Assembly: GCF_019737615.1 (NCBI RefSeq)
Contig: NZ_JAHKKS010000009.1
Coordinates: 62,001 to 126,000, forward strand
Direction of reading: 5' to 3'
Length of the DNA stretch: 64,000 nt
Source: Sphingobium xanthum
GTDB taxonomy: Bacteria > Pseudomonadota > Alphaproteobacteria > Sphingomonadales > Sphingomonadaceae
Below the pieces are notes generated by a model. The model made no database searches. It saw only the letters and a list, made by a program, of their open reading frames with translations, and was not told where the DNA came from. This document shows, piece after piece, positions 1-64,000 of the stretch (its first letter is position 1; every line of letters starts with the position of its first letter). The position numbers were made by a program, and so were the translations under genes.

Positions 1-742
1 GCGCCGCTAGCCGGGCGTCGGTCTTCAGCGTGCGCTCCTCGCGCAGGAAGTGCGGCAGGATGCCATCGGCGGCTTGGGCAATCTCCAGCTCATGCGCGAG
101 GGTTTCGGCATCCAGCAGCTGCTCGGGCGGTGCGGGCAAGGCAGGCTCCATCGCGCGCAGGCTCTCTTCCAGTGCGGGCATCTCGCGCGCGGGCGGCGCG
201 GCCTCCGGCTGATGCCCGGCGGCGGACGCGGGGCCGGCCCCATAGCGATCGGGCTTCAAATGGCTCAGCAGATATTTGAGCAGGCGATTGTCGTGGACCA
301 GCCGGGTGGCGATCACATTGCCCTCGCGGTCCAGCACTTCCTGCTCGGTGCCCTCGATCGCGCGCTCGAACGCGATGTCCTCAATGAGGCCGCCGGCATG
401 ATGGCGCGCCGCATCCCAGGCGCGGGCGAAGGCGGCGCCACGCCCGGCGCGGCGCAGGCGATAGGCGCTCTCCCGCGACATGCCGACCGCCTTCGCCGCG
501 ACATTGACGAGGCCGGTATCGGCCAGCGTCTCGATGAAGCGGCGCTGCTTCTCGTCCGTCCAGCCATCGGAGCGGGGGATGCGGCGGACGGGGACCCAGC
601 GATAGTCGGCGGGATCATAGGGGATGGGCGGCGGCGGCGCGTCGTCATCCTCTTCGATGGCGGCGGGCAGCGGCGCGGGGGTTTCGGGATCGCGGGCGTC
701 GGTGACGGGCGCGAGGGCCTGGCGGGGTGTGTGGTTGCTCAT
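1..742 (-). CDS. Hypothetical HTH protein, terminase-small-subunit-like (3' end outside window)
   Basis: An open frame starts at ATG 742 and runs without a stop to the window edge (247 codons seen). The N-terminus is Pro/Asp/Glu-rich and low in complexity (residues about 20-50). It is followed by a helix-turn-helix-like segment with the readable core VNVAAKAVGMSRESAYRLRR, which resembles the DNA-binding part of phage terminase small subunits and a family of uncharacterised sphingomonad proteins. The segment after it (residues about 125-165) is also continuous. A 58-bp piece of this gene (positions 579-636) recurs at 2676-2733. Role unknown: either a domesticated phage-type DNA-binding protein or a chromosomal regulator. 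Confidence 0.75.
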   Translation of the reverse strand, partial: MSNHTPRQALAPVTDARDPETPAPLPAAIEEDDDAPPPPIPYDPADYRWVPVRRIPRSDGWTDEKQRRFIETLADTGLVNVAAKAVGMSRESAYRLRRAGRGAAFARAWDAARHHAGGLIEDIAFERAIEGTEQEVLDREGNVIATRLVHDNRLLKYLLSHLKPDRYGAGPASAAGHQPEAAPPAREMPALEESLRAMEPALPAPPEQLLDAETLAHELEIAQAADGILPHFLREERTLKTDARLAA

Positions 743-900
743 CCGACAGGGTGGGCCAGAGGAAATCCTATTTTGGAAGGGGCCTTTTTGAGGATTGGCC
801 ATGGCCTGCCACTTTGTACAATCATCGCAACTGAGCCACGCACTTTTCACGAAATCACCTTTTCGTTGAAAGTGGGGTGCGAACTTTGTAGTTCGATGCA

Positions 901-2052
901 ATGGATAGAAATGGCTTTTCCGGGAATGCGACGGGTACGCTGATGCCAACGATCGGCGGGCGCAAGGCATTCGTGCCGGACGCACTGCCACCGAGAGCGC
1001 TCGCGCTGGATCGGTTTCTGCCGGAACTGACAAGAGCGACCCAAGCGGTCGGTGAACTGAAGGGCATCGGACGGGCAATCCCCAACCCGTTACTACTCGT
1101 CAGGCCATTGCAGCGGCGTGAAGCTGTTTCCTCCTCAAGCATGGAGGGCACCTATACGACGCTGACCGACCTGTTCCTGTTCGAAGCAGGTGCCGGCGAA
1201 GCCGCCACACGCGGCGATAATCGCGAAGTGCTGAACTATGTTCGTGCGCTAGAAGGCGCGATCGACGGGCTGGCGGCATTACCGATCTCAACGCGGTTGA
1301 TCCGCGAGGCGCATCGCGTGTTACTGACGGGAGTGGCGCGCAATCGCGGCGCGGCTATCGAGGCGGGCGAACTGAAGCGCGACCAGAACTGGATAGGCGG
1401 AAGCGGACGGATCGACAGCGCACGCTTCATCCCCGCACCGCCGGATGAAACACCGCGCGCGCTCGACACGCTGATGGGATTTGTCAATCGCGAGGATCGG
1501 CCGGCGCCGCTGATCGATGCCGCACTTGCGCATTACCAGTTCGAGGCGATCCATCCCTTCGCCGATGGCAATGGCCGGGTTGGGCGAATGCTGATCACGC
1601 TTATGCTGATCGACAATGGCACTTTGCCGCAGCCTTTACTCTACATGAGCCCATATCTGGAGCGGCACAAGGACCGCTATATCGACCTGATGTATGCCGT
1701 GTCGCGCGACGGCGCGTGGGAAGAATGGATCGCCTTCTTCCTGGAAGCGGTCGCGGAGTCAGCGGCGGAGACGATCGCGGTGGTCGAGCGGCTGCAGGAC
1801 CTTCAGCGTGCCTATCGCGAGCGCTTCCAGACGGCGCGTCGTTCCGCGCTGATGCTGCGGATCATCGACCTGGCGTTCGAGCGGCCGGTGCGTTCGATTA
1901 CGGATTTCGCTGAGGCGCTGGGAGTGACCTATGGCGGCGCGATGAACAATATCAATGAGTTGATCGCGCATGGCGTGGCGGAGGAGGTGGGTGGAACCTA
2001 TCCGAAGCTGATCCGGTTTCCGGGGGTTTTGGAGGCGTTGCAAGTGGGATAA
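901..2052 (+). CDS. Fic family protein (predicted AMPylator), class II with N-terminal inhibitory motif
   Basis: The 383-residue protein carries the Fic catalytic motif HPFADGNGRVGR at residues 218-229 (HPFxxGNGRxGR). Family enzymes use it to transfer AMP or another nucleotide phosphate to target hydroxyls. Upstream, the (S/T)xxxE(G/N) inhibitory motif is visible as SSSMEG (residues 78-83). Its Glu normally blocks productive ATP binding, so this is a self-inhibited class II Fic. The C-terminal part (about residues 290-380) looks like a winged helix, as in many free-standing Fic proteins. Neither ATG 901 nor in-frame ATG 943 (MPTIGG) has a good ribosome site, so the start is uncertain. The target is unknown. 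It lies just upstream of a YefM/YoeB pair, in an accessory region. Confidence 0.9.
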   Translation: MDRNGFSGNATGTLMPTIGGRKAFVPDALPPRALALDRFLPELTRATQAVGELKGIGRAIPNPLLLVRPLQRREAVSSSSMEGTYTTLTDLFLFEAGAGEAATRGDNREVLNYVRALEGAIDGLAALPISTRLIREAHRVLLTGVARNRGAAIEAGELKRDQNWIGGSGRIDSARFIPAPPDETPRALDTLMGFVNREDRPAPLIDAALAHYQFEAIHPFADGNGRVGRMLITLMLIDNGTLPQPLLYMSPYLERHKDRYIDLMYAVSRDGAWEEWIAFFLEAVAESAAETIAVVERLQDLQRAYRERFQTARRSALMLRIIDLAFERPVRSITDFAEALGVTYGGAMNNINELIAHGVAEEVGGTYPKLIRFPGVLEALQVG

Positions 2053-2066
2053 CAACGGGCGGCATG

Positions 2067-2095
2067 TTGACTTTGGACAGAACATTGTCCATATC
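2067..2095 (+). promoter_or_regulatory. Candidate promoter and dyad operator for yefM-yoeB
   Basis: TTGACT at 2067-2072 and CATATC at 2090-2095 are separated by 17 bp, a sigma-70-like arrangement. A perfect 6-bp inverted repeat, TGGACA (2074-2079) and TGTCCA (2086-2091), fills the spacer and touches the -10 element, where autoregulating antitoxins usually bind. The yefM ATG at 2102 is only 6-7 bp past the -10 and has no Shine-Dalgarno sequence, so the mRNA may be leaderless. Confidence 0.5.
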
Positions 2096-2101
2096 GGCGC
2101 C

Positions 2102-2362
2102 ATGCAGGCTGTCTCCTATTCCGAAGCGCGCGAAAATCTGAAGGCGATGATCGACAAGGTCGTCGCCGATCGCGCGCCGCTGGCCATTACGCGGCAGCGC
2201 GGAGAGGGCGCGGTGCTGATCTCAGCGAGCGAATGGGCGTCGATCGAGGAGACGCTGCATCTGCTTTCCTCGCCGAAAAATGCCGAGCGGCTGCTGGAGG
2301 CCGTACGCGGGCTGGAGGCCGGTGACGGCGAGGAACATGATCTGATCGAGGCCAAAGGCTGA
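2102..2362 (+). CDS. yefM: Antitoxin YefM (Phd/YefM family)
   Basis: An 86-residue protein starting [20 protein letters not shown], the classic Phd/YefM N-terminus that forms the DNA-binding dimer, followed by the conserved ITRQ...AVLISASEW segment. The acidic C-terminus (GDGEEHDL) would wrap the toxin. It neutralises the YoeB RNase encoded 2 bp downstream and should repress its own promoter, probably at the dyad 2074-2091. Length matches the family. Confidence 0.93.
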
Positions 2363-2364
2363 CG

Positions 2365-2631
2365 ATGAAGCTCGTCTTCTGGCCGACCGCCTGGGAAGAC
2401 TATCTTCATTGGCAGGCCGAGGATCGCAAGACGCTGGAGCGGATCAACACGCTGCTCAAGGAATGCACGCGCGATCCCTTTCGCGGCACTGGCAAGCCCG
2501 AGCCGCTCAGCGGCAATCTCTCAGGCTGGTGGTCGCGCCGGATCACCGGCGAGCATCGGCTGGTGTATCGGGTGAGCGGGAAGGGTGAGGCGCAGGCGCT
2601 GGAGGTGGCGCAGTGTCGGTACCATTATTGA
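2365..2631 (+). CDS. yoeB: Toxin YoeB (RelE-superfamily ribosome-dependent mRNA interferase)
   Basis: An 88-residue protein with the full YoeB signature: W..YL.WQ..D at the N-terminus, [20 protein letters not shown] in the middle, [10 protein letters not shown], and a C-terminal CRYHY whose His and Tyr form the catalytic end. The family enters the ribosomal A site and cleaves mRNA near start codons. It begins 2 bp after yefM, so the two are translationally coupled. No residue expected for activity appears to be missing. Confidence 0.94.
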
Positions 2632-2675
2632 AAGCGATACCATCGAATCGAGAAAATGATCATCGAGCCGGGTCA

Positions 2676-2733
2676 TGCGGCGGACGGGCGCCCAGCGATA
2701 GTCGGCAGGGTCATAGGGGATGGGTGGCGGCGG
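2676..2733 (-). pseudogene. Remnant copy of the 1-742 HTH gene
   Basis: This 58-bp stretch matches 579-636 in the same orientation with only a handful of mismatches. In the minus-strand frame it would read PPPPIPYDPADYRWAPVRRM, against ...PADYRWVPVRRI in the intact gene. Similarity drops off on both sides. It is a degraded fragment of a paralogue or of a duplication, and it lies exactly between the toxin-antitoxin pair and the AT-rich patch. Either recombination between direct copies or loss of a former neighbour could explain it. Confidence 0.6.
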
Positions 2734-2849
2734 GCTCGAGATTGGCTGCTAAGCTCAACGATCTGATCCAAAGGCATTCAAAAGCAAAACAAACCTGATT
2801 TAAAGTTTAAACTTGTATATTGCACTCTGGTGAATCAGAGGAGGTAACT

Positions 2850-3188
2850 ATGAAAGAGCGTAACAGACTAGGCTACCGGATACGCAGCCAACGCGAAGCG
2901 CTTGGGGTATCGAAGTCCGAATTCTCTCGTCAGGTCGGTGTAACTCCAACCGCGGTTCATAATTGGGAAGAAAACGGAGTAGTTCCTCGCACTGACATGA
3001 TGATTGAAATTGCTCGCGTACTGGGCGTTAATGCAAGTGATCTGACCGGACGTGAAACCGAAGAAGATTTCGAAGTCGATGGGCCAGCAGATATGGAACC
3101 TACGGCCGTTGTGGACGACTGCCGACGCCTTGTTGCAAAGGTCTATGGTGTAAATCTCAACCAAGTCGAGATCACGTTACGCTTATAA
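2850..3188 (+). CDS. XRE-family helix-turn-helix regulator
   Basis: The start at 2850 is fixed by a strong GAGGAGG at 2838-2844. An in-frame ATG at 2820 has no such site. The 112-residue protein has a complete Cro/CI-type HTH at about residues 5-65 (core SKSEFSRQVGVTPTAVHNWE). A Glu/Asp-rich linker and a short C-terminal segment ending VYGVNLNQVEITLRL follow. The DNA is markedly more AT-rich than its surroundings, suggesting recent transfer. It sits 25 bp upstream of an unknown gene of the same composition and probably forms an operon with it. Confidence 0.85.
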   Translation: MKERNRLGYRIRSQREALGVSKSEFSRQVGVTPTAVHNWEENGVVPRTDMMIEIARVLGVNASDLTGRETEEDFEVDGPADMEPTAVVDDCRRLVAKVYGVNLNQVEITLRL

Positions 3189-3213
3189 ATTGATCATTGT
3201 TTTGGGGGGTGTT

Positions 3214-4074
3214 ATGACTGACATAAAGCTCAAATTTGAGGGTAGTCTTTCCGACAACCATGTGCTTGATTTTTATGACGCCTCCCGCGCGATGGTCGGA
3301 TTCCAGCGATCTTTAGCTCTGACCACTCATTTGGTTCTGAATGGCGAAATTATAACTCAAGCACCCTCTTTGAAGAACGCGGAGATATTAGCAACTACGC
3401 CTTCTCCAGGTTCTTGGGAAGTCATTGCCAGCATCGTCGGTGCTGCGTGGATAGCCGGTACTGCAAATAAAGACAGTCCGCTCGGGCACTTGCTGCACTC
3501 AATCTACGACTACGTTATAGCCAATAGTCTTGGCTTCCATGTCGATTACAGCAAAAGCCTCTATCAATCGTATCAAGAAGAATTACAAAAAAAGAAGATA
3601 ACGCCCGAGAAATTAGACAGTTTAACAGAAAAAATTGAAAATAGTATTATCGATATGCATCGACCCGTGGTGGCATCAAGGTCAGCAAATTCCGCTAAAA
3701 TATACTCCATAGACTATCGCGGCCAACATCAGGTTGGCCCGGAAATGTCTTTAGTTACTTACGAATACATTTCAAAGACGATTCGCAGAGAAGAAATTGT
3801 TCAACACAACGGGCTGGTTTCAAGCTACAATATCAATACCTACAAAGGACGGATCTTCCTTCCGGAAGAAGAAAGGCCGATACCCTTCGAACTCGAAGAA
3901 GATGCGCGAAAATACGACCAGATAAACTTAGTCGTATCAAGCCTGCGTTCCAATGCCACACGAAGTAACGAACTCTCCTCCAGTATCTTAATGCACGGAA
4001 GGCGTCTAGAAGCGCCTTCTGGCCGTTTAAAGGCCTTACTGGTAAACCGGGTGTCGCCATATTTAGATTTCTAA
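3214..4074 (+). CDS. Hypothetical protein paired with XRE regulator
   Basis: 286 residues from ATG 3214, chosen because a G-rich ribosome site (3205-3209) precedes it. An in-frame ATG at 3190 is less likely. The N-terminus reads as alternating strands (IKLKFEGSLSDNHVLDFYDA). A hydrophobic stretch (about residues 70-85, VIASIVGAAWIAGTA) and a Lys/Glu-rich helical segment follow, and the C-terminal half is mixed. No catalytic motif or signal peptide is recognised. AT-rich codon use matches the upstream XRE gene but not the flanking genes. The type resembles uncharacterised proteins often found next to small XRE regulators on islands; the family name could not be verified. Confidence 0.75.
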   Translation: MTDIKLKFEGSLSDNHVLDFYDASRAMVGFQRSLALTTHLVLNGEIITQAPSLKNAEILATTPSPGSWEVIASIVGAAWIAGTANKDSPLGHLLHSIYDYVIANSLGFHVDYSKSLYQSYQEELQKKKITPEKLDSLTEKIENSIIDMHRPVVASRSANSAKIYSIDYRGQHQVGPEMSLVTYEYISKTIRREEIVQHNGLVSSYNINTYKGRIFLPEEERPIPFELEEDARKYDQINLVVSSLRSNATRSNELSSSILMHGRRLEAPSGRLKALLVNRVSPYLDF

Positions 4075-4126
4075 TGATCTAAACTTTGAACCAAAAAAAT
4101 TTGAAAACTACGTTCATTCTGCGGCC

Positions 4127-6489
<2,363 letters not shown>

Positions 6490-6573
6490 GCTCGGCTCCT
6501 CCTCACGTGCGGCACGGGGCGCGGAACGGAGAAAGGCTGGCGGGGGCGACGTTTGACCGGTGGCCCGCTCCAC

Positions 6574-6660
6574 TCCCTCCGCCGGTACGAGCCGGTTCAG
6601 GTTCGACGGGTCGTGGGGCGCGACGCCCACCTCTCAGCCTGCGCAGGCTCCCCGGGGAAG
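6574..6660 (-). promoter_or_regulatory. TPP riboswitch (THI element)
   Basis: On the minus strand the conserved pieces occur in order: a GGGGAGCC-type P1/P2 arm, CTGAGAGG, a GGGC...GCCC P3 stem, the ACCCG...GAACCTGAACCGG core, GTACCGGCG and GAGGGA. The CUGAGA and ACCUGA segments are the TPP-pyrimidine and pyrophosphate sensing parts of the family. It lies 85 bp upstream of the membrane-protein gene at 6076-6489 and controls that gene and thiC. Confidence 0.95.
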
Positions 6661-6797
6661 GTGTCTCCTTAGCGCATGGGGGGAAGGCTTGCTAGCCCGT
6701 TGCTGCGGCGTGGGTGGCCAATTCCCCTCTCCGGCATGCGGGAGACAGCAAGGTCCGCATCCCGCCCGGTGTTCGGCGGCGGGACGCCTTGTTTGCG

Positions 6798-7682
6798 TCA
6801 GAAGGTGAAGGCGATGCCGGCGCCGAGCAGGAACTGGTCCTTCGATCCCCGCAGCGACACGATCGGCGAGCGGGCGAAATTGCCGAGCAGGCGCGAATAG
6901 GAGAGGCCGCCGACGAGCGCGAAGCCGCCATTGGCGAGATTGCCGTCGAGATCGTAGAAGGTGATCAGCGAGGTGCTCGCGGACTTCCAGCCGGCGCGGG
7001 CCGTATAGGCGGGCAGTCCGGAGGCAATGGCGCCGGCCGGCGTCACGTCGAAATAATAATGCGCATAGCTGCTGTCGACGTGGTCGGCCGAGACGTTGAG
7101 CGCGACCGCGAACGAGGTGGCGAGCGGCGTCAGGAAAGTGACGGTCGGCTGGACGATCGTGCCCCGATGCGCGCCGGCTACGTCCTTGCGCACATCCACG
7201 CCGAACGACAGGCTGTCATAGGGATTGGTGATCCGGTTGATGCTGAAGCCGGCGGTGCCGCCGACCTCGACGGCGGTATCCTTCTTGCCGAGCGCGATGA
7301 CCGCGGGGTCCCTGATCTGCTTCGTCCGGTCGAACCGCCCACGGGCGACCGGGCCCAAATTGAAGGAAATCCTGCTGTCGCGCGGCTCGTTGATCAGATC
7401 GAGCGCGAGGCCGGCCGGGCGCGGCGAGATGGTGAAGCCCGCGAGGCGCCCCTGCAGCCCGGCGACCGGAAAGGCCACGTAGCTGTCCGATCCCTCATAG
7501 CCCGGCCCGAACGCGAGACCGGCGCCGATGGTCAGATAATCCCCGTCGAACACGGTCGGCGCGGCGGGCGCGTCGGCGCTCTGCGAGAGCGGATCGGGCG
7601 GGGGAGGCGCATCCTGCGCGAGCGCTGCCGTGGCGACGAAGACGAGGGGCGAAGCGACGAGCGCAGACAGAATGCGGATCAT
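6798..7682 (-). CDS. MipA/OmpV family outer-membrane protein
   Basis: 294 residues with a Sec signal peptide (residues 1-22, cleavage after ATAALA), a Pro/Asp-rich linker, then an antiparallel beta-strand pattern: YLTIGAGLAFGPGYEGSDSY, ...PRPAGLALDL. It ends on an aromatic residue (FLLGAGIAFTF), typical of outer-membrane barrels. GPGYEGSD is a hallmark of the MipA/OmpV family, whose members are barrels linked to murein scaffolding or to outer-membrane permeability. Monocistronic, divergent from the small ORF at 7770. Confidence 0.9.
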   Translation of the reverse strand: MIRILSALVASPLVFVATAALAQDAPPPPDPLSQSADAPAAPTVFDGDYLTIGAGLAFGPGYEGSDSYVAFPVAGLQGRLAGFTISPRPAGLALDLINEPRDSRISFNLGPVARGRFDRTKQIRDPAVIALGKKDTAVEVGGTAGFSINRITNPYDSLSFGVDVRKDVAGAHRGTIVQPTVTFLTPLATSFAVALNVSADHVDSSYAHYYFDVTPAGAIASGLPAYTARAGWKSASTSLITFYDLDGNLANGGFALVGGLSYSRLLGNFARSPIVSLRGSKDQFLLGAGIAFTF

Positions 7683-7769
7683 ATATCCCCAGCAACGGTT
7701 GGGTGCGGCTTTGGTTGCCTCTCCGTTCGGGAACAGCTTCTTAACGCCTGCGCCCTATCATTGGCGATC

Positions 7770-7949
7770 ATGGCACGCAGACTCAAGTCCACCGATCGCG
7801 TCACGCTCGCCCTCCGCCTCGCGGACGGCTCGCTGCTGCCCGTGGAAGCGTCTTCGGACGCGCTGCGCTTCATCGGCCGTTACAGCCGCCTTTCCGCCTT
7901 CGGGCCGCTGGGCACAAGGCTGAAAGCGCACGTCGTCGCCAATCGCTAA
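7770..7949 (+). CDS. Small hypothetical protein (59 aa)
   Basis: A free-standing 59-codon frame from ATG 7770, divergent from the MipA gene. It is basic (MARRLKSTDRVTLALRLADG), mostly strand-like, and ends LKAHVVANR. No known domain, and no clear ribosome-binding site. It fills an otherwise empty 326-bp gap and has the third-position GC bias of real genes here, but it could be chance. Confidence 0.4.
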   Translation: MARRLKSTDRVTLALRLADGSLLPVEASSDALRFIGRYSRLSAFGPLGTRLKAHVVANR

Positions 7950-8008
7950 GCGAAGCGTCGGGGCGGCGGCGACCCTCCCATTTGGCATCTAACCCGGCAT
8001 TCGAGAGC

Positions 8009-8296
8009 TCAACCCTCCGCAAAGGGCGGGCGAACCTTCAGATAGGCTTTCTGCTCGGCCGCTTCCTGGCTGGTATAGACGGGCGACGGGGTGCCGTCCG
8101 GAACGACATAGTCCCCAAAGCCCATGTGCTTGTTGTAAAGCTGCATCGCCTCGGCCCAGGACGCCGCGCGCACGCTGAAGACGAGGCGCGCATGGGGCGT
8201 GAAGCTCGGCCGGAGCCGGTCCTTCTCCTCGCTGACGGGGCCGAAGTCGCTATAGCCCTCGTCGCTTTCCCAATATTCGTGAAGCAGTCTGGGCAT
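8009..8296 (-). CDS. Hypothetical protein (95 aa)
   Basis: A soluble 95-residue protein, MPRLLHEYWESDEGYSDFGP..., with an acidic N-terminus and a central helix AASWAEAMQLYNKHMGFGDY. No signal peptide or membrane segment. It looks like an intact small alphaproteobacterial hypothetical. It lies downstream on the minus strand from nothing obvious, and 48 bp separate it from the transglutaminase gene, so it may have its own promoter. No function can be assigned. Confidence 0.7.
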   Translation of the reverse strand: MPRLLHEYWESDEGYSDFGPVSEEKDRLRPSFTPHARLVFSVRAASWAEAMQLYNKHMGFGDYVVPDGTPSPVYTSQEAAEQKAYLKVRPPFAEG

Positions 8297-8344
8297 GGGC
8301 CTATTAGAACGCGGCCATGACCGATTGCAACGTCGCCGCGGCGT

Positions 8345-9136
8345 TCAGGCGGCGAGTTGCCGGGCCGGCTCCACACTCACGCTCTGGCTGATCATCTCTA
8401 CCGGGCCGAAGGAGGTCAGGAACGCCACATCGGCGGCGTCGCGCCCGATGCCGATCTTCGCGGTCGCGCCTTCGTCCGTCATGCCGGTCGGATCGACCAG
8501 CTGCCAGGACCCGTCCAGAAACACTTCGGCGACGGCATGGAAATCCGGTGGCTCCACGCCGAGGGCATAGACGCTGGCAAAGCGCGCGGGGATGGCCGAG
8601 GCGCGGGCGAGGGTGATCAGCATATGCGCATAGTCGCGGCACACGCCCTGGCGTCGCACGAAGGTCTCGAGCGCCGTCGTCTCGGAATTGCTGGACCCGG
8701 GCGCGTAGGTGAAGCTCTCGCGGATGAAGTCGCGCAGCGCGGCGATCCGTGCGCCGCCCTCATAGGCGCCGAATTCGGCGGCGACATAGCTGCGGAACTG
8801 GTTGGCCGGGCAATAGCAGCTGTCGAGCAGATAGGGCACGGTCTCGCCGGGGAGCAGATGCGGCGGAAGCGCAGCGAGCGTGCTCAGGTCGGCCAGCACC
8901 CGCTGGATATCCACGGTTGCGCGATAGGATGCGGTGAACTGTCCCTGAGTGCGCAGGAAGATGCGCTCGCCGATGCTGTCCTGCGCGGGCACGCGGGCGA
9001 AATGCTCGCAGGGGCTGAGGTCCAGGGCCGCGTTGCTGACTGATTGCTCAGGCAGGTGCGCCGCCTCGATCTGGAGGAGGAGGTCGGTCGTTCCGGGCAG
9101 CGCATAATCGAGCGCGACATCGATCTGGAGTTTCAT
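8345..9136 (-). CDS. Transglutaminase-like (cysteine peptidase fold) protein
   Basis: 263 residues from ATG 9136. The triad is visible: Cys in RRQGVCRDYAHM (about residue 165), His in PDFHAVAEVFLDG (about 200) and Asp in WQLVDPTG (about 215), which together define the transglutaminase-like core. An N-terminal domain of about 100 residues (bacterial transglutaminase N-region) carries LDYALPGTTDLLLQIEAA. No signal peptide, so it is probably cytoplasmic. Members are predicted peptidases or amidases; the substrate is unknown. Confidence 0.88.
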   Translation of the reverse strand: MKLQIDVALDYALPGTTDLLLQIEAAHLPEQSVSNAALDLSPCEHFARVPAQDSIGERIFLRTQGQFTASYRATVDIQRVLADLSTLAALPPHLLPGETVPYLLDSCYCPANQFRSYVAAEFGAYEGGARIAALRDFIRESFTYAPGSSNSETTALETFVRRQGVCRDYAHMLITLARASAIPARFASVYALGVEPPDFHAVAEVFLDGSWQLVDPTGMTDEGATAKIGIGRDAADVAFLTSFGPVEMISQSVSVEPARQLAA

Positions 9137-9228
9137 GTTCCGGCAATGCACGGATCGGCAATTGGTGGCGCCGGTCCCGGAATTTCCCTCTCCGACCCGT
9201 CTGTCCCGGAATAGGGCAGCCGTTCCTT

Positions 9229-9246
9229 ATCCCCCTCGTGGGGGAT
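9229..9246. promoter_or_regulatory. Perfect 7-bp palindrome upstream of the lipoprotein gene
   Basis: ATCCCCC (9229-9235), TCGT, GGGGGAT (9240-9246) forms a perfect 18-bp dyad 56 bp before ATG 9302. A second repeated motif, TCCCGGAAT, occurs twice just upstream (about 9175 and 9205). No T-tract follows the dyad, so an operator is more likely than a terminator. The binding factor is unknown. Confidence 0.4.
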
Positions 9247-9301
9247 GACCACCCCGCTCGCCCCTCCTAGGCCCGCCCGTCGGGGACCCGAGAGGTAAAC
9301 A

Positions 9302-10594
9302 ATGCATTTCCTATCGACTACACATCTGAATTCACGTCATAATCGCGCGATCCTGCGGCTGGCCACGAGCAGCGCGCTGATCGCGCTCCTGACTGCCTGC
9401 GGGGGTAGCGATGGCGGGGGCAGCGCGGGCGGCGGCGCCGTCGTCCTTCCCACGCCGACGCCGACGCCGAGCCCGACGCCCGCGCCCAGCGCAAAGCCCA
9501 CGCCGTCACCAACGCCCACGCCCTCGGGCGCCGGGCAGATCGCCTCGGTGGACGAGGGCGCCATCCCCGGCGTCAGCACGGCCGATTCGGTGCAGAGCTT
9601 CAAGGTGACGAACACTGGCCTGTACATGAAGGTCGACTACGACAATGACAGCAAGGCGGACACCGTCATCAAGCTGCGCGGCACGCCCGCGTTCAGCGAC
9701 GCCTGGTATGTCGCGACGCCCAATCCGGGTGGCGGCATCACCGACTATGCGCCGAGCAACATCTATTCCGAAACGCGCAGCGGCGTGGCCTTCTACTGGG
9801 CGGGGCCGGCGGGCGACCGGAAGGATTATGAGCGTTGGGGCCATCATACGGTCAATAATGGCGGCGCCTCGATCCAGGCCGACGAGGCTTATTTCGGCAA
9901 TTATGGAATCGACTTTGTGGCTGCGGGCGCTCGCAGTGGCACAGTCGCCTCGCGCCCCTGGGTTCTGTGGTATCAGCCCAGCACCATCAGCGAAGGCAAT
10001 GGCCACAAAATCTATCAGGACGACGGCGCCTATTCCAAGCCGAACACGATATCGGATCGCTTCACTACCGCAGCGACGCCGCATGCGCCCGTCAGCACCA
10101 GCATCATGCTGTCGCACCCGAGCGATCCGGAGCTGTATATCGGCGCCGACAACAGGCTGCTCGTCTACAGCGCGGCGAAGCTGGAGCGCAGCTGGACCCT
10201 GCCGGAAGCCGGATCGATCACCGACATGGTCTGGGTCGACGGCAAGCTCTACTTTGCGCAGGGTTCCAAGATCTATCGCGTCGATGGCGGCACCATCAAC
10301 AGCGTGGTGTCGAACGTCGTCGATCCGCTGGCCGGGATCGGCGGGCGCTTCTGCATCAGCGGCGGCGAGATCTTCCTCTCCACCGGCGAGGCGGTCCATC
10401 TGACGACCAGCACGCGGCGCAACTGGATCAGCAAGGGCAATCTGAGCTCGTCGCAGACGGCCGCGGCCGGCATCCTCAAGGGCCGGATCGGCGGGGGCGG
10501 CGTCTATTGCTCCAGCTATGCATCCGGCACGACGATCTACAGCTATTCGGTGTTCGACCAGAAGATCATGGTGGTCACGCCCGTCTCGAACTGA
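9302..10594 (+). CDS. Putative lipoprotein with Pro/Thr-rich linker
   Basis: 430 residues. A signal peptide ends in the lipobox LLTAC (Cys at about residue 33), so a lipid-anchored envelope protein is expected. A Gly/Ser tract is followed by a low-complexity PTPTPTPSPTPAPS linker (about residues 50-78) that would span the periplasm or extend outward. The 350-residue C-terminal part is strand-rich with aromatic and acidic patches (YDNDSKADTVIKLRG; GNYGIDFVAAGARSGT) and includes propeller-like repeats (LVYSAAKLERSW, MVWVDGKLYFAQGSKIYRVDGG). No enzyme motif is recognised. Expressed alone, with a terminator after it. Confidence 0.85.
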   Translation: MHFLSTTHLNSRHNRAILRLATSSALIALLTACGGSDGGGSAGGGAVVLPTPTPTPSPTPAPSAKPTPSPTPTPSGAGQIASVDEGAIPGVSTADSVQSFKVTNTGLYMKVDYDNDSKADTVIKLRGTPAFSDAWYVATPNPGGGITDYAPSNIYSETRSGVAFYWAGPAGDRKDYERWGHHTVNNGGASIQADEAYFGNYGIDFVAAGARSGTVASRPWVLWYQPSTISEGNGHKIYQDDGAYSKPNTISDRFTTAATPHAPVSTSIMLSHPSDPELYIGADNRLLVYSAAKLERSWTLPEAGSITDMVWVDGKLYFAQGSKIYRVDGGTINSVVSNVVDPLAGIGGRFCISGGEIFLSTGEAVHLTTSTRRNWISKGNLSSSQTAAAGILKGRIGGGGVYCSSYASGTTIYSYSVFDQKIMVVTPVSN

Positions 10595-11914
<1,320 letters not shown>

Positions 11915-11958
11915 CCAGTCGTTTTGTTTCGCTCCGAGGGGCGGTTTAGGGAAAGAGG

Positions 11959-14637
11959 ATGAACGACGCACTCAACCGCGCCCGGCAGCATTCGCCCTTC
12001 CTCGCACGCCAGATCGATGCCTATCCCGATCTTGTTACACTGCTGGAGGCGGGGGAGATTGAGCAGGCCTGGACGGCGGCACGCGCGCTGGTGCCCGGCG
12101 AGCCGATCGAGCGGCGGCTGCGGGTGCGGCGCAGCGCGGTGGCGCTGGTGGCGGCGATTGCCGATCTGTCGGGCGTCTGGGATCTCGACACGGTCACCCA
12201 GAGCCTCACGGACTTTGCCGACGAGGCGATCGATACGGCGCTGACCGCGGCCTTTGCCGAGCGCTATCCGGATGAGACGCCGCGCGGCATCGCGGTGATC
12301 GCGCTCGGCAAGCATGGCAGCGGCGAGCTTAATTACAGCTCCGATATCGACCCGATCCTGATCTTCGATCCCGAGACGATGCCGACGCGCGCGAAGGAGG
12401 AGCCGCAGGAAGCGGCGCTGCGCGTCGCGCGACGGATGGTCTCGCTGCTCTCGGAGCGGACGGGCGACGGCTATGTGTTCCGGGTCGATCTGCGGCTGCG
12501 ACCCTCGCCCGAGGTCTCGCCGATCATCCTGCCGGTCGATGCGGCGATCTCTTACTATGAGAGCGCGGCGGTCGGCTGGGAGCAGGCGGCGTTCATCCGC
12601 GCGCGGGCGGCGGCGGGCGACGTGGCGCTCGGCAAGAGCTTCCTCGCGGCGATCCGGCCGTTCGTCTGGCGGCGCAGTCTCGATTTCGGCGCGATCCGGG
12701 CGATCAGCGACGTCTCGCGCCGCATCCGCGCGCATTATGCCAGCGGCCAGCGCTTCGGCCCGGGCTATGACCTGAAGCGCGGGCGGGGCGGCATTCGCGA
12801 AGTCGAGTTCTTCGCGCAGGCGCATCAGCTCATCCATGGCGGCCGCAATCCGGACCTGCGCGCACCGGCGACGCGCGATGCGCTGAAGATATTGAGCGAG
12901 ACCGGGCTGATCGCACCGGACATCGTGGCGCAACTGGATGCCGCCTATGTGATGCTGCGCACGATCGAGCATCGGCTGCAGATGGTCGACGACAGGCAGA
13001 CGCACAGCCTGCCGGGCGATCCGGGCGCGATGGACAATGTCGCGAAGCTGGAGGGGCTGGCGGATGGTGCGGCACTGCTCGCGGCGCTGACGCCGCATGT
13101 CGAGGCGACGGGGCTGACCTTCGATACGCTGGTCGGCGAGGAGGATGATGCGGATCATCATCTGCCCGATGACGAGCGGGCGCTGGCGGCGCGGCTCTCC
13201 GATATCGGCATCGAGGAAACCGAGCCGTTCGTGCAGCGGATCGGCCGCTGGCGTGACGGGAGCCTGCGCGCGCTGCGCAGTCCGCCGGCGCGCGAGGCGC
13301 TGGAGGAATTGCTGCCCGGCCTGATGCGCGAGATCGCGCGCGCGCCCGCGCCGCTGACCGCGCTCAACAAGCTGGATCAGGTGATCGCGGGCCTGCCGAG
13401 CGCGGTCAATTTCCTGCGCCTGCTGGTCGCGCGGCCGGGGCTGGCGGAAATCCTCGTGCTCATTCTGGCGCATGCGCCCACCCTGGCCGATGCGCTTGGG
13501 CGGCGGCCGGCTCTGTTCGACGGGCTGATCGACCAGAGCGCGCTCGACCTGCCGCCCCCGGTCCAGGCGTTGGTGGCGGACATGAAGCGCCGCGACACGA
13601 GCGAGGATTTTCAGGGCCTTCTCGATCATGTGCGCCACGCGGTCGGCGAACGGCGCTTCGCGCTCGGCGCGCAGATCGTGAGTCGCGAGGTCGATCCGCT
13701 CGAGGTCGGCATGGGCTATGCGCGCGTGGCCGAGGCGGCGGTCGAGGTGCTGGCGCAGGCGGCGATTGCCGAGTTCGAGGGGACGCATGGCAAGGTGCCG
13801 GGGAGCGAACTGGCCATCCTCGCGCTCGGACGGTTCGGCGGCGGGTTGTTGACCCACGCGTCCGATCTCGATCTCATCTTTCTCTTCACCGGTGATTTCC
13901 ACACCGAGTCCGACGGGCGGCGGCCGCTGGGCGCGACGCTCTATTTCAACCGGCTCGCCCAGCGCGTGATCAATGCGCTTTCCGTGCCGACCGCGGCGGG
14001 CGCGCTCTACGAGGTCGACACGCGGCTGCGTCCCTCGGGCAATCAGGGGCCGATCTCGGTGAGCTTCGAGAGCTTCGAGCGTTATCAGTGCGAGAGTGCC
14101 TGGACCTGGGAGCATCTGGCGCTGACGCGGGCACGGCCGGTGTTCGGATCGGTGCAGGCGCGCGGTGAGCTGGAGGCGATCATTGCGCAGACGCTGATGG
14201 TGGAGCGCGATCTCGCGGCGCTGCTGCATGAGGCCGTGAAGATGCGCGGCGACATCGCGACGCACAAACCGCCGGCCGGACCGCTCGACGTGAAGCTGAT
14301 GCCCGGTGGGCTCGTCGATCTCGAATTCTTCATTCATGTGACGCAGCTCACGCATCGCCGGGGCTTTTCGCCGAGCCTCAATATCGCGCTGGACAGACTG
14401 GTGGTCGAAGGTCTGGTCGCGCCGGAGCTGCGCGCCGCGGCGGATCTGCTGACGCGCTATCTGGTCGTCTCGCGCCTCGTCACGCCGCAATCGACTGAGC
14501 CCGCCGAGGAAAGCCGCTGGCTGGTCGCCAAGGCCTGTGGAGCGGCGGACTGGTCGGATCTGCTTGCCGGAATCGACGAGGCGCGGCAGATCATCGGGGA
14601 GAACTGGCGGGCGCTGGCCGCCAAAGCGGAAGGATGA
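11959..14637 (+). CDS. glnE: Bifunctional glutamine synthetase adenylyltransferase/deadenylase
   Basis: 892 residues with two nucleotidyltransferase domains: the deadenylase motif ALGKHGSGELNYSSDIDP (about residues 114-131) and the adenylylase motif LALGRFGGGLLTHASDLDL (about 615-633). Each is followed by its GlnD/PII-uridylyltransferase-like helical domain. It tunes glutamine synthetase activity to nitrogen status by adding or removing AMP. Normal alphaproteobacterial length. The next gene, bcp, starts 4 bp after the stop, so they are probably co-transcribed. Confidence 0.97.
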   Translation: MNDALNRARQHSPFLARQIDAYPDLVTLLEAGEIEQAWTAARALVPGEPIERRLRVRRSAVALVAAIADLSGVWDLDTVTQSLTDFADEAIDTALTAAFAERYPDETPRGIAVIALGKHGSGELNYSSDIDPILIFDPETMPTRAKEEPQEAALRVARRMVSLLSERTGDGYVFRVDLRLRPSPEVSPIILPVDAAISYYESAAVGWEQAAFIRARAAAGDVALGKSFLAAIRPFVWRRSLDFGAIRAISDVSRRIRAHYASGQRFGPGYDLKRGRGGIREVEFFAQAHQLIHGGRNPDLRAPATRDALKILSETGLIAPDIVAQLDAAYVMLRTIEHRLQMVDDRQTHSLPGDPGAMDNVAKLEGLADGAALLAALTPHVEATGLTFDTLVGEEDDADHHLPDDERALAARLSDIGIEETEPFVQRIGRWRDGSLRALRSPPAREALEELLPGLMREIARAPAPLTALNKLDQVIAGLPSAVNFLRLLVARPGLAEILVLILAHAPTLADALGRRPALFDGLIDQSALDLPPPVQALVADMKRRDTSEDFQGLLDHVRHAVGERRFALGAQIVSREVDPLEVGMGYARVAEAAVEVLAQAAIAEFEGTHGKVPGSELAILALGRFGGGLLTHASDLDLIFLFTGDFHTESDGRRPLGATLYFNRLAQRVINALSVPTAAGALYEVDTRLRPSGNQGPISVSFESFERYQCESAWTWEHLALTRARPVFGSVQARGELEAIIAQTLMVERDLAALLHEAVKMRGDIATHKPPAGPLDVKLMPGGLVDLEFFIHVTQLTHRRGFSPSLNIALDRLVVEGLVAPELRAAADLLTRYLVVSRLVTPQSTEPAEESRWLVAKACGAADWSDLLAGIDEARQIIGENWRALAAKAEG

Positions 14638-14641
14638 AGCG

Positions 14642-15106
14642 ATGCTGAGCGAAGGCGACAAGCTGCCCGACGTCACCCTGACCGGCGCCGACGGGGCGCC
14701 GCTCATGCTCGCCGCCTATCGCGGCAAGCCGCTCGTCGTCTATTTCTATCCCAAGGCCGATACGCCCGGTTGCACGACCGAGGCGATCGACTTTTCGGGA
14801 CTCATCGACGATTTCGGTGCGCTCGGCGTGCCGGTTATTGCGGTTTCGAAAGACCCGATCAAGAAGCTCAATCGCTTCGCCGAGAAGCATGGCCTCTCGG
14901 TGACGCTCGCCTCGGACGAGGACGGCAGCGTGTGCGACGCCTTCGGCACCTGGGGCGAGAAGAGCCTCTATGGCCGCAAATATATGGGCATCGAACGCGC
15001 CACCTTCCTCGCCGACGCCAAGGGCAAGATCGTCAAGGTCTGGCCCAAGGTGAAGGTGAAAGGGCATGCGGCGGATGTGCTGGCGGCGGTCAAGTCGCTA
15101 AGCTAA
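14642..15106 (+). CDS. bcp: Thioredoxin-dependent peroxiredoxin, Bcp/PrxQ type
   Basis: 154 residues. The peroxidatic Cys lies in YPKADTPGCTTEA (about residue 46), with the PxxxTxxC pattern. A second Cys about 50 residues on (DEDGSVCDAFG) is not at the PrxQ +5 position, so this may be a 1-Cys type or use a distal resolving Cys. Reduces H2O2 and organic peroxides in the cytosol. Start ATG 14642, coupled to glnE. Confidence 0.95.
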   Translation: MLSEGDKLPDVTLTGADGAPLMLAAYRGKPLVVYFYPKADTPGCTTEAIDFSGLIDDFGALGVPVIAVSKDPIKKLNRFAEKHGLSVTLASDEDGSVCDAFGTWGEKSLYGRKYMGIERATFLADAKGKIVKVWPKVKVKGHAADVLAAVKSLS

Positions 15107-15143
15107 CCGCTGCACCTCATGGGCTGATCTGCGCGGAGGTGGG

Positions 15144-16145
15144 ATGAAGAAGCGCATATTGGGCCGGACCGGGCTGGAGGTTTCGGAGCTCGTGTTCGGC
15201 GGCGGCTGGGTGGGCGGTATTCTCATCAATGCGGATGACGAAACGCGGCGCGTGGCGATCGGCCGGGCGCTGCGGGCGGGCGTCAACTGGATCGATACGG
15301 CGCCGAGCTATGGGCAAGGCCGCTCCGAGGAAGCGCTCGGCTGGCTGCTGCCGGAACTGGCGAGCCAGCCCACGCTCTCGACCAAGATCGGCCTCGACTG
15401 CGCCGACCTCAGCGACATTGCCGGGCAGGCGCGGCGCAGCATCGAGGCCAGTCTCGCCCGCCTCGGTCGGGAGAGCGTGGACGTCATCTTCCTGCACAAC
15501 AGCCTCGCGCAAGAAACCGGCGGGCGCAGCCTGTCGCTCGCCCATCTGCTGGGGCCGGGCGGTGCGGCGGAAGCGCTGGAGGGGCTGCGCGATGCGGGGC
15601 TGACCCGGTTCATCGGCATGACCGCCTCGGGCGATGCGGATTGCTGCCGCGAGGCTGTCGCGTCCGGCCGGTTCGATGCGGCGCACGTCTATTATAATAT
15701 GCTCAATCCCAGTGCCGGGCGGCAGGGCATGCCGGCGCGCTGGACGGGGCACGACTTCACCGGGCTGATGGACATCTGCGCCGCGCACGGCACTGGCATT
15801 GTCGTCATCCGCGCACTGGCGGCGGGCGTGCTGGCGACGGACAGGCGCCATGGCCGCGAAGTCGTCATGACCGGGGACAGTGAGATCGCGATCGAGGAAC
15901 GGCGTGCTCAGACGGCCATGGCGGCGCTGGGGCTGGATGAGAGCGGCATGACCCGGCACGGCACGCGCAGCCAGGCGGCGATCCGCTTTGTGCTCGCCCA
16001 TCCGGCCATAGCCTGTACGGAAGTGGGCTTTGCCGAACTGGACCATCTCGATCAGGCCATCGAGGCGATGGAGATGGGACCGCTGCCGGACGAAGCGCTG
16101 GCGGCGCTGGAGGCCGTTTGGGAGCGGGGCTTCGATCTGGATTAG
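15144..16145 (+). CDS. Aldo/keto reductase
   Basis: 333 residues of an AKR TIM barrel. NADPH-dependent catalysis is suggested by WIDTAPSYGQGRSEEALGW (catalytic Asp and Tyr at about residues 51 and 56) and the Lys in LSTKIGLD (about 81). The His of the usual tetrad would be in IFLHNS. Resembles fucose/galactose dehydrogenase-like and other uncharacterised AKRs; the substrate is not predictable. 37 bp after bcp and possibly in the same transcript. Confidence 0.88.
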   Translation: MKKRILGRTGLEVSELVFGGGWVGGILINADDETRRVAIGRALRAGVNWIDTAPSYGQGRSEEALGWLLPELASQPTLSTKIGLDCADLSDIAGQARRSIEASLARLGRESVDVIFLHNSLAQETGGRSLSLAHLLGPGGAAEALEGLRDAGLTRFIGMTASGDADCCREAVASGRFDAAHVYYNMLNPSAGRQGMPARWTGHDFTGLMDICAAHGTGIVVIRALAAGVLATDRRHGREVVMTGDSEIAIEERRAQTAMAALGLDESGMTRHGTRSQAAIRFVLAHPAIACTEVGFAELDHLDQAIEAMEMGPLPDEALAALEAVWERGFDLD

Positions 16146-16151
16146 CGTCTT

Positions 16152-16178
16152 GGCCCTCTCTCCCAAACGGGAGAGGGT
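16152..16178. terminator. Stem-loop after the aldo/keto reductase gene
   Basis: CCTCTCTCCC and GGGAGAGGG pair around an AAAC loop (16154-16177), with only a short tail of A/T. It lies just after the AKR stop. Likely a terminator or one arm of a scattered C-rich palindromic repeat; no strong T-run follows. Confidence 0.45.
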
Positions 16179-16244
16179 AATCGGCGTTGTCCTCCACCGC
16201 CCCATAGTGACGCTCGGCCCATTTCCGTCTAACGCGCCCGCGAC

Positions 16245-16982
16245 ATGGCTGGTGCGCTCATCATCGTCACGGCGTTCCTGACCGCTTTCCTGTCGGGCAT
16301 TCTCGGCATGGCCGGCGGGCTGATCCTGATGGGCGCGCTCGCGCTGCTGCTGCCGGTCTCCGCCGCATTCGTGACGCATGGCATATTGCAGCTCGTCGCC
16401 AACGGCTGGCGCGCGGTGGTGCATCGCGAGTTCGTCGATTGGGCTATCCTGCGCAATTATGCGGTCGCGTCTTTTGTTGCAGCTGCGGTCGTTTCGCTGA
16501 TCGGCTTCACGCCGTCCCGGCCGCTGCTCTTCCTGTTGCTCGGGCTGGTGCCGATGCTGGTCTGGCTCCCGCGCCATTGGGTCCGGCTCGATGCCGCGCG
16601 CACGCCGCATGCCTTGCTCTCCGGATTCCTGGTGACCAGCCTCAATCTGACCGCCGGTGTCGCCGGGCCGCTGCTCGACATCTTCTTCCTGCGTACCGCG
16701 CTGACCCGGCACCAGATCGTGGCAACCAAGGCCGCGACGCAGGTTTTCAGCCATCTCGCCAAGATCATCGTGTTCGGCGCGCCGCTGCTCGGCAGCGATA
16801 CGGCGGGCATGCCGCCTGCCTGGATGTTCCTCATCGCCATTCCCGTCTCGATGATCGGAACGATGTGCGGCGGCTGGGTGCTGGACCGGATCAGCGACGT
16901 CAATTTCAAGCGCTGGACCGCCATCGTCGTGACCATCATCGGCGGCTTCTATCTGGCAAAGGCGGCACAGGCATGGATGTGA
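16245..16982 (+). CDS. TSUP-family membrane permease (TauE/SafE type)
   Basis: 245 residues with about seven hydrophobic helices and the TSUP glycine-rich entry AFLSGILGMAGGLILMGAL near the N-terminus, partly repeated in the second half. Family members move sulfite, sulfoacetate or other organic anions out of the cell. Its stop overlaps the start of the DUF455 gene by 10 bp, so the two are translationally coupled. Substrate unknown. Confidence 0.85.
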   Translation: MAGALIIVTAFLTAFLSGILGMAGGLILMGALALLLPVSAAFVTHGILQLVANGWRAVVHREFVDWAILRNYAVASFVAAAVVSLIGFTPSRPLLFLLLGLVPMLVWLPRHWVRLDAARTPHALLSGFLVTSLNLTAGVAGPLLDIFFLRTALTRHQIVATKAATQVFSHLAKIIVFGAPLLGSDTAGMPPAWMFLIAIPVSMIGTMCGGWVLDRISDVNFKRWTAIVVTIIGGFYLAKAAQAWM

Positions 16983-17779
16983 CTGAAGCCTCCAGTCTCG
17001 GCGAAGCGTGCGTCGCCGTGCTGCGGTGCAGCGATGCGCGCGGCAAGGTGATGCTGGCGCGCAAGGTGGCGCGCGACTGGCGGCTCGGACGGCTGGCGCA
17101 TCGCTTCGATGCCGATGTGCCGGAGCGACCGGGCCGGCCCGACGAGCCGGAACTGCTGCCGCCCAATCGCATGCCCAGCCGGCGCAAGGGCGGATCGGAA
17201 CGCGGGCGCATCGCGATGATCCATGCGCTGGCGCATATCGAGTTCGTCGCGATCGACCTCGCCTTCGATCTGGTCGCGCGCTTCGGCGCCGATTTCCCGC
17301 GGGCGTTCGCGGACGACTGGCTGCGGGTCGGCGCCGATGAGGCGATGCATTTCGCACTGCTCGCGCGGCGTCTGGAGGAGATGGGCAGCCGCTACGGCGC
17401 ACTGCCGGCGCATGACGGTCTGTGGGAAGCGGCGATCGAGACGGCGCATGATGTGGCGGCCCGCCTGGCCATCGTGCCCATGGTCCTGGAGGCCCGCGCG
17501 CTGGACATCACGCCGGAAACCGTCGTGCGTTTCAGGCGTTTCGACGATGAGCGGACTGCCCGGATGCTCGAACGAATCGTTGACGACGAAATTCGCCATG
17601 TCGCCGCCGGGACGAAATGGTTTTTGTGGTCGATGAATCGAACCGGCGCAAACCCGCAGAAAAGCTACCAAAATCTTGTGCGGCGGCATTTTCGCGGTGC
17701 CGTTAAGCCGCCGTTCAACGACTCGGCGCGGTCTGAGGCCGGTTTAACGCGCGATTTCTACGGCCCCCTTGCGAGTTAA
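16973..17779 (+). CDS. DUF455 ferritin-like protein
   Basis: 268 residues from ATG 16973. It is mostly helical with Glu/His pairs expected of a ferritin-like di-metal four-helix bundle: HALAHIEFVAIDLAFD, ADEAMHFALLARRL, VDDEIRHVAAGTKWF (Glu/His at about residues 88-91, 122-126 and 205-209). MIHALAHIE and DEIRHV are hallmarks of DUF455. Function unproven. The 10-bp overlap with the TSUP gene suggests a joint role. Confidence 0.88.
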   Translation: MDVTEASSLGEACVAVLRCSDARGKVMLARKVARDWRLGRLAHRFDADVPERPGRPDEPELLPPNRMPSRRKGGSERGRIAMIHALAHIEFVAIDLAFDLVARFGADFPRAFADDWLRVGADEAMHFALLARRLEEMGSRYGALPAHDGLWEAAIETAHDVAARLAIVPMVLEARALDITPETVVRFRRFDDERTARMLERIVDDEIRHVAAGTKWFLWSMNRTGANPQKSYQNLVRRHFRGAVKPPFNDSARSEAGLTRDFYGPLAS

Positions 17780-17814
17780 CCTTTTCTTCGCTCGAACAGC
17801 ATCAACCGGTGCAC

Positions 17815-18561
17815 ATGTATCGGAAACAAAAAATCTTCGGGAGCTCGATCGCACGGGCTCAAGATGGGGTCCGCATGGTTCGATCGCTCGCCGTGGCCGC
17901 AAAGGCCGCAGCAAAAATTCTGGCGCTGGCCACGATCATGGTCGTTTCGCCCGCCGCCATGGCCGCCGAGTCAGGCGCTTCCAACGACGCGCAATTCTCC
18001 TCGCTGTTCGCTGCCTGGGTGCAGATGGAAGCCGCGACCGAGCAGAGCGTGACGAAGACGAGGGCCTCCATTCCTTCGCGCGAGCCGGTCGAGAACATCT
18101 CGCTGACGTCCAGCTTCGGTAACCGCTCCGACCCGTTCAACGGCCGTCGCCGCATGCATCAGGGCATCGACATTCCCGGCCCGATCGGTACGCCGATCTA
18201 TGCCACCGCCGATGGCGTGGTGCAGCGCGCGGAATGGGCGAATGGCTATGGCAATCTCGTCGAGATCAACCACGGCAATGGTCTCGAGACGCGCTACGGC
18301 CACATGTCCAAGCTGATCGCACAGCCCAATGAGCGCGTTCGTCGCGGCCAGCTCATCGGCCTGATGGGTTCGACCGGCCGTTCGACCGGCAGCCACCTCC
18401 ATTATGAAGTGCGCATCGCCGGCGCGGCCGTGAACCCGATGCCCTATATCGAGGGCACGAACTACGAGCTGGCCCTGGCCCAAGCCAAGGCGCACAACGA
18501 GCAGCAGATCGCCATGGGTGGTCCGGAAGCCCGCAAGAGCACGGACAACAAGGGCAAGTAA
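17815..18561 (+). CDS. M23 (LytM) family metallopeptidase
   Basis: 248 residues from ATG 17815. GTG 17809 and ATG 17875 (MVRSL, which alone gives a tidy signal peptide) are alternatives. The signal peptide ends near SPAAMA, so the enzyme is exported. LytM zinc ligands are present: HQGIDIPG (HxxxD at about residues 115-119) and HLHYEVR (HxH). The blocks GYGNLVEINHGNGLETRYGH and GSTGRSTGSHLHYEVR are typical. Cuts or regulates peptidoglycan cross-links in the periplasm. A terminator follows. Confidence 0.92.
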   Translation: MYRKQKIFGSSIARAQDGVRMVRSLAVAAKAAAKILALATIMVVSPAAMAAESGASNDAQFSSLFAAWVQMEAATEQSVTKTRASIPSREPVENISLTSSFGNRSDPFNGRRRMHQGIDIPGPIGTPIYATADGVVQRAEWANGYGNLVEINHGNGLETRYGHMSKLIAQPNERVRRGQLIGLMGSTGRSTGSHLHYEVRIAGAAVNPMPYIEGTNYELALAQAKAHNEQQIAMGGPEARKSTDNKGK

Positions 18562-18594
18562 GTCCGCCGCCCTCCCGAGGGACCGGCAAGAAGC

Positions 18595-18625
18595 AAGCGC
18601 TCGGATGCTCCGGGCGCTTTTTTCT
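18595..18625 (+). terminator. Rho-independent terminator
   Basis: AAGCGCTCGG (18595-18604) pairs with CCGGGCGCTT (18610-18619) over a 5-nt loop, followed by a TTTTTTC tract. It ends the M23 peptidase gene. Confidence 0.9.
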
Positions 18626-18709
18626 TTGCGCGGCCGACCGGGATCAGCGCCAAGGCGACTGCGGACAGGCCGGCTTGTCGTTCCGGACCACAGGCCCTAT
18701 CTTGGCGCC

Positions 18710-19033
18710 ATGGACATCGCCCTATCTTCGTCCGCCGCCGCTCGTGTCGCCTGGATCGCCCAGCGGCAGAGCAAGCCGGCCATCCTGCGCCTCGCGGTGG
18801 AAGGCGGCGGCTGCTCGGGCTTCCAGTATCGTTTCGGCCTCGCCGATGCGCCGGACGCCGACGATCTCGTCGTCGAGACGGACGGCGTGCAACTCGTCGT
18901 GGATTCGATGAGCCTCGATCTGGTGCGCGGCGCCACGGTCGATTTCATCGACAATCTCGGCGGCGCCTCGTTCAAGGTCGAGAATCCCAATGCGACAGCG
19001 GGCTGCGGCTGCGGCACGAGCTTTTCCGTCTAG
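18710..19033 (+). CDS. erpA: Iron-sulfur cluster insertion protein ErpA
   Basis: 107-residue A-type carrier. The three conserved Cys are visible: GGGCSGFQYRF (about residue 35) and GCGCGTSFSV at the C-terminus. VVDSMSLDLVRGATVDF and FKVENPNATAGCGC match ErpA more closely than IscA. Delivers Fe-S clusters to apo-enzymes in the cytosol. It ends 33 bp before xthA. Confidence 0.92.
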   Translation: MDIALSSSAAARVAWIAQRQSKPAILRLAVEGGGCSGFQYRFGLADAPDADDLVVETDGVQLVVDSMSLDLVRGATVDFIDNLGGASFKVENPNATAGCGCGTSFSV

Positions 19034-19066
19034 CTAATCGCGCATCCGACCGGGTAAGAGCCGGGG

Positions 19067-19840
19067 ATGCGCATCGCCACCTACAATATCAACGGCATCA
19101 AGGCGCGCCTGCCGCGCCTGATCGAATGGCTGACCGAGACGCAGCCGGACGTCGCCTGCCTGCAGGAAATCAAGACGCAGGACGAGGGCTTTCCGATCAA
19201 GGATATCGAGGAGGCGGGCTATGGCGCGATCTGGCACGGGCAGAAGGGCTTCAACGGCGTCGCCATCCTCGCCAGGGGCGCGACCCCGGCCGAAGTGACG
19301 CGGAGCCTAGCGGGCGAGCCGGAGGACGAGCATAGCCGCTATATCGAGGCCGATGTGAACGGCGTGCGGGTCGCGTCCATCTATCTGCCGAACGGCAATC
19401 CGGTGCCCGGCCCGAAATTCGACTACAAGATCCGCTGGATGGCGCGGCTGCGCGCGCGCGCGGCGCAGATCTGGGCGGAGGAAGTGCCGGCGGTGCTGGC
19501 CGGAGACTATAATGTCATCCCGTTCGACCGCGACGTCTGGAAGCCGGCGGCGATGGCGAGCGACGCGCTGATGCAGCCGGAAAGCCGCTCGGCCTACAAG
19601 ACGCTGCTGGGCGATGGCTGGACCGATGCGCTGGCCTCGCGCCATCCCAATGGCGGCGTGTGGACCTATTGGGACTATCAGATGAATGCCTGGCCGCGCG
19701 ACGCGGGCTTCCGCATCGACCATCTGCTGCTCTCGCCCGCCGCCGCCGATCGGCTGATCGAGGCGCAGGTCGACAAGGAGCATCGCGGCCGGGAGAAGGC
19801 CAGCGACCATGCGCCGACATGGGTGCGGCTGAAGGGTTGA
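19067..19840 (+). CDS. xthA: Exodeoxyribonuclease III
   Basis: 257 residues of the EEP fold. Catalytic segments: YNINGIKARLPRL, CLQEIK (metal-binding Glu at about residue 34), LAGDYNVIP (Asp-Asn at about 146-148), and FRIDHLLLSP plus KASDHAPTW (catalytic Asp-His). Removes AP sites and 3' blocks in base-excision repair. Normal length. Confidence 0.96.
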   Translation: MRIATYNINGIKARLPRLIEWLTETQPDVACLQEIKTQDEGFPIKDIEEAGYGAIWHGQKGFNGVAILARGATPAEVTRSLAGEPEDEHSRYIEADVNGVRVASIYLPNGNPVPGPKFDYKIRWMARLRARAAQIWAEEVPAVLAGDYNVIPFDRDVWKPAAMASDALMQPESRSAYKTLLGDGWTDALASRHPNGGVWTYWDYQMNAWPRDAGFRIDHLLLSPAAADRLIEAQVDKEHRGREKASDHAPTWVRLKG

Positions 19841-19876
19841 GAGGGGTCAGGCCTCCGGATTGAGGCCAGACCCCTC
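19841..19876. terminator. Bidirectional stem-loop between xthA and qorB
   Basis: GAGGGGTC (19841-19848) and GACCCCTC (19869-19876) form a perfect 8-bp stem around an inner AGGCCTC/GAGGCC pairing. It sits between the convergent xthA and qorB stops, so it can end both transcripts. No long T-tract. Confidence 0.6.
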
Positions 19877-19888
19877 ACCGGGCCGCTC

Positions 19889-20752
19889 CTACTTGCCGAG
19901 CGCGGCGGCGATGACATCCGACATGGAGGTGGTCGGTCTGCCGATCAGCGTCTCGAGCGTCCGGCTGTCGTCGAACAAGCCGCCTTCGCTGGCGCCGAGG
20001 TCCGATTTGGCGAGGAGGCCCGCGATGAAATCGGGCAGGCCGGCCTCGATCAGCGCCTTGCTATAGTCTTCCGGGCTCAGATTGATCGCCGGGACCGACT
20101 TGCCGCTCTGGCGGGAAAGATCGGCCGCCAGCTCGGCCATCGTGAAGCTGGTGCTGCCGGCCAGCTCGTACACCTTGCCCGACTGGTCCTCCGCCGAAGT
20201 CAGCACGGCGACTGCGCCTTGCGCGAAGTCGGCCCGCGTCGCGGCGGAAATGCGGCCGTCGCCCGCGCAATGGGCGAGCGCGCCATGTTCCAGCGCGGCA
20301 GTCAGCCGGAAGACGTAATTCTCGCAATACCAGCCGTTGCGCAGCAGGACATAAGGCACGCCGGCCTCGGCCAGCACGGCCTCGGTCGCCTTGTGCTCGG
20401 CGGCGATCGCAAGGCTCGTCTCGCCGGCGCGCAACACGCTCGTATAAGCGATGAGCCCGACGCCCGCTGCCTTGGCCGCCTCGATCACCGCCTTGTGCTG
20501 CGGCACGCGCTGACCCACCGCATTGCCCGAGATCAGCAGCAGCTTGTCCACGCCCTGAAGAGCGGGCGCCAGCGTTTCCGGCCGGTCATAGTCGAGTTCG
20601 CGGACCACCGCGGCCATCGCGGCGAGCGGCGCGGCTTTGTCGCTGTCGCGCGCTCCGGCCACGACCTTGATCCCGGGATGGTCTTTCAGGAGACGCTCAA
20701 CGACGATCTTGCCGAGTTCACCGGTCGCGCCGGTGACAGCGATAGTAGGCAT
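19889..20752 (-). CDS. qorB: NAD(P)H:quinone oxidoreductase, QorB-like (SDR/NmrA fold)
   Basis: 287 residues from ATG 20752, preceded by GGAG 8 bp upstream; ATG 20758 is the alternative. The Rossmann entry is TGATGELGKIVVERLL. Long blocks track E. coli QorB: LQGVDKLLLISGN, VPYVLLRNGWYCENYV, GDGRISAATRADFA, KVYELAGS, LGASEGGLFDDS. Reduces quinones with NADPH. Divergent from an HxlR regulator, the arrangement expected for quinone- or redox-sensed control. Confidence 0.9.
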   Translation of the reverse strand: MPTIAVTGATGELGKIVVERLLKDHPGIKVVAGARDSDKAAPLAAMAAVVRELDYDRPETLAPALQGVDKLLLISGNAVGQRVPQHKAVIEAAKAAGVGLIAYTSVLRAGETSLAIAAEHKATEAVLAEAGVPYVLLRNGWYCENYVFRLTAALEHGALAHCAGDGRISAATRADFAQGAVAVLTSAEDQSGKVYELAGSTSFTMAELAADLSRQSGKSVPAINLSPEDYSKALIEAGLPDFIAGLLAKSDLGASEGGLFDDSRTLETLIGRPTTSMSDVIAAALGK

Positions 20753-20784
20753 GTTCATTTCTCCGCTTGGTTCTGCTATGAGTG

Positions 20785-20805
20785 CTGGTCTCATATGGTA
20801 ACCAG
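20785..20805. promoter_or_regulatory. Candidate HxlR operator between qorB and its regulator
   Basis: CTGGT (20785-20789) and ACCAG (20801-20805) form a 5-bp dyad with an 11-bp spacer in the 86-bp divergent gap. Partial extension on both sides gives an imperfect longer palindrome. Position suits a shared operator for both genes. Confidence 0.4.
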
Positions 20806-20838
20806 TGCCGATCGAAAAGTAGGGAGCTTGACGTAACC

Positions 20839-21264
20839 ATGGGACCGGCCACGACCAGATTGACCAGGATCCTCTCCGGGGAGATGTCCTGGCCCGAGGC
20901 CTCGCAGCCGCAGGACGGCGGCGCCTTCGCGGCCTGCCCGGTCCGCGACGTGATCGACCGGCTGCTCGGCAAATGGACGATCCTGCTGCTGCTCGTGCTG
21001 CGCGACCGGCCACGCCGCTTCGGCGAGCTGTCGCGGCTGGTTCCCGACATTTCGCGGCGAATGCTCTCGCAGTCCCTGCGCGAGCTGGAACGGGACGGGA
21101 TGGTGTCGCGCCATATATTGAGCGCACGGCCGCCGGCAGTCGAGTATCGCCTGACGTCGCTCGGGCAATCCGCGCAGGCGCCCCTGATCGCGCTGCTCGA
21201 TTGGGCGGCGGACGCGCACGGCCCGATCCGGGAAGCGCGCACGGCTTTCGATGAGATGGCCTGA
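20839..21264 (+). CDS. HxlR-family transcriptional regulator
   Basis: 141 residues from ATG 20839 with a complete HxlR winged helix (VRDVIDRLLGKWTILLLLVL ... FGELSRLVPDISRRMLSQSL ... LERDGMVSR). A Cys lies just before the first helix (FAACPVRD), where QorR/HypR-type members sense oxidants or quinones by thiol chemistry. Divergently transcribed from qorB, so it probably represses qorB and itself. Confidence 0.9.
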   Translation: MGPATTRLTRILSGEMSWPEASQPQDGGAFAACPVRDVIDRLLGKWTILLLLVLRDRPRRFGELSRLVPDISRRMLSQSLRELERDGMVSRHILSARPPAVEYRLTSLGQSAQAPLIALLDWAADAHGPIREARTAFDEMA

Positions 21265-21272
21265 ATCTTCGT

Positions 21273-21653
21273 TCACTTCACGGGCGGAGCGACGGCGGCC
21301 TCTTGCCCGTATTGCTGCGCGAGAGCGGCGGCGACGCGGCCGATGAGCGCGATCGGGACCGTCTCCTTCAGCGGGAAGATCAGATTGTCCTTGGGGCCGC
21401 GCCAGGAGGAGAGCTCGTAGAGCAGCGCATCGTCATGCACGGGAGGATAGACGCCGATATGCTTCTTGAAGGCCGCGAAATAGAAGAAGACGCGGTTCTT
21501 GCCGGTGCCGGTACGATAGGCGGGCATCTGGTAGCTGATGCAACGCTGGGCGGTCGGAACGACGCGCTCGACCTCCGCCTGGATGGCTTCGAGCAGCGGG
21601 CGCACCTCGGCGGGCACCGTGGTGAAATAGTCGTCATGGGTCGCATGGGCCAT
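21273..21653 (-). CDS. DUF1801 protein (YdhG-like fold)
   Basis: 126 residues with the DUF1801 pattern: VPAEVRPLLEAIQAEVERVV, ISYQMPAYRT, FYFAAFKKHIGVYP and NLIFPLKETVP. The family has an SCP-like small alpha/beta fold of unknown biochemical role. 12 bp upstream of the comM remnant in the same orientation. Confidence 0.88.
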   Translation of the reverse strand: MAHATHDDYFTTVPAEVRPLLEAIQAEVERVVPTAQRCISYQMPAYRTGTGKNRVFFYFAAFKKHIGVYPPVHDDALLYELSSWRGPKDNLIFPLKETVPIALIGRVAAALAQQYGQEAAVAPPVK

Positions 21654-21664
21654 GGCGTTTTCCT

Positions 21665-22459
21665 TCAGTTCACTGGCGCGCGGCGGCGGTAGCTCAGGGC
21701 CTCTGCGACATGGACGCGGCCGACAGTCTCCGCCTCGGCCAGATCGGCGATGGTGCGGGCGACGCGCAGGACGCGGGTGTAGCCGCGGGCACTGAGTTTC
21801 ATGGCGGCGGCGGCCTGGGCGAGGAGATCGCGGCCGGGCGTGTCTGGCGTGGCGATGTCCTCGAGGGCCTTGCCGTCGAGCTCGGCATTGGTGCGCGCGC
21901 CGCCGGTCTCGGGCGCGCGGGCGGTCTGGCGGGCGCGGGCGGCGGCGACGCGGGCGGCGACCTGCGCCGTGCCTTCGCTAGGCGGGGGCAGGACGAGATC
22001 GGCGGCGGTGACGGCGGCGACCTCGACATGGAGATCGATGCGATCGAGCAGCGGCCCGGAAAGCTTGGCCTGATAATCGAGCGCGCAGCGTGGGGCGCGG
22101 GAGCAGGCGAGGCTGGGATCGGCGAGATGGCCGCAGCGGCAGGGGTTCATCGCCGCGACGAGCTGGACGCGGGCCGGGAAAGTCACATGCGCATTGGCAC
22201 GCGCGACGCTGACCTCGCCGGTTTCGAGCGGCTGGCGCAGGCTGTCCAGCACGGCGCGCTGGAACTCGGGCAGCTCGTCGAGGAAGAGCACGCCGAGATG
22301 AGCGAGGCTGACTTCGCCGGGTTTGACCTTGAGGCCGCCGCCGACGAGCGCGGCCATCGAGGCGCTGTGATGCGGGGCGCGATAGGGGCGGGTCTGGCTG
22401 ATCCGGCCGCCCGAGAGCGTGCCCGCGACCGAGGCGACCATCGAGACTTCGAGCGCCTC
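21665..22459 (-). pseudogene. comM: comM, 3' portion, cut by transposon
   Basis: C-terminal 264 residues of ComM/YifB, the Mg-chelatase-like AAA+ helicase that aids branch migration during natural transformation. It includes the Walker B LFLDELPEF, the zinc-type Cys cluster (PCRCGHLADPSLACSRAPRC) and the C-terminal YTRVLRVARTIADL block. Its reading begins at the transposon end: a spurious start codon comes from the inverted repeat. Joined to 26241-26957 after removing the element and one target copy, it gives an in-frame protein of about 503 residues, the normal ComM length. The gene is therefore intact except for the insertion. Confidence 0.95.
22452..22459. repeat. Target-site duplication, left copy
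   Basis: AGCGCCTC lies immediately outside the left inverted repeat and is repeated at 26233-26240 outside the right one. Eight bp is the usual duplication size for the IS1595 family. Confidence 0.95.
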
Positions 22460-22483
22460 CGGCATTATGTAGCAAACGCACCA
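22460..22483. repeat. Left terminal inverted repeat of the IS1595-type element
   Basis: Starts CGGCATTATGTAGCAAACGC and ends CACCA-type. The reverse complement is at 26209-26232 with all 24 positions identical. It overlaps the false start of the comM fragment. Confidence 0.95.
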
Positions 22484-22529
22484 AAGGGGCGCGGCTTAGC
22501 CGCGAAGGCGCGTGATTAGCGCGCTCGCA

Positions 22530-23441
22530 TCAGTCTTGATGCTCGTAGTCGGCATTTTCAACAGCCTTGAGGGTCGTACTCGGCCCGTCTCCGATTTCAC
22601 GGCAGAAGGACGTTCTGCGCACATAGTTTCCACTCGCCTGCCTGTAATCAACCCAGCCCATAATGTAATAGCGAGGACCATAGGAATACCCATCTTGATT
22701 ATTTATCTCGATGAATTCGCGGGCAATGAAGTGGAACTTCATCCAGTCGCCGGAATTCATTTTAGCCCCCCTTGGCCTCACTCTGCTGGATTTAGGTTGC
22801 GCTCTCAGAGGGAGAATGTTCCCGGCGTAGGTTCGATATTTTCCTTCATATGGCGGGATGGCTGGAAGTGGCCCTTTGATGCAATAAATCCAGCACCCAG
22901 CAGCATGAAATATGGCATCGCTCCCGCCAATGTTCGTTGCCGTAAAGCTCCCGTAGATACCTCTCTCACATTGTTTGAAATCGACACGCCTAATAACGAT
23001 TCTCGGGCGGTGCTCGGCCATCAGCGCATCTTGGCCGATCTTGTTGGCCTCCCTCGTAGCTTGGAAGGTTGTGTAAACAAGATAAACGCCGACGACACTC
23101 AAGCACATGCCGATCACAGCGGCGGCGCCCATTATGTAAGCCCAAAGGGCGGATCGTTTTTGAGCTACCAAATCCTGTTCGTCGCGCTCATTTGCGCGGC
23201 GTTCGTGGCTAGCATCGTTCACGCATTGAGCCTGTTGGACAGGGGTCATGCGGACACAGGTCTCGGTTATCTTCTTGTAGGTATCAGCGGAATATTCTGT
23301 AGTCTGATAATCGGCTTGCCGTCGATATTCGGCGGACTCTGAAAGCCCGAAGCCGATGAAGCCAACCGACAGTAGGACAGATATTGCAATGCCCGCTGTC
23401 AGGCCAGGCTTAAGCTGCTTACGCCTATCGCTTCGAGACAT
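22530..23441 (-). CDS. Transposon passenger: hypothetical membrane protein
   Basis: 303 residues. Two membrane helices (about residues 12-32 and 100-123) flank a charged, presumably periplasmic loop with Cys residues and CVNDASHERRANERDEQ. The C-terminal 180 residues, with an immunoglobulin-like strand pattern (RPRIVIRRVDFKQCERGIYG), would be cytosolic or periplasmic. No known domain is recognised. The start overlaps the upstream DUF6471 gene by 43 bp, so the two are co-transcribed. GC content is lower than in the flanking host genes. Carried by the IS1595-type transposon. Confidence 0.75.
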   Translation of the reverse strand: MSRSDRRKQLKPGLTAGIAISVLLSVGFIGFGLSESAEYRRQADYQTTEYSADTYKKITETCVRMTPVQQAQCVNDASHERRANERDEQDLVAQKRSALWAYIMGAAAVIGMCLSVVGVYLVYTTFQATREANKIGQDALMAEHRPRIVIRRVDFKQCERGIYGSFTATNIGGSDAIFHAAGCWIYCIKGPLPAIPPYEGKYRTYAGNILPLRAQPKSSRVRPRGAKMNSGDWMKFHFIAREFIEINNQDGYSYGPRYYIMGWVDYRQASGNYVRRTSFCREIGDGPSTTLKAVENADYEHQD

Positions 23442-23623
23442 TGGATCAAGAATACCGCTGTGAATTTTCCCCGGCTCAGCTTGTTCCTGATATTCGGCTC
23501 AGAGTCCACTACGCCGATAGCAGCGAGCTTATCGACGAGCTGCGCATAGCTCACATTCCGGCGCTTTAGTTCGGCCTTGAGTAGGCCCTTAACGCGGGCC
23601 TCCCATTCGGCATTGTCAGCCAT
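23399..23623 (-). CDS. Transposon passenger: DUF6471 protein
   Basis: 74 residues from ATG 23623; a TTG 6 bp further up is less likely. The sequence has the helix pattern LLKAELKRRNVSYAQLVDKL ... NIRNKLSRGKF ... FLIQCLEAIG, typical of DUF6471 and similar to a small HTH. Possibly a DNA-binding regulator of the element. It overlaps the start of the membrane-protein gene and is divergent from the transposase, with a dyad in the gap. Confidence 0.75.
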   Translation of the reverse strand: MADNAEWEARVKGLLKAELKRRNVSYAQLVDKLAAIGVVDSEPNIRNKLSRGKFTAVFLIQCLEAIGVSSLSLA

Positions 23624-23722
23624 TCCCAAACGCTCCGTACAACAGGAAGCCGATGACGGCGTATCCGGCTACGGCGAACGCTACGGTTCTAATTTGCCTG
23701 ACTGTCGGCATGTTGCATCCTC

Positions 23723-23788
23723 TATGATGTTAATGTCATCATATTCGATACGAATGCCATTGACAACAGTGCAGATATGTCATTATAT
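23723..23788 (+). promoter_or_regulatory. Transposase promoter with adjacent dyad
   Basis: TTGACA (23760-23765) and TTATAT (23783-23788) at 17-bp spacing make a near-consensus promoter for the transposase at 23812. A perfect 7-bp dyad, TATGATG (23723-23729) and CATCATA (23737-23743), lies upstream toward the DUF6471 gene and is a candidate operator for that protein. Confidence 0.6.
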
Positions 23789-23811
23789 GCGATGCATAGG
23801 CACCGCAAACG

Positions 23812-24771
23812 ATGGCGCAACACTTCCTCCTATCGGCTAAAGCCCGCACGATCAGCCTCAAGGCTGTTTTCAGCATGGGCGAAGACAAGGCCTACGAGAC
23901 GTTCCGCGCCATGCGTTGGCCCGAGACGGACGGCGAGGCTGTGTGCCCGCGCTGTGGCTGCGTCGAGAGCTACGACATTCCCACGCGCCGCAAGTTCAAG
24001 TGCGTTGCCTGCCATCACCAGTTCTCGGTGACGAGCGGCACGATCTTCGCCTCGCGCAAGATGAGCTTCACGGACCTTCTCGCCGCTATCGTGATCTTCG
24101 TGAACGGCGCGAAGGGCGTTGCCGCGCTTCAACTGAGCCGCGATCTCGCTGTCCAGTACAAGACGGCCTTCGTTCTCACGCACAAGCTGCGCGAGGCGAT
24201 GGCGCGCGAGCAAATGGGCCGCACGCTCAACAACACGGTCGAGATCGACGGCGCATATTTTGGCGGTTACGCCAAGCCGGAAAACCGCAAGGAAGATCGC
24301 AAGGACCGTCGTCTCTCAGAGAACCGCACCGGCAAGCGCCAGTGCGTCGTCATCATGCGCGAGCGCGGCGGCAAGTCGCTTTCGTTCATCGTGCGCAACG
24401 AAGGCGACGCCGTCCCCTATGTCCGCGATCATGTCGGCACGCTCGCTACGATCCACGCCGACGAAGGCACGGGCTGGGATGCGCTGCATGCCGGTTGGGA
24501 TGCGAAGCGCGTCAATCACTCGGTTGCGTTTTCTGACGAGGGCGCCTGCACCAACCAGGCGGAAAGCTACTTCTCGCGCCTGCGCCGCATGGAAGTCGGC
24601 ACGCATCATCATATCGCTGGCCCGTATCTCGGCCAGTATGCCCGTGAGGCTTCGTGGCGCGAAGATAACCGCCGCGTCGATAACGGTATGCAGGCTGCGA
24701 TGGTGCTGGATGCCGGTTTGGCGAGCCGCGTTAGCCGGAACTGGAAAGGGTATTGGCAGCGGGCGGCGTGA
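23812..24771 (+). CDS. IS1595-family transposase
   Basis: 319 residues. An N-terminal zinc ribbon has C45/C48 and C64/C67. The DDE triad is visible as D146 (EIDGAYFGG), D217 (IHADEGTGWD) and E251 in TNQAESYFSRLRR, with the Asn three residues before typical of the family. Catalyses cut-and-paste or copy transposition with 8-bp target duplication, which matches the flanks. Looks full-length and active. Confidence 0.96.
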   Translation: MAQHFLLSAKARTISLKAVFSMGEDKAYETFRAMRWPETDGEAVCPRCGCVESYDIPTRRKFKCVACHHQFSVTSGTIFASRKMSFTDLLAAIVIFVNGAKGVAALQLSRDLAVQYKTAFVLTHKLREAMAREQMGRTLNNTVEIDGAYFGGYAKPENRKEDRKDRRLSENRTGKRQCVVIMRERGGKSLSFIVRNEGDAVPYVRDHVGTLATIHADEGTGWDALHAGWDAKRVNHSVAFSDEGACTNQAESYFSRLRRMEVGTHHHIAGPYLGQYAREASWREDNRRVDNGMQAAMVLDAGLASRVSRNWKGYWQRAA

Positions 24772-25111
24772 ACAAACGGCGAATATTAACGATACGGCCG
24801 CTTTAAAGGAAACTGTCAGCTTCAGAATGCCCCATAAATTGCCGCCAGAAGCCCGCTGGAGCGATTTGTGGGGCACGGGGTTGTCCCGACACCATATTGA
24901 CGGCGCCGTCAATTCTGCGCCATCTGAGGGCATTTTGGCTTGTATTGATTTCCGATTCAGCCCATAACGACAAAGACCCGAAGCGCGCTAACGCTCCGGG
25001 CCAATGTTGAACCGCGGGAATAGCGCGGTTGATTTCTAGCTAGGCCACCATTTTGGTGGGTTTAGTGTCGTAAGTCAACCCGCTTCACCGCCCGAATAGG
25101 GCTTTGAATCG
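24772..25111. other. Non-coding stretch between transposase and right-hand passenger genes
   Basis: 340 bp with no convincing gene. It holds a stem-loop at 24977-25000 (CCCGAAGCG pairs with CGCTCCGGG), which may end the transposase message or insulate the next operon. No T-tract is obvious. Confidence 0.5.
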
Positions 25112-25396
25112 ATGACTACTACCTCTCACACAATCCTCTGCGGCTCCTGCAAGTGCGCGGTGCAGAGCGTTCCCAATCCGAAAGCTCACGATAAGGTCAC
25201 CTGTCCTAGGTGCAACCGTAGCGACCGCTTCGATGCAGTCATGCGGGTCGTCAAGGAGCACGTCACCCACAGCACGGCACGCGCTCTCCACGAAGGCATG
25301 GCCAAGGCCGTGCGTGGCAGCAAGTTCCTCAAGCTGACGTCTAACGGCCCGGGCTATCGCTCGTTCCGGTGGATCGCCAGCGGTTATGGGAGTTAA
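25112..25396 (+). CDS. Transposon passenger: zinc-ribbon hypothetical protein
   Basis: 94 residues with two CxxC pairs near the N-terminus (ILCGSCKC and VTCPRC, about residues 10-35), suggesting a zinc ribbon. A helical segment (VKEHVTHSTARALHEGMAKA) and the ending RSFRWIASGYGS follow. It lies 4 bp before the Cas2-like gene. A longer minus-strand frame over the same region is rejected as a shadow. Role unknown; possibly a DNA or RNA binder acting with its neighbour. Confidence 0.65.
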   Translation: MTTTSHTILCGSCKCAVQSVPNPKAHDKVTCPRCNRSDRFDAVMRVVKEHVTHSTARALHEGMAKAVRGSKFLKLTSNGPGYRSFRWIASGYGS

Positions 25397-25400
25397 GGAC

Positions 25401-25694
25401 ATGGCGCAGTTCCTCATCACCTACGACAACAAGCCCCCGCGTGACTACCGGCGCCTATATCAACTCATGGCGGGCTGGAAGGCCGTGCGTATGGCTGACT
25501 CGGTTTGGCTGGCAAATTTAGTCGGCCCGGCTCCAGTCGTTCGCGACGTTGTCCAAAATACTCTGCAGCGAAACGATAACGTGGCCGTCGTCGAATTGAA
25601 GCAGGGCGCGGACTGGGCAGTCAGCAATGCAACCCCGGTTGCAGCACGTATATGGCTGTCGAGTTACGTAACGCCAAGCCAAGCAGCCGCCTAA
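25401..25694 (+). CDS. Transposon passenger: Cas2-like small protein
   Basis: 97 residues from ATG 25401 (MAQFLITYD...). The order of elements resembles the Cas2/VapD-type ferredoxin fold: a strand with YD (the metal-binding Asp position in Cas2), a helix, SVWLAN, an alpha helix VRDVVQNTLQRND, and a final strand VAVVELK. No CRISPR array or cas1 is visible in the window. The likeness is by fold pattern only. It could be a nuclease, a toxin or a scaffold without activity. Confidence 0.6.
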   Translation: MAQFLITYDNKPPRDYRRLYQLMAGWKAVRMADSVWLANLVGPAPVVRDVVQNTLQRNDNVAVVELKQGADWAVSNATPVAARIWLSSYVTPSQAAA

Positions 25695-25732
25695 CCACGG
25701 GGCCGCATTGAGCGGCCCCGTGCACTTCCCGA

Positions 25733-26164
25733 TCATCGCACAACCTCCCACTGCAACCACAGCCCGGTGTCTTCCACAGACCGCACCAGCCCCTTATCCC
25801 GCTTGTCTCGCAGCACATGCCCGACACGGCGCGTCATCACGTCTAGAATGCCCTTGTCATGCTCTAGGCCGCGTTGCTGGACGATCATGGCGGCAATCTC
25901 GCGTGTGGACAGTGGACCCTTGGCAACGCGCAGGATGGACAGCACAGCGCGGCTCATCTCCCCTCGCTTGCTCCATGACTTGGGCGGCATGAACACCTTG
26001 GGCAAGATGCTCTCCTGCACGAAGTCGGGCGCGAACAGCCGTATCGTGGCGTCCACATGCTCTAGGTCTGTGCTGAGTTGCTGTAGCCGCGCATGGCAGC
26101 GGGCTATCTCGTCGGTCATGTCGGCGCGCTTCCGTTTGAGCGCTTCAAGGGCGTAGTCAGTCAT
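25733..26164 (-). CDS. Transposon passenger: coiled-coil plus winged-helix protein
   Basis: 143 residues. The N-terminal 45 are Lys/Glu/Arg-rich with heptad spacing (ALKRKRADMTDEIARCHARL), a likely coiled coil. The C-terminal half (SRAVLSILRVAKGPLSTREI ... DVMTRRVGHVLRDK) has a winged-helix pattern. Possibly a regulator of the element. It is convergent with the Cas2-like gene and is the last gene before the right inverted repeat. Confidence 0.7.
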   Translation of the reverse strand: MTDYALEALKRKRADMTDEIARCHARLQQLSTDLEHVDATIRLFAPDFVQESILPKVFMPPKSWSKRGEMSRAVLSILRVAKGPLSTREIAAMIVQQRGLEHDKGILDVMTRRVGHVLRDKRDKGLVRSVEDTGLWLQWEVVR

Positions 26165-26208
26165 TGCGGGAATCTAGCGGATTTGCTAGGTTACGGGCAG
26201 TTAGAGGC

Positions 26209-26232
26209 TGGTGCGTTTGCTACATAATGCCG
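26209..26232. repeat. Right terminal inverted repeat of the IS1595-type element
   Basis: The last 24 bp of the element, the exact reverse complement of 22460-22483. Confidence 0.95.
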
Positions 26233-26240
26233 AGCGCCTC
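26233..26240. repeat. Target-site duplication, right copy
   Basis: AGCGCCTC, identical to 22452-22459. It belongs to comM; one copy completes the reading frame. Confidence 0.95.
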
Positions 26241-26957
26241 GGCGGGCGTCAGCGGCGGGAGAATACCGGGCAGGCAGCTGGCCATCAGCGACTTGCCGGC
26301 GCCGGGAGGCCCGGCCATCAGCAGATTGTGCCCGCCAGCCGCCGCAATCTCCAGCGCGCGCTTGGCGGTCTCCTGTCCTTTGACCTGGCGCAGATCGGGA
26401 CCGATCTGCACGGGCTCGGCCTCGCCGGCCTGCGGGCGCGGGAGGATGTTGCTGCCCTTCAGATGATTGATGAGGCTAAGCAGATCAGGCGCGGCGAGGA
26501 CGCCTTCGGAGCCTGCCCAGGCGGCTTCGGCGCCCTGCGCGGCCGGGCAGATCAGGGTAAGGTTTTGCTGGGTGGCGTGAAGGGCTGCGAGCAGCACGCC
26601 GGGGATGGGCGCGATGCGCCCGTCGAGGCCGAGCTCGCCGACGACGAGATGTTCGGCGAGGTCTTCCGCATCGACCACGCCCATCGCGGCGAGCAGCGCC
26701 AGCGCGATCGGGAGATCATAATGCGAGCCTTCCTTGGGCAGGTCGGCCGGCGAGAGATTGACGGTGATGCGCTTGGGCGGGAGCGAGAGGCCGATCGCGG
26801 CGATGGCATTGCGCACGCGCTCGCGGGATTCGGCGACCGCCTTGTCGGCGAGACCGACGACGATGAAGTTTGGCAGACCGGAGACGAGGCGGCATTGCAC
26901 TTCGACCGGGCGGGCTTCGAGGCCGAGAAAGGCGGTTGTCGCGACGGTCCCGATCAC
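26241..26957 (-). pseudogene. comM: comM, 5' portion, cut by transposon
   Basis: N-terminal 239 residues of ComM from ATG 26957. The ChlI-like N-domain (VQCRLVSGLPNFIVVGLADK) and the Walker A MAGPPGAGKS (about residue 214) are present. Translation would run past the break into the inverted repeat and stop at once, leaving an ATPase without Walker B. Together with 21665-22459 it makes the whole protein. Confidence 0.95.
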
Positions 26958-27058
26958 GGCTGCTTGTTCCCCCTTTGTCCCATATGCTGGGGAGCGGGCG
27001 TGGAGTCGAGGGGAATCTTCAGGTTCCTCCCCGGAATGGAGAGGGGGACCGTTCGCGA

Positions 27059-27772
27059 TCAGTCCTTCACGACCACCTTTTCCGGAAGCTCGAACAGGTC
27101 AGGAAAGGCCGCGATCAGCGTCGGATCGCCTTCCACGCTCAGCAGCCCTTCGGCTTCCAGCGCGGGGATCGGCACTTCGCCGTGGACGAAGGCGCCGAGG
27201 CCGGGAGCGGTGCCGGAGAAGGTGAAGGCCGCGTCCTTCGGCTCCTCGCGCGTGATGACGATCTCGCCCTTGCGGACATGGCCGCGGAAGGCGAGCGCGC
27301 CGAAGCGGAAGCCGACGATGAAATCGAGATCGCCCACGCGCTCGGGCACGATCAGCGTGCGTAGCGAGAGCATCATCGACACCGGGCTGATCGGCAGGTT
27401 GGGATTATGCGCGGGAGACGCGGCGGCCCAGCGGCCCAACTCCTTGACGATGATCTCCGCGCGATAGCCCCAGGGGGTCAGTCCATAGACCTGAACGTTG
27501 GCCGGCGGCGGCAGGGTCGTCCTGGTGACGATGCCGCGTGCTTCGAGCTCCTGCAGGCGCTGGGTCAGCACATTAGCGCTGATGCCGGGCAGATCGCTCC
27601 GCAAGTCACCGAAACGTCGCGGGCCGAGCATAAGCTCGCGGACGACGAAGAGTGCCCATCTTTCGCCAAGCAATTCAAGGCCATGAGCCATACCGCAAGC
27701 GTCATCGAAGCGGCGGCTGTCGCTTCCCTTCATCTCCATTTTGGACCGGTTGGTTGCTTTTTCTAACTTCAT
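27059..27772 (-). CDS. HxlR-family regulator with C-terminal ligand-like domain
   Basis: 237 residues if started at ATG 27772. A start at Met12 or Met14 (MEMKGSD) may be real, since the operator dyad abuts 27772. The winged helix (LELLGERWALFVVREL ... RRFGDLRSDLPGISANVLTQ) is complete, with a Cys shortly before it (RRFDDACGMAH). The C-terminal 100 residues resemble an SCP2-like pocket (FVHGEVPIPALEAEG...), suggesting a small-molecule sensor. It is divergent from the VOC/GST gene run and probably controls it. Confidence 0.88.
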   Translation of the reverse strand: MKLEKATNRSKMEMKGSDSRRFDDACGMAHGLELLGERWALFVVRELMLGPRRFGDLRSDLPGISANVLTQRLQELEARGIVTRTTLPPPANVQVYGLTPWGYRAEIIVKELGRWAAASPAHNPNLPISPVSMMLSLRTLIVPERVGDLDFIVGFRFGALAFRGHVRKGEIVITREEPKDAAFTFSGTAPGLGAFVHGEVPIPALEAEGLLSVEGDPTLIAAFPDLFELPEKVVVKD

Positions 27773-27789
27773 AGTTGCAATATGTAACT
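27773..27789. promoter_or_regulatory. HxlR operator dyad
   Basis: AGTTGCA (27773-27779), ATA, TGTAACT (27783-27789) is a 17-bp near-perfect inverted repeat (6 of 7 arms match) in the gap between the HxlR gene and the VOC operon. It is a strong candidate shared operator. Confidence 0.55.
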
Positions 27790-27852
27790 CATCAAGCCAC
27801 GATTGTCAAGGTTGAGCCGATTCGCTCGGCGCGAGTTCGAGAGGAGTGCGTG

Positions 27853-28287
27853 ATGGACAAGATGATCTTCGTGAACCTGCCGGTGACCGACCTGGCGAAG
27901 TCAATCGCCTTTTACGAGGCGTTGGGCGCGACCGCCGATCCGGTATTCCGCGAGGAAGGCACGACGCAGATGATGCATGTGTCGCCGACGATCTGCGTGA
28001 TGCTGCTGACGCATGCACGGTTCAGCGGCTTCACCGACCGCAAGATCCCCAATGCGCATGAGACGGCGCAGGTGCTGCTTTGCCTCTCCGAGGAGAGCCG
28101 CGAGGTGGTCGATGCGCAGACCGAGAAAGCGGCCGCCAGTGGGGGCGTGGCCGATCCCAATCCCAAGCAGGATCATGGCTTCATGTACGGCCGCAGCTAT
28201 GCCGATCCCGATGGTCATATCTGGGAAGTGGTGTGGATGGACATGGACGCGGCCATGTCCGGCGGTGTCGAGGCCGCGACGGCCTGA
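27853..28287 (+). CDS. VOC-family (glyoxalase-fold) protein
   Basis: 144 residues from ATG 27853, preceded by GAGGAGTGCG. The VOC beta-alpha pattern is MIFVNLPVTDLAKSIAFYEA ... FMYGRSYADPDGHIWEVVWM; the C-terminal half resembles PhnB or lactoylglutathione-lyase relatives. No obvious full metal triad. First gene of the HxlR-linked cluster, so probably involved in dealing with an electrophile. Confidence 0.88.
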   Translation: MDKMIFVNLPVTDLAKSIAFYEALGATADPVFREEGTTQMMHVSPTICVMLLTHARFSGFTDRKIPNAHETAQVLLCLSEESREVVDAQTEKAAASGGVADPNPKQDHGFMYGRSYADPDGHIWEVVWMDMDAAMSGGVEAATA

Positions 28288-28312
28288 GCCTGACGAACCG
28301 GGGAGACGCGCC

Positions 28313-28540
28313 ATGTCATTCCAGGCCTATCTGGACACTATCCAGGCCAAGACCGGCCAGACGCCGGATGACTTCCGTGCCTATGCCGTGTGGCAGGGCT
28401 ATGTGGATGACGGCACGCTGCGACCGGACGTGAAGGCCGGGACGATCGTCGCCGACCTGAAGCGCGATTTCGGCCTCGGTCATGGCCATGCGATGGCGAT
28501 TTATGCCCTGCTGAAGGGGATGAAGTCAGAGGCCGTCTAG
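28313..28540 (+). CDS. DUF4287 protein
   Basis: 75 residues, MSFQAYLDTIQAKTGQTPDD, followed by FGLGHGHAMAIYALLKG, the DUF4287 hallmarks. These small proteins often sit with detoxification or VOC genes. 26 bp after the VOC gene, in the same operon. Function unknown. Confidence 0.85.
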   Translation: MSFQAYLDTIQAKTGQTPDDFRAYAVWQGYVDDGTLRPDVKAGTIVADLKRDFGLGHGHAMAIYALLKGMKSEAV

Positions 28541-28541
28541 G

Positions 28542-28665
28542 ACTAGCCCCTCTCCTTCAGGGGAGGGGTTGGGGTGGGGCTGGGCGGTCCGATTGTTCGC
28601 TTCGCGAGCGATGCTGGCGCATCGCCACCACCCCAACCCCTCCTCTGAAGAGGAGGGGCTAAGAG
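28542..28665. repeat. REP-like inverted palindrome pair inside the operon
   Basis: Unit 1 (about 28542-28578) is CTAGCCCCTCTCC-type and unit 2 (about 28629-28665) is nearly its reverse complement. Each unit can also fold on itself, and together they can form a long hairpin. This pattern is typical of bacterial interspersed mosaic repeats. It separates DUF4287 from the first GST gene. Confidence 0.75.
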
Positions 28666-28695
28666 TTAGAACCGACCTTATCCAAGGAGGATCAG

Positions 28696-29367
28696 ATGCC
28701 ACAGAGAGACGATGCCGCCATCGAGGTGACGGCGTTCGAATGGGTGCCGGATTTCGCGCGGGGCCATGTCCGCGATCTGCGGGTCCGCTGGGCGCTTGAG
28801 GAAATCGGACTGGACTATCGCACGCGCCTCATCAGCGCGATGGATCGCCCGGCCTACTATTTCGGCGAGCAGCCTTATGGGCAGGTGCCCTATTACAAGG
28901 AAGGCGATGTCGAGATTTTCGAGAGCGGCGCGATCGTGCTGCACATCGCCGAAAAGGACGAGCGGCTGCTGCCGCGCGATCCGGTCGGCCGCGCCCGTGC
29001 CCAGACCTGGCTCATCTCCGCGCTGAACAGCATGGAGCCGTACATCATGAACATGGTGACGATCGATACCTTCTGCGCGGGGCAGGAATGGGCGACGCTG
29101 CGTCGGCCCGCGCAGGTCGACATGATGGAGCGCCGTCTCCAGCACCTCTCGACCGCGCTCGGTGACAAGAACTGGCTGGAGGACCGCTTCACCGTGGGCG
29201 ACCTCATGATGGTCGAGGCGCTGCGGAACCTTTCGGCCGATCAGTTGTCGATACCCCGGAACCTCATCGATTATTGCGCGCGGGGCGAGGCCCGTCCCGC
29301 ATTCCAGGCCGCGCTTGCCGCGCAGATGGCCGATTTCAAGCCAGCCGAAGAAGGAGTGCCAGCATGA
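28696..29367 (+). CDS. Glutathione S-transferase family protein
   Basis: 223 residues with the thioredoxin-like N-domain (WALEEIGLDYRTRLI ... YGQVPYYKEGDVEIFESGAI, with the cis-Pro and ES glutathione-binding pair) and the helical C-domain (EDRFTVGDLMMVEALRNL, N-capping Asp). The usual Ser/Tyr/Cys at the catalytic position is not obvious. Stops 4 bp into the next gene (ATGA overlap). Confidence 0.9.
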   Translation: MPQRDDAAIEVTAFEWVPDFARGHVRDLRVRWALEEIGLDYRTRLISAMDRPAYYFGEQPYGQVPYYKEGDVEIFESGAIVLHIAEKDERLLPRDPVGRARAQTWLISALNSMEPYIMNMVTIDTFCAGQEWATLRRPAQVDMMERRLQHLSTALGDKNWLEDRFTVGDLMMVEALRNLSADQLSIPRNLIDYCARGEARPAFQAALAAQMADFKPAEEGVPA

Positions 29368-29720
29368 CCTATGTCGATGGATTTCTCTGCCCCGTGAAGC
29401 CGGGCCGCAAAGCCGACTATCTCGAAATGGCCAAGATGGCGGCCCCATTGTTCATCGAATATGGCGCGACCCGCGTGGTCGAGACGTGGAACGACGATCT
29501 CATGGTCGGCAAGACCAACGATTTCCGCACCGCCGTCATCGCCGAGGAAGGCGAGGACGTGGTGTTCTCCTGGATCGAGTGGCCGGACAAGGCGACGCGC
29601 GACAAGGGCTGGGAAACCATGATGAAGGACGAGCGCATGAAGGGACCGGAGGACAATCCCATGGCCGGCGCGCGGATGATCTATGGCGGGTATTCGGTGA
29701 TTCTCGATCAGAGTGCCTGA
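29364..29720 (+). CDS. DUF1428 protein, copy 1
   Basis: 118 residues. The family pattern is MTYVDGFLCPVKPGRKADYL, ... GATRVVETWNDD, VFSWIEWPDKATRD and MAGARMIYGGYSVI. Belongs to a dimeric alpha/beta-barrel (ABM-like) fold of unknown function. ATGA-coupled to the GST gene. A paralogue lies 142 bp downstream. Confidence 0.9.
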   Translation: MTYVDGFLCPVKPGRKADYLEMAKMAAPLFIEYGATRVVETWNDDLMVGKTNDFRTAVIAEEGEDVVFSWIEWPDKATRDKGWETMMKDERMKGPEDNPMAGARMIYGGYSVILDQSA

Positions 29721-29725
29721 TATGC

Positions 29726-29826
29726 TGTTCCCCGGCGAAGGCCGGGGTCCAGTCTCGGCGCGGAGCGCCGACACGCCGCCGCGTGATCATGAGTGAGGTC
29801 TGGACCCCCGCCTTCGCGGGGGAACA
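29726..29826. repeat. REP-like inverted palindrome pair between the DUF1428 paralogues
   Basis: TGTTCCCCGGCGAAGGCCGG begins unit 1 (29726-29752), and its near reverse complement CTGGACCCCCGCCTTCGCGG begins unit 2 (29800-29826). It is a different repeat class from the pair at 28542. Confidence 0.8.
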
Positions 29827-29861
29827 GGAACGAGGGGCATCTTCCGTCAAGGAGAGGATCA

Positions 29862-30236
29862 ATGCCTTATATCGACGGTTTCGTTCTGGCCGTGCCCACG
29901 GCCGACAAGCAGAAGTTCATCGACCATGCCAACAAGGGTGACAGTGTGTTCATGGATCTGGGCGCGACCCGCATCCTGGAATGCTGGGGCGATGACGTGC
30001 CCGACGGCAAGCAGACCGATTTCCGCATGGCCGTGAAGGCCAGAGACGACGAGACCGTCTGCTTCTCCTGGGTCGAGTGGCCCGACAAGGCGACGCGCGA
30101 TGCGGCCATGGGCAGGATCGAGGATCTGATGAAGACCGACGACCGGATGAACCCGGAGAAGAATCCGATGCCGTTCGACGGCCAGCGGATGATCTTCGGC
30201 GGCTTCTCGCCGATCGTCCATCTGGGAGAGAGATGA
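29862..30236 (+). CDS. DUF1428 protein, copy 2
   Basis: 124 residues (ATG 29862 with AGGAGAGG upstream), clearly paralogous to 29364-29720: GATRILECWGDDVPDG, CFSWVEWPDKATRDAA, PFDGQRMIFGGFSPIV. Same unknown function; the two copies have diverged throughout, so the duplication is old. Overlaps the next gene by ATGA. Confidence 0.9.
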   Translation: MPYIDGFVLAVPTADKQKFIDHANKGDSVFMDLGATRILECWGDDVPDGKQTDFRMAVKARDDETVCFSWVEWPDKATRDAAMGRIEDLMKTDDRMNPEKNPMPFDGQRMIFGGFSPIVHLGER

Positions 30237-31006
30237 TGCCCAACAAGCAGGGCGAGTATATCTGGTACGAGCTGATGACGCCCGACATTGAGGGCGCGCG
30301 CGCCTTCTATGCGGCGGTGGTCGGCTGGAAGATCGGCGACAAGAGTGACATGCCGGGCATGGACTATCGCATGATCAACGCGCCGGACGCGATGGTCGGC
30401 GGGATCATGCCTCTCAATCAGGACATGATCGACGGCGGCGGGTTTCCGATCTGGATCGGCTATGTGGGCGTCAATGACGTCGATGCGACGGCGGCGGCGA
30501 TCAAGGCGAAGGGTGGCACTATCCACCTGCCTCCGTTCGACATTCCCGGCGTCGGCCGGCTCGCCATGGCGAGCGATCCGCAAGGCGCGCCCTTCTATGT
30601 GATGCGCGGCGCCGTCGAGGACGGCACGAGTACGGCCTTCGCGGTCGAGGCGGACGGCCATTGCGAATGGAACGAGCTCTCGACCACGGACCAGAAGGCC
30701 GCGCACGACTTTTACGAGAGCCTGTTCGGCTGGACCAATGCCGAGTCCATGCCGATGGGGGCGATGGGCGACTATCGCTTCCTCTATGTCGATGATCTGC
30801 GCATCGGCGCGACCGTCGAGCAGAAGGACCGCCCCGCGCTCTGGCGCCACTATTTCCACGTGCCTTCGATCGCCAAGTCGGCCGAGGCCGTGAAGGCAGG
30901 CGGCGGCAGCATCGACATGGGGCCGCACGAGGTTCCGGGCGGCGGACATATCATCATCGGCACCGACCCGCAGGGCGCGCAGTTCGCGCTGTCCGGGCCG
31001 CTTTGA
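30233..31006 (+). CDS. Double VOC-domain protein
   Basis: 257 residues with two VOC modules: EYIWYELMTPDIEGARAFYA ... FPIWIGYVGVNDVDATAAAI, and CEWNELSTTDQKAAHDFYES ... RHYFHVPSIAKSAEAV. Each ends in a DPQGA (F/P) F strand. Similar in type to glyoxalase/CFP-30B proteins. Starts ATGATG at 30233, inside the DUF1428 stop. No metal triad can be assigned. Confidence 0.9.
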   Translation: MMPNKQGEYIWYELMTPDIEGARAFYAAVVGWKIGDKSDMPGMDYRMINAPDAMVGGIMPLNQDMIDGGGFPIWIGYVGVNDVDATAAAIKAKGGTIHLPPFDIPGVGRLAMASDPQGAPFYVMRGAVEDGTSTAFAVEADGHCEWNELSTTDQKAAHDFYESLFGWTNAESMPMGAMGDYRFLYVDDLRIGATVEQKDRPALWRHYFHVPSIAKSAEAVKAGGGSIDMGPHEVPGGGHIIIGTDPQGAQFALSGPL

Positions 31007-31017
31007 GGAGAAACATC

Positions 31018-31506
31018 ATGAGCAATCCGATCACCACATGCCTGTGGTTCGACGGCACGGCCGAGGAGGCCGCCGCCTTCTATGTGACGCTGATGCCCGA
31101 CAGCCATGTCGACAAGACCATGCGCGCGCCGTCCGACAATCCCTCGACCAGCGAGGGCGCGGTGCTGGTCGTCGAGTTCACGCTGGGCGGGCAGAAATTC
31201 ATCGGCCTCAATGGCGGCCCGATGTTCAAGCATAGCGAGGCGGTGAGCTTCCAGATCCATACCGACGATCAGGCGCATACCGACCGGCTGTGGGACGCGA
31301 TCGTCTCCAACGGCGGCGAGGAGAGCCAGTGCGGCTGGTGCAAGGATCGCTGGGGCGTCAGCTGGCAGATCACGCCGAAGCGTCTGACGCAGCTGGTCGC
31401 CGATCCCGATCCCGAGGTGGCGCGGCGCGCTTTCGAGGCGATGATGACGATGCGCAAGATCGATATTGCCGCGCTCGAAGCAGCCGTGGCGGCGCAGCCG
31501 GCATGA
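31018..31506 (+). CDS. PhnB-like VOC protein (3-demethylubiquinone methyltransferase-like fold)
   Basis: 162 residues from ATG 31018 with GAGGAG upstream; an ATG at 31003 is less likely. CLWFDGTAEEAAAFYVTLMP, KFIGLNGGPMFKHSEAVSF and CGWCKDRWGVSWQITPK are hallmarks of the PhnB/3-dmu-9 family. No known substrate. Its last codon overlaps the following GST start (ATGA). Confidence 0.92.
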   Translation: MSNPITTCLWFDGTAEEAAAFYVTLMPDSHVDKTMRAPSDNPSTSEGAVLVVEFTLGGQKFIGLNGGPMFKHSEAVSFQIHTDDQAHTDRLWDAIVSNGGEESQCGWCKDRWGVSWQITPKRLTQLVADPDPEVARRAFEAMMTMRKIDIAALEAAVAAQPA

Positions 31507-32156
31507 GCTACACGCTCTACGCGCATCCCTTCTCCAGCTATTGCTGGAAGGCCTATATCGCGCTCTACGAGAAGGAGCTCCCGTTCGAGCACCGGATCGT
31601 GGAGAGCGCGGAGGCGATGGCGGACCTGCGCAAGCACTGGTCGCTCGGCAAATTCCCGGTGCTGGAAGACGAGGGCGTGCCGGTCTTCGAATCCACGACG
31701 ATCATCGAATATCTGGACCTGCGGCATTATGAGCGCGCGCCACTGTTGCCGGCCAACGCGGTCGACGCGCTGGATGTGCGGTTCATGGACCGGATCTTCG
31801 ACAATCATGTGATGACGCCGATGAACGCGATCGTGCAGGAATATCTGATCAACCGCGAGGCGCCCGATCAGAGCCGGATCGAGAAAGGCGAGGCCGCGCT
31901 GGACGCGATCTACGCCTGGCTGGAGGTTCGGCTGGCTGGGCGGAGTTGGGCTTGCAGTCATGGCTTCTCGATGGCCGATGTGGCGGCGGCGCCGTCCTTG
32001 TTCTATGCTGACTGGGTGCGGCCCATCCCGGAGACGATGCCGACGCTCAAGGCGTATCGGGCGCGGCTCAACGAACGGCCTTCGGTGGCGCGCTGCATCG
32101 AGAATGCGCGGCCCTATCGCGGCTATTTTCCGCCGGGCGCGCCGGACCGCGACTGA
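31503..32156 (+). CDS. Glutathione S-transferase family protein
   Basis: 217 residues. N-domain: YTLYAHPFSSYCWKAYIALY, with Ser-Ser/Tyr-Cys in the position of the catalytic residue, and KFPVLEDEGVPVFESTTIIE (cis-Pro and the ES glutathione-binding pair). C-domain: SHGFSMADVAAAPSLFYADW. Resembles zeta/stringent-starvation-type GSTs. Last cytosolic enzyme of the cluster before a small membrane protein. Confidence 0.92.
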   Translation: MSYTLYAHPFSSYCWKAYIALYEKELPFEHRIVESAEAMADLRKHWSLGKFPVLEDEGVPVFESTTIIEYLDLRHYERAPLLPANAVDALDVRFMDRIFDNHVMTPMNAIVQEYLINREAPDQSRIEKGEAALDAIYAWLEVRLAGRSWACSHGFSMADVAAAPSLFYADWVRPIPETMPTLKAYRARLNERPSVARCIENARPYRGYFPPGAPDRD

Positions 32157-32178
32157 TCGCGGAACGAGGGGGACGGGC

Positions 32179-32637
32179 ATGATGGGGCGCTATTTCTGGA
32201 AAGCCTGGCTGCTCGCCGGCACGCTGGACATCATCTATGCGGGTGTGCTGTCGGTCTGGTTCGGCGGGACGGTGGGCAGCATGCTGCTCTCGGTCGCATC
32301 CGGTCCGTTTGGCAACGGGGTGGCGGACTCGGGCATCGCGGGACAAGCCGCTGGCTTCTGCGTCCATTTCGCGATCATGGCAGTGATGGTCGCCGTCTAT
32401 GGCGTGCTGGCGCAGCGGCCGCCGCTTTCCACCATGTCGCCCTGGCTCGCGGGCGCGCTCTATGGGCTGGCGCTGTATGGAGTCATGTACTGGATCGTGC
32501 TGCCGCTGCGCTTCCCCACGGTGCATCCGATCACCGAGCCGGCGCGCGTGGCGCGAGCGCTCTTCCCGCACATCGCGCTAGTCGGCTGGCCGATCGCGCT
32601 GATTGCCCGGCGGGTGTTCGGGCCCCGGCCGGCCTAG
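32179..32637 (+). CDS. Small integral membrane protein (four helices)
   Basis: 152 residues from ATG 32179. Helices at about residues 8-28, 50-75, 85-110 and 130-148, and short loops. It resembles uncharacterised YagU/DUF1440-like membrane proteins. It overlaps the convergent isochorismatase stop by 4 bp. Function unknown. Confidence 0.8.
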   Translation: MMGRYFWKAWLLAGTLDIIYAGVLSVWFGGTVGSMLLSVASGPFGNGVADSGIAGQAAGFCVHFAIMAVMVAVYGVLAQRPPLSTMSPWLAGALYGLALYGVMYWIVLPLRFPTVHPITEPARVARALFPHIALVGWPIALIARRVFGPRPA

Positions 32638-33335
32638 TTTGCCTCCGCCATCGCCGGCTGGAGCAGCGCTTCGATCTCGTCGGTCGACATGACGTCGGCG
32701 AAGAGGAACATCATGTTGTTGAGCGTCGCATTATGCTCGGCATCGCTGAGCGCGGCATTGGCGTCGGTGGCGAAGATCACCTTGTAGTTGAGCTGCATCG
32801 CGTCGCGCGCCGTCGATTCGCAGCAGCAATTGGTGAGCGTACCGCTGATGATCAGCGTGTCGATGCCGCGGGCGCGCAGCTCGGTGTCGAGATCGCAGGT
32901 GCCGGGGATGAAGGCGCCGAAGCGCTTCTTCTCGATCGTGCGGTCGGCAGCGCTGTCGATATCGAGCGCGGGCCAGAGCTGCCAATGATGCGCCCCGGGC
33001 GTGAAGGCGTCCTGATGGCCCTTCGCAATGTCCTGCGTGAAGCGGCCATAGAAGGTGGACCAGCTGTCCAGATCGCCGATCGGCGTGGTGAACTGAACGA
33101 AGTAATTGGCGCCGCCGGCCGTGCGGATGGCCTGGCTGATCCGGTTCACATTGGGCACGATCTCGCGCGCGATCGGTACCTCGACCGGCGCGCCCTGCTC
33201 GACGAAGCCGTTCTGCATGTCGACGATGATGTGCGCGGTGCGGGCGGGATCGAGGGTCTCGAGGACATGAAGCCGTCCGCCGCGCGCCTGCGTGAGCCGC
33301 GCCACCAGATCGGGATCGAGTTGGATCTTGTGCAT
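32634..33335 (-). CDS. Isochorismatase-fold hydrolase (cysteine hydrolase)
   Basis: 233 residues from ATG 33335 (GGAGGGAG upstream). The cysteine-hydrolase triad is visible: Asp in IIVDMQNGFVEQ, Lys in IEKKRFGAFIPG, and Cys in GTLTNCCCESTARDA. The cis-peptide before the Cys cluster is as in the family. Substrate unknown (nicotinamidase, isochorismatase or amidase types share this core). Convergent with the operon. Confidence 0.92.
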   Translation of the reverse strand: MHKIQLDPDLVARLTQARGGRLHVLETLDPARTAHIIVDMQNGFVEQGAPVEVPIAREIVPNVNRISQAIRTAGGANYFVQFTTPIGDLDSWSTFYGRFTQDIAKGHQDAFTPGAHHWQLWPALDIDSAADRTIEKKRFGAFIPGTCDLDTELRARGIDTLIISGTLTNCCCESTARDAMQLNYKVIFATDANAALSDAEHNATLNNMMFLFADVMSTDEIEALLQPAMAEAN

Positions 33336-33383
33336 GAGACTCCCTCCTCTACTGCAAGGTACCCTTCGCCTCGGCTTGAAGCA

Positions 33384-33426
33384 ACATAAGCCCCTGCCAC
33401 TGCCCCTGAATGGGAGGGGCTTATGT
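33384..33426. repeat. Perfect 12-bp inverted repeat
   Basis: ACATAAGCCCCT (33384-33395) and AGGGGCTTATGT (33415-33426) form a perfect hairpin in the gap upstream of both the isochorismatase and the HTH-VOC genes. It belongs to the C/G-rich palindromic repeat type seen at 28542. Confidence 0.7.
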
Positions 33427-33472
33427 GGAGCGTGGGAGGGAAAATCGCTTCTGGCCATGCTAGAGCCGCTGC

Positions 33473-34138
33473 ATGACAGGACGATCGCGCGGGCGGCCGC
33501 GCCATGACGATGTGCTGACGCCCGCCGAGTGGAAGACGGTGGAGTTGCTGCGCCATGGCATGCCGGTCCGCGTAGTGGCGCAGCGGCGCGGCATCTCGGT
33601 GGATGCGGTGCGCTTCCACATCGCCAATGCTGTCGACAAGCTCGGCCTTTCCGGGCTGCGGGACCTGCGCCGCTGGCAGGGCGTCGCCGGGCACAGCGCG
33701 CTCAAGCGGAGAAGGACCAAGGGTATGACGCAGGCATCGACGCAGACGCTGGCGCTGGGCATGATCGGACAGATTTCGCGTTCGGTGAGCGACATCGAGG
33801 CGGCGGTTGCCTGGTATCGTGACGTGCTGGGCCTCACCCATCTCTTCACCGCGGGCACGCTCGCTTTCTTCGATTGCGGCGGCACGCGACTCTATCTCGA
33901 TCAGGGCGACGTGAAGACCGAATCCGTGCTCTATTTCCGCGTAGAGGACATTCATGGCGCGCATGAGGCACTCGTCGCGCGCGGCGCGGTCAGCGTTGCC
34001 GTCCCGCACATGATCCATCGCCATCCGAACGGCATGGAGGAATGGATGGCCTTCTTCGCCGATCCCGACGCAGGGGCCGTGAGCGATCCGCATGGGCGGC
34101 TGATCGCCATCATGGCGCAAGCGATGCCGGACAATTGA
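33473..34138 (+). CDS. HTH (LuxR-type) plus VOC domain fusion
   Basis: 221 residues. Residues 14-70 read as a LuxR-type HTH (LTPAEWKTVELLRHGMPVRV, then RRGISVDAVRFHIANAVDKL). Residues 92-215 are a VOC domain (IGQISRSVSDIEAAVAWYRD ... HPNGMEEWMAFFADPDAG). A VOC enzyme core joined to a DNA-binding domain would make a single-protein sensor of the VOC ligand. An internal ATG at 33725 (MTQAST) could give a free VOC protein. Confidence 0.85.
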   Translation: MTGRSRGRPRHDDVLTPAEWKTVELLRHGMPVRVVAQRRGISVDAVRFHIANAVDKLGLSGLRDLRRWQGVAGHSALKRRRTKGMTQASTQTLALGMIGQISRSVSDIEAAVAWYRDVLGLTHLFTAGTLAFFDCGGTRLYLDQGDVKTESVLYFRVEDIHGAHEALVARGAVSVAVPHMIHRHPNGMEEWMAFFADPDAGAVSDPHGRLIAIMAQAMPDN

Positions 34139-34219
34139 TATCCTCAACCAAGCCCCGTTCCATTCTTACCACAACAGACTACAAGGGTAGGATTCGAGGG
34201 GCAGGGTTACGGAGGAGTC

Positions 34220-34762
34220 ATGGCAGCCGACAACGGCGCGAAGAAGACTACCGATCGGCAGGAGGGACGTATCGGGGATTTCGAGGACTGGGCCGATCAT
34301 TATAATGACTTCTATCCGGCCGGAAAGCGCCTGGACCGCGAATATCGCCTCTCGCGTCTGTTGGTCATGGCCGGCCGCTCCTGGACGACGCATATCGACA
34401 ATCGCCTGCGCGCCGAAACAGGGCAGAGCCGCGCGCGCTGGCAGGCGCTCTTCACCATCGCCTTCGGCCCGCAGCCAGTGACGCTGACCGATCTCGGCCA
34501 GCGCCTGTTCGTGCAATGGCCGACGCTGGTGCGCGTCATCGAGGGACTCGCCACCGACGGCCTCATCAAGCGCATCGACAATCCGCGCGACGGCCGCTCC
34601 AAGCTCGTCTCGCTGACGCCGGAGGGGCTCGCGGTCGTCAAGAAGATCCAGCCCATCCTCGACGAGGAGCGGCGCGTCATGCTCTCGGATCTCGACGACA
34701 AGGATCTCGAAGTCTGCGCCGAATTGCTGCACCGGATGTTCGGGCGGGTGGCGCGAGTCTGA
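34220..34762 (+). CDS. MarR-family transcriptional regulator
   Basis: 180 residues. Central winged helix RWQALFTIAFGPQPVTLTDL, then VQWPTLVRVIEGLATDGL and IDNPRDGRSKLVSLTPEG wing. An extended N-terminus (about 40 residues) precedes the fold. Typically binds phenolics or other small ligands and represses neighbours. ATG 34220 follows GGAGGAGTC. Confidence 0.9.
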   Translation: MAADNGAKKTTDRQEGRIGDFEDWADHYNDFYPAGKRLDREYRLSRLLVMAGRSWTTHIDNRLRAETGQSRARWQALFTIAFGPQPVTLTDLGQRLFVQWPTLVRVIEGLATDGLIKRIDNPRDGRSKLVSLTPEGLAVVKKIQPILDEERRVMLSDLDDKDLEVCAELLHRMFGRVARV

Positions 34763-34880
34763 GGTCCGGGTGAAGCGGGCACGCATCGGCGCACGGTTGC
34801 GAGGCGGGCGCGGCCAGCGAGCGTCCCGACCCGGTATATCTCAACGTTCCGTCCGAGCCGAACGGTTCGCCCCAAAAGGG

Positions 34881-34919
34881 TTGAATAAAAATATCTACAA
34901 TGATAGGTATAGGCTTCGC
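34881..34919 (+). promoter_or_regulatory. Candidate promoter of a short transcript
   Basis: TTGAAT at 34881-34886 with a TAGGTA/TATAGG -10 region 17-21 bp downstream, in an AT-rich window inside otherwise GC-rich DNA. A 13-codon frame (34920-34961) begins right after it. Confidence 0.4.
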
Positions 34920-34975
34920 ATGACGATGTGCGTGGCCTCCATGCGGCTGCGCGCGAACTGACGAGAGGCTGCCCA

Positions 34976-35122
34976 ATGCTGCACGTCGAGCCGACATCGG
35001 CCCGCTCAGGCGCGGTGCTGTCCGGTTTCGACACGGCGTCGGTCGCCATCTGCAATGCCCTTCCGGTCGCACGGCATCTGCCGGGTATTGCTGCCATCCG
35101 CGAAGCAACCGCGGATCACTGA
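34976..35122 (+). CDS. Small ORF (48 aa) in a short transcript
   Basis: 48 codons from ATG 34976 with GAGAGG 7 bp upstream. The sequence starts MLHVEPTSARSGAVLSGFDT with no known domain. It is preceded by a 13-codon frame (34920-34961, MTMCVASMRLRAN) and followed by two hairpins, the second a strong terminator. Could be a real small protein or simply the coding-looking part of a regulatory RNA. Confidence 0.4.
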   Translation: MLHVEPTSARSGAVLSGFDTASVAICNALPVARHLPGIAAIREATADH

Positions 35123-35126
35123 ACGC

Positions 35127-35148
35127 TCGTCGCTCCCTCCAGCGACGA
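35127..35148 (+). other. Perfect 8-bp hairpin before the terminator
   Basis: TCGTCGCT (35127-35134) and AGCGACGA (35141-35148) around CCCTCC. Adjacent to the terminator at 35157; together they form a tandem-hairpin 3' end. Confidence 0.6.
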
Positions 35149-35156
35149 CAGACTAT

Positions 35157-35196
35157 GCCCCCTGCTCCATCCCCCCGGAGCAGGGGGCGTTTTTTC
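35157..35196 (+). terminator. Strong Rho-independent terminator
   Basis: GCCCCCTGCTCC (35157-35168) and GGAGCAGGGGGC (35177-35188), a perfect 12-bp stem, followed by GTTTTTTC. Ends the short transcript and lies 40 bp before the DUF486 start. Confidence 0.93.
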
Positions 35197-35235
35197 GTGA
35201 TGGCGCTTCGCTGCGCGGCCGGGCATGTCTGCGCG

Positions 35236-35574
35236 ATGCCCACCATCGCCCTGCTGCTCGCGTCGAATGTCCTCATGACCATTGCCTGGTACTGGCATCT
35301 GAAAGGCGGCATGACGAAGCCGCTGATCGTGGTCATCCTGATCAGCTGGGGTATCGCCTTCTTCGAATATTGCTTTGCCGTGCCCGCCAACCGGCTCGGC
35401 TATGCCAGTGGCTGGAGCGCGGGCCAGCTCAAGATCGCGCAGGAAGTGATCGCGCTGCTGGTGTTCGGCGTGTTCATGGTGACGTTCCTGGGCGAGCCGC
35501 TGCATTGGCGGCATCTTGGCGCCTTTCTGTGCCTGATGGGTGCGGTGGCGTTTCTGTTCTGGGGGCGGGGCTAG
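35236..35574 (+). CDS. DUF486 membrane protein (DMT-superfamily type)
   Basis: 112 residues, starting MPTIALLLASNVLMTIAWYW, the usual DUF486 N-terminus. Four hydrophobic helices and the blocks FAVPANRLGYASGWSAGQLK and HWRHLGAFLCLMGAVAFLFW follow. ATG 35236 is preferred over upstream ATG 35155 or 35200, which run over the terminator hairpin. Transporter-like; substrate unknown. Confidence 0.9.
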   Translation: MPTIALLLASNVLMTIAWYWHLKGGMTKPLIVVILISWGIAFFEYCFAVPANRLGYASGWSAGQLKIAQEVIALLVFGVFMVTFLGEPLHWRHLGAFLCLMGAVAFLFWGRG

Positions 35575-35654
35575 ACGGAACAACGAGATATTACCCGGAT
35601 AATATTGACGACCCAATTCAGCCCGGATAGAACTCCCGACGGAAAGGGAGTGTC

Positions 35655-36098
35655 ATGACGATCGATCAGCAGCGAAAGCGCCGCCTCGCAAGCTTCATCC
35701 GCGAGGTCTGGGACGAAGGGGATACCGATGCGGCCGATGCCTATCTGGCGGAGAGCTACACGATCCATCACGATCCCGGTGACCCCTGGGATGGGATGAC
35801 GCTCGACCTGGCCGGATTCAAGCAGCGCGTCGCAATGTCGCGCGCGGCCTTTCCGGACCAGCGGTTCGACATTCAGGCCCTCTTTGCGGACGGGCCGGGC
35901 ATTGCAATGACGTGGCTCTGGTCAGGCACGCACAAGGGCGACCTGCCAGGCTTTCCCGCGACGGGTAAAGTCGTCCGCATGTCCGGCGCGACGGTCTATC
36001 TGCTCGATGCGGCGGAGCGTCTGACCGGTCATTGGCAGGTGACAGATCGGCTCGGCGTCTATCAGCAGCTGCAGCAAAACAAGATGGCCACTGGCTGA
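35655..36098 (+). CDS. SnoaL-like (ester cyclase fold) protein
   Basis: 147 residues, alpha+beta barrel of the NTF2/SnoaL type: AESYTIHHDPGDPW, FKQRVAMSRAAFPDQRFDIQ, FPATGKVVRMSGATVY. Start ATG 35655 has GGAAAGGGAG upstream. Members serve as polyketide cyclases, isomerases or unknown binders. Confidence 0.85.
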   Translation: MTIDQQRKRRLASFIREVWDEGDTDAADAYLAESYTIHHDPGDPWDGMTLDLAGFKQRVAMSRAAFPDQRFDIQALFADGPGIAMTWLWSGTHKGDLPGFPATGKVVRMSGATVYLLDAAERLTGHWQVTDRLGVYQQLQQNKMATG

Positions 36099-36111
36099 TC
36101 CGTCCCCGCGC

Positions 36112-36612
36112 CTAGAGCCGCTGGCGTGTCCCTATCTGCCGCGCGCTATGCCCCATATGCGCGTGCGTGATCGCGACGGCGAGGGCGTCGGCGGCGTCCG
36201 CGCCGGAAATTGCTGCACCAGGCAGCAGCCGCGAGACCATGGCGTGGACCTGCTCCTTGCTGGCATTGCCGACGCCGACGACCGATTTCTTGACCAGTCG
36301 CGCGGCATATTCGCCGACCGGCATGCCCGAGCGCGCCGCGCCGAGCAGGACGACGCCGCGCGCCTGCCCCAGCTTCAGGGTCGACTGCGGATTGGCGTTG
36401 ACGAACACTTCCTCGACCGCTGCCTCATCCGGATTGTGCGCAGCAATCAGTGTGGCGAGCGCAGCATCGAGCGCAACGAGCCGCGTCGGCAATGCAGCAT
36501 TGCTGTCCGTGCGGATCTGGCCATTGGCGAGATGCGACAACCGGTTGCCCTCGGCGCGGATGAGGCCCCAGCCGGTGGTGCCGAGGCCGGGATCGAGACC
36601 GAGGATGATCAC
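36112..36612 (-). CDS. ruvC: Crossover junction endodeoxyribonuclease RuvC
   Basis: 166 residues. GTG start at 36612 gives [19 protein letters not shown] with the first catalytic Asp; the Glu is in [11 protein letters not shown], and an Asp pair ([12 protein letters not shown]) lies at the C-terminus. Resolves Holliday junctions with RuvAB. Its start overlaps the DUF3147 stop (TAGTG). Confidence 0.96.
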
Positions 36613-36962
36613 TAGAGGCGCAGGCCGAAGCGCGGCCCGATCGCCGTCATCGCCAGATAAAGCGCAACCGCCAGCGCGCAGCTGGCAATCAGCGCCAGCC
36701 AGAAGCTGACTCCCTGCCGCAGCAGCAGCGGGATCAACAGGAACATCGGAAGCGAAGGAAGCACATACCAGAAGGTCGCTTCGGCATGGCGCGCCATATT
36801 CTCGGCATCCGGTCGGCCCCACCAGAGCAGGATCATGCCGAGCACCGAGACGAGCGGGAGCGAGGCGACCAGCGCCGCCATGGCGGGCTGGCGCTTGCCG
36901 ATCTCCGCGATCGCCACGATCAGCGCGCCCGAGAGCAGCGCCTTGGCGATCAGCGGGATCAT
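36612..36962 (-). CDS. DUF3147 membrane protein
   Basis: 116 residues. Four hydrophobic helices; [20 protein letters not shown] and [19 protein letters not shown] are typical of DUF3147. Coupled by a 1-bp overlap to ruvC downstream and to yebC upstream. Function unknown; conserved next to RuvC genes in related genomes is recalled but not checked. Confidence 0.88.
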
Positions 36963-37705
36963 CAGCCCAGCTTCTCCATCACTTCGTCGGGCACTTCATA
37001 ATTGCCCCACACGGTCTGGACGTCGTCGTCATCGTCGAGCGCATCGACCATCTTGAGCAACGTCGCGGCGTTGCTCTCGTCGAGCTCAACCGTGGTCTGC
37101 GGCTTCCAGGCGAGCTTGGCGCTGTCGGCGGCGCCGAGCTTGTCCTCGAGCGCCTTGGCGACTTCGTGGAGCGCGTCCATCGCGGTCCAGATCTCGTGCT
37201 CGTCTTCGCTGGACGAGACGTCCTCTGCGCCTGCTTCCAGCGCCGCCTCGAAGATCGCGTCGGCATCGCCCGCGCTTGCCGGATAGGTGATGAGGCCCAT
37301 GCGATCGAAGCCGTGGCTCACCGCGCCGGAGGCTCCGAGATTGCCGCCATTCTTGGAGAAGGCGGTGCGCACATTGGTCGCCGTGCGGTTGCGGTTGTCG
37401 GTCAGCGCCTCGACGATGATCGCCACGCCGCCGGGGCCATAGCCCTCGTAGCGCACTTCTTCGTAGTTCTCGCCGTCGTTCCGGCTCGCCTTGTCGATCG
37501 CGCGCTGGATATTGTCCTTGGGCACCGACTGCGCCTTGGCCGCGTTGATCGCGAGGCGCAGGCGCGGATTCATGTCCGGATCGGGCGTGCCCATCTTGGC
37601 GGCCACGGTGATTTCGCGCGACAGCTTCGAGAAGGCAGCGGCGCGCTTCTTGTCCTGCGCGCCCTTGCGATGCATGATGTTCTTGAATTTGCTATGGCCT
37701 GCCAC
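36962..37705 (-). CDS. yebC: YebC/PmpR-family transcriptional regulator
   Basis: 247 residues from GTG 37705, with the typical [20 protein letters not shown] start. Blocks: [40 protein letters not shown] and an acidic C-terminus. Binds DNA or acts on translation of poly-proline stretches in some lineages. Upstream of ruvC, the common genomic order. Confidence 0.95.
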
Positions 37706-37854
37706 GGGCCGGCTCCTTCGACTTGAATAGACGGAAAAATGATCGCGCCTCCTATCGCGGCGGGCGGCGAGAGGCAACGGGGCCGTGGCGCTTGCATGCT
37801 CTTGTCACAAACATCGCCGAAGGATGCCCGTTCCAGAGAACGAGGAGTGACTTC

Positions 37855-38961
37855 ATGCTGAGCCGCAGGCAGACGATGGGTTATGGCGGCGCGGCACTAG
37901 TCGCGGCGATGGCGGGGAGAGCAGGCATGGCCGCGACATTGAAAGGCGACAAACCGCTCGTCTTCGCGCATCGCGGCTGCTCGGCGCTGCGGCCCGAGCA
38001 TACGCTCGGTGCCTATGCCAAGGCCATCGAAGACGGCGCGGACTCTATCGAGCCCGATCTGGTGGCGACGAAGGACGGGGTGCTCGTCGCGCGGCACGAA
38101 AACGAGATTGGGGGCACGACTGACGTTGCAGGGCATCCGGAGTTCGCGGGGCGCAAGACGACGAAGACGGTCGATGGGCAGGCGATCACCGGCTGGTTCA
38201 CCGAGGATTTCACGCTGGCCGAGCTCAAGACCCTGCGCGCCATCGAGCGGCTGGGTCCGTTGCGGCCGGAAAGCCGGGGTTATGACGGCCAGTTCCAGAT
38301 TCAGACCTTCGACGAGGTGATCGATTTCGTCGCGGCGCAGGCGGCGGCGCGCGGCCGCGTCATCGGCATCGTGCCGGAGCTCAAGCATTCGACCTATTTT
38401 GCGGAGATCGGCCTGCCGCTGGAGGATCGGTTCCTCGCGATGCTCGGCGCGCATGTTTATGCGAAGCGCGCGCCGATCGAGATCCAGTCGTTCGAGACGG
38501 CGAACCTGCGCTATCTGCGGCAGAGGATCGGCAAGCCGGCGAATGTGAAGCTGATGCAGCTGTTCGACGAGTTTGCCGCAGTGCCCGCCGATGTCGCGGC
38601 CGGAGGCGGTGCTGTCAGCTATGGCGAGATGGCGACGCCAAAGGGACTCGCCACGGTCGCCACCTATGCCGATGTGGCCGCGCCCTGGTCACGCTCGATC
38701 ATACCGCTCGACGAACAGGGCCATTTCGTCAAGCCGACGACGTTCGTGACGGACGCGCATGCGGCCGGCCTGCTGGTGCGTCTTTACACCTTCCGACCGG
38801 AGAACCGCTTCCTCCCGGCCGATCTGCGCGCGCCCGGCGGCGATGATGTGCGCAGCGAGGCAGGCTCTATCGCGGAAATGCGCCGCTATCTTGCGCTCGG
38901 CATCGATGGCCTGTTCACGGACGATCCGGCGCTGGGTCGCAAGGCTGTCGATGGCGCCTGA
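37855..38961 (+). CDS. glpQ: Glycerophosphodiester phosphodiesterase, Tat-exported
   Basis: 368 residues from ATG 37855 (GAGGAG upstream). Twin-arginine signal SRRQTMGYGGAALVAAM. GDPD TIM-barrel hallmarks: VFAHRGCSALRPEHTLGAY (catalytic His/Arg and Glu), IEPDLVATKDGVLVARHE (metal ligands and second His) and VPELKHSTYF. Splits glycerophosphodiesters to glycerol-3-phosphate and alcohol in the periplasm. Confidence 0.94.
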   Translation: MLSRRQTMGYGGAALVAAMAGRAGMAATLKGDKPLVFAHRGCSALRPEHTLGAYAKAIEDGADSIEPDLVATKDGVLVARHENEIGGTTDVAGHPEFAGRKTTKTVDGQAITGWFTEDFTLAELKTLRAIERLGPLRPESRGYDGQFQIQTFDEVIDFVAAQAAARGRVIGIVPELKHSTYFAEIGLPLEDRFLAMLGAHVYAKRAPIEIQSFETANLRYLRQRIGKPANVKLMQLFDEFAAVPADVAAGGGAVSYGEMATPKGLATVATYADVAAPWSRSIIPLDEQGHFVKPTTFVTDAHAAGLLVRLYTFRPENRFLPADLRAPGGDDVRSEAGSIAEMRRYLALGIDGLFTDDPALGRKAVDGA

Positions 38962-38967
38962 GCAGGC

Positions 38968-39747
38968 TCAAAGGCCGCGCAGGATGACATAGAGGCCGAC
39001 GAGGACGACGAGGGTGGCGAACAGGCGGTCGAGCAGGCCCTTATGGGCGGCCAGACGATGGCCGAGGCGGATGCCGAGCAGCGAACCGACCGCACCGCCC
39101 GCGATGAGCAGGGCGACGATGGGCCAGTCGACATAGCCGGAGAGGGCGTAGGAGGTGGCGGTGGTGAGGCCGAGCGCGGTTACGACGACCAGCGAGGTGC
39201 CGACCGCGAAACGCAGCGGCATGCCGGTCGCGGCGATCAGTGCCGGCACGATCAGGAAGCCGCCGCCGATCCCGAAGAAGCCGGCGGCGAGGCCCACGGC
39301 CAGACCTGCCGGCACAAGGCGCGGGAGCAGATGGCCTGCCGTTTGCGCCGTGAGGCGGACGTCGGGCTGCCCCTCCGAAGCCTTTCGCAGCAGCATCGAG
39401 ACACCGACGCCGATCATCAGCAGGCCGAACAGCAGGAGCAACCGCCCGCCGTCGATCGCCTTGCCGAGTTCGGCGCCGGCGACCGCACCGGCCATGCCCG
39501 CCAGCGCGAACACGAGGGCGCAGGGCCACTTCACCGTTCCGGCGCGCGCATGACCGGCCAGCCCGACCGCCGCATTGGCGGCGACGGCGACGGCGGCGGT
39601 GCCGATCGCTGCATGTGCCGAGCCCATATGCACGACATAGGCCAGCAGCGGCACGGCAAGGATCGACCCACCGCCACCGACCAGCCCGAGGACGATGCCG
39701 ATCAAGCCGCCGGACAACAGCGCGGCAAGGATGGTGGCGGTGGCCAT
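38968..39747 (-). CDS. TSUP-family permease (sulfite/sulfide-related)
   Basis: 259 residues with about eight hydrophobic helices. GGLIGIVLGLVGGGGSILAV at the N-terminus and AAGFFGIGGGFLIVPALIAA in the second half are the TSUP repeats. Adjacent to rhodanese and BigR genes, so it may export sulfite or thiosulfate formed during sulfide detoxification. Confidence 0.9.
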   Translation of the reverse strand: MATATILAALLSGGLIGIVLGLVGGGGSILAVPLLAYVVHMGSAHAAIGTAAVAVAANAAVGLAGHARAGTVKWPCALVFALAGMAGAVAGAELGKAIDGGRLLLLFGLLMIGVGVSMLLRKASEGQPDVRLTAQTAGHLLPRLVPAGLAVGLAAGFFGIGGGFLIVPALIAATGMPLRFAVGTSLVVVTALGLTTATSYALSGYVDWPIVALLIAGGAVGSLLGIRLGHRLAAHKGLLDRLFATLVVLVGLYVILRGL

Positions 39748-39753
39748 GGCGGG

Positions 39754-40269
39754 TCAGGCCGCAGCGCGGTTCCACGGCATGCGGCGCAGCAGCGTCGCCG
39801 TGCCGCACCAGCCGGTCGCCCCGGCCATCATCAGGCCCGCGCCGACGAAGGCAGACAGGCCGAAGAAGGCGGGACTCACCAGGAAGCCGAGCAGCACGCC
39901 GAGCAGGACCAGCCCGCCCGCGCCGAGCTGCACCTGGCGCATGATTTCCAAGGGCTGGCGCCGGTCGACCCTGGTTGGCAGGCCGGACTTGCGCCAGGCG
40001 TCTATCCCGCCCTCGAGCAGGTAGCATTCGCCGCTGGCGACGGCCTGCGCGAGCGTATCGGCATTGGCGCGGGTCCGCATGCCGGAGCGGCAATGGAAAA
40101 TGACCGGGCCGTCGGGCGCCGCACCCGCTTGCAGATGCGCGAGCGGCAGATTGACGGCGCCGGCAATCTTTTCGCGGGCATGCTCGTCGGGGTCGCGAAT
40201 ATCGATCAGCGATGCGCCGGCCTTGATCGCCGCCTGCGCTTGCGCCGGGGTCATGGATTTGATCGTCAT
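39754..40269 (-). CDS. Rhodanese fused to two-helix DUF2892-type membrane tail
   Basis: 171 residues from ATG 40269. Rhodanese domain (SLIDIRDPDEHAREKIAGAV; active-site Cys in IFHCRSGMRTR at about residue 70), followed by QVQLGAGGLVLLGVLLGFLV and a second hydrophobic helix, a DUF2892-type membrane segment. Likely transfers sulfane sulfur at the membrane. 4 bp after bigR and 6 bp before the TSUP gene. Confidence 0.9.
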   Translation of the reverse strand: MTIKSMTPAQAQAAIKAGASLIDIRDPDEHAREKIAGAVNLPLAHLQAGAAPDGPVIFHCRSGMRTRANADTLAQAVASGECYLLEGGIDAWRKSGLPTRVDRRQPLEIMRQVQLGAGGLVLLGVLLGFLVSPAFFGLSAFVGAGLMMAGATGWCGTATLLRRMPWNRAAA

Positions 40270-40273
40270 CTCG

Positions 40274-40588
40274 TCAGTCCTTGCAATAGAGGTCATAGAG
40301 CGTTGCGAGCAGCGTTTCCGTCTTCGCGTCGCCGATGCGGTACCAGAGCGTCTGGCTCTCGCGCCGGAAGGCAACCAGGCCCTCGTCCCGCATCTTCGCG
40401 AGATGCTGGGACAAGGCCGAGAGCGACAGGCCGACCTGCGTCGCGAGGTCGCCCACCGTCATCTCGCCATGCTCGGCGAGCTTGCAGAGCACCATCAGGC
40501 GCCGGCCATTGGCCATTGCCTTCAGTCGCTCGGACACCTCGCCGGCTTTTCTCTCGAACGTTGCCATGTCCATCTGGACGGTCGGCAT
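40274..40588 (-). CDS. bigR: BigR/SqrR-type ArsR-family persulfide regulator
   Basis: 104 residues. ArsR HTH (MTVGDLATQVGLSLSALSQH). Two Cys, C35 (VLCKL) and C102 (LYCKD), at the positions that form a tetrasulfide or disulfide in SqrR/BigR. Released from DNA by persulfide, so it derepresses sulfide-oxidation genes. Divergent from the persulfide-dioxygenase-like gene; shares its operator region. Confidence 0.92.
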   Translation of the reverse strand: MPTVQMDMATFERKAGEVSERLKAMANGRRLMVLCKLAEHGEMTVGDLATQVGLSLSALSQHLAKMRDEGLVAFRRESQTLWYRIGDAKTETLLATLYDLYCKD

Positions 40589-40594
40589 TGGGCA

Positions 40595-40640
40595 TTGCTC
40601 CTTTAGCTATTGCTAATTTAGTTTATTCTAATATACAGTC
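40595..40640. promoter_or_regulatory. Candidate BigR operator and divergent promoters
   Basis: The 75-bp divergent gap is AT-rich and holds CTAATTTAG (40613-40621), a perfect 9-bp dyad, within TATTGCTAATTTAGTTTATT. AT-rich palindromes of this kind are known BigR targets. Both promoters must lie here. Confidence 0.6.
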
Positions 40641-40663
40641 AAGACATGAATCGGGAGATACCC

Positions 40664-41578
40664 ATGGACCTCAATCAAAATGCTTCGGAAGCCGCGACGA
40701 CCCAGCCGGAGATCGTGGCCTTCTTCGACGAGCCGACCAACACGATCAGCTATCTGGTCGGTGACCCGGCGAGCGGTGTCGCTGCGGTGATTGATCCGGT
40801 GCTCGACTTCGATCTGGCCAGCGGCGAGGCGGACACGCGCTCGGCCGCCCGCATTCTCGCCGCCGCGCGGCAACGGAACTGGCGGATCGAGATGGTGCTG
40901 GAGACTCACGCGCATGCCGATCATCTTTCCGCCGCGCCTTTCATCAAGGCGCATACCGGCGCGTGGATCGGCATCGGCGCCCATATTCGCGACGTGCAGC
41001 GCATCTTCCGTCCCGTCTTCGCGATGGAGGATCTGCGAACCGACGGATCGGACTTCGACCGGCTGTTCACGGATGGCGAGCGGTTCGCGATCGGGACCCT
41101 CGAAGTCGAGGCAATGCACGTACCCGGCCACACGCCGGCGGACATGGCCTATCGCGTCGGCGACGCCGTGTTCGTCGGCGATACGCTCTTCATGCCGGAC
41201 TATGGCACGGCCCGTGCGGACTTTCCGGGCGGCGACGCGCGCACGCTCTATCGCTCGATCCGCCGCGTGCTGAGCCTGCCGGACGAGACGCGGCTGTTCC
41301 TGTGCCACGACTACAAGGCGCCGGGGCGCGACGACTATCGCTGGGAAACGAGCGTCGGCGAGGAACGGCGGCACAGCATCCATGTTCATGACGGGGTGAC
41401 GGAGGCCGAATTCGTCGCCATGCGCGAGGCGCGCGATGCCGGGCTTGCGGTGCCCAGGCTGCTGCTGCCCTCGATCCAGGTGAACATCCGCGCCGGTCAC
41501 TTTCCGGAGGCGGAGGCCAATGGCGTGCGGTATCTGCGCATTCCGGTGAAGCTGCCGGACGATGCGGCATCGGCTTGA
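40664..41578 (+). CDS. Persulfide dioxygenase-like MBL-fold protein (Blh type)
   Basis: 304 residues from ATG 40664, with GGGAG 7 bp upstream; an ATG at 40646 is rejected. Metallo-beta-lactamase motif HAHADH (ETHAHADHLSA), second His in HVPGHTPADM, Asp in FVGDTLFMPDYG and His in LFLCHDYKAPG. Matches ETHE1/Blh rather than glyoxalase II. Turns glutathione persulfide to sulfite. Controlled by the divergent bigR. Confidence 0.92.
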   Translation: MDLNQNASEAATTQPEIVAFFDEPTNTISYLVGDPASGVAAVIDPVLDFDLASGEADTRSAARILAAARQRNWRIEMVLETHAHADHLSAAPFIKAHTGAWIGIGAHIRDVQRIFRPVFAMEDLRTDGSDFDRLFTDGERFAIGTLEVEAMHVPGHTPADMAYRVGDAVFVGDTLFMPDYGTARADFPGGDARTLYRSIRRVLSLPDETRLFLCHDYKAPGRDDYRWETSVGEERRHSIHVHDGVTEAEFVAMREARDAGLAVPRLLLPSIQVNIRAGHFPEAEANGVRYLRIPVKLPDDAASA

Positions 41579-41729
41579 ACGCTCGAGGCTGATCGGCGCG
41601 GGACGGAATTTTCGCTCGCTACGGACGACAAGCGCATCGGGAAGAACCAGGCGCCAACAGGTGTTTGCGCGGCCTCTATAGGCGCCGACCCGCTTCCCTC
41701 CCTCCGCTGCCCGCGCTATCCCCTCGCGC

Positions 41730-44540
41730 ATGACCTCCCGGAATCACCTCTATCTCGTCGACGGCTCGGGCTACATCTTCCGTGCCTATCACCAGCTCCC
41801 GCCGCTCACCAACCGGCACGGGACGCCGGCCGGGGCGGTCTATGGCTATACCGCCATGCTCTGGAAGCTCGCCGATGCGCTCGACAAGGAAGAGGGGCCA
41901 ACGCATCTCGCCGTGATCCTCGACAAGGGATCGCACACCTTCCGCAACGACATGTACGACCAGTACAAGGCGCATCGCCCGCCGCCGCCCGAAGACCTGA
42001 TCCCGCAATTCCCGCTGATCCGCGATGCGACGCGCGCCTTCTCGCTGCCGTGCATCGAGGAAGACGGGTATGAGGCGGACGACATCATCGCGAGCTATAC
42101 CTGCAAGGCGGTCGAGGCCGGCTGGGACGTGACCATCGTCTCCTCCGACAAGGATCTGATGCAGCTCATCGCGCTCTCGAGCGAGGATGGGCCGCGCGTC
42201 GACATGCTCGACACGATGAAGAACGAGCGCCGTGCCGCGCCCTATGTCCTGGAGAAGTTCGGCGTGAGGCCGGACCAGCTGGGCGACGTGCTCGCGCTGA
42301 TGGGCGACGCGGTCGACAATGTGCCGGGCGTGCCGGGCATCGGCGCCAAGACGGCGGCCAAGCTGATCGTCGAATATGACACTCTCGACGCCGTGCTCGC
42401 CGCCGCGCCGACGATGAAGCCATCGAAAATGCGCGACAATCTGATCGAGCATGAGGCGATGGCGCGGCTCTCCCGCCAGCTCGTCGCGCTCCATTGCGAG
42501 ATGACGCTGCCGCACACGCTGGACGAGCTGAAGCTGGACGGCATCCCGCCCGAGCCGTTGCGCAATTTCCTCGAGGATCAGGGCTTCAAGGCCCTGCTCT
42601 CGCGCATGGCGGCGAGCGCACCGGGCAAGCAGCAGGCCGATCCCGTCGCCGCGGCAGTCGTCCATGCCGATCCGGGCACGCCGGACTTCATCGATCTGCC
42701 GCCGATCGATTGCGACAGCTACGAGACGGTGACGACACCGAGCCAGCTTGCGGCGTGGGTCGAGGAAGCCCGCGCGAGCGGCATCATCGCGATCGATACC
42801 GAGACGGACTCGCTGGACAGTATCGCGGCGAACCTCGTCGGGATCTGCCTCGCCACCGCGCCGGGCAGGGCCTGCTATATCCCGATCGGCCACAAGAGCA
42901 GCGACGACATGTTCGGCGAAGTGCCGCCGCAGCTTTCGCTCGGCGAGGTGGTCGCGCAATTGAAGCCGCTGCTGGTCGATCCGGGCGTGCTGAAGATCGG
43001 CCACAACATCAAATATGACCTCAACGTCTTGCTGCGTCACGGTCTCGACGTCTCGCCGATCGACGACACGATGGTGATGAGCTTCGATCTCGATGCCGGC
43101 CAGTCGCTCGCGGGCCATGGCATGGACGAGGTCGCGCATGCGGTCCTCGAACATACGTGCATCGCCTTCAAGGACGTGACCGGCACGGGCAAGAAGGCGA
43201 TCAGCTTTGCACAGGTGCCGCTCGATCAGGCTACCCGCTATGGCGGCGAGGATGCGGACGTCACCTGGCGCCTGTGGACCCGCTTCAAGCCGCGCCTGCA
43301 TCAGGAAGCCGCGACGCGAGTCTATGAGCTGGTCGATCGGCCGCTGATCCCGGTGATCGCGGGCATGGAGCGTGCCGGCATCAAGGTCGATCGCGAGCAT
43401 CTCCAGCGCCTTTCCGCCCGCTTCGCGCAGGAGATGGCGCGGCTGGAGGAGGAGATTCATGCCGAGGCGGGCCAGCCCTTCCAGATCGGATCCACGCAGC
43501 AGCTCGGTGCCATCCTGTTCGAGAAACTGGGCTATAAGGGGGGCAAGAAGGGCAAGTCCGGTGCTTATTCGACCGACGTGACCGTGCTCGAGAAGATGAA
43601 GGCGGAGGGGGCGACCATCGCCGGGCTGGTGCTGGACTGGCGGCAACTCGCCAAGCTCAAGTCCACTTATACAGACTCGCTGCAGACCCAGATCAATCCG
43701 GACACCGGCCGCGTCCACACCAGCTATTCGCTGACCGGCGCGCAGACAGGGCGCCTCTCGTCCAACGACCCCAATCTGCAGAACATCCCGATCCGCACCG
43801 AGACCGGCAAGCAGATCCGCGATGCCTTCATCGCGGAGCCGGGCAATGTGATCCTGGCGGCGGACTATAGCCAGATCGAGCTGCGGCTGGCGGCGCACAT
43901 GGCCGACGTGCCGCCGCTGCGCGAGGCCTTCCTGCGTGGCGAGGACATTCACGCGGCGACGGCGCAGGAGTTGTTCGGCGAAGTGAACCGCGACACGCGC
44001 GGGCGGGCGAAGACCATCAACTTCGCCATCCTCTACGGAATTTCCCGCTGGGGGCTCGCCCAGCGTCTGGAGATCGATCCGGACGAGGCGCAAGCGATGA
44101 TCAGCCGCTATTTCGACCGCTTCCCGGGCATTTCGGCCTATATCAACGAGACGCTCGAGGGCGTGCGGCAGAAGGGCTATACGCAGACCTTGTTCGGCCG
44201 GAAGACCTGGTTCAACCAGATCAAGTCGCCGATCCAGCATGTCCGCCAGGGCGCCGAGCGCGCCGCGATCAACGCGCCGATACAGGGCACGAGCGCCGAC
44301 ATCATCAAGCGCGCCATGGTCCGTATGGGGCCGGCGCTGCGCGAGGCGGGGCTGGATCGGGTCAGGATGCTGCTCCAGGTGCATGACGAGCTGGTGTTCG
44401 AAGTGCCGGAAGGCGATGTCGCGGCTGCCAGCCCGATCATCGAGCGCGTCATGGCCGGCGCGGCCGAGCCGATGGTGAGTCTGAGCGTGCCGCTCGGCGT
44501 CGAGATCGGCACCGGCCCGAGCTGGGGAGCGGCGCACTGA
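41730..44540 (+). CDS. polA: DNA polymerase I
   Basis: 936 residues with three parts: 5'-3' exonuclease (LVDGSGYIFRAYHQ, EDGYEADDIIASY, VSSDKDLMQL), 3'-5' exonuclease (IAIDTETDSLDSIAAN, IGHNIKYDLNVL, RYGGEDADVT; the DEDD residues appear present so it is proofreading-proficient), and polymerase (AADYSQIELRLAAHMAD, RGRAKTINFAILYGIS, VHDELVFEVP). Completes Okazaki fragments and repair. Full length. Confidence 0.98.
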   Translation: MTSRNHLYLVDGSGYIFRAYHQLPPLTNRHGTPAGAVYGYTAMLWKLADALDKEEGPTHLAVILDKGSHTFRNDMYDQYKAHRPPPPEDLIPQFPLIRDATRAFSLPCIEEDGYEADDIIASYTCKAVEAGWDVTIVSSDKDLMQLIALSSEDGPRVDMLDTMKNERRAAPYVLEKFGVRPDQLGDVLALMGDAVDNVPGVPGIGAKTAAKLIVEYDTLDAVLAAAPTMKPSKMRDNLIEHEAMARLSRQLVALHCEMTLPHTLDELKLDGIPPEPLRNFLEDQGFKALLSRMAASAPGKQQADPVAAAVVHADPGTPDFIDLPPIDCDSYETVTTPSQLAAWVEEARASGIIAIDTETDSLDSIAANLVGICLATAPGRACYIPIGHKSSDDMFGEVPPQLSLGEVVAQLKPLLVDPGVLKIGHNIKYDLNVLLRHGLDVSPIDDTMVMSFDLDAGQSLAGHGMDEVAHAVLEHTCIAFKDVTGTGKKAISFAQVPLDQATRYGGEDADVTWRLWTRFKPRLHQEAATRVYELVDRPLIPVIAGMERAGIKVDREHLQRLSARFAQEMARLEEEIHAEAGQPFQIGSTQQLGAILFEKLGYKGGKKGKSGAYSTDVTVLEKMKAEGATIAGLVLDWRQLAKLKSTYTDSLQTQINPDTGRVHTSYSLTGAQTGRLSSNDPNLQNIPIRTETGKQIRDAFIAEPGNVILAADYSQIELRLAAHMADVPPLREAFLRGEDIHAATAQELFGEVNRDTRGRAKTINFAILYGISRWGLAQRLEIDPDEAQAMISRYFDRFPGISAYINETLEGVRQKGYTQTLFGRKTWFNQIKSPIQHVRQGAERAAINAPIQGTSADIIKRAMVRMGPALREAGLDRVRMLLQVHDELVFEVPEGDVAAASPIIERVMAGAAEPMVSLSVPLGVEIGTGPSWGAAH

Positions 44541-44548
44541 GCGCGAGG

Positions 44549-45226
44549 ATGCGGATCGGGTTTGCTCCGCGTCTGGTGAAGGACGGTGCTGAACTCTACG
44601 AGGCCGCGATCACGGTCTCGTTGCCGGGATTGATTGATGCTCTGGCAGAACTGCCAACAGACCAGCCCGGATTGAGGCTGCGCGGCATAGGCGGGCTGGT
44701 TCCTTTCCTTGCGGCAGACGGCGCCTTGGGCTGCCTGGTGTCGCAGCATCTGGGCGTCCGTTCCCGTCCGGTCCGCGCGATCCTGTTCGACAAGAGCGAG
44801 CGGACCAACTGGGCACTCGGCTGGCATCAGGACCGCACCATATGCGTCGAGCGGCGCGTGCCAGTGGCGGGTTATGAAACATGGTCGTTGAAGCAGGGGA
44901 TGCAGCACGTTGAGCCACCGTTTTCCCTGCTGGAACGGATGCTGACGATGCGGGTACATCTCGACAATGTGTCGGAGCAGAACGCGCCTTTGCTGATCGC
45001 GCCGGGTTCGCACAAGCTTGGCAGGCTGCGGGAGAGTGAGATCGCCGACGCCGTTCAGCGATGCGGCACGTTTGCTTGTACGGCGCGGGCTGGCGATGTC
45101 TGGCTCTATGCGACGCCGATTCTCCATGCTTCGCCGATCGCGGTGGAACCTTCGCGCCGACGTGTGCTGCAGATCGATTTTTCGGCCGACGATTTGCCCT
45201 GCGGTCTCGCCTGGCGCGGTGTCTGA
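44549..45226 (+). CDS. Phytanoyl-CoA dioxygenase-family (Fe/2-oxoglutarate) protein
   Basis: 225 residues. HxD motif in LGWHQDRTI (about residues 92-94), distal His in TPILHASPIAVEP and the Arg that anchors 2-oxoglutarate (RRRVLQIDF). Typical PhyH substrates include lipids and small metabolites; the substrate here is unknown. 8 bp after polA. Confidence 0.88.
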   Translation: MRIGFAPRLVKDGAELYEAAITVSLPGLIDALAELPTDQPGLRLRGIGGLVPFLAADGALGCLVSQHLGVRSRPVRAILFDKSERTNWALGWHQDRTICVERRVPVAGYETWSLKQGMQHVEPPFSLLERMLTMRVHLDNVSEQNAPLLIAPGSHKLGRLRESEIADAVQRCGTFACTARAGDVWLYATPILHASPIAVEPSRRRVLQIDFSADDLPCGLAWRGV

Positions 45227-45295
45227 ACCCCGCTGGACCGGCCGCAAAGCTTGGCATAAGCTGGTTACCGGCAGGGAACTGGTATCGGAGTTCAC

Positions 45296-46198
45296 ATGCT
45301 CTTTCGGTTCAGGGAGGCAGACGGGACTGTCGAGGCTGGGCTCCGGCGCATCGCCGGTGAACAGATCGACGAGGCTTTGGCAGCGATCCGGTCGCAAGAG
45401 CTGCCGGTCGAGCGGGTCGTCCATGAGGTGCGGCGGCGCTGCAAGGCGGTGCGCGGGTTGATCCGGCTCGTGCGGCCGGCATTCCCGGCCTTCGAGAAGG
45501 AGAATGCGGCGTTTCGCGAGATCGGCGGTGCGCTGGCCGCGGCGCGCGACAGCAAGGTGCTGGTCGATACGCTCGACGGTTTGATCGGCGATGAGGAAGA
45601 TGCGCTCGACCCCCGCCTGCTGCATCTGCTGCGCAAGCGCCTCGGCCCGCCGTCCGAAAAGGGCCGGCCGTTGCGGCAGATCCTGCGGCAGTGCGAAGAG
45701 GAGCTGGTCGCGGCCCGTGTCCGCGCGGCGACCTGGACCTTGCGAGCGGACGGCTGGAGCGCGCTCGGCGACGGGTTCGAGAAGACGCTGAGGGCAGCGC
45801 ATCATGCGATGAAGCGAGCGGTTCGCTCGGGTCAGGTCGAGGCCAGCCATGCCTGGCGCAAGCAGGTCAAATATCATTGGTATCACGTGCGCGTGCTGCG
45901 CGGGATCGCAGCCGGCGCGGCCGAGGAGCGGAGCAAGGCGATGGAAAAGCTCGGCGAATTGCTCGGCGAACGGCACGATCTTGATCTGCTGGCCGAGATG
46001 CTTCACGCGCGGCAGCCACGCGGCAGCCATGCCGAGACGATCGACCAACTGACCGCGCAGGCCCGCAAGCGCGCCGCCCGGCTGGAGGACAAGGCGCGCC
46101 GGCTCGGCGAGAAGCTCTTCGACGAGAAGCCGCGCAAGGTCGCCGCCAAATGGGGCGAGCGCTGGGAAAACCGGGCACGCGAGGAAGAACCCGCCTGA
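45296..46198 (+). CDS. CHAD-domain protein (polyphosphate-binding type)
   Basis: 300 residues, helical and rich in Arg/Lys/His with Glu (VHEVRRRCKAVRGLIRLVRP, HAWRKQVKYHWYHVRVLRGI, LLGERHDLDLLAEMLH). CHAD domains bind polyphosphate through their basic pocket. There is no attached CYTH triphosphatase, as in many stand-alone members. Soluble. Confidence 0.92.
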   Translation: MLFRFREADGTVEAGLRRIAGEQIDEALAAIRSQELPVERVVHEVRRRCKAVRGLIRLVRPAFPAFEKENAAFREIGGALAAARDSKVLVDTLDGLIGDEEDALDPRLLHLLRKRLGPPSEKGRPLRQILRQCEEELVAARVRAATWTLRADGWSALGDGFEKTLRAAHHAMKRAVRSGQVEASHAWRKQVKYHWYHVRVLRGIAAGAAEERSKAMEKLGELLGERHDLDLLAEMLHARQPRGSHAETIDQLTAQARKRAARLEDKARRLGEKLFDEKPRKVAAKWGERWENRAREEEPA

Positions 46199-46298
46199 AC
46201 TCTCGTTCCAGATCGGGAAACCCGCGGGCGTCATCCAAATTGCAAAATTTTCATTCGGTGCTATTGGTTAATGGCGCTGAAACTGTGGGAGGTTGGCA

Positions 46299-46907
46299 AT
46301 GCGCTTGTTCCATGCCTTGACGATTGCTTCGTTTGCATATGCAGCGCCGGCTGCTGCCGTGGTCGTCGAAGATTTCGAGTCCGCCGGTCCCAAGGATACT
46401 GCGCTCGCATCGCTTGTGACTGCTGTCGGTGTCTTCACGCCGATCGCGCCGGGCAACAACGTCTGGGTGGCAAGCCCGGGCTACACCAATTTCGGGCCGG
46501 GCCTCAATCCGACGACGAGTTCGATCCTGACCGCCAATGGCGACGAAGGCTTCGAACTCATCTTTCCGTTCGTGGCGAAGGGCTTCTCTACGGAGGTCTA
46601 TCTTAACGATCTCGGGCCGGCGGAATTGAAGCTATACGATGGTGCGACGCTCAAGTTCACCTTCACATGGGCGGCCGACGGCGACGACACCAACAATCTG
46701 TTTTCCATCGGTGTCTTTGGGTTGCCGGTGACGCGAATGACGTTCGTCTCCACGCTGGGTGGTCGGCTCAATACCGGGCTGGATAATATCAGCCTGACGC
46801 CGCTCGGCGCCATACCCGAGCCGGCGAGCTGGGCCTTGATGATCGGCGGCTTCGCGCTGGCCGGGGCGGCGATGAGGCGGAGCAAGACGAGCGTCAGCTT
46901 CGCCTGA
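46299..46907 (+). CDS. PEPxxWA-CTERM-type exported protein
   Basis: 202 residues from ATG 46299, preceded by TGGGAGG (46286-46292). Signal peptide to about residue 20 (SFAYAAPAAA). A strand-rich middle carries asparagine-rich loops and LDNISL. The C-terminal tail is PEPASWALMIGGFALAGAAM followed by RR, the exosortase/archaeosortase-like sorting signal: PEP motif, hydrophobic helix, basic end. Sorted at the outer membrane or released to the matrix. No exosortase gene is in the window. Confidence 0.93.
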   Translation: MRLFHALTIASFAYAAPAAAVVVEDFESAGPKDTALASLVTAVGVFTPIAPGNNVWVASPGYTNFGPGLNPTTSSILTANGDEGFELIFPFVAKGFSTEVYLNDLGPAELKLYDGATLKFTFTWAADGDDTNNLFSIGVFGLPVTRMTFVSTLGGRLNTGLDNISLTPLGAIPEPASWALMIGGFALAGAAMRRSKTSVSFA

Positions 46908-46928
46908 TTGGGCCGGGCGGGCCGCGCT

Positions 46929-47933
46929 TCAGTCGCCGGCCCGCGCGCTCAGCTTGCGTTCCCAGGCGAGGGCATGCTCCACGATCGTGCCCAGATCGGC
47001 ATGCTGCGGCTTCCAGGGAAGGGTCGCTAGGATTGCCCGATTGTCCGAGATGAGCGCGGGCGGATCGCCGGCGCGCCGCGGCTCCATGCGGCGCTCGACC
47101 GTCAGGTTGGTGACGCGATCGACGGCGTCGAGCACTTCGAGGACCGAGAAGCCCCGGCCATAGCCGCAGTTCATCGTCAGGTTGCGCTCCGGCTGCTCGA
47201 TCAGCGCCTCGAGCGCGAGCACATGCGCGGCGGCCAGGTCGCTCACATGGATATAGTCGCGCACGCCCGTACCGTCCGGCGTGTCGTAATCGGTACCGAA
47301 CACCGCGACATGGCTGCGCTTGCCGAGTGCGGCCTCGACGGCGACCTTGATGAGATGCGTGGCGCCTGCGGTCGACTGGCCCGAGCGACCCTGTGGATCG
47401 GCGCCCGCGACGTTGAAGTAACGCAGCGCGCAATAATTCAGGGGGTGCGCGAAGGCGACGTCGGCCAGCATCATCTCGGTCATGAGCTTGGACATGCCAT
47501 AGGGATTGATCGGCCGCTTGGGGCTGTCCTCGCGCACCGGGCTTTCCTCGGGGACGCCGTAGGTTGCCGCGGTCGAGGAGAAGATGAAATGCGGCACACC
47601 GGCGTTCACCGCCGCCTCGATGAGGGCGCGACTATTGGCCGTGTTGTTACGATAATATTTGAGGGGGTTCTCGACAGATTCCGGCACGATGATCGAGCCG
47701 GCGAAATGCATGATGCCCTTGACATCATGCTCGGCAACGACCCGCTCGACCAGCGCCGTGTCGCCGATATCGCCTTCGATGAAGATGGCCTTCTCGTGGA
47801 TGGCCCAGCGAAAACCGGTGGTGAGATTGTCGATCACCACGACCGGATAGCCGGCATCGACCAGCGCCAGAACGGCGTGGCTCCCGATATAGCCGGCACC
47901 GCCGGTCACGATGATGGTCGGCTTATCGGTCAT
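46929..47933 (-). CDS. galE: UDP-glucose 4-epimerase
   Basis: 334 residues. NAD entry TGGAGYIGSHAVLALVDAG, catalytic Ser/Tyr/Lys in FSSTAATYGVPEE and NPYGMSKLMTE (YxxxK), and the C-terminal VERRMEPRRAGDPPALI. Interconverts UDP-glucose and UDP-galactose for exopolysaccharide and LPS. Next to manC, so part of a nucleotide-sugar set. Confidence 0.97.
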   Translation of the reverse strand: MTDKPTIIVTGGAGYIGSHAVLALVDAGYPVVVIDNLTTGFRWAIHEKAIFIEGDIGDTALVERVVAEHDVKGIMHFAGSIIVPESVENPLKYYRNNTANSRALIEAAVNAGVPHFIFSSTAATYGVPEESPVREDSPKRPINPYGMSKLMTEMMLADVAFAHPLNYCALRYFNVAGADPQGRSGQSTAGATHLIKVAVEAALGKRSHVAVFGTDYDTPDGTGVRDYIHVSDLAAAHVLALEALIEQPERNLTMNCGYGRGFSVLEVLDAVDRVTNLTVERRMEPRRAGDPPALISDNRAILATLPWKPQHADLGTIVEHALAWERKLSARAGD

Positions 47934-48057
47934 GAACGATCCTCCCTTGGAACGATTGCGCGCCTCTAGCCCGAATGACGTTAGGAAGTCGTGTAATCAA
48001 TTGTCCGAATTCGCCCTTCCGCTTCGAAGGGAATTTGCCAGAACGAGTCGCACGGAC

Positions 48058-48168
48058 TCAATAGAAGCGCGCGATGACCGGCACGACGAGCATGACGAGG
48101 ACGAGGATAGCGATCGCGGCCAACCAGTGCGGGCGGCCCGAGCGCGGTCCCTCGTCCCGTGTCGTCAC
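48058..48168 (-). CDS. Small single-helix membrane protein (36 aa)
   Basis: GTG 48168 overlaps the manC stop (GTGA), giving VTTRDEGPRSGRPHWLAAIA and a hydrophobic helix (AIAILVLVMLVVPVIARFY) to the end. Topology: charged N-terminus inside or outside, one membrane span. Coupled translation with manC suggests it is real. Function unknown. Confidence 0.55.
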   Translation of the reverse strand: MTTRDEGPRSGRPHWLAAIAILVLVMLVVPVIARFY

Positions 48169-49217
48169 GGCTTGCGCCCGGTCAGCGCGGCCACGGCCTT
48201 GCGCACATCCTGCGAGCGGCCGCGCGGCAGGATCAGCACTTCGTCCGCCGTCGCGATGACGATGAGATCGCTGGCGCCGACCACGGTGACAGCCGGGCCG
48301 TCGCTGCGCACGAGGCAGCCGCTCGCCTCGATCGCATAGGCCGGCCCCTGCAGCGCGTTGCCGGCGTCGTCCTTGCTGGCGAGGCCATGCAGCGCGTCCC
48401 AGCTGCCGACATCGGACCAGCCCATGCTGACCGGTGCGCAGGCGACTTTCTCGGCGCGTTCCATCACAGCATAGTCGATGGAGTCGGACGGGCAGGCGGC
48501 GAATGCCTCGGCGGAAGGCAGGATGATCCCGCCGCCCTCGCTCCCTTTCGCCATTGCCTCGCGCGCGGCGGCGAGCATCGCGGGCTGATGCGCGGCGAGC
48601 GCGTCGAGATAGGCACGCGCACTGAACAGGAAGATGCCTGCATTCCAGACATGATTGCCTTGGGCCAGCATGGCCGTGGCACGCTCGACATCCGGCTTCT
48701 CGACGAAGCGCTCCACCTTGCTGATGCCGTCGGCCAGCGTCTCGCCGAGCGCGATATAGCCGAAGCCGGTCTCGGGCGCGTCCGGCTCGATGCCGAAGGT
48801 CACGAGCCACCCTTCCGCGACGAGCGGGCGGGCGCGCTCGATCGCGGCATGGAAGGCGGCGACGTCAGCGACGACATGGTCGCTCGGCATGACCAGCATC
48901 GCACTGTCCTGTGCTTCGAGCGCGATGGCGGCGAGCGCGATGGCCGGTGCGGTGTTGCGCGCCATGGGCTCCAGGATCAGCGTCATGCCGTCCTCGCCCT
49001 GGCTGCGGATGAGCTCGGCATGCGCGGCATTGCCGACGATCACGGGGGCGGTGCGTCCGGCGATACCCTCGATCCGGTCGAGCGTGAGCTGGAACATCGT
49101 GCGCTCGTCGGTGAGCGCGATGAACTGCTTGGGGCATTCGCTGCGGCTGACGGGCCAGAGCCGCGTGCCTGAACCGCCGGAAAGGATGACGGGCGTGATG
49201 GGTTGGGTTGGCGGCAC
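48165..49217 (-). CDS. manC: Mannose-1-phosphate guanylyltransferase
   Basis: 350 residues from GTG 49217 (AGGAGC upstream), the short form without a phosphomannose-isomerase domain. Pyrophosphorylase loop VILSGGSGTRLWPVSRSECP, nucleotide block VIVGNAAHAELI, active segment FGYIALGE and FVEKPD. Makes GDP-mannose from GTP and mannose-1-phosphate for polysaccharide synthesis. Confidence 0.96.
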   Translation of the reverse strand: MPPTQPITPVILSGGSGTRLWPVSRSECPKQFIALTDERTMFQLTLDRIEGIAGRTAPVIVGNAAHAELIRSQGEDGMTLILEPMARNTAPAIALAAIALEAQDSAMLVMPSDHVVADVAAFHAAIERARPLVAEGWLVTFGIEPDAPETGFGYIALGETLADGISKVERFVEKPDVERATAMLAQGNHVWNAGIFLFSARAYLDALAAHQPAMLAAAREAMAKGSEGGGIILPSAEAFAACPSDSIDYAVMERAEKVACAPVSMGWSDVGSWDALHGLASKDDAGNALQGPAYAIEASGCLVRSDGPAVTVVGASDLIVIATADEVLILPRGRSQDVRKAVAALTGRKP

Positions 49218-49303
49218 GGGATCGCAGCTCCTGTCCTCTTGAGGCTGGCCGCGTAGTGACTCAGCTGGCGCGTGGCCGCAAGGGGCCTCGCGCCAGCCGG
49301 CCG

Positions 49304-50287
49304 TCAGAACGCCTTGCTGATCGAACAGGCGGCCGGGCCGAGAATGACCACGAACAGCGTCGGCAGGATGAAGAGGATCAGCGGCACGGTCATGATCGCC
49401 GGCAGGCGCGCGGCCTTCTCTTCGGCGCGCATCATGCGGGCGTGGCGGAATTCGGCCGAGAGCACGCGCAAGGCCGAGGCGAGCGGCGTGCCGTATTTCT
49501 CGGTCTGGATCATGGTGGTGACCACGCCCTTCAGCGCTTCGAGCTTCACCCGCTCGGCGAGATTCTCGAAGGCCATGCGGCGCTCGGTGAGAAAGCTGAG
49601 CTCGATGGCGGTGAGCTGGAATTCCTCGCCGAGCTCGGGATAGGCGGCGCCCAGCTCTCTCGCGACGCGCGCGAAGGCAGCGTCGACGGTGAGGCCGGCC
49701 TCGGCGCAGATGACGAGCAGATCGAGCGCGTCGGGAATGCCCTTGCGGATTTCCGCCGCGCGCTTGGTGATCTTGTTGTCGATATAGAGGTCGGGTGCCT
49801 TGTAGCTCAGCAGCAACGCGCCGGCGAAGACGCCGAACTTCTTCATGCCGCCCCAGTCGGGCCACATGTCGATGCCGTAGATGAGCAGCGCCGCGGTGCC
49901 GCCCACGACGATCGGCAGCACCAGGCGGCCGAAGATGATCGCGATGGCCCAGTCCTTCGAGCGGATGCCGGCCTGGGCGAGCTTCTTCTGCGCGGCCTTG
50001 AGCTGATCGTCCTGCAGCACCTTCATCGACGACAGGAAGGCGCGCATCCGGTCGGTCGTGTCGTTCTGATGGACGATCTTGGCGCGGCGCTTGCTGGCAG
50101 AGGCGGTGATGCCGGCCTTGAGCTGCTCGCGCCGCTCGTTCAGTGCCTTGACGCGGCGCCCCATGGGGTCGCGCACGGTCGAGGCGACATATAATGCGGC
50201 CAGCACGGCGAAGGTGGCGATGGCCGCCAGCAGCGTGCCGACATCCTGGGCCGTGAGCCCGAACAAGGTGGCGCCGGTCGAAGGCAT
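49304..50287 (-). CDS. tadC: Tad pilus inner-membrane protein TadC
   Basis: 327 residues. Type II secretion F-domain (GIPDALDLLVICAEAGLTVD, ALRVLSAEFRHARMMRAEEK, LFILPTLFVVILGPA), four hydrophobic helices. Works with TadB as the pilus assembly platform. Last gene of the minus-strand locus. Confidence 0.95.
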   Translation of the reverse strand: MPSTGATLFGLTAQDVGTLLAAIATFAVLAALYVASTVRDPMGRRVKALNERREQLKAGITASASKRRAKIVHQNDTTDRMRAFLSSMKVLQDDQLKAAQKKLAQAGIRSKDWAIAIIFGRLVLPIVVGGTAALLIYGIDMWPDWGGMKKFGVFAGALLLSYKAPDLYIDNKITKRAAEIRKGIPDALDLLVICAEAGLTVDAAFARVARELGAAYPELGEEFQLTAIELSFLTERRMAFENLAERVKLEALKGVVTTMIQTEKYGTPLASALRVLSAEFRHARMMRAEEKAARLPAIMTVPLILFILPTLFVVILGPAACSISKAF

Positions 50288-50303
50288 GGTCCCCAGCGCT
50301 CCC

Positions 50304-51302
50304 TCAGATCTCGAAGTTGATCATCTTGGCCATGATGAACACGCCAATGCTCATCCAGCCCATGCCGCCGATCGCGATGAGCTGCATCAGGCCGAGGCCG
50401 AACAGGCCCGCCGGATCGCCCGTGAAGAACGGCTCCATATACTGGTAATTGATCCAGCAGATCAGGCCGAACACCAGGAACGGCAGCGAGCCGATGATAT
50501 AGGCCGACGCCTTGGATTCCGAGGACATCGCCTTGATCTTGAGCTTCATCTGCGCGCGCTGGCGCAGTACGCCGCCCAGATTGGCGAGCGTCTCGGCGAG
50601 ATTGCCGCCGGTCTCGCGCTGGATGGCGAGCGTGATGCAGAAGAACTGGAATTCCGGCGTGCCGAGGCGCGCGGCGGTCTCCTGCAGCGACTGGTCGGTG
50701 CTCTTGCCGATCTTGATGCGCTCGGTGATCATCTTGAATTCCTCGCCCACAGGCCCGGGAATTTCCTGACTGACCACCAGCATGGTCTCGCCCACCGGCA
50801 GACCCGAGCGAAGGCCGCGCACGAGCAGGTCGAGTGCGTCCGGGAAATTGGTGGTGAACTTGTTGACGCGGCGCGCGATCATCTTGCCGACGACGACGTG
50901 CGGCAGGCCGAAGCCGGCCGCTATCGAGACCAGCAGCGCCGGCAGGAAGGAATAGCCGCGCAGCATCATCAGGCCGAAGATCACGATCGCGATACCGACG
51001 CAGCTCATCATATACTGGCTGAGCGTCCACTTCTTGCCGGTCATCGCCAGCCGCTTCGAGAGCTGCTCGGGATTGGGGATCAGCGAGGTGAGGAACAGGT
51101 GCTTCTCGGTCTGGCGCGCGGAGATCGCCTTGCGCATGCGCGCTTCGATCTGGTTCAGTTCGGTGTTCGAGTGGCGCCCCCGGATCGCGGCAATGCGGCG
51201 GACGCCGGCGCGCTGGGGCGAAGGGCCGGCAAGCGCAAAGAACAGCAGAGCGATCATCGCCGCCGCGAGCAGCATCAGCAGGAGCAGCCTTGGGTCGATC
51301 AT
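50304..51302 (-). CDS. tadB: Tad pilus inner-membrane protein TadB
   Basis: 332 residues from ATG 51302 (MIDPRLL); 51314 or 51320 would add a few residues. F-domain (FPDALDLLVRGLRSGLPVGE, LAIQRETGGNLAETLANLGG) and C-terminal helices. 58 bp after cpaE with no cpaF between them. Confidence 0.95.
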   Translation of the reverse strand: MIDPRLLLLMLLAAAMIALLFFALAGPSPQRAGVRRIAAIRGRHSNTELNQIEARMRKAISARQTEKHLFLTSLIPNPEQLSKRLAMTGKKWTLSQYMMSCVGIAIVIFGLMMLRGYSFLPALLVSIAAGFGLPHVVVGKMIARRVNKFTTNFPDALDLLVRGLRSGLPVGETMLVVSQEIPGPVGEEFKMITERIKIGKSTDQSLQETAARLGTPEFQFFCITLAIQRETGGNLAETLANLGGVLRQRAQMKLKIKAMSSESKASAYIIGSLPFLVFGLICWINYQYMEPFFTGDPAGLFGLGLMQLIAIGGMGWMSIGVFIMAKMINFEI

Positions 51303-51360
51303 CGTCTCATCCATCCACACTCAGTCCGTGCCGCACGCCGTACTCGGGGCGCTACGTCGC

Positions 51361-52662
51361 TCAATCGCCGACCAGCTCGCCCGATGCTTCGGCTTTCACT
51401 TTGCCCTTGGGCTTGGGAAGCTTGACCTCGAGGAGACGGCTGATCAGCGAACCGCCGCCCTTCTTGGCCGTGATCTTGTCGATCGCTTCAGTCGGGCCGC
51501 TGCTGGCAATCAGCTTGCTGAGCGCGAGGAAGGCCTGGCCGAGTTTGCTCGCGCGGCCGCTTTCGGCGATCGTCTTGCCGAGCTTGGCGGCCTGCGTGGC
51601 GACCTTGGCGTCATAGGGGAGGACCATGTCGATCTGCCGCTCGATCGAATGCTCGAAGTCCTTGCGCGCGATTTCCGCCACACCGGTCTGCGCCTTGTTG
51701 GCGACGACCAGGATCTGGCTCTGCGGCGCGTTGGACTTGAGCCATGAGAGGATGCGGATCGTGTCGCGCGCCGACGCGAGCGTGAACTCGGTCACGACGA
51801 TCACGACGTTCGATTCATGGACGAGATGCGGGTGCTGCACCAGCATCGCGCGCGGCATGTCGATGAACGTCCATTCGAATGCGCCGCGCAGTTCTTCCTC
51901 CAGCTGATAATAAGCCGAGCCGTCGGTGATCAGCGGATTGCTGATCGGCGCTTCGGCCGAGAGGATGGCGAGCGTCTCGCTGGCGCGTACCATGGCGCGC
52001 TCGATGAACAGGCCGTCGATGCGGCTCGGATTCTCGACCGCGTCGGTGAGGCCGCGGCCCGGCTCCAGGTCCATGGAAAGCGCGCCGGTGCCGAAATGCA
52101 CGTCGAGATCGAGCAGCGCGGTCGGGCGCTTGCCCTTGGTGCTGCTGAGATAGGCGAGCGAGGTCGCGACGGTCGAGGCGCCGACGCCGCCGCGCGTGCC
52201 GATGACCGAGACCATCAGATGCGGGCGGTCGTCCACAATCTCCGTTTTGGGCGCCAGGAACACGGCCTGCGCGCTCGCCAGCGCGTCCCGCAGCAGGTCC
52301 GCCGACATGGGCTTCAGAAGATAGTCCTGGATGCCACTCGCGACGAGATCGCGATACAGGCGCACGTCGTTGACCTGGCCACTGGCGATCACCACCGTGC
52401 CGGGCTCGCAGACTTCGGCCAGACTGTTGATGTCGTTGAGCGGATCGCCCGATTCCGAGAGATCGACGAATAGCACGTTCGGGCTCGCCGACATGGAAAG
52501 CGACTGGACCGCATTGCGCAGGCCGCCTTTGTAGACCTTCTCGATCGGCCAGCCCAGTTCCTGCACAACCGCGCGGATGAGATCCAGGCTGTGATCGTCG
52601 CAGACATAGGCGTGGAATGCGTCACGCGAGCCGCCACCAGCGGGTTTCCAGGGTGCGTTCAT
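51361..52662 (-). CDS. cpaE: Pilus assembly ATPase-like CpaE
   Basis: 433 residues. N-terminal response-regulator-like domain (about 15-130, lacking a clear phosphorylatable Asp site), then a ParA/MinD ATPase with deviant Walker A GTRGGVGASTVA and LDLDVHFGTGALSMDL. Localises the Tad machine at the pole. Normal length. Confidence 0.95.
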   Translation of the reverse strand: MNAPWKPAGGGSRDAFHAYVCDDHSLDLIRAVVQELGWPIEKVYKGGLRNAVQSLSMSASPNVLFVDLSESGDPLNDINSLAEVCEPGTVVIASGQVNDVRLYRDLVASGIQDYLLKPMSADLLRDALASAQAVFLAPKTEIVDDRPHLMVSVIGTRGGVGASTVATSLAYLSSTKGKRPTALLDLDVHFGTGALSMDLEPGRGLTDAVENPSRIDGLFIERAMVRASETLAILSAEAPISNPLITDGSAYYQLEEELRGAFEWTFIDMPRAMLVQHPHLVHESNVVIVVTEFTLASARDTIRILSWLKSNAPQSQILVVANKAQTGVAEIARKDFEHSIERQIDMVLPYDAKVATQAAKLGKTIAESGRASKLGQAFLALSKLIASSGPTEAIDKITAKKGGGSLISRLLEVKLPKPKGKVKAEASGELVGD

Positions 52663-52663
52663 C

Positions 52664-53308
52664 TCAATTCACTCCCATGGACTGGAGACCGCCGGCGCCC
52701 GTTGGCGCCTTTTCCTTGTAGGTCTGGATCGCCTTGCCGCCGACCGTGCTGGCCGGATTGACGCCGGCCGAGCGGCCATCGACCAGATCGTTCGGATCGG
52801 CGATCATCGCCGCCAGATTGGACGCCGAGGCGCAGCCATAATTGTCGCTGAGCCCGCCAGTCAGATTGGTTTCCGCCTTGTCGCGCCAGCTCGGGCAGTT
52901 CGGCACGGTGGCGACCGCGCGGCTGACGACGACACGCACGCCGCCGGTCGGGGCCTCGCCCGCTGTTGCCGGGGCTTCACCCTCGACGAGCAGGCCATAG
53001 CGGCCGACAACGTCCGAAACGCCGTCCTGGAGCGCGCGCGGCGCATCATCGCCCGCAACGGTTACATGATCGCCATAGCGCAGGCCGAGCGACTGGAACC
53101 AGGTCGAGAGGCGGCCGCGCTCGGTTGCACCGAGGCCGCCGGATCCGTCCGGCGCAACATCGAACACGAAGTCTGTGCGCGCGACGACCGGCTGGTGGGC
53201 CGGTTCGACACCGCGCTCGACTTCGCGCGCGATTGCCGGGGTGGCGGCCAGCGAGAGACCGAGTGCCAGTGCGGCGACGGCGGGGCGGAGAAGGCTCGTC
53301 TTTGTCAT
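52664..53308 (-). CDS. cpaD: Pilus assembly protein CpaD
   Basis: 214 residues from ATG 53308. Signal peptide (ALALGLSLAATPAIA) without a lipobox Cys, unlike lipoprotein CpaD of Caulobacter. The C-terminal block CASASNLAAMIADPNDLVDG is the family hallmark. Helps pilus secretin insertion. Between cpaC and cpaE. Confidence 0.93.
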   Translation of the reverse strand: MTKTSLLRPAVAALALGLSLAATPAIAREVERGVEPAHQPVVARTDFVFDVAPDGSGGLGATERGRLSTWFQSLGLRYGDHVTVAGDDAPRALQDGVSDVVGRYGLLVEGEAPATAGEAPTGGVRVVVSRAVATVPNCPSWRDKAETNLTGGLSDNYGCASASNLAAMIADPNDLVDGRSAGVNPASTVGGKAIQTYKEKAPTGAGGLQSMGVN

Positions 53309-53326
53309 CGTTCGTCCCATCCCTCG

Positions 53327-54850
53327 TCAGAAGCTGAAGCCGGGGGCCGCGGACTTGCCGCCACCGCTGGAGGTCTTGCCGGCCGTTCCGATTTTGTCGG
53401 GCGTGACCGTGGTCGGCGCGGCAGCTTGCGGCTTGGGCCGGTCGCCGCCGGTCTTGCCGTCGTGAATCTTGCCGAGCAGCTGCTGGGCATCGTTCGGGTT
53501 GCGATAGCCGTCGGTCGGCAGCACGATGTCCCGCGCGTTGACCGGCTTCACCAGATACGGCGTGACGACGATCACCAGTTCGGTCTCCTGCCGACGCCAG
53601 CCGCGCGACTTGAAGAGATTGCCCAGGATCGGCAGGTCGCCGAGGAACGGTGCCTTGTCGATCGTGTTGTTGCGCGATGTCGAGAGCAGGCCGCCGATCA
53701 CGAAGCTCTGGCCTGAGCCGAGCTCGACCGTGGTTTCGGCGCGGCGCGTCGAAACGCCGGGGATCGTGAAGTTGTTCAGGCGCACGGCCGAGCTCTCGTC
53801 GAGCTGGGACACTTCGGGACGGACGCGCATCGAGATGCGGCCGTCGGCAAGCACCGTCGGCGTGAAGGCGAGGCTGACGCCATATTGCTTATATTCGACC
53901 GAAACCTGGCCAAGCGAGGTGGACAGCGGGATCGGAATCTCACCGCCCGCGAGGAAGCTCGCGGTCTCGCCGGAAAGGGCGGTCAGGTTCGGATTGGCGA
54001 GGGTCACGGACAGGCCCTGCGTTTCGGCAAGGTCAAGCGCGCCGAGAATGTCGAGACCGAAGAGCCGACCTTCCATGCCCAGCGTCGTGCCCGAGGCAAG
54101 GGCGCCAATGGCGGAGGCGCTGCCGCTGGGCACGATGCCATTGCCGACGCCGAGCAGCGGGCCATTAGGCACCCACTGGGTGTTGATGACCGTGCGCCCC
54201 TGACCAAGGCCGAATTTGAAGCCGCTGGTGGCGTCTGACGTCACGAGGTTCATGCCGATATTCTTCGACAAGCTCTTGTTCACCTCGGCGATGCGCACCT
54301 GCAGGTTCACCTGCAGCGGCGTCGCGGTCTTGAGGCGGCTGACGACATTGGTCTCCTTGCCCGAGAAGGCCTGGACGAGGCGCTCGACCTCGGCGGCGTC
54401 CTCCGGCGCGGCGACCGTGCCGGTGAGTAGGATCATGCCGTTCATCGTGCTGACCTGGACATTGGCGTCCGGCATGGCGAGGTGCAGCATCTGGTCGATG
54501 CTGGTGATGTTGTTGCCGACGCGGACGGCATTGGCATAGAGCATCTTGCCGCCGCTGGAGGTGACGAACACGTTCGTCTCGCCAGGGCCCTTGGCAATGA
54601 GATAGATCTGCCGCTGCGTGCGGACATGGACATCCAGCACCGCCGGATTGGCGATCACGACATCGGTCATGTTCTCGGGCAGGTTGATGACACGGCTTTC
54701 GCCGACCGCGAGGAGCAGCGCACCGTTTTCCTGCTGGGCGGCGGCACGCGCATGATGCGTGGTCAGGGCCGCACTGCCGGCGATCGCCAGCCCGGCGGCA
54801 ATGGCGCCGGTCGCGATGCGTGCCGGGGAGGGCTTCTTGGCGTAGCTCAT
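53327..54850 (-). CDS. cpaC: Pilus secretin CpaC (RcpA)
   Basis: 507 residues from ATG 54850. Signal peptide, BON-like and secretin N-domains (MLHLAMPDANVQVSTMNGMI), and the secretin pore signature near the C-terminus (VELGSGQSFVIGGLLSTSRN, FLGDLPILGNLFKSR). Outer-membrane channel for the Tad pilus. Overlaps the cpaB end. Confidence 0.96.
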   Translation of the reverse strand: MSYAKKPSPARIATGAIAAGLAIAGSAALTTHHARAAAQQENGALLLAVGESRVINLPENMTDVVIANPAVLDVHVRTQRQIYLIAKGPGETNVFVTSSGGKMLYANAVRVGNNITSIDQMLHLAMPDANVQVSTMNGMILLTGTVAAPEDAAEVERLVQAFSGKETNVVSRLKTATPLQVNLQVRIAEVNKSLSKNIGMNLVTSDATSGFKFGLGQGRTVINTQWVPNGPLLGVGNGIVPSGSASAIGALASGTTLGMEGRLFGLDILGALDLAETQGLSVTLANPNLTALSGETASFLAGGEIPIPLSTSLGQVSVEYKQYGVSLAFTPTVLADGRISMRVRPEVSQLDESSAVRLNNFTIPGVSTRRAETTVELGSGQSFVIGGLLSTSRNNTIDKAPFLGDLPILGNLFKSRGWRRQETELVIVVTPYLVKPVNARDIVLPTDGYRNPNDAQQLLGKIHDGKTGGDRPKPQAAAPTTVTPDKIGTAGKTSSGGGKSAAPGFSF

Positions 54851-54851
54851 C

Positions 54852-55835
54852 TTACTTGCTCCCAAGCGGGATGGGGGTGACGGCCGAGCCGCGCGCGACG
54901 CGCACGACCGGGCCTTGATTCGCGGCCATCGGCGCATTGGGATCGACCGGCTTGGCCGGCACGCTGCTGCGCTGGAAGCGCGAAACGTCGGCACCGGTGG
55001 AAACGGACGAACGGCCGTCGGACGGGCGGTTTGAGAGGGCCGCCATCATCGTTTTCTCGCCATTGGGATCGCCGGCCTTGGGCGCGTCGATATCGCCGGA
55101 GGCGAGTGCTTCCTCGAGTTCCTGGTTGCTGTCGGCGATCGAGCGCAGCGACAGCGAGATCGCGCCGATCGTCTGGGCGACGCTCACCTTCTCGGCCATG
55201 CGCGGCGTCACTTCGACGGTGACGTTGGAATAGGTCTGGACCACTGGCTTGCCGTCCTCCCCCAGCGCGTTGGTGCGCTGGTCGGTGGCGAGCACGCGCA
55301 GGTTGCGCAGGATCGTCTCGGAAACCTTGAGCGGGGCGCCGTCACCGCCGCCCGCGACGCTCTGCGTGAGCATCAGGTCGACGCGGTCGCCCGGGAAGAT
55401 GAAACCCGCGACGCTGCTCTGCACGGAAACGGGAACGGTCACCGCGCGCATGCCGGGCGCGAGCGCGGCGGCCAGGAAGCCACGGTCGCCCGGCTGGATG
55501 AGCGAGCCCATGGTCATCGGCTGGCCCGCCGAGATGGCCGTGCGCACCACCGAACCGACAAGCTTGGCGTCATCCGACTTGCCCTGGATGTAATAGGCTT
55601 CCTCGACCAGCTCCTTTGGCCAGGGCTGGAAACGATAGGCGTCCGGCCCGACGATGGTGCCGACCGGCAGCGACTTGGTCGCAACCAGCACATGCGGCAT
55701 CTCGGCCGGATTCGGCATGGCAGCCGCGTCCGCCGAGGGCGCGCCGCCATCTGTGAACATGGATCGGGCCAGAAATGCCGCCGTAACGGCGATGATCAGG
55801 GCGCCGGCCAGAAGCGCGATCTTCTTAGGTTCCAT
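54852..55835 (-). CDS. cpaB: Pilus assembly protein CpaB (RcpC)
   Basis: 327 residues. Single N-terminal membrane helix, then the SAF-like domain (VLVATKSLPVGTIVGPDAYR) and RcpC block (TVPVSVQSSVAGFIFPGDRV, DLMLTQS). Connects inner membrane to secretin. Confidence 0.95.
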   Translation of the reverse strand: MEPKKIALLAGALIIAVTAAFLARSMFTDGGAPSADAAAMPNPAEMPHVLVATKSLPVGTIVGPDAYRFQPWPKELVEEAYYIQGKSDDAKLVGSVVRTAISAGQPMTMGSLIQPGDRGFLAAALAPGMRAVTVPVSVQSSVAGFIFPGDRVDLMLTQSVAGGGDGAPLKVSETILRNLRVLATDQRTNALGEDGKPVVQTYSNVTVEVTPRMAEKVSVAQTIGAISLSLRSIADSNQELEEALASGDIDAPKAGDPNGEKTMMAALSNRPSDGRSSVSTGADVSRFQRSSVPAKPVDPNAPMAANQGPVVRVARGSAVTPIPLGSK

Positions 55836-55886
55836 GTCGACTATCGTCTCCGCAGGGCGGGGCGCTTGCCCCGAGCACCCTGATTA

Positions 55887-56360
55887 TTAAGCCAAAGGGT
55901 TAAGATAGGGTTCTCCCAAAACCCACAGTCCGGCGAGCGCGATGGCGACGCCATAGGGGATTTCGGGTCTGCCTATTCGCCGGGTGGCGCTGTGGTGGAT
56001 CACCGTCACGACCGTTACGAGCCCGCCGAGCAGCGCCATGAGGATGATGAGATTCGCCATCTGCGGCAGCGGGAGCCACAGCGCGAGCGCGCCGAGCATC
56101 TTGACGTCGCCGCCGCCCATCATGCCGAGCGCGAACAGGCCGGCGAACAGCGCGAACACCAGGAACGCGAGTACCAGCTGCCAGACGATATCGGGATAGA
56201 ACGACAGGCCGTTTGCCCACCACCAGAGCGGCGCGAGCAAGGCGATGAATATGTTGAGCTTGTTGGAGATGATGCGGCTGCGCAAATCCGTCGCCGCTCC
56301 CCACAGAAGGAGCAGCGCCAGTGTTGCGCTCAGCAAAGATGGTAGCCACACCCCAGGCAT
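55887..56360 (-). CDS. cpaA: Prepilin peptidase CpaA/TadV (A24 family)
   Basis: 157 residues. Two catalytic Asp: ATDLRSRIISN (about residue 26) and MGGGDVKMLGAL (about 85), the GGGD-type A24 signature. Four to five membrane helices. Cuts the pilin leader. First gene of the locus, though no pilin gene is seen upstream. Confidence 0.94.
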   Translation of the reverse strand: MPGVWLPSLLSATLALLLLWGAATDLRSRIISNKLNIFIALLAPLWWWANGLSFYPDIVWQLVLAFLVFALFAGLFALGMMGGGDVKMLGALALWLPLPQMANLIILMALLGGLVTVVTVIHHSATRRIGRPEIPYGVAIALAGLWVLGEPYLNPLA

Positions 56361-56465
56361 GGGGGAAAAGGCTAGACGTTAGGCCTTACCAAATCGTAAC
56401 CAGCCGGCCATGCAGCCAGAACGTTCCTGCCGACATGGCGTCACCGCCATCGCTGTCCGCACGTC

Positions 56466-57584
56466 ATGACGTCGGTCGATATCCTCATTGTCGGTGGCGG
56501 CATGGCGGGCTTCAGCATTGCCGCCGGTCTTGCCGGGCGCGCGTCCGTCCTGCTGATCGAGCAGGAGGAGCATGCGGGCTATCATGCATCCGGCCGCTCG
56601 GTCGCCTTCTGGGAGGAAAGTTACGGCGGGCCGGGCGTGCAGCCGCTCACCAGCGCCAGCGGGCCGCTGCTCGCTTCGCCTGATCCGGCTTTCTCCGATG
56701 AACCCTTCATGCGGCCGCGCGGCGCGATCCATATCGGCCGCGCACAGGACGGGGCGCTGCTCGATGCGCTGATCGCCGACTTTTCCGCGAGCGGCGTCGC
56801 GCTCACGCCGGTGACGCGGGAGGATATCGTTGCAGCGTTGCCGCGCTTGCGGCCGGAGTGGACGATCGGTGTCGCCGAGCCGTCCATGTCGGACATCGAT
56901 GTCGGCGGCCTGCTCGCGGCCTATCGGCGCATGGCGCGGCGGGGCGGAGCGGAGATTCGGCTTGCGACGCGGCTCGAGGCGGCGCGGCGCGAAGGGGAGC
57001 GTTGGCACGTCGAGACCAGCGATGGTCCCGTCTCCTGCGGTATCATCGTGAATGCCGCCGGCGCCTGGGCGGACGATGTCGCGCAGCGCTGCGGGTTTGG
57101 CGGCCTGGGCGTCACGCCCTATCGGCGCACGGTCGTGCAACTGCGCTGCCCCGAGGCACCGGCCGACTATCCGCTGGTCGCCGACCTGGCCGGCACCTTC
57201 TACTTCAAGGCGGAGGGCGCCGGGCGGCTCTGGCTGTCCCCGCACGACGAGACGCCGGACGAGGCGCGCGACGTCTGGCCGGAGGATCTCGACGTGGCGC
57301 TCGCCATCGATCGCTTCACGCAGGTGGTCGACTGGCGGATCGAGGCGGTCGAGCACAAATGGGCGGGCCTGCGCAGCTTCGCGCCGGATCGCCTGCCGAT
57401 CTATGGCCGCGATCCGCGTGCGCCCGGCTTCTTCTGGTTCGCGGGGCAAGGCGGCTTCGGCATCCAGACCGCGCCTGCCGCTGCCCTGATCGGTGCGGCC
57501 TTGCTACTCGGCGAGGCTTTGCCCGCCGCCGTCGCCGGCATCGATGTCGGCCGCTACGCGCCGGACAGACTTGTCAAATCATAG
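56466..57584 (+). CDS. FAD-dependent oxidoreductase, D-arginine dehydrogenase-like (DAO family)
   Basis: 372 residues. FAD-binding entry VDILIVGGGMAGFSIAAGLA, GYHASGRSVAFWEESYG, NAAGAWADDVAQRCG and WFAGQGGFGIQTAPA follow the DAO/DauA pattern closely, including EHKWAGLRSFAPD. Probably oxidises a D- or N-substituted amino acid; DauA-type substrate is inferred by sequence likeness only. Confidence 0.9.
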   Translation: MTSVDILIVGGGMAGFSIAAGLAGRASVLLIEQEEHAGYHASGRSVAFWEESYGGPGVQPLTSASGPLLASPDPAFSDEPFMRPRGAIHIGRAQDGALLDALIADFSASGVALTPVTREDIVAALPRLRPEWTIGVAEPSMSDIDVGGLLAAYRRMARRGGAEIRLATRLEAARREGERWHVETSDGPVSCGIIVNAAGAWADDVAQRCGFGGLGVTPYRRTVVQLRCPEAPADYPLVADLAGTFYFKAEGAGRLWLSPHDETPDEARDVWPEDLDVALAIDRFTQVVDWRIEAVEHKWAGLRSFAPDRLPIYGRDPRAPGFFWFAGQGGFGIQTAPAAALIGAALLLGEALPAAVAGIDVGRYAPDRLVKS

Positions 57585-57661
57585 CAATGTTGGCCGTTTA
57601 GGCTGGCTCGCCTGAAACCAGGACGATAGGCTCGGACAGGTCGCAACGCAGGAGATCCGCC

Positions 57662-57835
57662 ATGGCACACAAGTTCGTGATCGAGCAGAACAAGGCCGGG
57701 GAATATGTCGCGAAGTTCAAATATAACAGCGAAGTGATCTTCTGGACCGAAGGTTATTCCAGCAAGGCGGGCGCGAAGAACGCGATCGAGTCGATCCTGA
57801 AGAACGGCCCCGGAGCGCCTGTCGAAGAGGATTGA
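57662..57835 (+). CDS. DUF1508 (YegP-type) small protein
   Basis: 57 residues, MAHKFVIEQNKAGEYVAKFK with a single DUF1508 half-repeat ending in SSKAGAKNAIESILKN. ATG 57662 follows GGAGATCC. YegP-type proteins are small alpha/beta units of unknown role. Confidence 0.9.
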   Translation: MAHKFVIEQNKAGEYVAKFKYNSEVIFWTEGYSSKAGAKNAIESILKNGPGAPVEED

Positions 57836-57891
57836 GGCAGGTTAGCCGGCCAGCGAGCCAGCGCCGGCCGGACGGTCCTTGTCCCCAGCGC

Positions 57892-58287
57892 CTATTTCAG
57901 CGTCTTGAGATAGGCGATGATGTCGGCCCGATTCTTCGGATTGGCGACGCCGGCAAACGCCATCTTGGTGCCGGGCACCTTCTTCATCGGCGCGGTGAGA
58001 TAGGCCTGCAGCGTGGCCTCGTTCCAGGTGAGCGCCGCTGCCTTCATCGCAGGCGAATAGTTGAAGCCCGCGACCGTCGCCGCCTTCCGGCCGACGACGC
58101 CGCGCAGCGTGGGACCGAGTCCGTTCTTGCCGGCTTCGGTAGCGTGGCAGATCTTGCACTGGGCATAGAGCTTCGTGCCATTGGCCGCATCGCCCGCCTG
58201 TGCGGTGGCAGCGGCAGGGAGCAGGGCGGACAGTCCAAGGGCGGTAAAAGAAGCGCCGATCAGGCGCGCACGACGAAGGCTAGGCAA
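57892..58287 (-). CDS. Class I cytochrome c
   Basis: 131 residues from TTG 58287 (GGGAG 7 bp upstream); upstream extension lacks a signal peptide. Signal peptide (ALGLSALLPAAATAQA), heme motif CKICH, axial Met in PGTKMAFAG. Small soluble periplasmic electron carrier. Confidence 0.93.
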   Translation of the reverse strand: MPSLRRARLIGASFTALGLSALLPAAATAQAGDAANGTKLYAQCKICHATEAGKNGLGPTLRGVVGRKAATVAGFNYSPAMKAAALTWNEATLQAYLTAPMKKVPGTKMAFAGVANPKNRADIIAYLKTLK

Positions 58288-58499
58288 TGAGCGACTCCCG
58301 AAACTATTGTGACGGCCTCCCCGGCCCAAGGAGGGCGAAGCAATTCTGTGCGCTGCAACATGAATGCCGTCAACCATCAAAACAGCGCGTCCCGCTCTGG
58401 AGCAATCCCGCCCGTCCCGCCGCCAGCGCTTGACGGGGCCGGTGAACATGCCGATGACAGCGCAAATCATTCATGGCGACATGATCGAAAGGAGCGGGA

Positions 58500-59006
58500 T
58501 TGACCGAGACGACTGCCAGCCTCGCGCAGGAGACGAGTGCCAAGCCGAAGCTCGATGGCTCGACCCGGCTCGACCGCGAATATGGCTTCACGTACCGCAT
58601 CATCCTGGTCGCCCGGCGGTATCGCGCCATGCTGGACGAGCAGCTCCGTCCGCTCGGCTACGGCACGGCGCGGATGGAAGCGCTCTCCACGATCGCCCGC
58701 GCCAGCGAGCCGAGTGCGCAGATCGCCATCGCCAAGCGGATCGGCATCGAGGGGCCGACTCTGACCCGCATGCTCGATACGCTGGAGGCCGACGGCCTGG
58801 TCGTCCGCCGCCCGGACCCGACCGACCGGCGCACCAAGCTCATCGAGCTGACCGAGGAAGGCGAAGCCGCGCTGGAGGAGATCATGCGTGTCGCCCATGC
58901 CTTCCGCGCGACCGTGCTCAAATCGCTGACCGACGACGAACTCGATCAGGCTAATGTCGTGACCGACAAGCTGATGCGCCTGATTTGCGAGGGCGCGCAG
59001 CGCTGA
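58500..59006 (+). CDS. MarR-family transcriptional regulator
   Basis: 168 residues from a TTG start (AAAGGAG upstream). Winged helix MEALSTIARASEPSAQIAIA, IEGPTLTRMLDTLEADGLVV, and the RPDPTDRRTKLIEL wing. Controls the downstream hydroxypyruvate reductase/glycerate kinase pair is possible from position, but not shown. Confidence 0.9.
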   Translation: MTETTASLAQETSAKPKLDGSTRLDREYGFTYRIILVARRYRAMLDEQLRPLGYGTARMEALSTIARASEPSAQIAIAKRIGIEGPTLTRMLDTLEADGLVVRRPDPTDRRTKLIELTEEGEAALEEIMRVAHAFRATVLKSLTDDELDQANVVTDKLMRLICEGAQR

Positions 59007-59124
59007 AGGGCGCGAGCGCTGGTCGTAACGCAGAGAGATTGGATGACTCCGTATCGTCTAATCACGGCAAATAAATGGCCCTTTGCTCGCGATGATACTC
59101 CACCCCACCCCGCTCTGGACTTAC

Positions 59125-59137
59125 CTATCATCGATAG
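59125..59137. promoter_or_regulatory. Dyad upstream of hydroxypyruvate reductase gene
   Basis: CTATC (59125-59129), ATC, GATAG (59133-59137) is a perfect 5-bp dyad; a related ACTATCGATC follows at about 59152. Candidate operator for the MarR protein upstream. Confidence 0.4.
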
Positions 59138-59182
59138 ATAATTGCAGAGCGAACTATCGATCCCCGGGGAGGACCATCAGAC

Positions 59183-60142
59183 ATGTCGGCGAACAGCGCA
59201 GGGGCGGCCACGCCCCGCATCGTGCATCTCGACAGGATCACCATGGGCGGCATTGCCATACCGCGCCCGTCCGTGCCGCACGACTGGGCCGAGCATGATT
59301 TCACCGATGCCGGGCAAGTCGTCGAGCGGCTCGCCGGCGCGCAGGTCGCCATCATCAACAAGGTAAAGCTGGACGCGGCGACGCTCGCCGCGCTGCCGGA
59401 CCTCAAGCTGATTGCCGTCACTGCCACCGGCACCGACGTCGTCGACAAGGTCGCGGCGCAGGCGCAGGGCATCGAGGTGCGCAATGTCGTCGGCTATGCC
59501 GGCACGACCGTCGCCGAGCATGTCGTCATGATGATCTTTGCGCTCAGCAAGGGTCTCATTCCCTTCCGCGAGGCCGTGATCGACGGCACATGGGAGAACG
59601 GCAAGTCCTTCACCGTCTTCGCCGCGCCGGTGCGCGATCTGGTCGGCCAGCGCCTTGGCCTGTTCGGCAGCGGCGCGATCGCGCAGGGCGTCGCGCAGCG
59701 TGCGCGGGCACTCGGCATGGAGGTCGTGTTCGCGGGCCGTCAGGGCGCCGCGCCCGGCGAGGGCCGGCTCGCCTTCGAGGAAGTGCTGGCCACGAGCGAC
59801 ATCGTCAGCCTGCATTGCCCGCTCACCGCAGAGACCCAGCATATGCTGAATGCCGAAACGCTCGCGTCGATGAAGAAAGGTGCCGTCATCATCAACACCG
59901 CGCGCGGCGCCTTGATCGATCTCGATGCGCTGGAAGCCTCGCTGGAGGCGGGCCATATCGGCGGCGCGGGCATCGACGTCGCCCCCGTCGAGCCGCCGCC
60001 GCCCGGCAGCCCGATCCTGCGCCTCGCCCGGCGCAGCAATGTGATCGTGACGCCGCATAGCGCCTGGCTGAGCCATGAGGCCGTGACCGAAGTCGCGCGC
60101 ATTACCGGCGAGAATGTCGCGACGTTCCTGGCCGGCCGATGA
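59183..60142 (+). CDS. hprA: Hydroxypyruvate reductase / D-glycerate dehydrogenase
   Basis: 319 residues of the D-2-hydroxyacid dehydrogenase fold. NAD entry GLFGSGAIAQGVAQRARALG; catalytic Arg (NTARGALIDLDAL), Glu (DVAPVEPPP) and His (VTPHSAWLSHEA). Matches HprA more than lactate dehydrogenases (INKVKLDAATLAALPDLKLI). Stop overlaps the glycerate kinase start (ATGA), giving a two-enzyme route from hydroxypyruvate to 2-phosphoglycerate. Confidence 0.93.
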   Translation: MSANSAGAATPRIVHLDRITMGGIAIPRPSVPHDWAEHDFTDAGQVVERLAGAQVAIINKVKLDAATLAALPDLKLIAVTATGTDVVDKVAAQAQGIEVRNVVGYAGTTVAEHVVMMIFALSKGLIPFREAVIDGTWENGKSFTVFAAPVRDLVGQRLGLFGSGAIAQGVAQRARALGMEVVFAGRQGAAPGEGRLAFEEVLATSDIVSLHCPLTAETQHMLNAETLASMKKGAVIINTARGALIDLDALEASLEAGHIGGAGIDVAPVEPPPPGSPILRLARRSNVIVTPHSAWLSHEAVTEVARITGENVATFLAGR

Positions 60143-61371
60143 CTGGACCGATGCACCCCCGCGCTCTGCTGGAAGCCGCGTTCGAAGCCGCCGTTGCCGC
60201 CTGCAAGCGGCCGGAGACGATCGTCGCGGCGCTGCCGCCCCGGCCCAAGGGCCGCGTCATCGTAATCGCCGCCGGCAAGGGCGCCGTGCCGATGGCGCAG
60301 GCGGTGGAAGCACATTGGCCGGAGGCGACCGGCATCGCGGTCACGCGCACCGGCTATGGCAGCCCCCTCCAGCGCATCGAACTGGTCGAGGCGAGCCATC
60401 CCGTGCCGGATGCGGCGGGACTACAGGCCGCTGCGCGCTGCCTCAAGCTGGCCGAAAGCGCTCAGGAGGGCGATCTTGTGCTGGTGCTGCTCTCGGGCGG
60501 GGCCTCGGCCTTGCTCGCTGCGCCATCGGCCCCGCTCGATCTGCCCGCCAAGCAAGCCGTGACGCGCGCTTTGGTGCGCTCCGGGGCGGAGATCGGCGAG
60601 ATCAATCTGGTGCGGCGCCATCTCTCGCGCATCAAGGGCGGCCGCCTTGCCGCCGCCGCTTTCCCGGCGGACGTGCTGACCCTCGCCGTCTCGGACGTGG
60701 TCGGAGACGTGCCGGAGGATATCGGCTCCGGCCCGACCGTGGGCGACAAGGGCACCATCGCCGACGCGCAGGCCGTGCTCGCGCGTTACGGCATTGCCGA
60801 TCCCGGCGGCTGGAGCGAGTCCGTCAAGCCGGACGACCCACGCCTTGCACGCAGCGGCTTCCAGGTGATCGTGCGGCCGGACGACGCACTTGATGCCGCC
60901 GCGGATTATCTGCGCGGCCAGGGCTATGAACCCGTATTGCTCGATCGCGAAGCGACCGGCGATGCACGCCGCGTCGCGCACGCGCATGCGCAGTCGGCCA
61001 TTGATGCGCGCACGGCGGGCCGGCGCGCGGCGCTCATTTCCGGCGGCGAACTGACCGTTACGGTGACAGGCTCCGGCACCGGCGGTCCCAATCAGGAATA
61101 TGCGCTGGCACTGGGGCAGGCGATCGCCGGCCGTGCGGGTCTCGCCGCGCTGGCGGCGGATACGGACGGGGTGGATGGCAATCGCGATGTCGCGGGCGCC
61201 TATGTCGATGGCGAGACGGTCTGCGCACTGGAAGAGGCCGATATCGACATCGAGGCGGCCCAGGCCAACAATGATGCCGGCAGCGCGCTCGGCGAGATCG
61301 GCGCCCTGTTCGTGCCCGGCCCGACCCAGACCAACGTCAACGATCTGCGCATCATCCTGGTCGATCCCTGA
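60139..61371 (+). CDS. Glycerate kinase (glycerate 2-kinase, MOFRL family)
   Basis: 410 residues. N-terminal domain (VIAAGKGAVPMAQAVEAHW, LLSGGASALLAAP, IKGGRLAAAAFPADVLTLAV) and C-terminal MOFRL domain (ALISGGELTVTVTGSGTGGP, NQEYALALGQ). Phosphorylates D-glycerate, coupled by 4-bp overlap to the reductase. Confidence 0.95.
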   Translation: MTGPMHPRALLEAAFEAAVAACKRPETIVAALPPRPKGRVIVIAAGKGAVPMAQAVEAHWPEATGIAVTRTGYGSPLQRIELVEASHPVPDAAGLQAAARCLKLAESAQEGDLVLVLLSGGASALLAAPSAPLDLPAKQAVTRALVRSGAEIGEINLVRRHLSRIKGGRLAAAAFPADVLTLAVSDVVGDVPEDIGSGPTVGDKGTIADAQAVLARYGIADPGGWSESVKPDDPRLARSGFQVIVRPDDALDAAADYLRGQGYEPVLLDREATGDARRVAHAHAQSAIDARTAGRRAALISGGELTVTVTGSGTGGPNQEYALALGQAIAGRAGLAALAADTDGVDGNRDVAGAYVDGETVCALEEADIDIEAAQANNDAGSALGEIGALFVPGPTQTNVNDLRIILVDP

Positions 61372-61450
61372 GCGGGCGGACAAGGCCAATTTGCCCTCGC
61401 GACATGCAGGGGCAAACACCGCAATTCGCTCGCTCCAGTTCCCGCCGCCC

Positions 61451-61840
61451 CTATGCCGGCTCGCGGAACTGGATGACATTGCCTTCGGGATCGGTCCCGT
61501 CGCAGGCGCGGAAGCCGGCCCAGACGAACTCGGCTGAAACCGGCTTCACCGTGCCGCCAAGCGCGGCCGCCTGCGCGCGAATCTGTGCAATGCTCTCGAC
61601 CGCGAAAACCAGTTTCACCGGCACGTCCATGCGCGGTTCCGGCGGGTTGGCGATCTGCACGCGCTTGGCGTGAGCGGGCGGCAGCGGATGGATGACGAGC
61701 TGGATTGCGTCATTCTCCAGCCGCACGGCGTCCTCCTCCTCGCCCAGCACCGTCATGGGCACCAGCGTGGCGTAGAACCGCGCGACCCGTGCGGTGTCCT
61801 TCGCGAAGATTACAGCACCCGATTTGATCGTCCTTGCCAC
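61451..61840 (-). CDS. VOC-family protein
   Basis: 129 residues from GTG 61840 with GGAAGG upstream. VOC pattern: SGAVIFAKDTARVARFYATL ... EFVWAGFRACDGTDPEGNVI. No substrate predicted. Convergent with the glycerate kinase gene. Confidence 0.85.
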   Translation of the reverse strand: MARTIKSGAVIFAKDTARVARFYATLVPMTVLGEEEDAVRLENDAIQLVIHPLPPAHAKRVQIANPPEPRMDVPVKLVFAVESIAQIRAQAAALGGTVKPVSAEFVWAGFRACDGTDPEGNVIQFREPA

Positions 61841-61886
61841 GATGCCTTCCCCTTCCCGTTGCGAGGCTATAAACCGGCCCGCGACA

Positions 61887-61915
61887 TTGACAAATCCGCC
61901 CGCTTTCCCTATCGG
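61887..61915 (+). promoter_or_regulatory. rpmH promoter
   Basis: TTGACA (61887-61892), 17-bp spacer, TATCGG (61910-61915). Consensus -35, weak -10. Upstream of rpmH on the plus strand. Confidence 0.6.
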
Positions 61916-61932
61916 CGCCGCTTCGGACGAAC

Positions 61933-61959
61933 GGCCGCCCCTTTCAGGCGGCCCTTTTT
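61933..61959 (+). terminator. Terminator-like hairpin in the rpmH leader
   Basis: GGCCGCC (61933-61939) pairs with GGCGGCC (61947-61953), then CTTTTTG. It lies between the promoter and the rpmH start, so it should act as an attenuator or stabilise the leader. Confidence 0.6.
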
Positions 61960-61998
61960 GTCGATTCTGCAGACCGATTCGATTTTGAGGAATGAACG

Positions 61999-62133
61999 AT
62001 GAAGCGCACCTTTCAGCCGAGCAACCTGGTTCGCAAGCGCCGGCACGGCTTTCGCGCGCGCATGGCGACGGTGGGCGGCCGCAAGCTGCTGAACGCCCGT
62101 CGCGCTCGCGGCCGCAAGAAGCTGACGGCCTGA
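61999..62133 (+). CDS. rpmH: 50S ribosomal protein L34
   Basis: 44 residues, [20 protein letters not shown] followed by RGRKKLTA, a standard L34. First of the rpmH-rnpA-yidD-yidC block. It ends 8 bp before rnpA. Confidence 0.97.
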
Positions 62134-62141
62134 TTCCGGAA

Positions 62142-62528
62142 ATGCGGCGCAGCGTGGGTCGCATGACCCGCCGCGCCGACTTCCTGGCCGCCAATCGCGG
62201 CCTGCGTGCTCCCATGCCGGGTTTCGTGCTCCTGCTGCGCGATCGCCGTGACGGCGATTCGGCGATCCGGCTCGGCATCACCGTGACAAAGAAGATCGGC
62301 AACGCCGTCATCCGCAACCGGATGAAGCGGCGTTTTCGCGCGCTCGCCGCCGCCGCTCTGCCGGACAAGGGCGTCGCGGGCGCGGACCATGTGCTGATCG
62401 GCCGCGAAGGCGGCATCGAGCGCGACTATACGACGCTTGCCGCAGAACTGGACAAGGCGCTGCGCCGCCTGACGGAAAAGCACGAGGCCGGTGAGACCAG
62501 CACGCCCCGGAATACGTCGCGCCGATGA
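62142..62528 (+). CDS. rnpA: Ribonuclease P protein component
   Basis: 128 residues from ATG 62142. The RNR motif [13 protein letters not shown] binds RNase [18 protein letters not shown] precedes it. Stop overlaps yidD (ATGA). Confidence 0.95.
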
Positions 62529-62737
62529 TCGCCCGCGTGCTGATCCTCGTTGCCCGCATCTGGCAAATCGGCCCCAGCCGCATCCTGCCGCCGACCTGCC
62601 GCTATAGTCCGAGCTGTTCGCAATATGCGATCGAGGCGCTCGGGAAACATGGCGCGATAAGGGGTGGCTGGCTGGCGTTGAAGCGGCTATTGCGCTGCCA
62701 CCCATGGGGCGGCTCCGGCTACGATCCGGTTCCATAA
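62525..62737 (+). CDS. yidD: Membrane protein insertion efficiency factor YidD
   Basis: 70 residues with three conserved Cys ([15 protein letters not shown] and [14 protein letters not shown]). Amphipathic N-terminal helix. Helps YidC-linked insertion. Coupled to rnpA. Confidence 0.96.
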
Positions 62738-62776
62738 GCATCTGACGAACAAGACGAGACGGGAAGCCAAATCAAC

Positions 62777-64000
62777 GTGGACGACAAGCGCAATATCATC
62801 CTCGCGGTTGTGCTGAGCATCGCGATCCTGTTCGGCTGGCCCTATGTCTCCAGCCTGTTCTTCCCGACCGCAAACCCGCCGGCAAGACCTGCCGCGTCCG
62901 CCCCGGCGACGAACACGCCAACGGCCGGCGCGCCGACTGCCGGCGCTCCTGCCGCCGATGGGCCGCAGGCGACGCGCGATCGCACGCTGGTGCTGCGCGA
63001 GAGCCCGCGCGTCCTCATCGACACGCCCAAGCTCAAAGGCTCGATCAACCTGAAAGGTGCGCGCATCGACGATGTCGTGCTGCCGACCCACAAGGAAACG
63101 CTCGCCAAGGATAGCGAGCCGGTCCGCCTGTTCAGCCCCAGCGGTACGAAGGACGCCTATTTCGCGAGCTTCTCCTGGTCCGGCGAGGGCCTGAAGCTGC
63201 CCGACGCGAACAGCCAGTGGACCGCCGACCGCCAGACCCTGACGCCCGCCGCGCCCGTGACGCTGCGCTGGGACAATGGCGCGGGTCAGCGCTTCGTCAT
63301 CCGCCTGTCGGTCGATCAGGACTATATGCTGACCGTCGCGCAGACGCTCGAGAATGTTGGCCGCAACCAGATCGTCGCCCGTCCCTATGGCCTGCTCTCG
63401 CGCATCGGCCCGTCCAGGGATCCCTCGACCTGGACGATCCACACCGGACCCATGGGCGTGTTCAACGGCGCGGCGAATTATGACATCGACTTCACCGATC
63501 TGGACGAGGAAGGCGACAAGCGCTTCTCGACCACCGGTGGCTGGCTCGGCTTCACCGATCTCTACTGGCATGCCTCGCTGATCCCCGCGCAGAACCTGCC
63601 GGTCGAGGCGCAGTTCCGCGCCGGCGCCAACAAGCGCTATCAGGCCGATGTGACCTATGCGCCGAACGTCCTCGCGCCCGGCAAGTCGGTCACCGTCACC
63701 AGCCGACTCTTTGTGGGTGCCAAGGAAACGCCGGTGCTCGAGCGCTATACCGATCAGGAAGGCATCGCCCTGTTCGATCGCGCGATCGACTGGGGATGGT
63801 TCCGCTGGTTCGAGAAGCCGATCTTCTACCTGCTCGATTGGCTGTTCCGTCAAATCGGCAATTTCGGCGTGGCGATCATCTGCCTCACCTTCATCGTGCG
63901 CGGCCTGATGTTCCCCATCGCCCAGCGCCAGTTCGCCTCCATGGCGGCGATGCGGGCGCTTCAGCCGAAGATGAAGGCGGTCCAGGAGCGCTACAAGGAC
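62777..64000 (+). CDS. yidC: Membrane protein insertase YidC (3' end outside window)
   Basis: 408 codons are seen from GTG 62777; no stop before the edge. N-terminal membrane helix (IILAVVLSIAILFGWPYVSS), large periplasmic domain (about residues 60-340), then the first of the C-terminal helices (FGVAIICLTFIVRGLMFPIA, QRQFASMAAMRALQPKMKAV). Inserts inner-membrane proteins with or without SecYEG. Confidence 0.96.
   Translation, partial: MDDKRNIILAVVLSIAILFGWPYVSSLFFPTANPPARPAASAPATNTPTAGAPTAGAPAADGPQATRDRTLVLRESPRVLIDTPKLKGSINLKGARIDDVVLPTHKETLAKDSEPVRLFSPSGTKDAYFASFSWSGEGLKLPDANSQWTADRQTLTPAAPVTLRWDNGAGQRFVIRLSVDQDYMLTVAQTLENVGRNQIVARPYGLLSRIGPSRDPSTWTIHTGPMGVFNGAANYDIDFTDLDEEGDKRFSTTGGWLGFTDLYWHASLIPAQNLPVEAQFRAGANKRYQADVTYAPNVLAPGKSVTVTSRLFVGAKETPVLERYTDQEGIALFDRAIDWGWFRWFEKPIFYLLDWLFRQIGNFGVAIICLTFIVRGLMFPIAQRQFASMAAMRALQPKMKAVQERYKD

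Follow-up and report, generated by a model that had tools for sequence, protein, structure and literature searches.

The comM gene of Sphingobium xanthum is interrupted by what appears to be a site-selecting transposon of the IS1595 family, in which a small protein encoded by the element itself (p143) would choose the exact landing site and a DDE transposase would perform the insertion. We assign this reading a probability of about 0.84. The element was examined in a window of 64,000 nucleotides (contig NZ_JAHKKS010000009.1, positions 62,001 to 126,000), to which all coordinates below refer. More broadly, it is probable that an IS1595 transposase and a winged-helix selector of ~140 residues form a two-gene, protein-guided system spread over Alphaproteobacteria, whose selectors are swapped in a cassette-like manner. 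Two selector types would aim at comM, and one of these would recognize the Walker B region, as the unrelated TnsF does.

An IS1595-Family Transposon Interrupts comM

The transposon is 3,773 bp long (22460–26232) and is bounded by perfect 24-bp terminal inverted repeats (22460–22483, plus strand; 26209–26232, minus strand). Two copies of the octamer AGCGCCTC flank it as a target-site duplication (22452–22459 and 26233–26240); in the sense of comM the octamer reads GAGGCGCT and spans codons E-A-L. The C-terminal part of comM, identified by matches to Mg_chelatase and Mg_chelatase_C, lies to the left (21665–22465, minus strand), and the N-terminal part, with ChlI and the start of Mg_chelatase, lies to the right (26220–26957, minus strand), the first residues of the former and the last residues of the latter running into the element. 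When these halves are joined once over the duplication, they form 504 codons including one stop, reproducing the in-frame protein of ~503 residues that the initial annotation had expected from the split gene. The comparison with sister strains that it proposed finds comM unbroken through the insertion site in nine of 12 same-genus relatives. In the other three, the gene is interrupted once by a same-kind element at the same octamer, once by a phage-like sequence (recognized by eye), and once by another sequence.

The source genome contains one copy of the element, and a search there for its end sequence allowing up to three mismatches returned only its own two ends. The exact 24-bp ends do recur in elements of Sphingopyxis, Croceicoccus, and Croceibacterium (L010, L016, and L038, respectively). 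This identity across three other genera indicates that the ends are conserved and carry little information on age, which weakens the earlier suggestion that perfect ends reflect recent movement. The insertion would be expected to abolish ComM function and may make the host transform more poorly; the genome does encode a ComEC-type protein.

Terminal inverted repeats and an 8-bp target duplication are the norm in the IS1595 family. The 319-aa transposase (23812–24771, plus strand), a DDE enzyme with a zinc ribbon, exceeds the curated cut-offs for DDE_Tnp_IS1595 (125.7 bits, cut-off 27), Zn_ribbon_IS1595 (52.1 bits, cut-off 25.4), and NCBIfam transpos_IS1595 (142.7 bits, cut-off 75). Judged by these domains, its inverted ends, and its 8-bp duplication, the element is a complete member of this family, as had been proposed, with transposition activity itself being predicted. 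On the minus strand to the left of the transposase gene lie a DUF6471 protein of 76 aa (23399–23629; 108 bits, cut-off 26.8) and a 303-aa ORF (22530–23441) that has no family match in Pfam, NCBIfam, or PHROG. To the right are two cargo genes on the plus strand, one for a small zinc-ribbon-like protein of 94 aa (25112–25396) with weak matches only (DUF5817, E = 9.4e-4, and the ECs_2282 family, E = 5.9e-4, both below cut-off; phrog_23920, E = 1.9e-5), and the other a 102-aa ORF related to PHROG 1090 (25386–25694; E = 6.9e-10). The gene for p143 (143 aa; 25733–26164, minus strand), the proposed target selector, adjoins the right end and reads inward. A Pfam scan of these six ORFs yielded no match to TnsA, TnsB, TnsC, or TniQ and none to a recombinase family. 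As previously stated, this IS1595-type element and the AbaR islands are of different families. Two points that the initial annotation had not raised are that the insertion site is both recurrent and exact, and that one gene of the element tracks site choice.

Related Elements Occupy Recurrent, Exact Sites

Eighty loci were fetched by transposase similarity only. Among them, 69 possess an end pair flanked by identical 8 bp, and 11 do not (L023, L026, L036, L039, L044, L047, L064, L065, L068, L071, and L075); the survey set comprises 72 complete elements. The transposase is present in all 72, through which the loci were fetched, and the DUF6471 backbone gene in 71, while the ORF cluster containing the 303-aa ORF occurs in 36. 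A linked ORF cluster that includes p143 is found in 72 of 72, and in 55 of these phmmer matches the encoded protein directly to the p143 of the window. All nine compared pairs of p143 genes differ mostly at third codon positions, indicating that p143 evolves as a coding gene.

Twenty-three of the 72 elements reside inside comM, where each occupies one of two exact sites. Site A, used by the window element, spans codons EAL in the stretch from Walker A to Walker B and accounts for 18 of them; site B, with the other five, spans codons EFQ at Walker B. Both orientations are represented at the identical octamer, with 8 and 10 elements at site A and 3 and 2 at site B. The GT2 gene is a target at two distinct positions, which were counted as separate exact targets. 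A family scan revealed 40 genomes with matching ends, most of which carry at most one pair. comM is a favoured landing site of this transposon family, and the choice of site is not random.

The p143 Sequence Tracks the Target

Target tracking was assessed with 13 exact targets and the 57 elements whose target is recurrent, the 15 of 72 with unique targets being left out. The nearest p143 relative shares the exact target in 57 of 57 cases, compared with at most 13 in 2,000 label shuffles of the same test. For other genes, nearest relatives agree in target in 21 of 57 cases (transposase), 16 of 56 (DUF6471), and 4 of 29 (longest left minus-strand ORF). A further comparison gave 5 of 29 for the left ORF and, for the 50 bp inside the left and right ends, 10 and 24 of 57, respectively. 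Neither DUF6471 nor the left ORF nor the end sequences were retained as candidate selectors, since their tracking of the target is absent or, at the right end, weak. Among sphingomonad elements, same-target pairs (157) are separated from different-target pairs (438) with an AUC of 0.998 by p143 and 0.581 by the transposase. When placed on the p143 tree, the 13 targets require 12 changes, the minimum, versus 23 for the transposase tree and 29 for that of DUF6471; with shuffled targets (20 shuffles per tree), 31–39 changes were needed.

The DNA of elements L010 and L011 is ~93–94% identical over the whole left part up to and including the transposase gene, after which their match is confined to the last 35 bp; their p143 genes differ, and so do their targets. 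Their transposases are 97.8% identical, and those of L006 and L037, also at different sites, are 95.3% identical, from which it follows that the transposase alone cannot set the site. Moreover, the two comM sites correspond to two p143 types, so that the link is to the site and not to the gene. Site recurrence, the association of p143 with target, and the independent change of p143 and transposase are each apparent at the level of sequence, and p143 tracks the target independently of the transposase, as would be expected of a selector.

The same transposase pairs bear on the possibility that p143 recognizes the target for another purpose, such as target immunity (the blocking of further insertions) or control of the region around the target, with something else choosing the site. 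An immunity factor would likewise need to match the site, and copy number is low both in the source genome and in the majority of the 40 genomes of the family scan; but near-identical transposases occupy different sites and p143 is the one backbone gene that tracks the target, and we consider this explanation unlikely. A linkage artefact, whereby an ancient insertion at each site later had its transposase half swapped by recombination while p143 stayed with the flank, would be in keeping with the position of p143 at the element end adjoining the target. However, p143 faces either half of comM, the left ORF and left-end 50 bp do not track the target and the right-end 50 bp do so weakly, and a comM-B-type p143 is also carried by L166 (= L285), a 16-kb IS1595-type element in comM-B with a transposase at 47.8% identity, its own different inverted ends, and a GAATTCCA duplication. 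Such a history is therefore quite improbable.

Exact targets that differ between close relatives could also arise if, in the manner of IS110/IS1111 elements, a non-coding RNA of the element paired with its target. The longest word shared by a target and its own element averages 9.14 bases (largest 11) versus 9.07 for elements with other targets, a measure that short or imperfect guides may escape; as p143 in addition evolves as a coding gene, an RNA guide seems very improbable. It is equally hard to credit that comM, as a tolerant and accessible gene, attracts insertions in general with no selector needed: the gene is interrupted in three of 12 same-genus relatives and is targeted by other elements too (PMC10293859), but the insertions described here fall exactly on one or the other of two octamers, and each octamer has a p143 type of its own.

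A Predicted Winged-Helix Protein and the Proposed Mechanism

An AlphaFold2 model of p143 (pLDDT 88.4) predicts a long N-terminal helix (residues 2–44) followed by a C-terminal winged-helix-like part (69–141). The best 50 Foldseek matches in the PDB have E values from 1.1e-3 to 2.5e-2, none below 1e-3, and are mostly winged-helix regulators, including Fur, PerR, and MarR. Because these matches are weak, DNA binding by p143 is putative and suggested by its fold class; p143 may also contact the transposase and dimerize.

p143 is probably a modular protein target selector, similar in logic to TnsD and TnsF but different in fold and in transposase. The DDE transposase would cut and join with an 8-bp stagger, while p143, encoded beside the right end, would pick the landing place, probably dimerizing through its long helix, binding target DNA through its winged helix, and recruiting the transposase. 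The p143 of the window would be the type for comM site A, and targets would be switched by exchange of the p143 gene with the transposase retained. Disruption of comM would be expected to reduce natural transformation and might thereby shield the element from being recombined out.

Comparison with Known Site-Selecting Elements

To our knowledge, all protein selectors of bacterial transposons function within multi-gene machines (Tn7-like) or with tyrosine recombinases (Tsy). If the proposed reading is correct, this insertion-sequence family would, with its small and exchangeable selector, offer a much simpler way of aiming DNA insertion, and natural selector-target pairs would allow the recognition rule to be learned. 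The findings also add a transposon family that repeatedly breaks comM, and environmental Alphaproteobacteria thereby become a setting for testing whether natural transformation is disabled by mobile elements.

The window element shares transposase domains, the zinc ribbon, terminal inverted repeats, and the 8-bp duplication with IS1595-family insertion sequences and transposons, but differs in that one of its backbone genes follows target sites that are exact and conserved; text searches of the openly available literature showed no report of such a gene in IS1595 elements. In Tn7, the protein selector TnsD aims at DNA encoding a conserved protein motif. The p143 elements would share this logic, but the ORFs of the window element match none of the TnsA, TnsB, TnsC, or TniQ families, and insertion orientation is not fixed among p143 elements. 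The same selector logic is described for glmS in PMC10293859. There, TnsF of Tn6022/AbaR-type Tn7-like transposons and Tsy elements is a dedicated selector for comM acting at the Walker B motif, and a tyrosine recombinase relative that partners TnsABC/TniQ or YRec. A dedicated protein would thus select comM in both cases, and the Walker B region at which TnsF acts holds site B; p143, however, is a small winged-helix-like protein associated with an IS1595 transposase, and the window element lies at site A rather than at Walker B. IS110/IS1111 elements with a seekRNA (PMC11187229) are also small and use exact sites that differ between relatives, but they differ in transposase class, and the p143 elements show no guide signal in the shared-word measure.

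Target Prediction in New Genomes and p143 in Divergent Elements

When target genes were predicted from p143 in newly searched genomes, 11 of 20 predictions were right (10 at the exact site), eight missed, and one was without a call, a tally drawn from 39 new loci (14 + 25) that leaves out 18 below threshold and one whose nearest relative has no named target (L193). The threshold of 114 bits was set when the two GT2 sites were counted as one and the largest different-target score among sphingomonads was 113; with exact sites, this score is 147 bits and exceeds the threshold. Among all 72 elements, six of the 60 whose nearest p143 scores at least 114 bits share no named target with it.

Several loci depart from the pattern. 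Three carry comM-A-type p143 proteins that are 75–85% identical to those in the training set (L157, L158, and L159) and one a comM-B-type protein (L160), yet they are inserted elsewhere even though a long open comM frame of 502–513 residues remains in the first three and site B in the fourth. L186 is inserted in comM-B although its nearest training p143 (76 bits) is of the comM-A type. L188 was rejected as a GT2 insertion and scored as a miss, as no GT2 similarity was found, yet the octamer at this locus, CACTTTCG, conforms to the CAYTTYCG pattern of the GT2-3 octamers.

In L166 and in L165, which is cut by the contig start, p143 lies in comM-B, where its neighbours are two ParB-like genes and a large serine recombinase. 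The recombinase was considered as a partner of p143 and rejected, since the IS1595-type transposase, ends, and duplication of the whole L166 island indicate that it is cargo there. In 31 other recombinase-ParB loci, the stretches covered (a few of them short, at contig ends) contained no p143 match above 29 bits and no comM match. On the Skermanella plasmid pSR-1, the annotation shows just two genes enclosed by inverted repeats, one for a transposase and one for a p143-like protein (36.8% identity).

An IS1595-type insertion in comM

The element that divides comM in the window carries an IS1595-type transposase and perfect terminal repeats and is flanked at both ends by an 8-bp duplication, all as claimed in the initial annotation, and joining its flanks yields 503 codons of comM, consistent with the restored reading frame proposed there. 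The empty comM that was to be sought in sister strains was also found, the site being uninterrupted in 9 of 12 same-genus relatives. One same-genus relative, L117, has an identical left end at the window's octamer in comM, and its 87-residue transposase fragment shares 100% identity with the transposase of L013, a Sphingobium lactosutens locus, which points to Sphingobium as the genus of the window. In the same-genus genomes G399 (L125) and G397 (L127), comM is broken elsewhere, with what appears by eye to be a phage-like insert in one of them. Pieces of comM from G039 (L216 and L217) and G617 reveal that the gene is also split near Walker A in two genomes; the pieces, on different contigs, overlap by about a dozen residues, as if this position were used by another integrating element.

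A shared backbone with recurrent targets

Relatives were fetched on transposase similarity alone (145 stretches, 118 relatives), and among the best 80 kept, 69 loci contain one or more complete end pairs bordered by identical 8-bp sequences. These 69 loci, two of which hold two elements each, together with the window provide 72 elements. Their backbone consists of the transposase (72 elements), DUF6471 (71) and a right-end ORF of about 140 residues that we designate p143 (143 residues in the window; 25733-26164, minus strand). Clustering of linked ORFs places p143 in all 72 elements, including two fragments of 72 and 65 residues, and the window's p143 directly matches 55 of the 72 by phmmer. 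Pfam yields no match to p143 above the cut-off, and neither NCBIfam nor PHROGs yields one up to E 0.01. In all nine pairs compared, most differences lie at third codon positions, so p143 evolves as a coding gene. Genes outside the backbone are cargo or variable; in the window, a cargo ORF at 25386-25694 is related to PHROG 1090 and an adjoining small zinc-ribbon-like ORF to PHROG 23920.

Insertions in comM account for 23 of the 72 elements, at site A (EAL codons, used in the window; n = 18) or site B (EFQ codons, directly after the DELP of Walker B; n = 5). The comM octamer occurs in synonymous variants, including GAGGCGCT, GAAGCACT and GAGGCCTT, and in one variant with a changed residue, GAGATGCT. 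Other recurrent targets are five positions in GT2 glycosyltransferase genes (assigned by Pfam GT2 domains in 5 of 7 scanned pieces from these loci, the rest via similarity), a tRNA-Gln 3′ end (two loci), and a REP-like repeat and additional sites, mainly in Rhodobacteraceae; targets outside comM, tRNA and GT2 were grouped by eye from their flanks. At L060 and L076, whose hosts belong to different genera, two elements with unlike p143 types lie in GT2 sequence no more than a few hundred bases apart.

p143 as a candidate target selector

For 57 elements with 13 exact targets, the nearest p143 came from an element sharing the target in all 57 cases, compared with 21 of 57 for the nearest transposase, 16 of 56 for DUF6471 and 4 of 29 for the left ORF; 2,000 label shuffles gave at most 13 same-target matches. 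On trees, the 13 targets require 12 changes with p143, which is the minimum, versus 23 with the transposase and 29 with DUF6471, and shuffled labels require 31-39. Across all 72 elements, the nearest p143 scored at least 114 bits in 60, with a named target common to 54 of these pairs and not to 6. The DNA of L010 and L011 is about 93-94% identical through the transposase, beyond which only the last 35 bp match, and the targets of these two loci differ. p143 tracks the target, and the L010/L011 comparison shows its independence from the transposase. One p143 type, that of L051, L066, L077, L078, L193 and L197, occurs at unlike insertion sites and is possibly a relaxed selector.

An AlphaFold2 model of p143 (52 sequences; mean pLDDT 88.4, pTM 0.57) comprises a single helix at residues 2-44 and a region with winged-helix make-up at 69-141. 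The 50 Foldseek matches listed are mostly DNA-binding regulators (for example Fur, PerR, ZitR and MarR; E 1.1e-3 to 2.5e-2), which are winged-helix proteins. With the first target grouping, in which two GT2 positions were pooled, the winged helix and the preceding linker carry the strongest target signal, with AUCs of 0.999 and 0.997 versus 0.956 for the N-terminal helix. The long helix in the model suggests that p143 may act as a dimer. At site A, 8 and 10 elements lie in the two orientations with the exact octamer in both, suggesting that the selector would hold the transposase at a fixed position on the target while leaving the order of the two ends free.

Out-of-sample prediction of targets

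Queries with the window's p143 matched in 23 of 396 order genomes, and queries with the p143 alignment in 23 of 385 class genomes; these collections overlap, and duplicates were taken out by identity. Removal of the window's own locus, 8 duplicates of loci from the 72-element training set and one repeat left 39 loci, 20 of which had a nearest training p143 of at least 114 bits (a threshold from the first grouping) and a named target. The predicted gene or repeat was matched in 11 of the 20 (paired handles denote one locus): comM site A (L137/L162, L140/L163, L179/L212), comM site B (L142/L164, L143/L165, L151/L166, L181/L213), the REP-like repeat (L156/L168), GT2-4 (L185/L207), GT2-3 (L189/L214) and, at the gene level, a GT2 gene entered at site 1a instead of the predicted 1b (L146/L167). 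For L143 and L189, the target was read from the right flank alone. Two loci below the threshold, L183 and L186, are also in comM site B, the latter although its nearest relative is of the site A type.

The prediction missed in 8 of the 20 (L135/L157, L138/L158, L141/L159, L150/L160, L149/L161, L180/L204, L184/L206, L188/L208), and L182/L205 was counted as neither hit nor miss. Genomes of L157-L159 have an open comM frame of 502-513 residues elsewhere, and these are therefore real prediction failures; their duplications reach 6, 7 and 8 of 8. Such failures could reflect altered specificity or a second, relaxed pathway. The octamer is kept in two misses, at 6 of 8 positions in L161 and at 8 of 8 of a degenerate form in L188. 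At L161 (G532), an element with a AACAAGTT-type p143 lies at AGCAAGCT, about 1 kb from an apparent empty copy of the usual site. At L206, two transposon ends stand face to face at 5047-5102 with 8 bp between them, and the reverse complement of these 8 bp flanks the far end, beside an apparent tRNA 3′ end.

Comparison with known systems and related elements

Passages of PMC10293859 describe TnsF, a relative of tyrosine recombinases, as directing insertion of Tn6022 and Tsy to the comM Walker B, and its authors note there that comM disruption could curb the transformation of other mobile elements; a conflict of mobile elements with transformation is put forward as a general idea in PMC4774983. 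Whereas TnsF is the selector in Tn6022 and Tsy, p143 is a selector candidate in a different transposon family, and would represent another solution to aiming at comM. The whole case for p143 as a target selector rests on comparative evidence. Within the open-access literature searched, no paper was found on IS1595 site choice by an accessory protein.

On the Skermanella plasmid pSR-1, inverted repeats about 1.7 kb apart enclose, by annotation, only genes for a transposase and a p143-like protein, and therefore two genes may be enough for the system; DUF2254 is annotated on both sides of this putative element. Reading L166 as a whole island (L285) reveals a 16-kb IS1595-type insertion in comM site B that carries a p143 of the corresponding type, a serine recombinase and further cargo. 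The serine recombinase shares 70.6% identity with that of L165, and large ORFs on the island resemble, by eye, type I restriction-modification genes.
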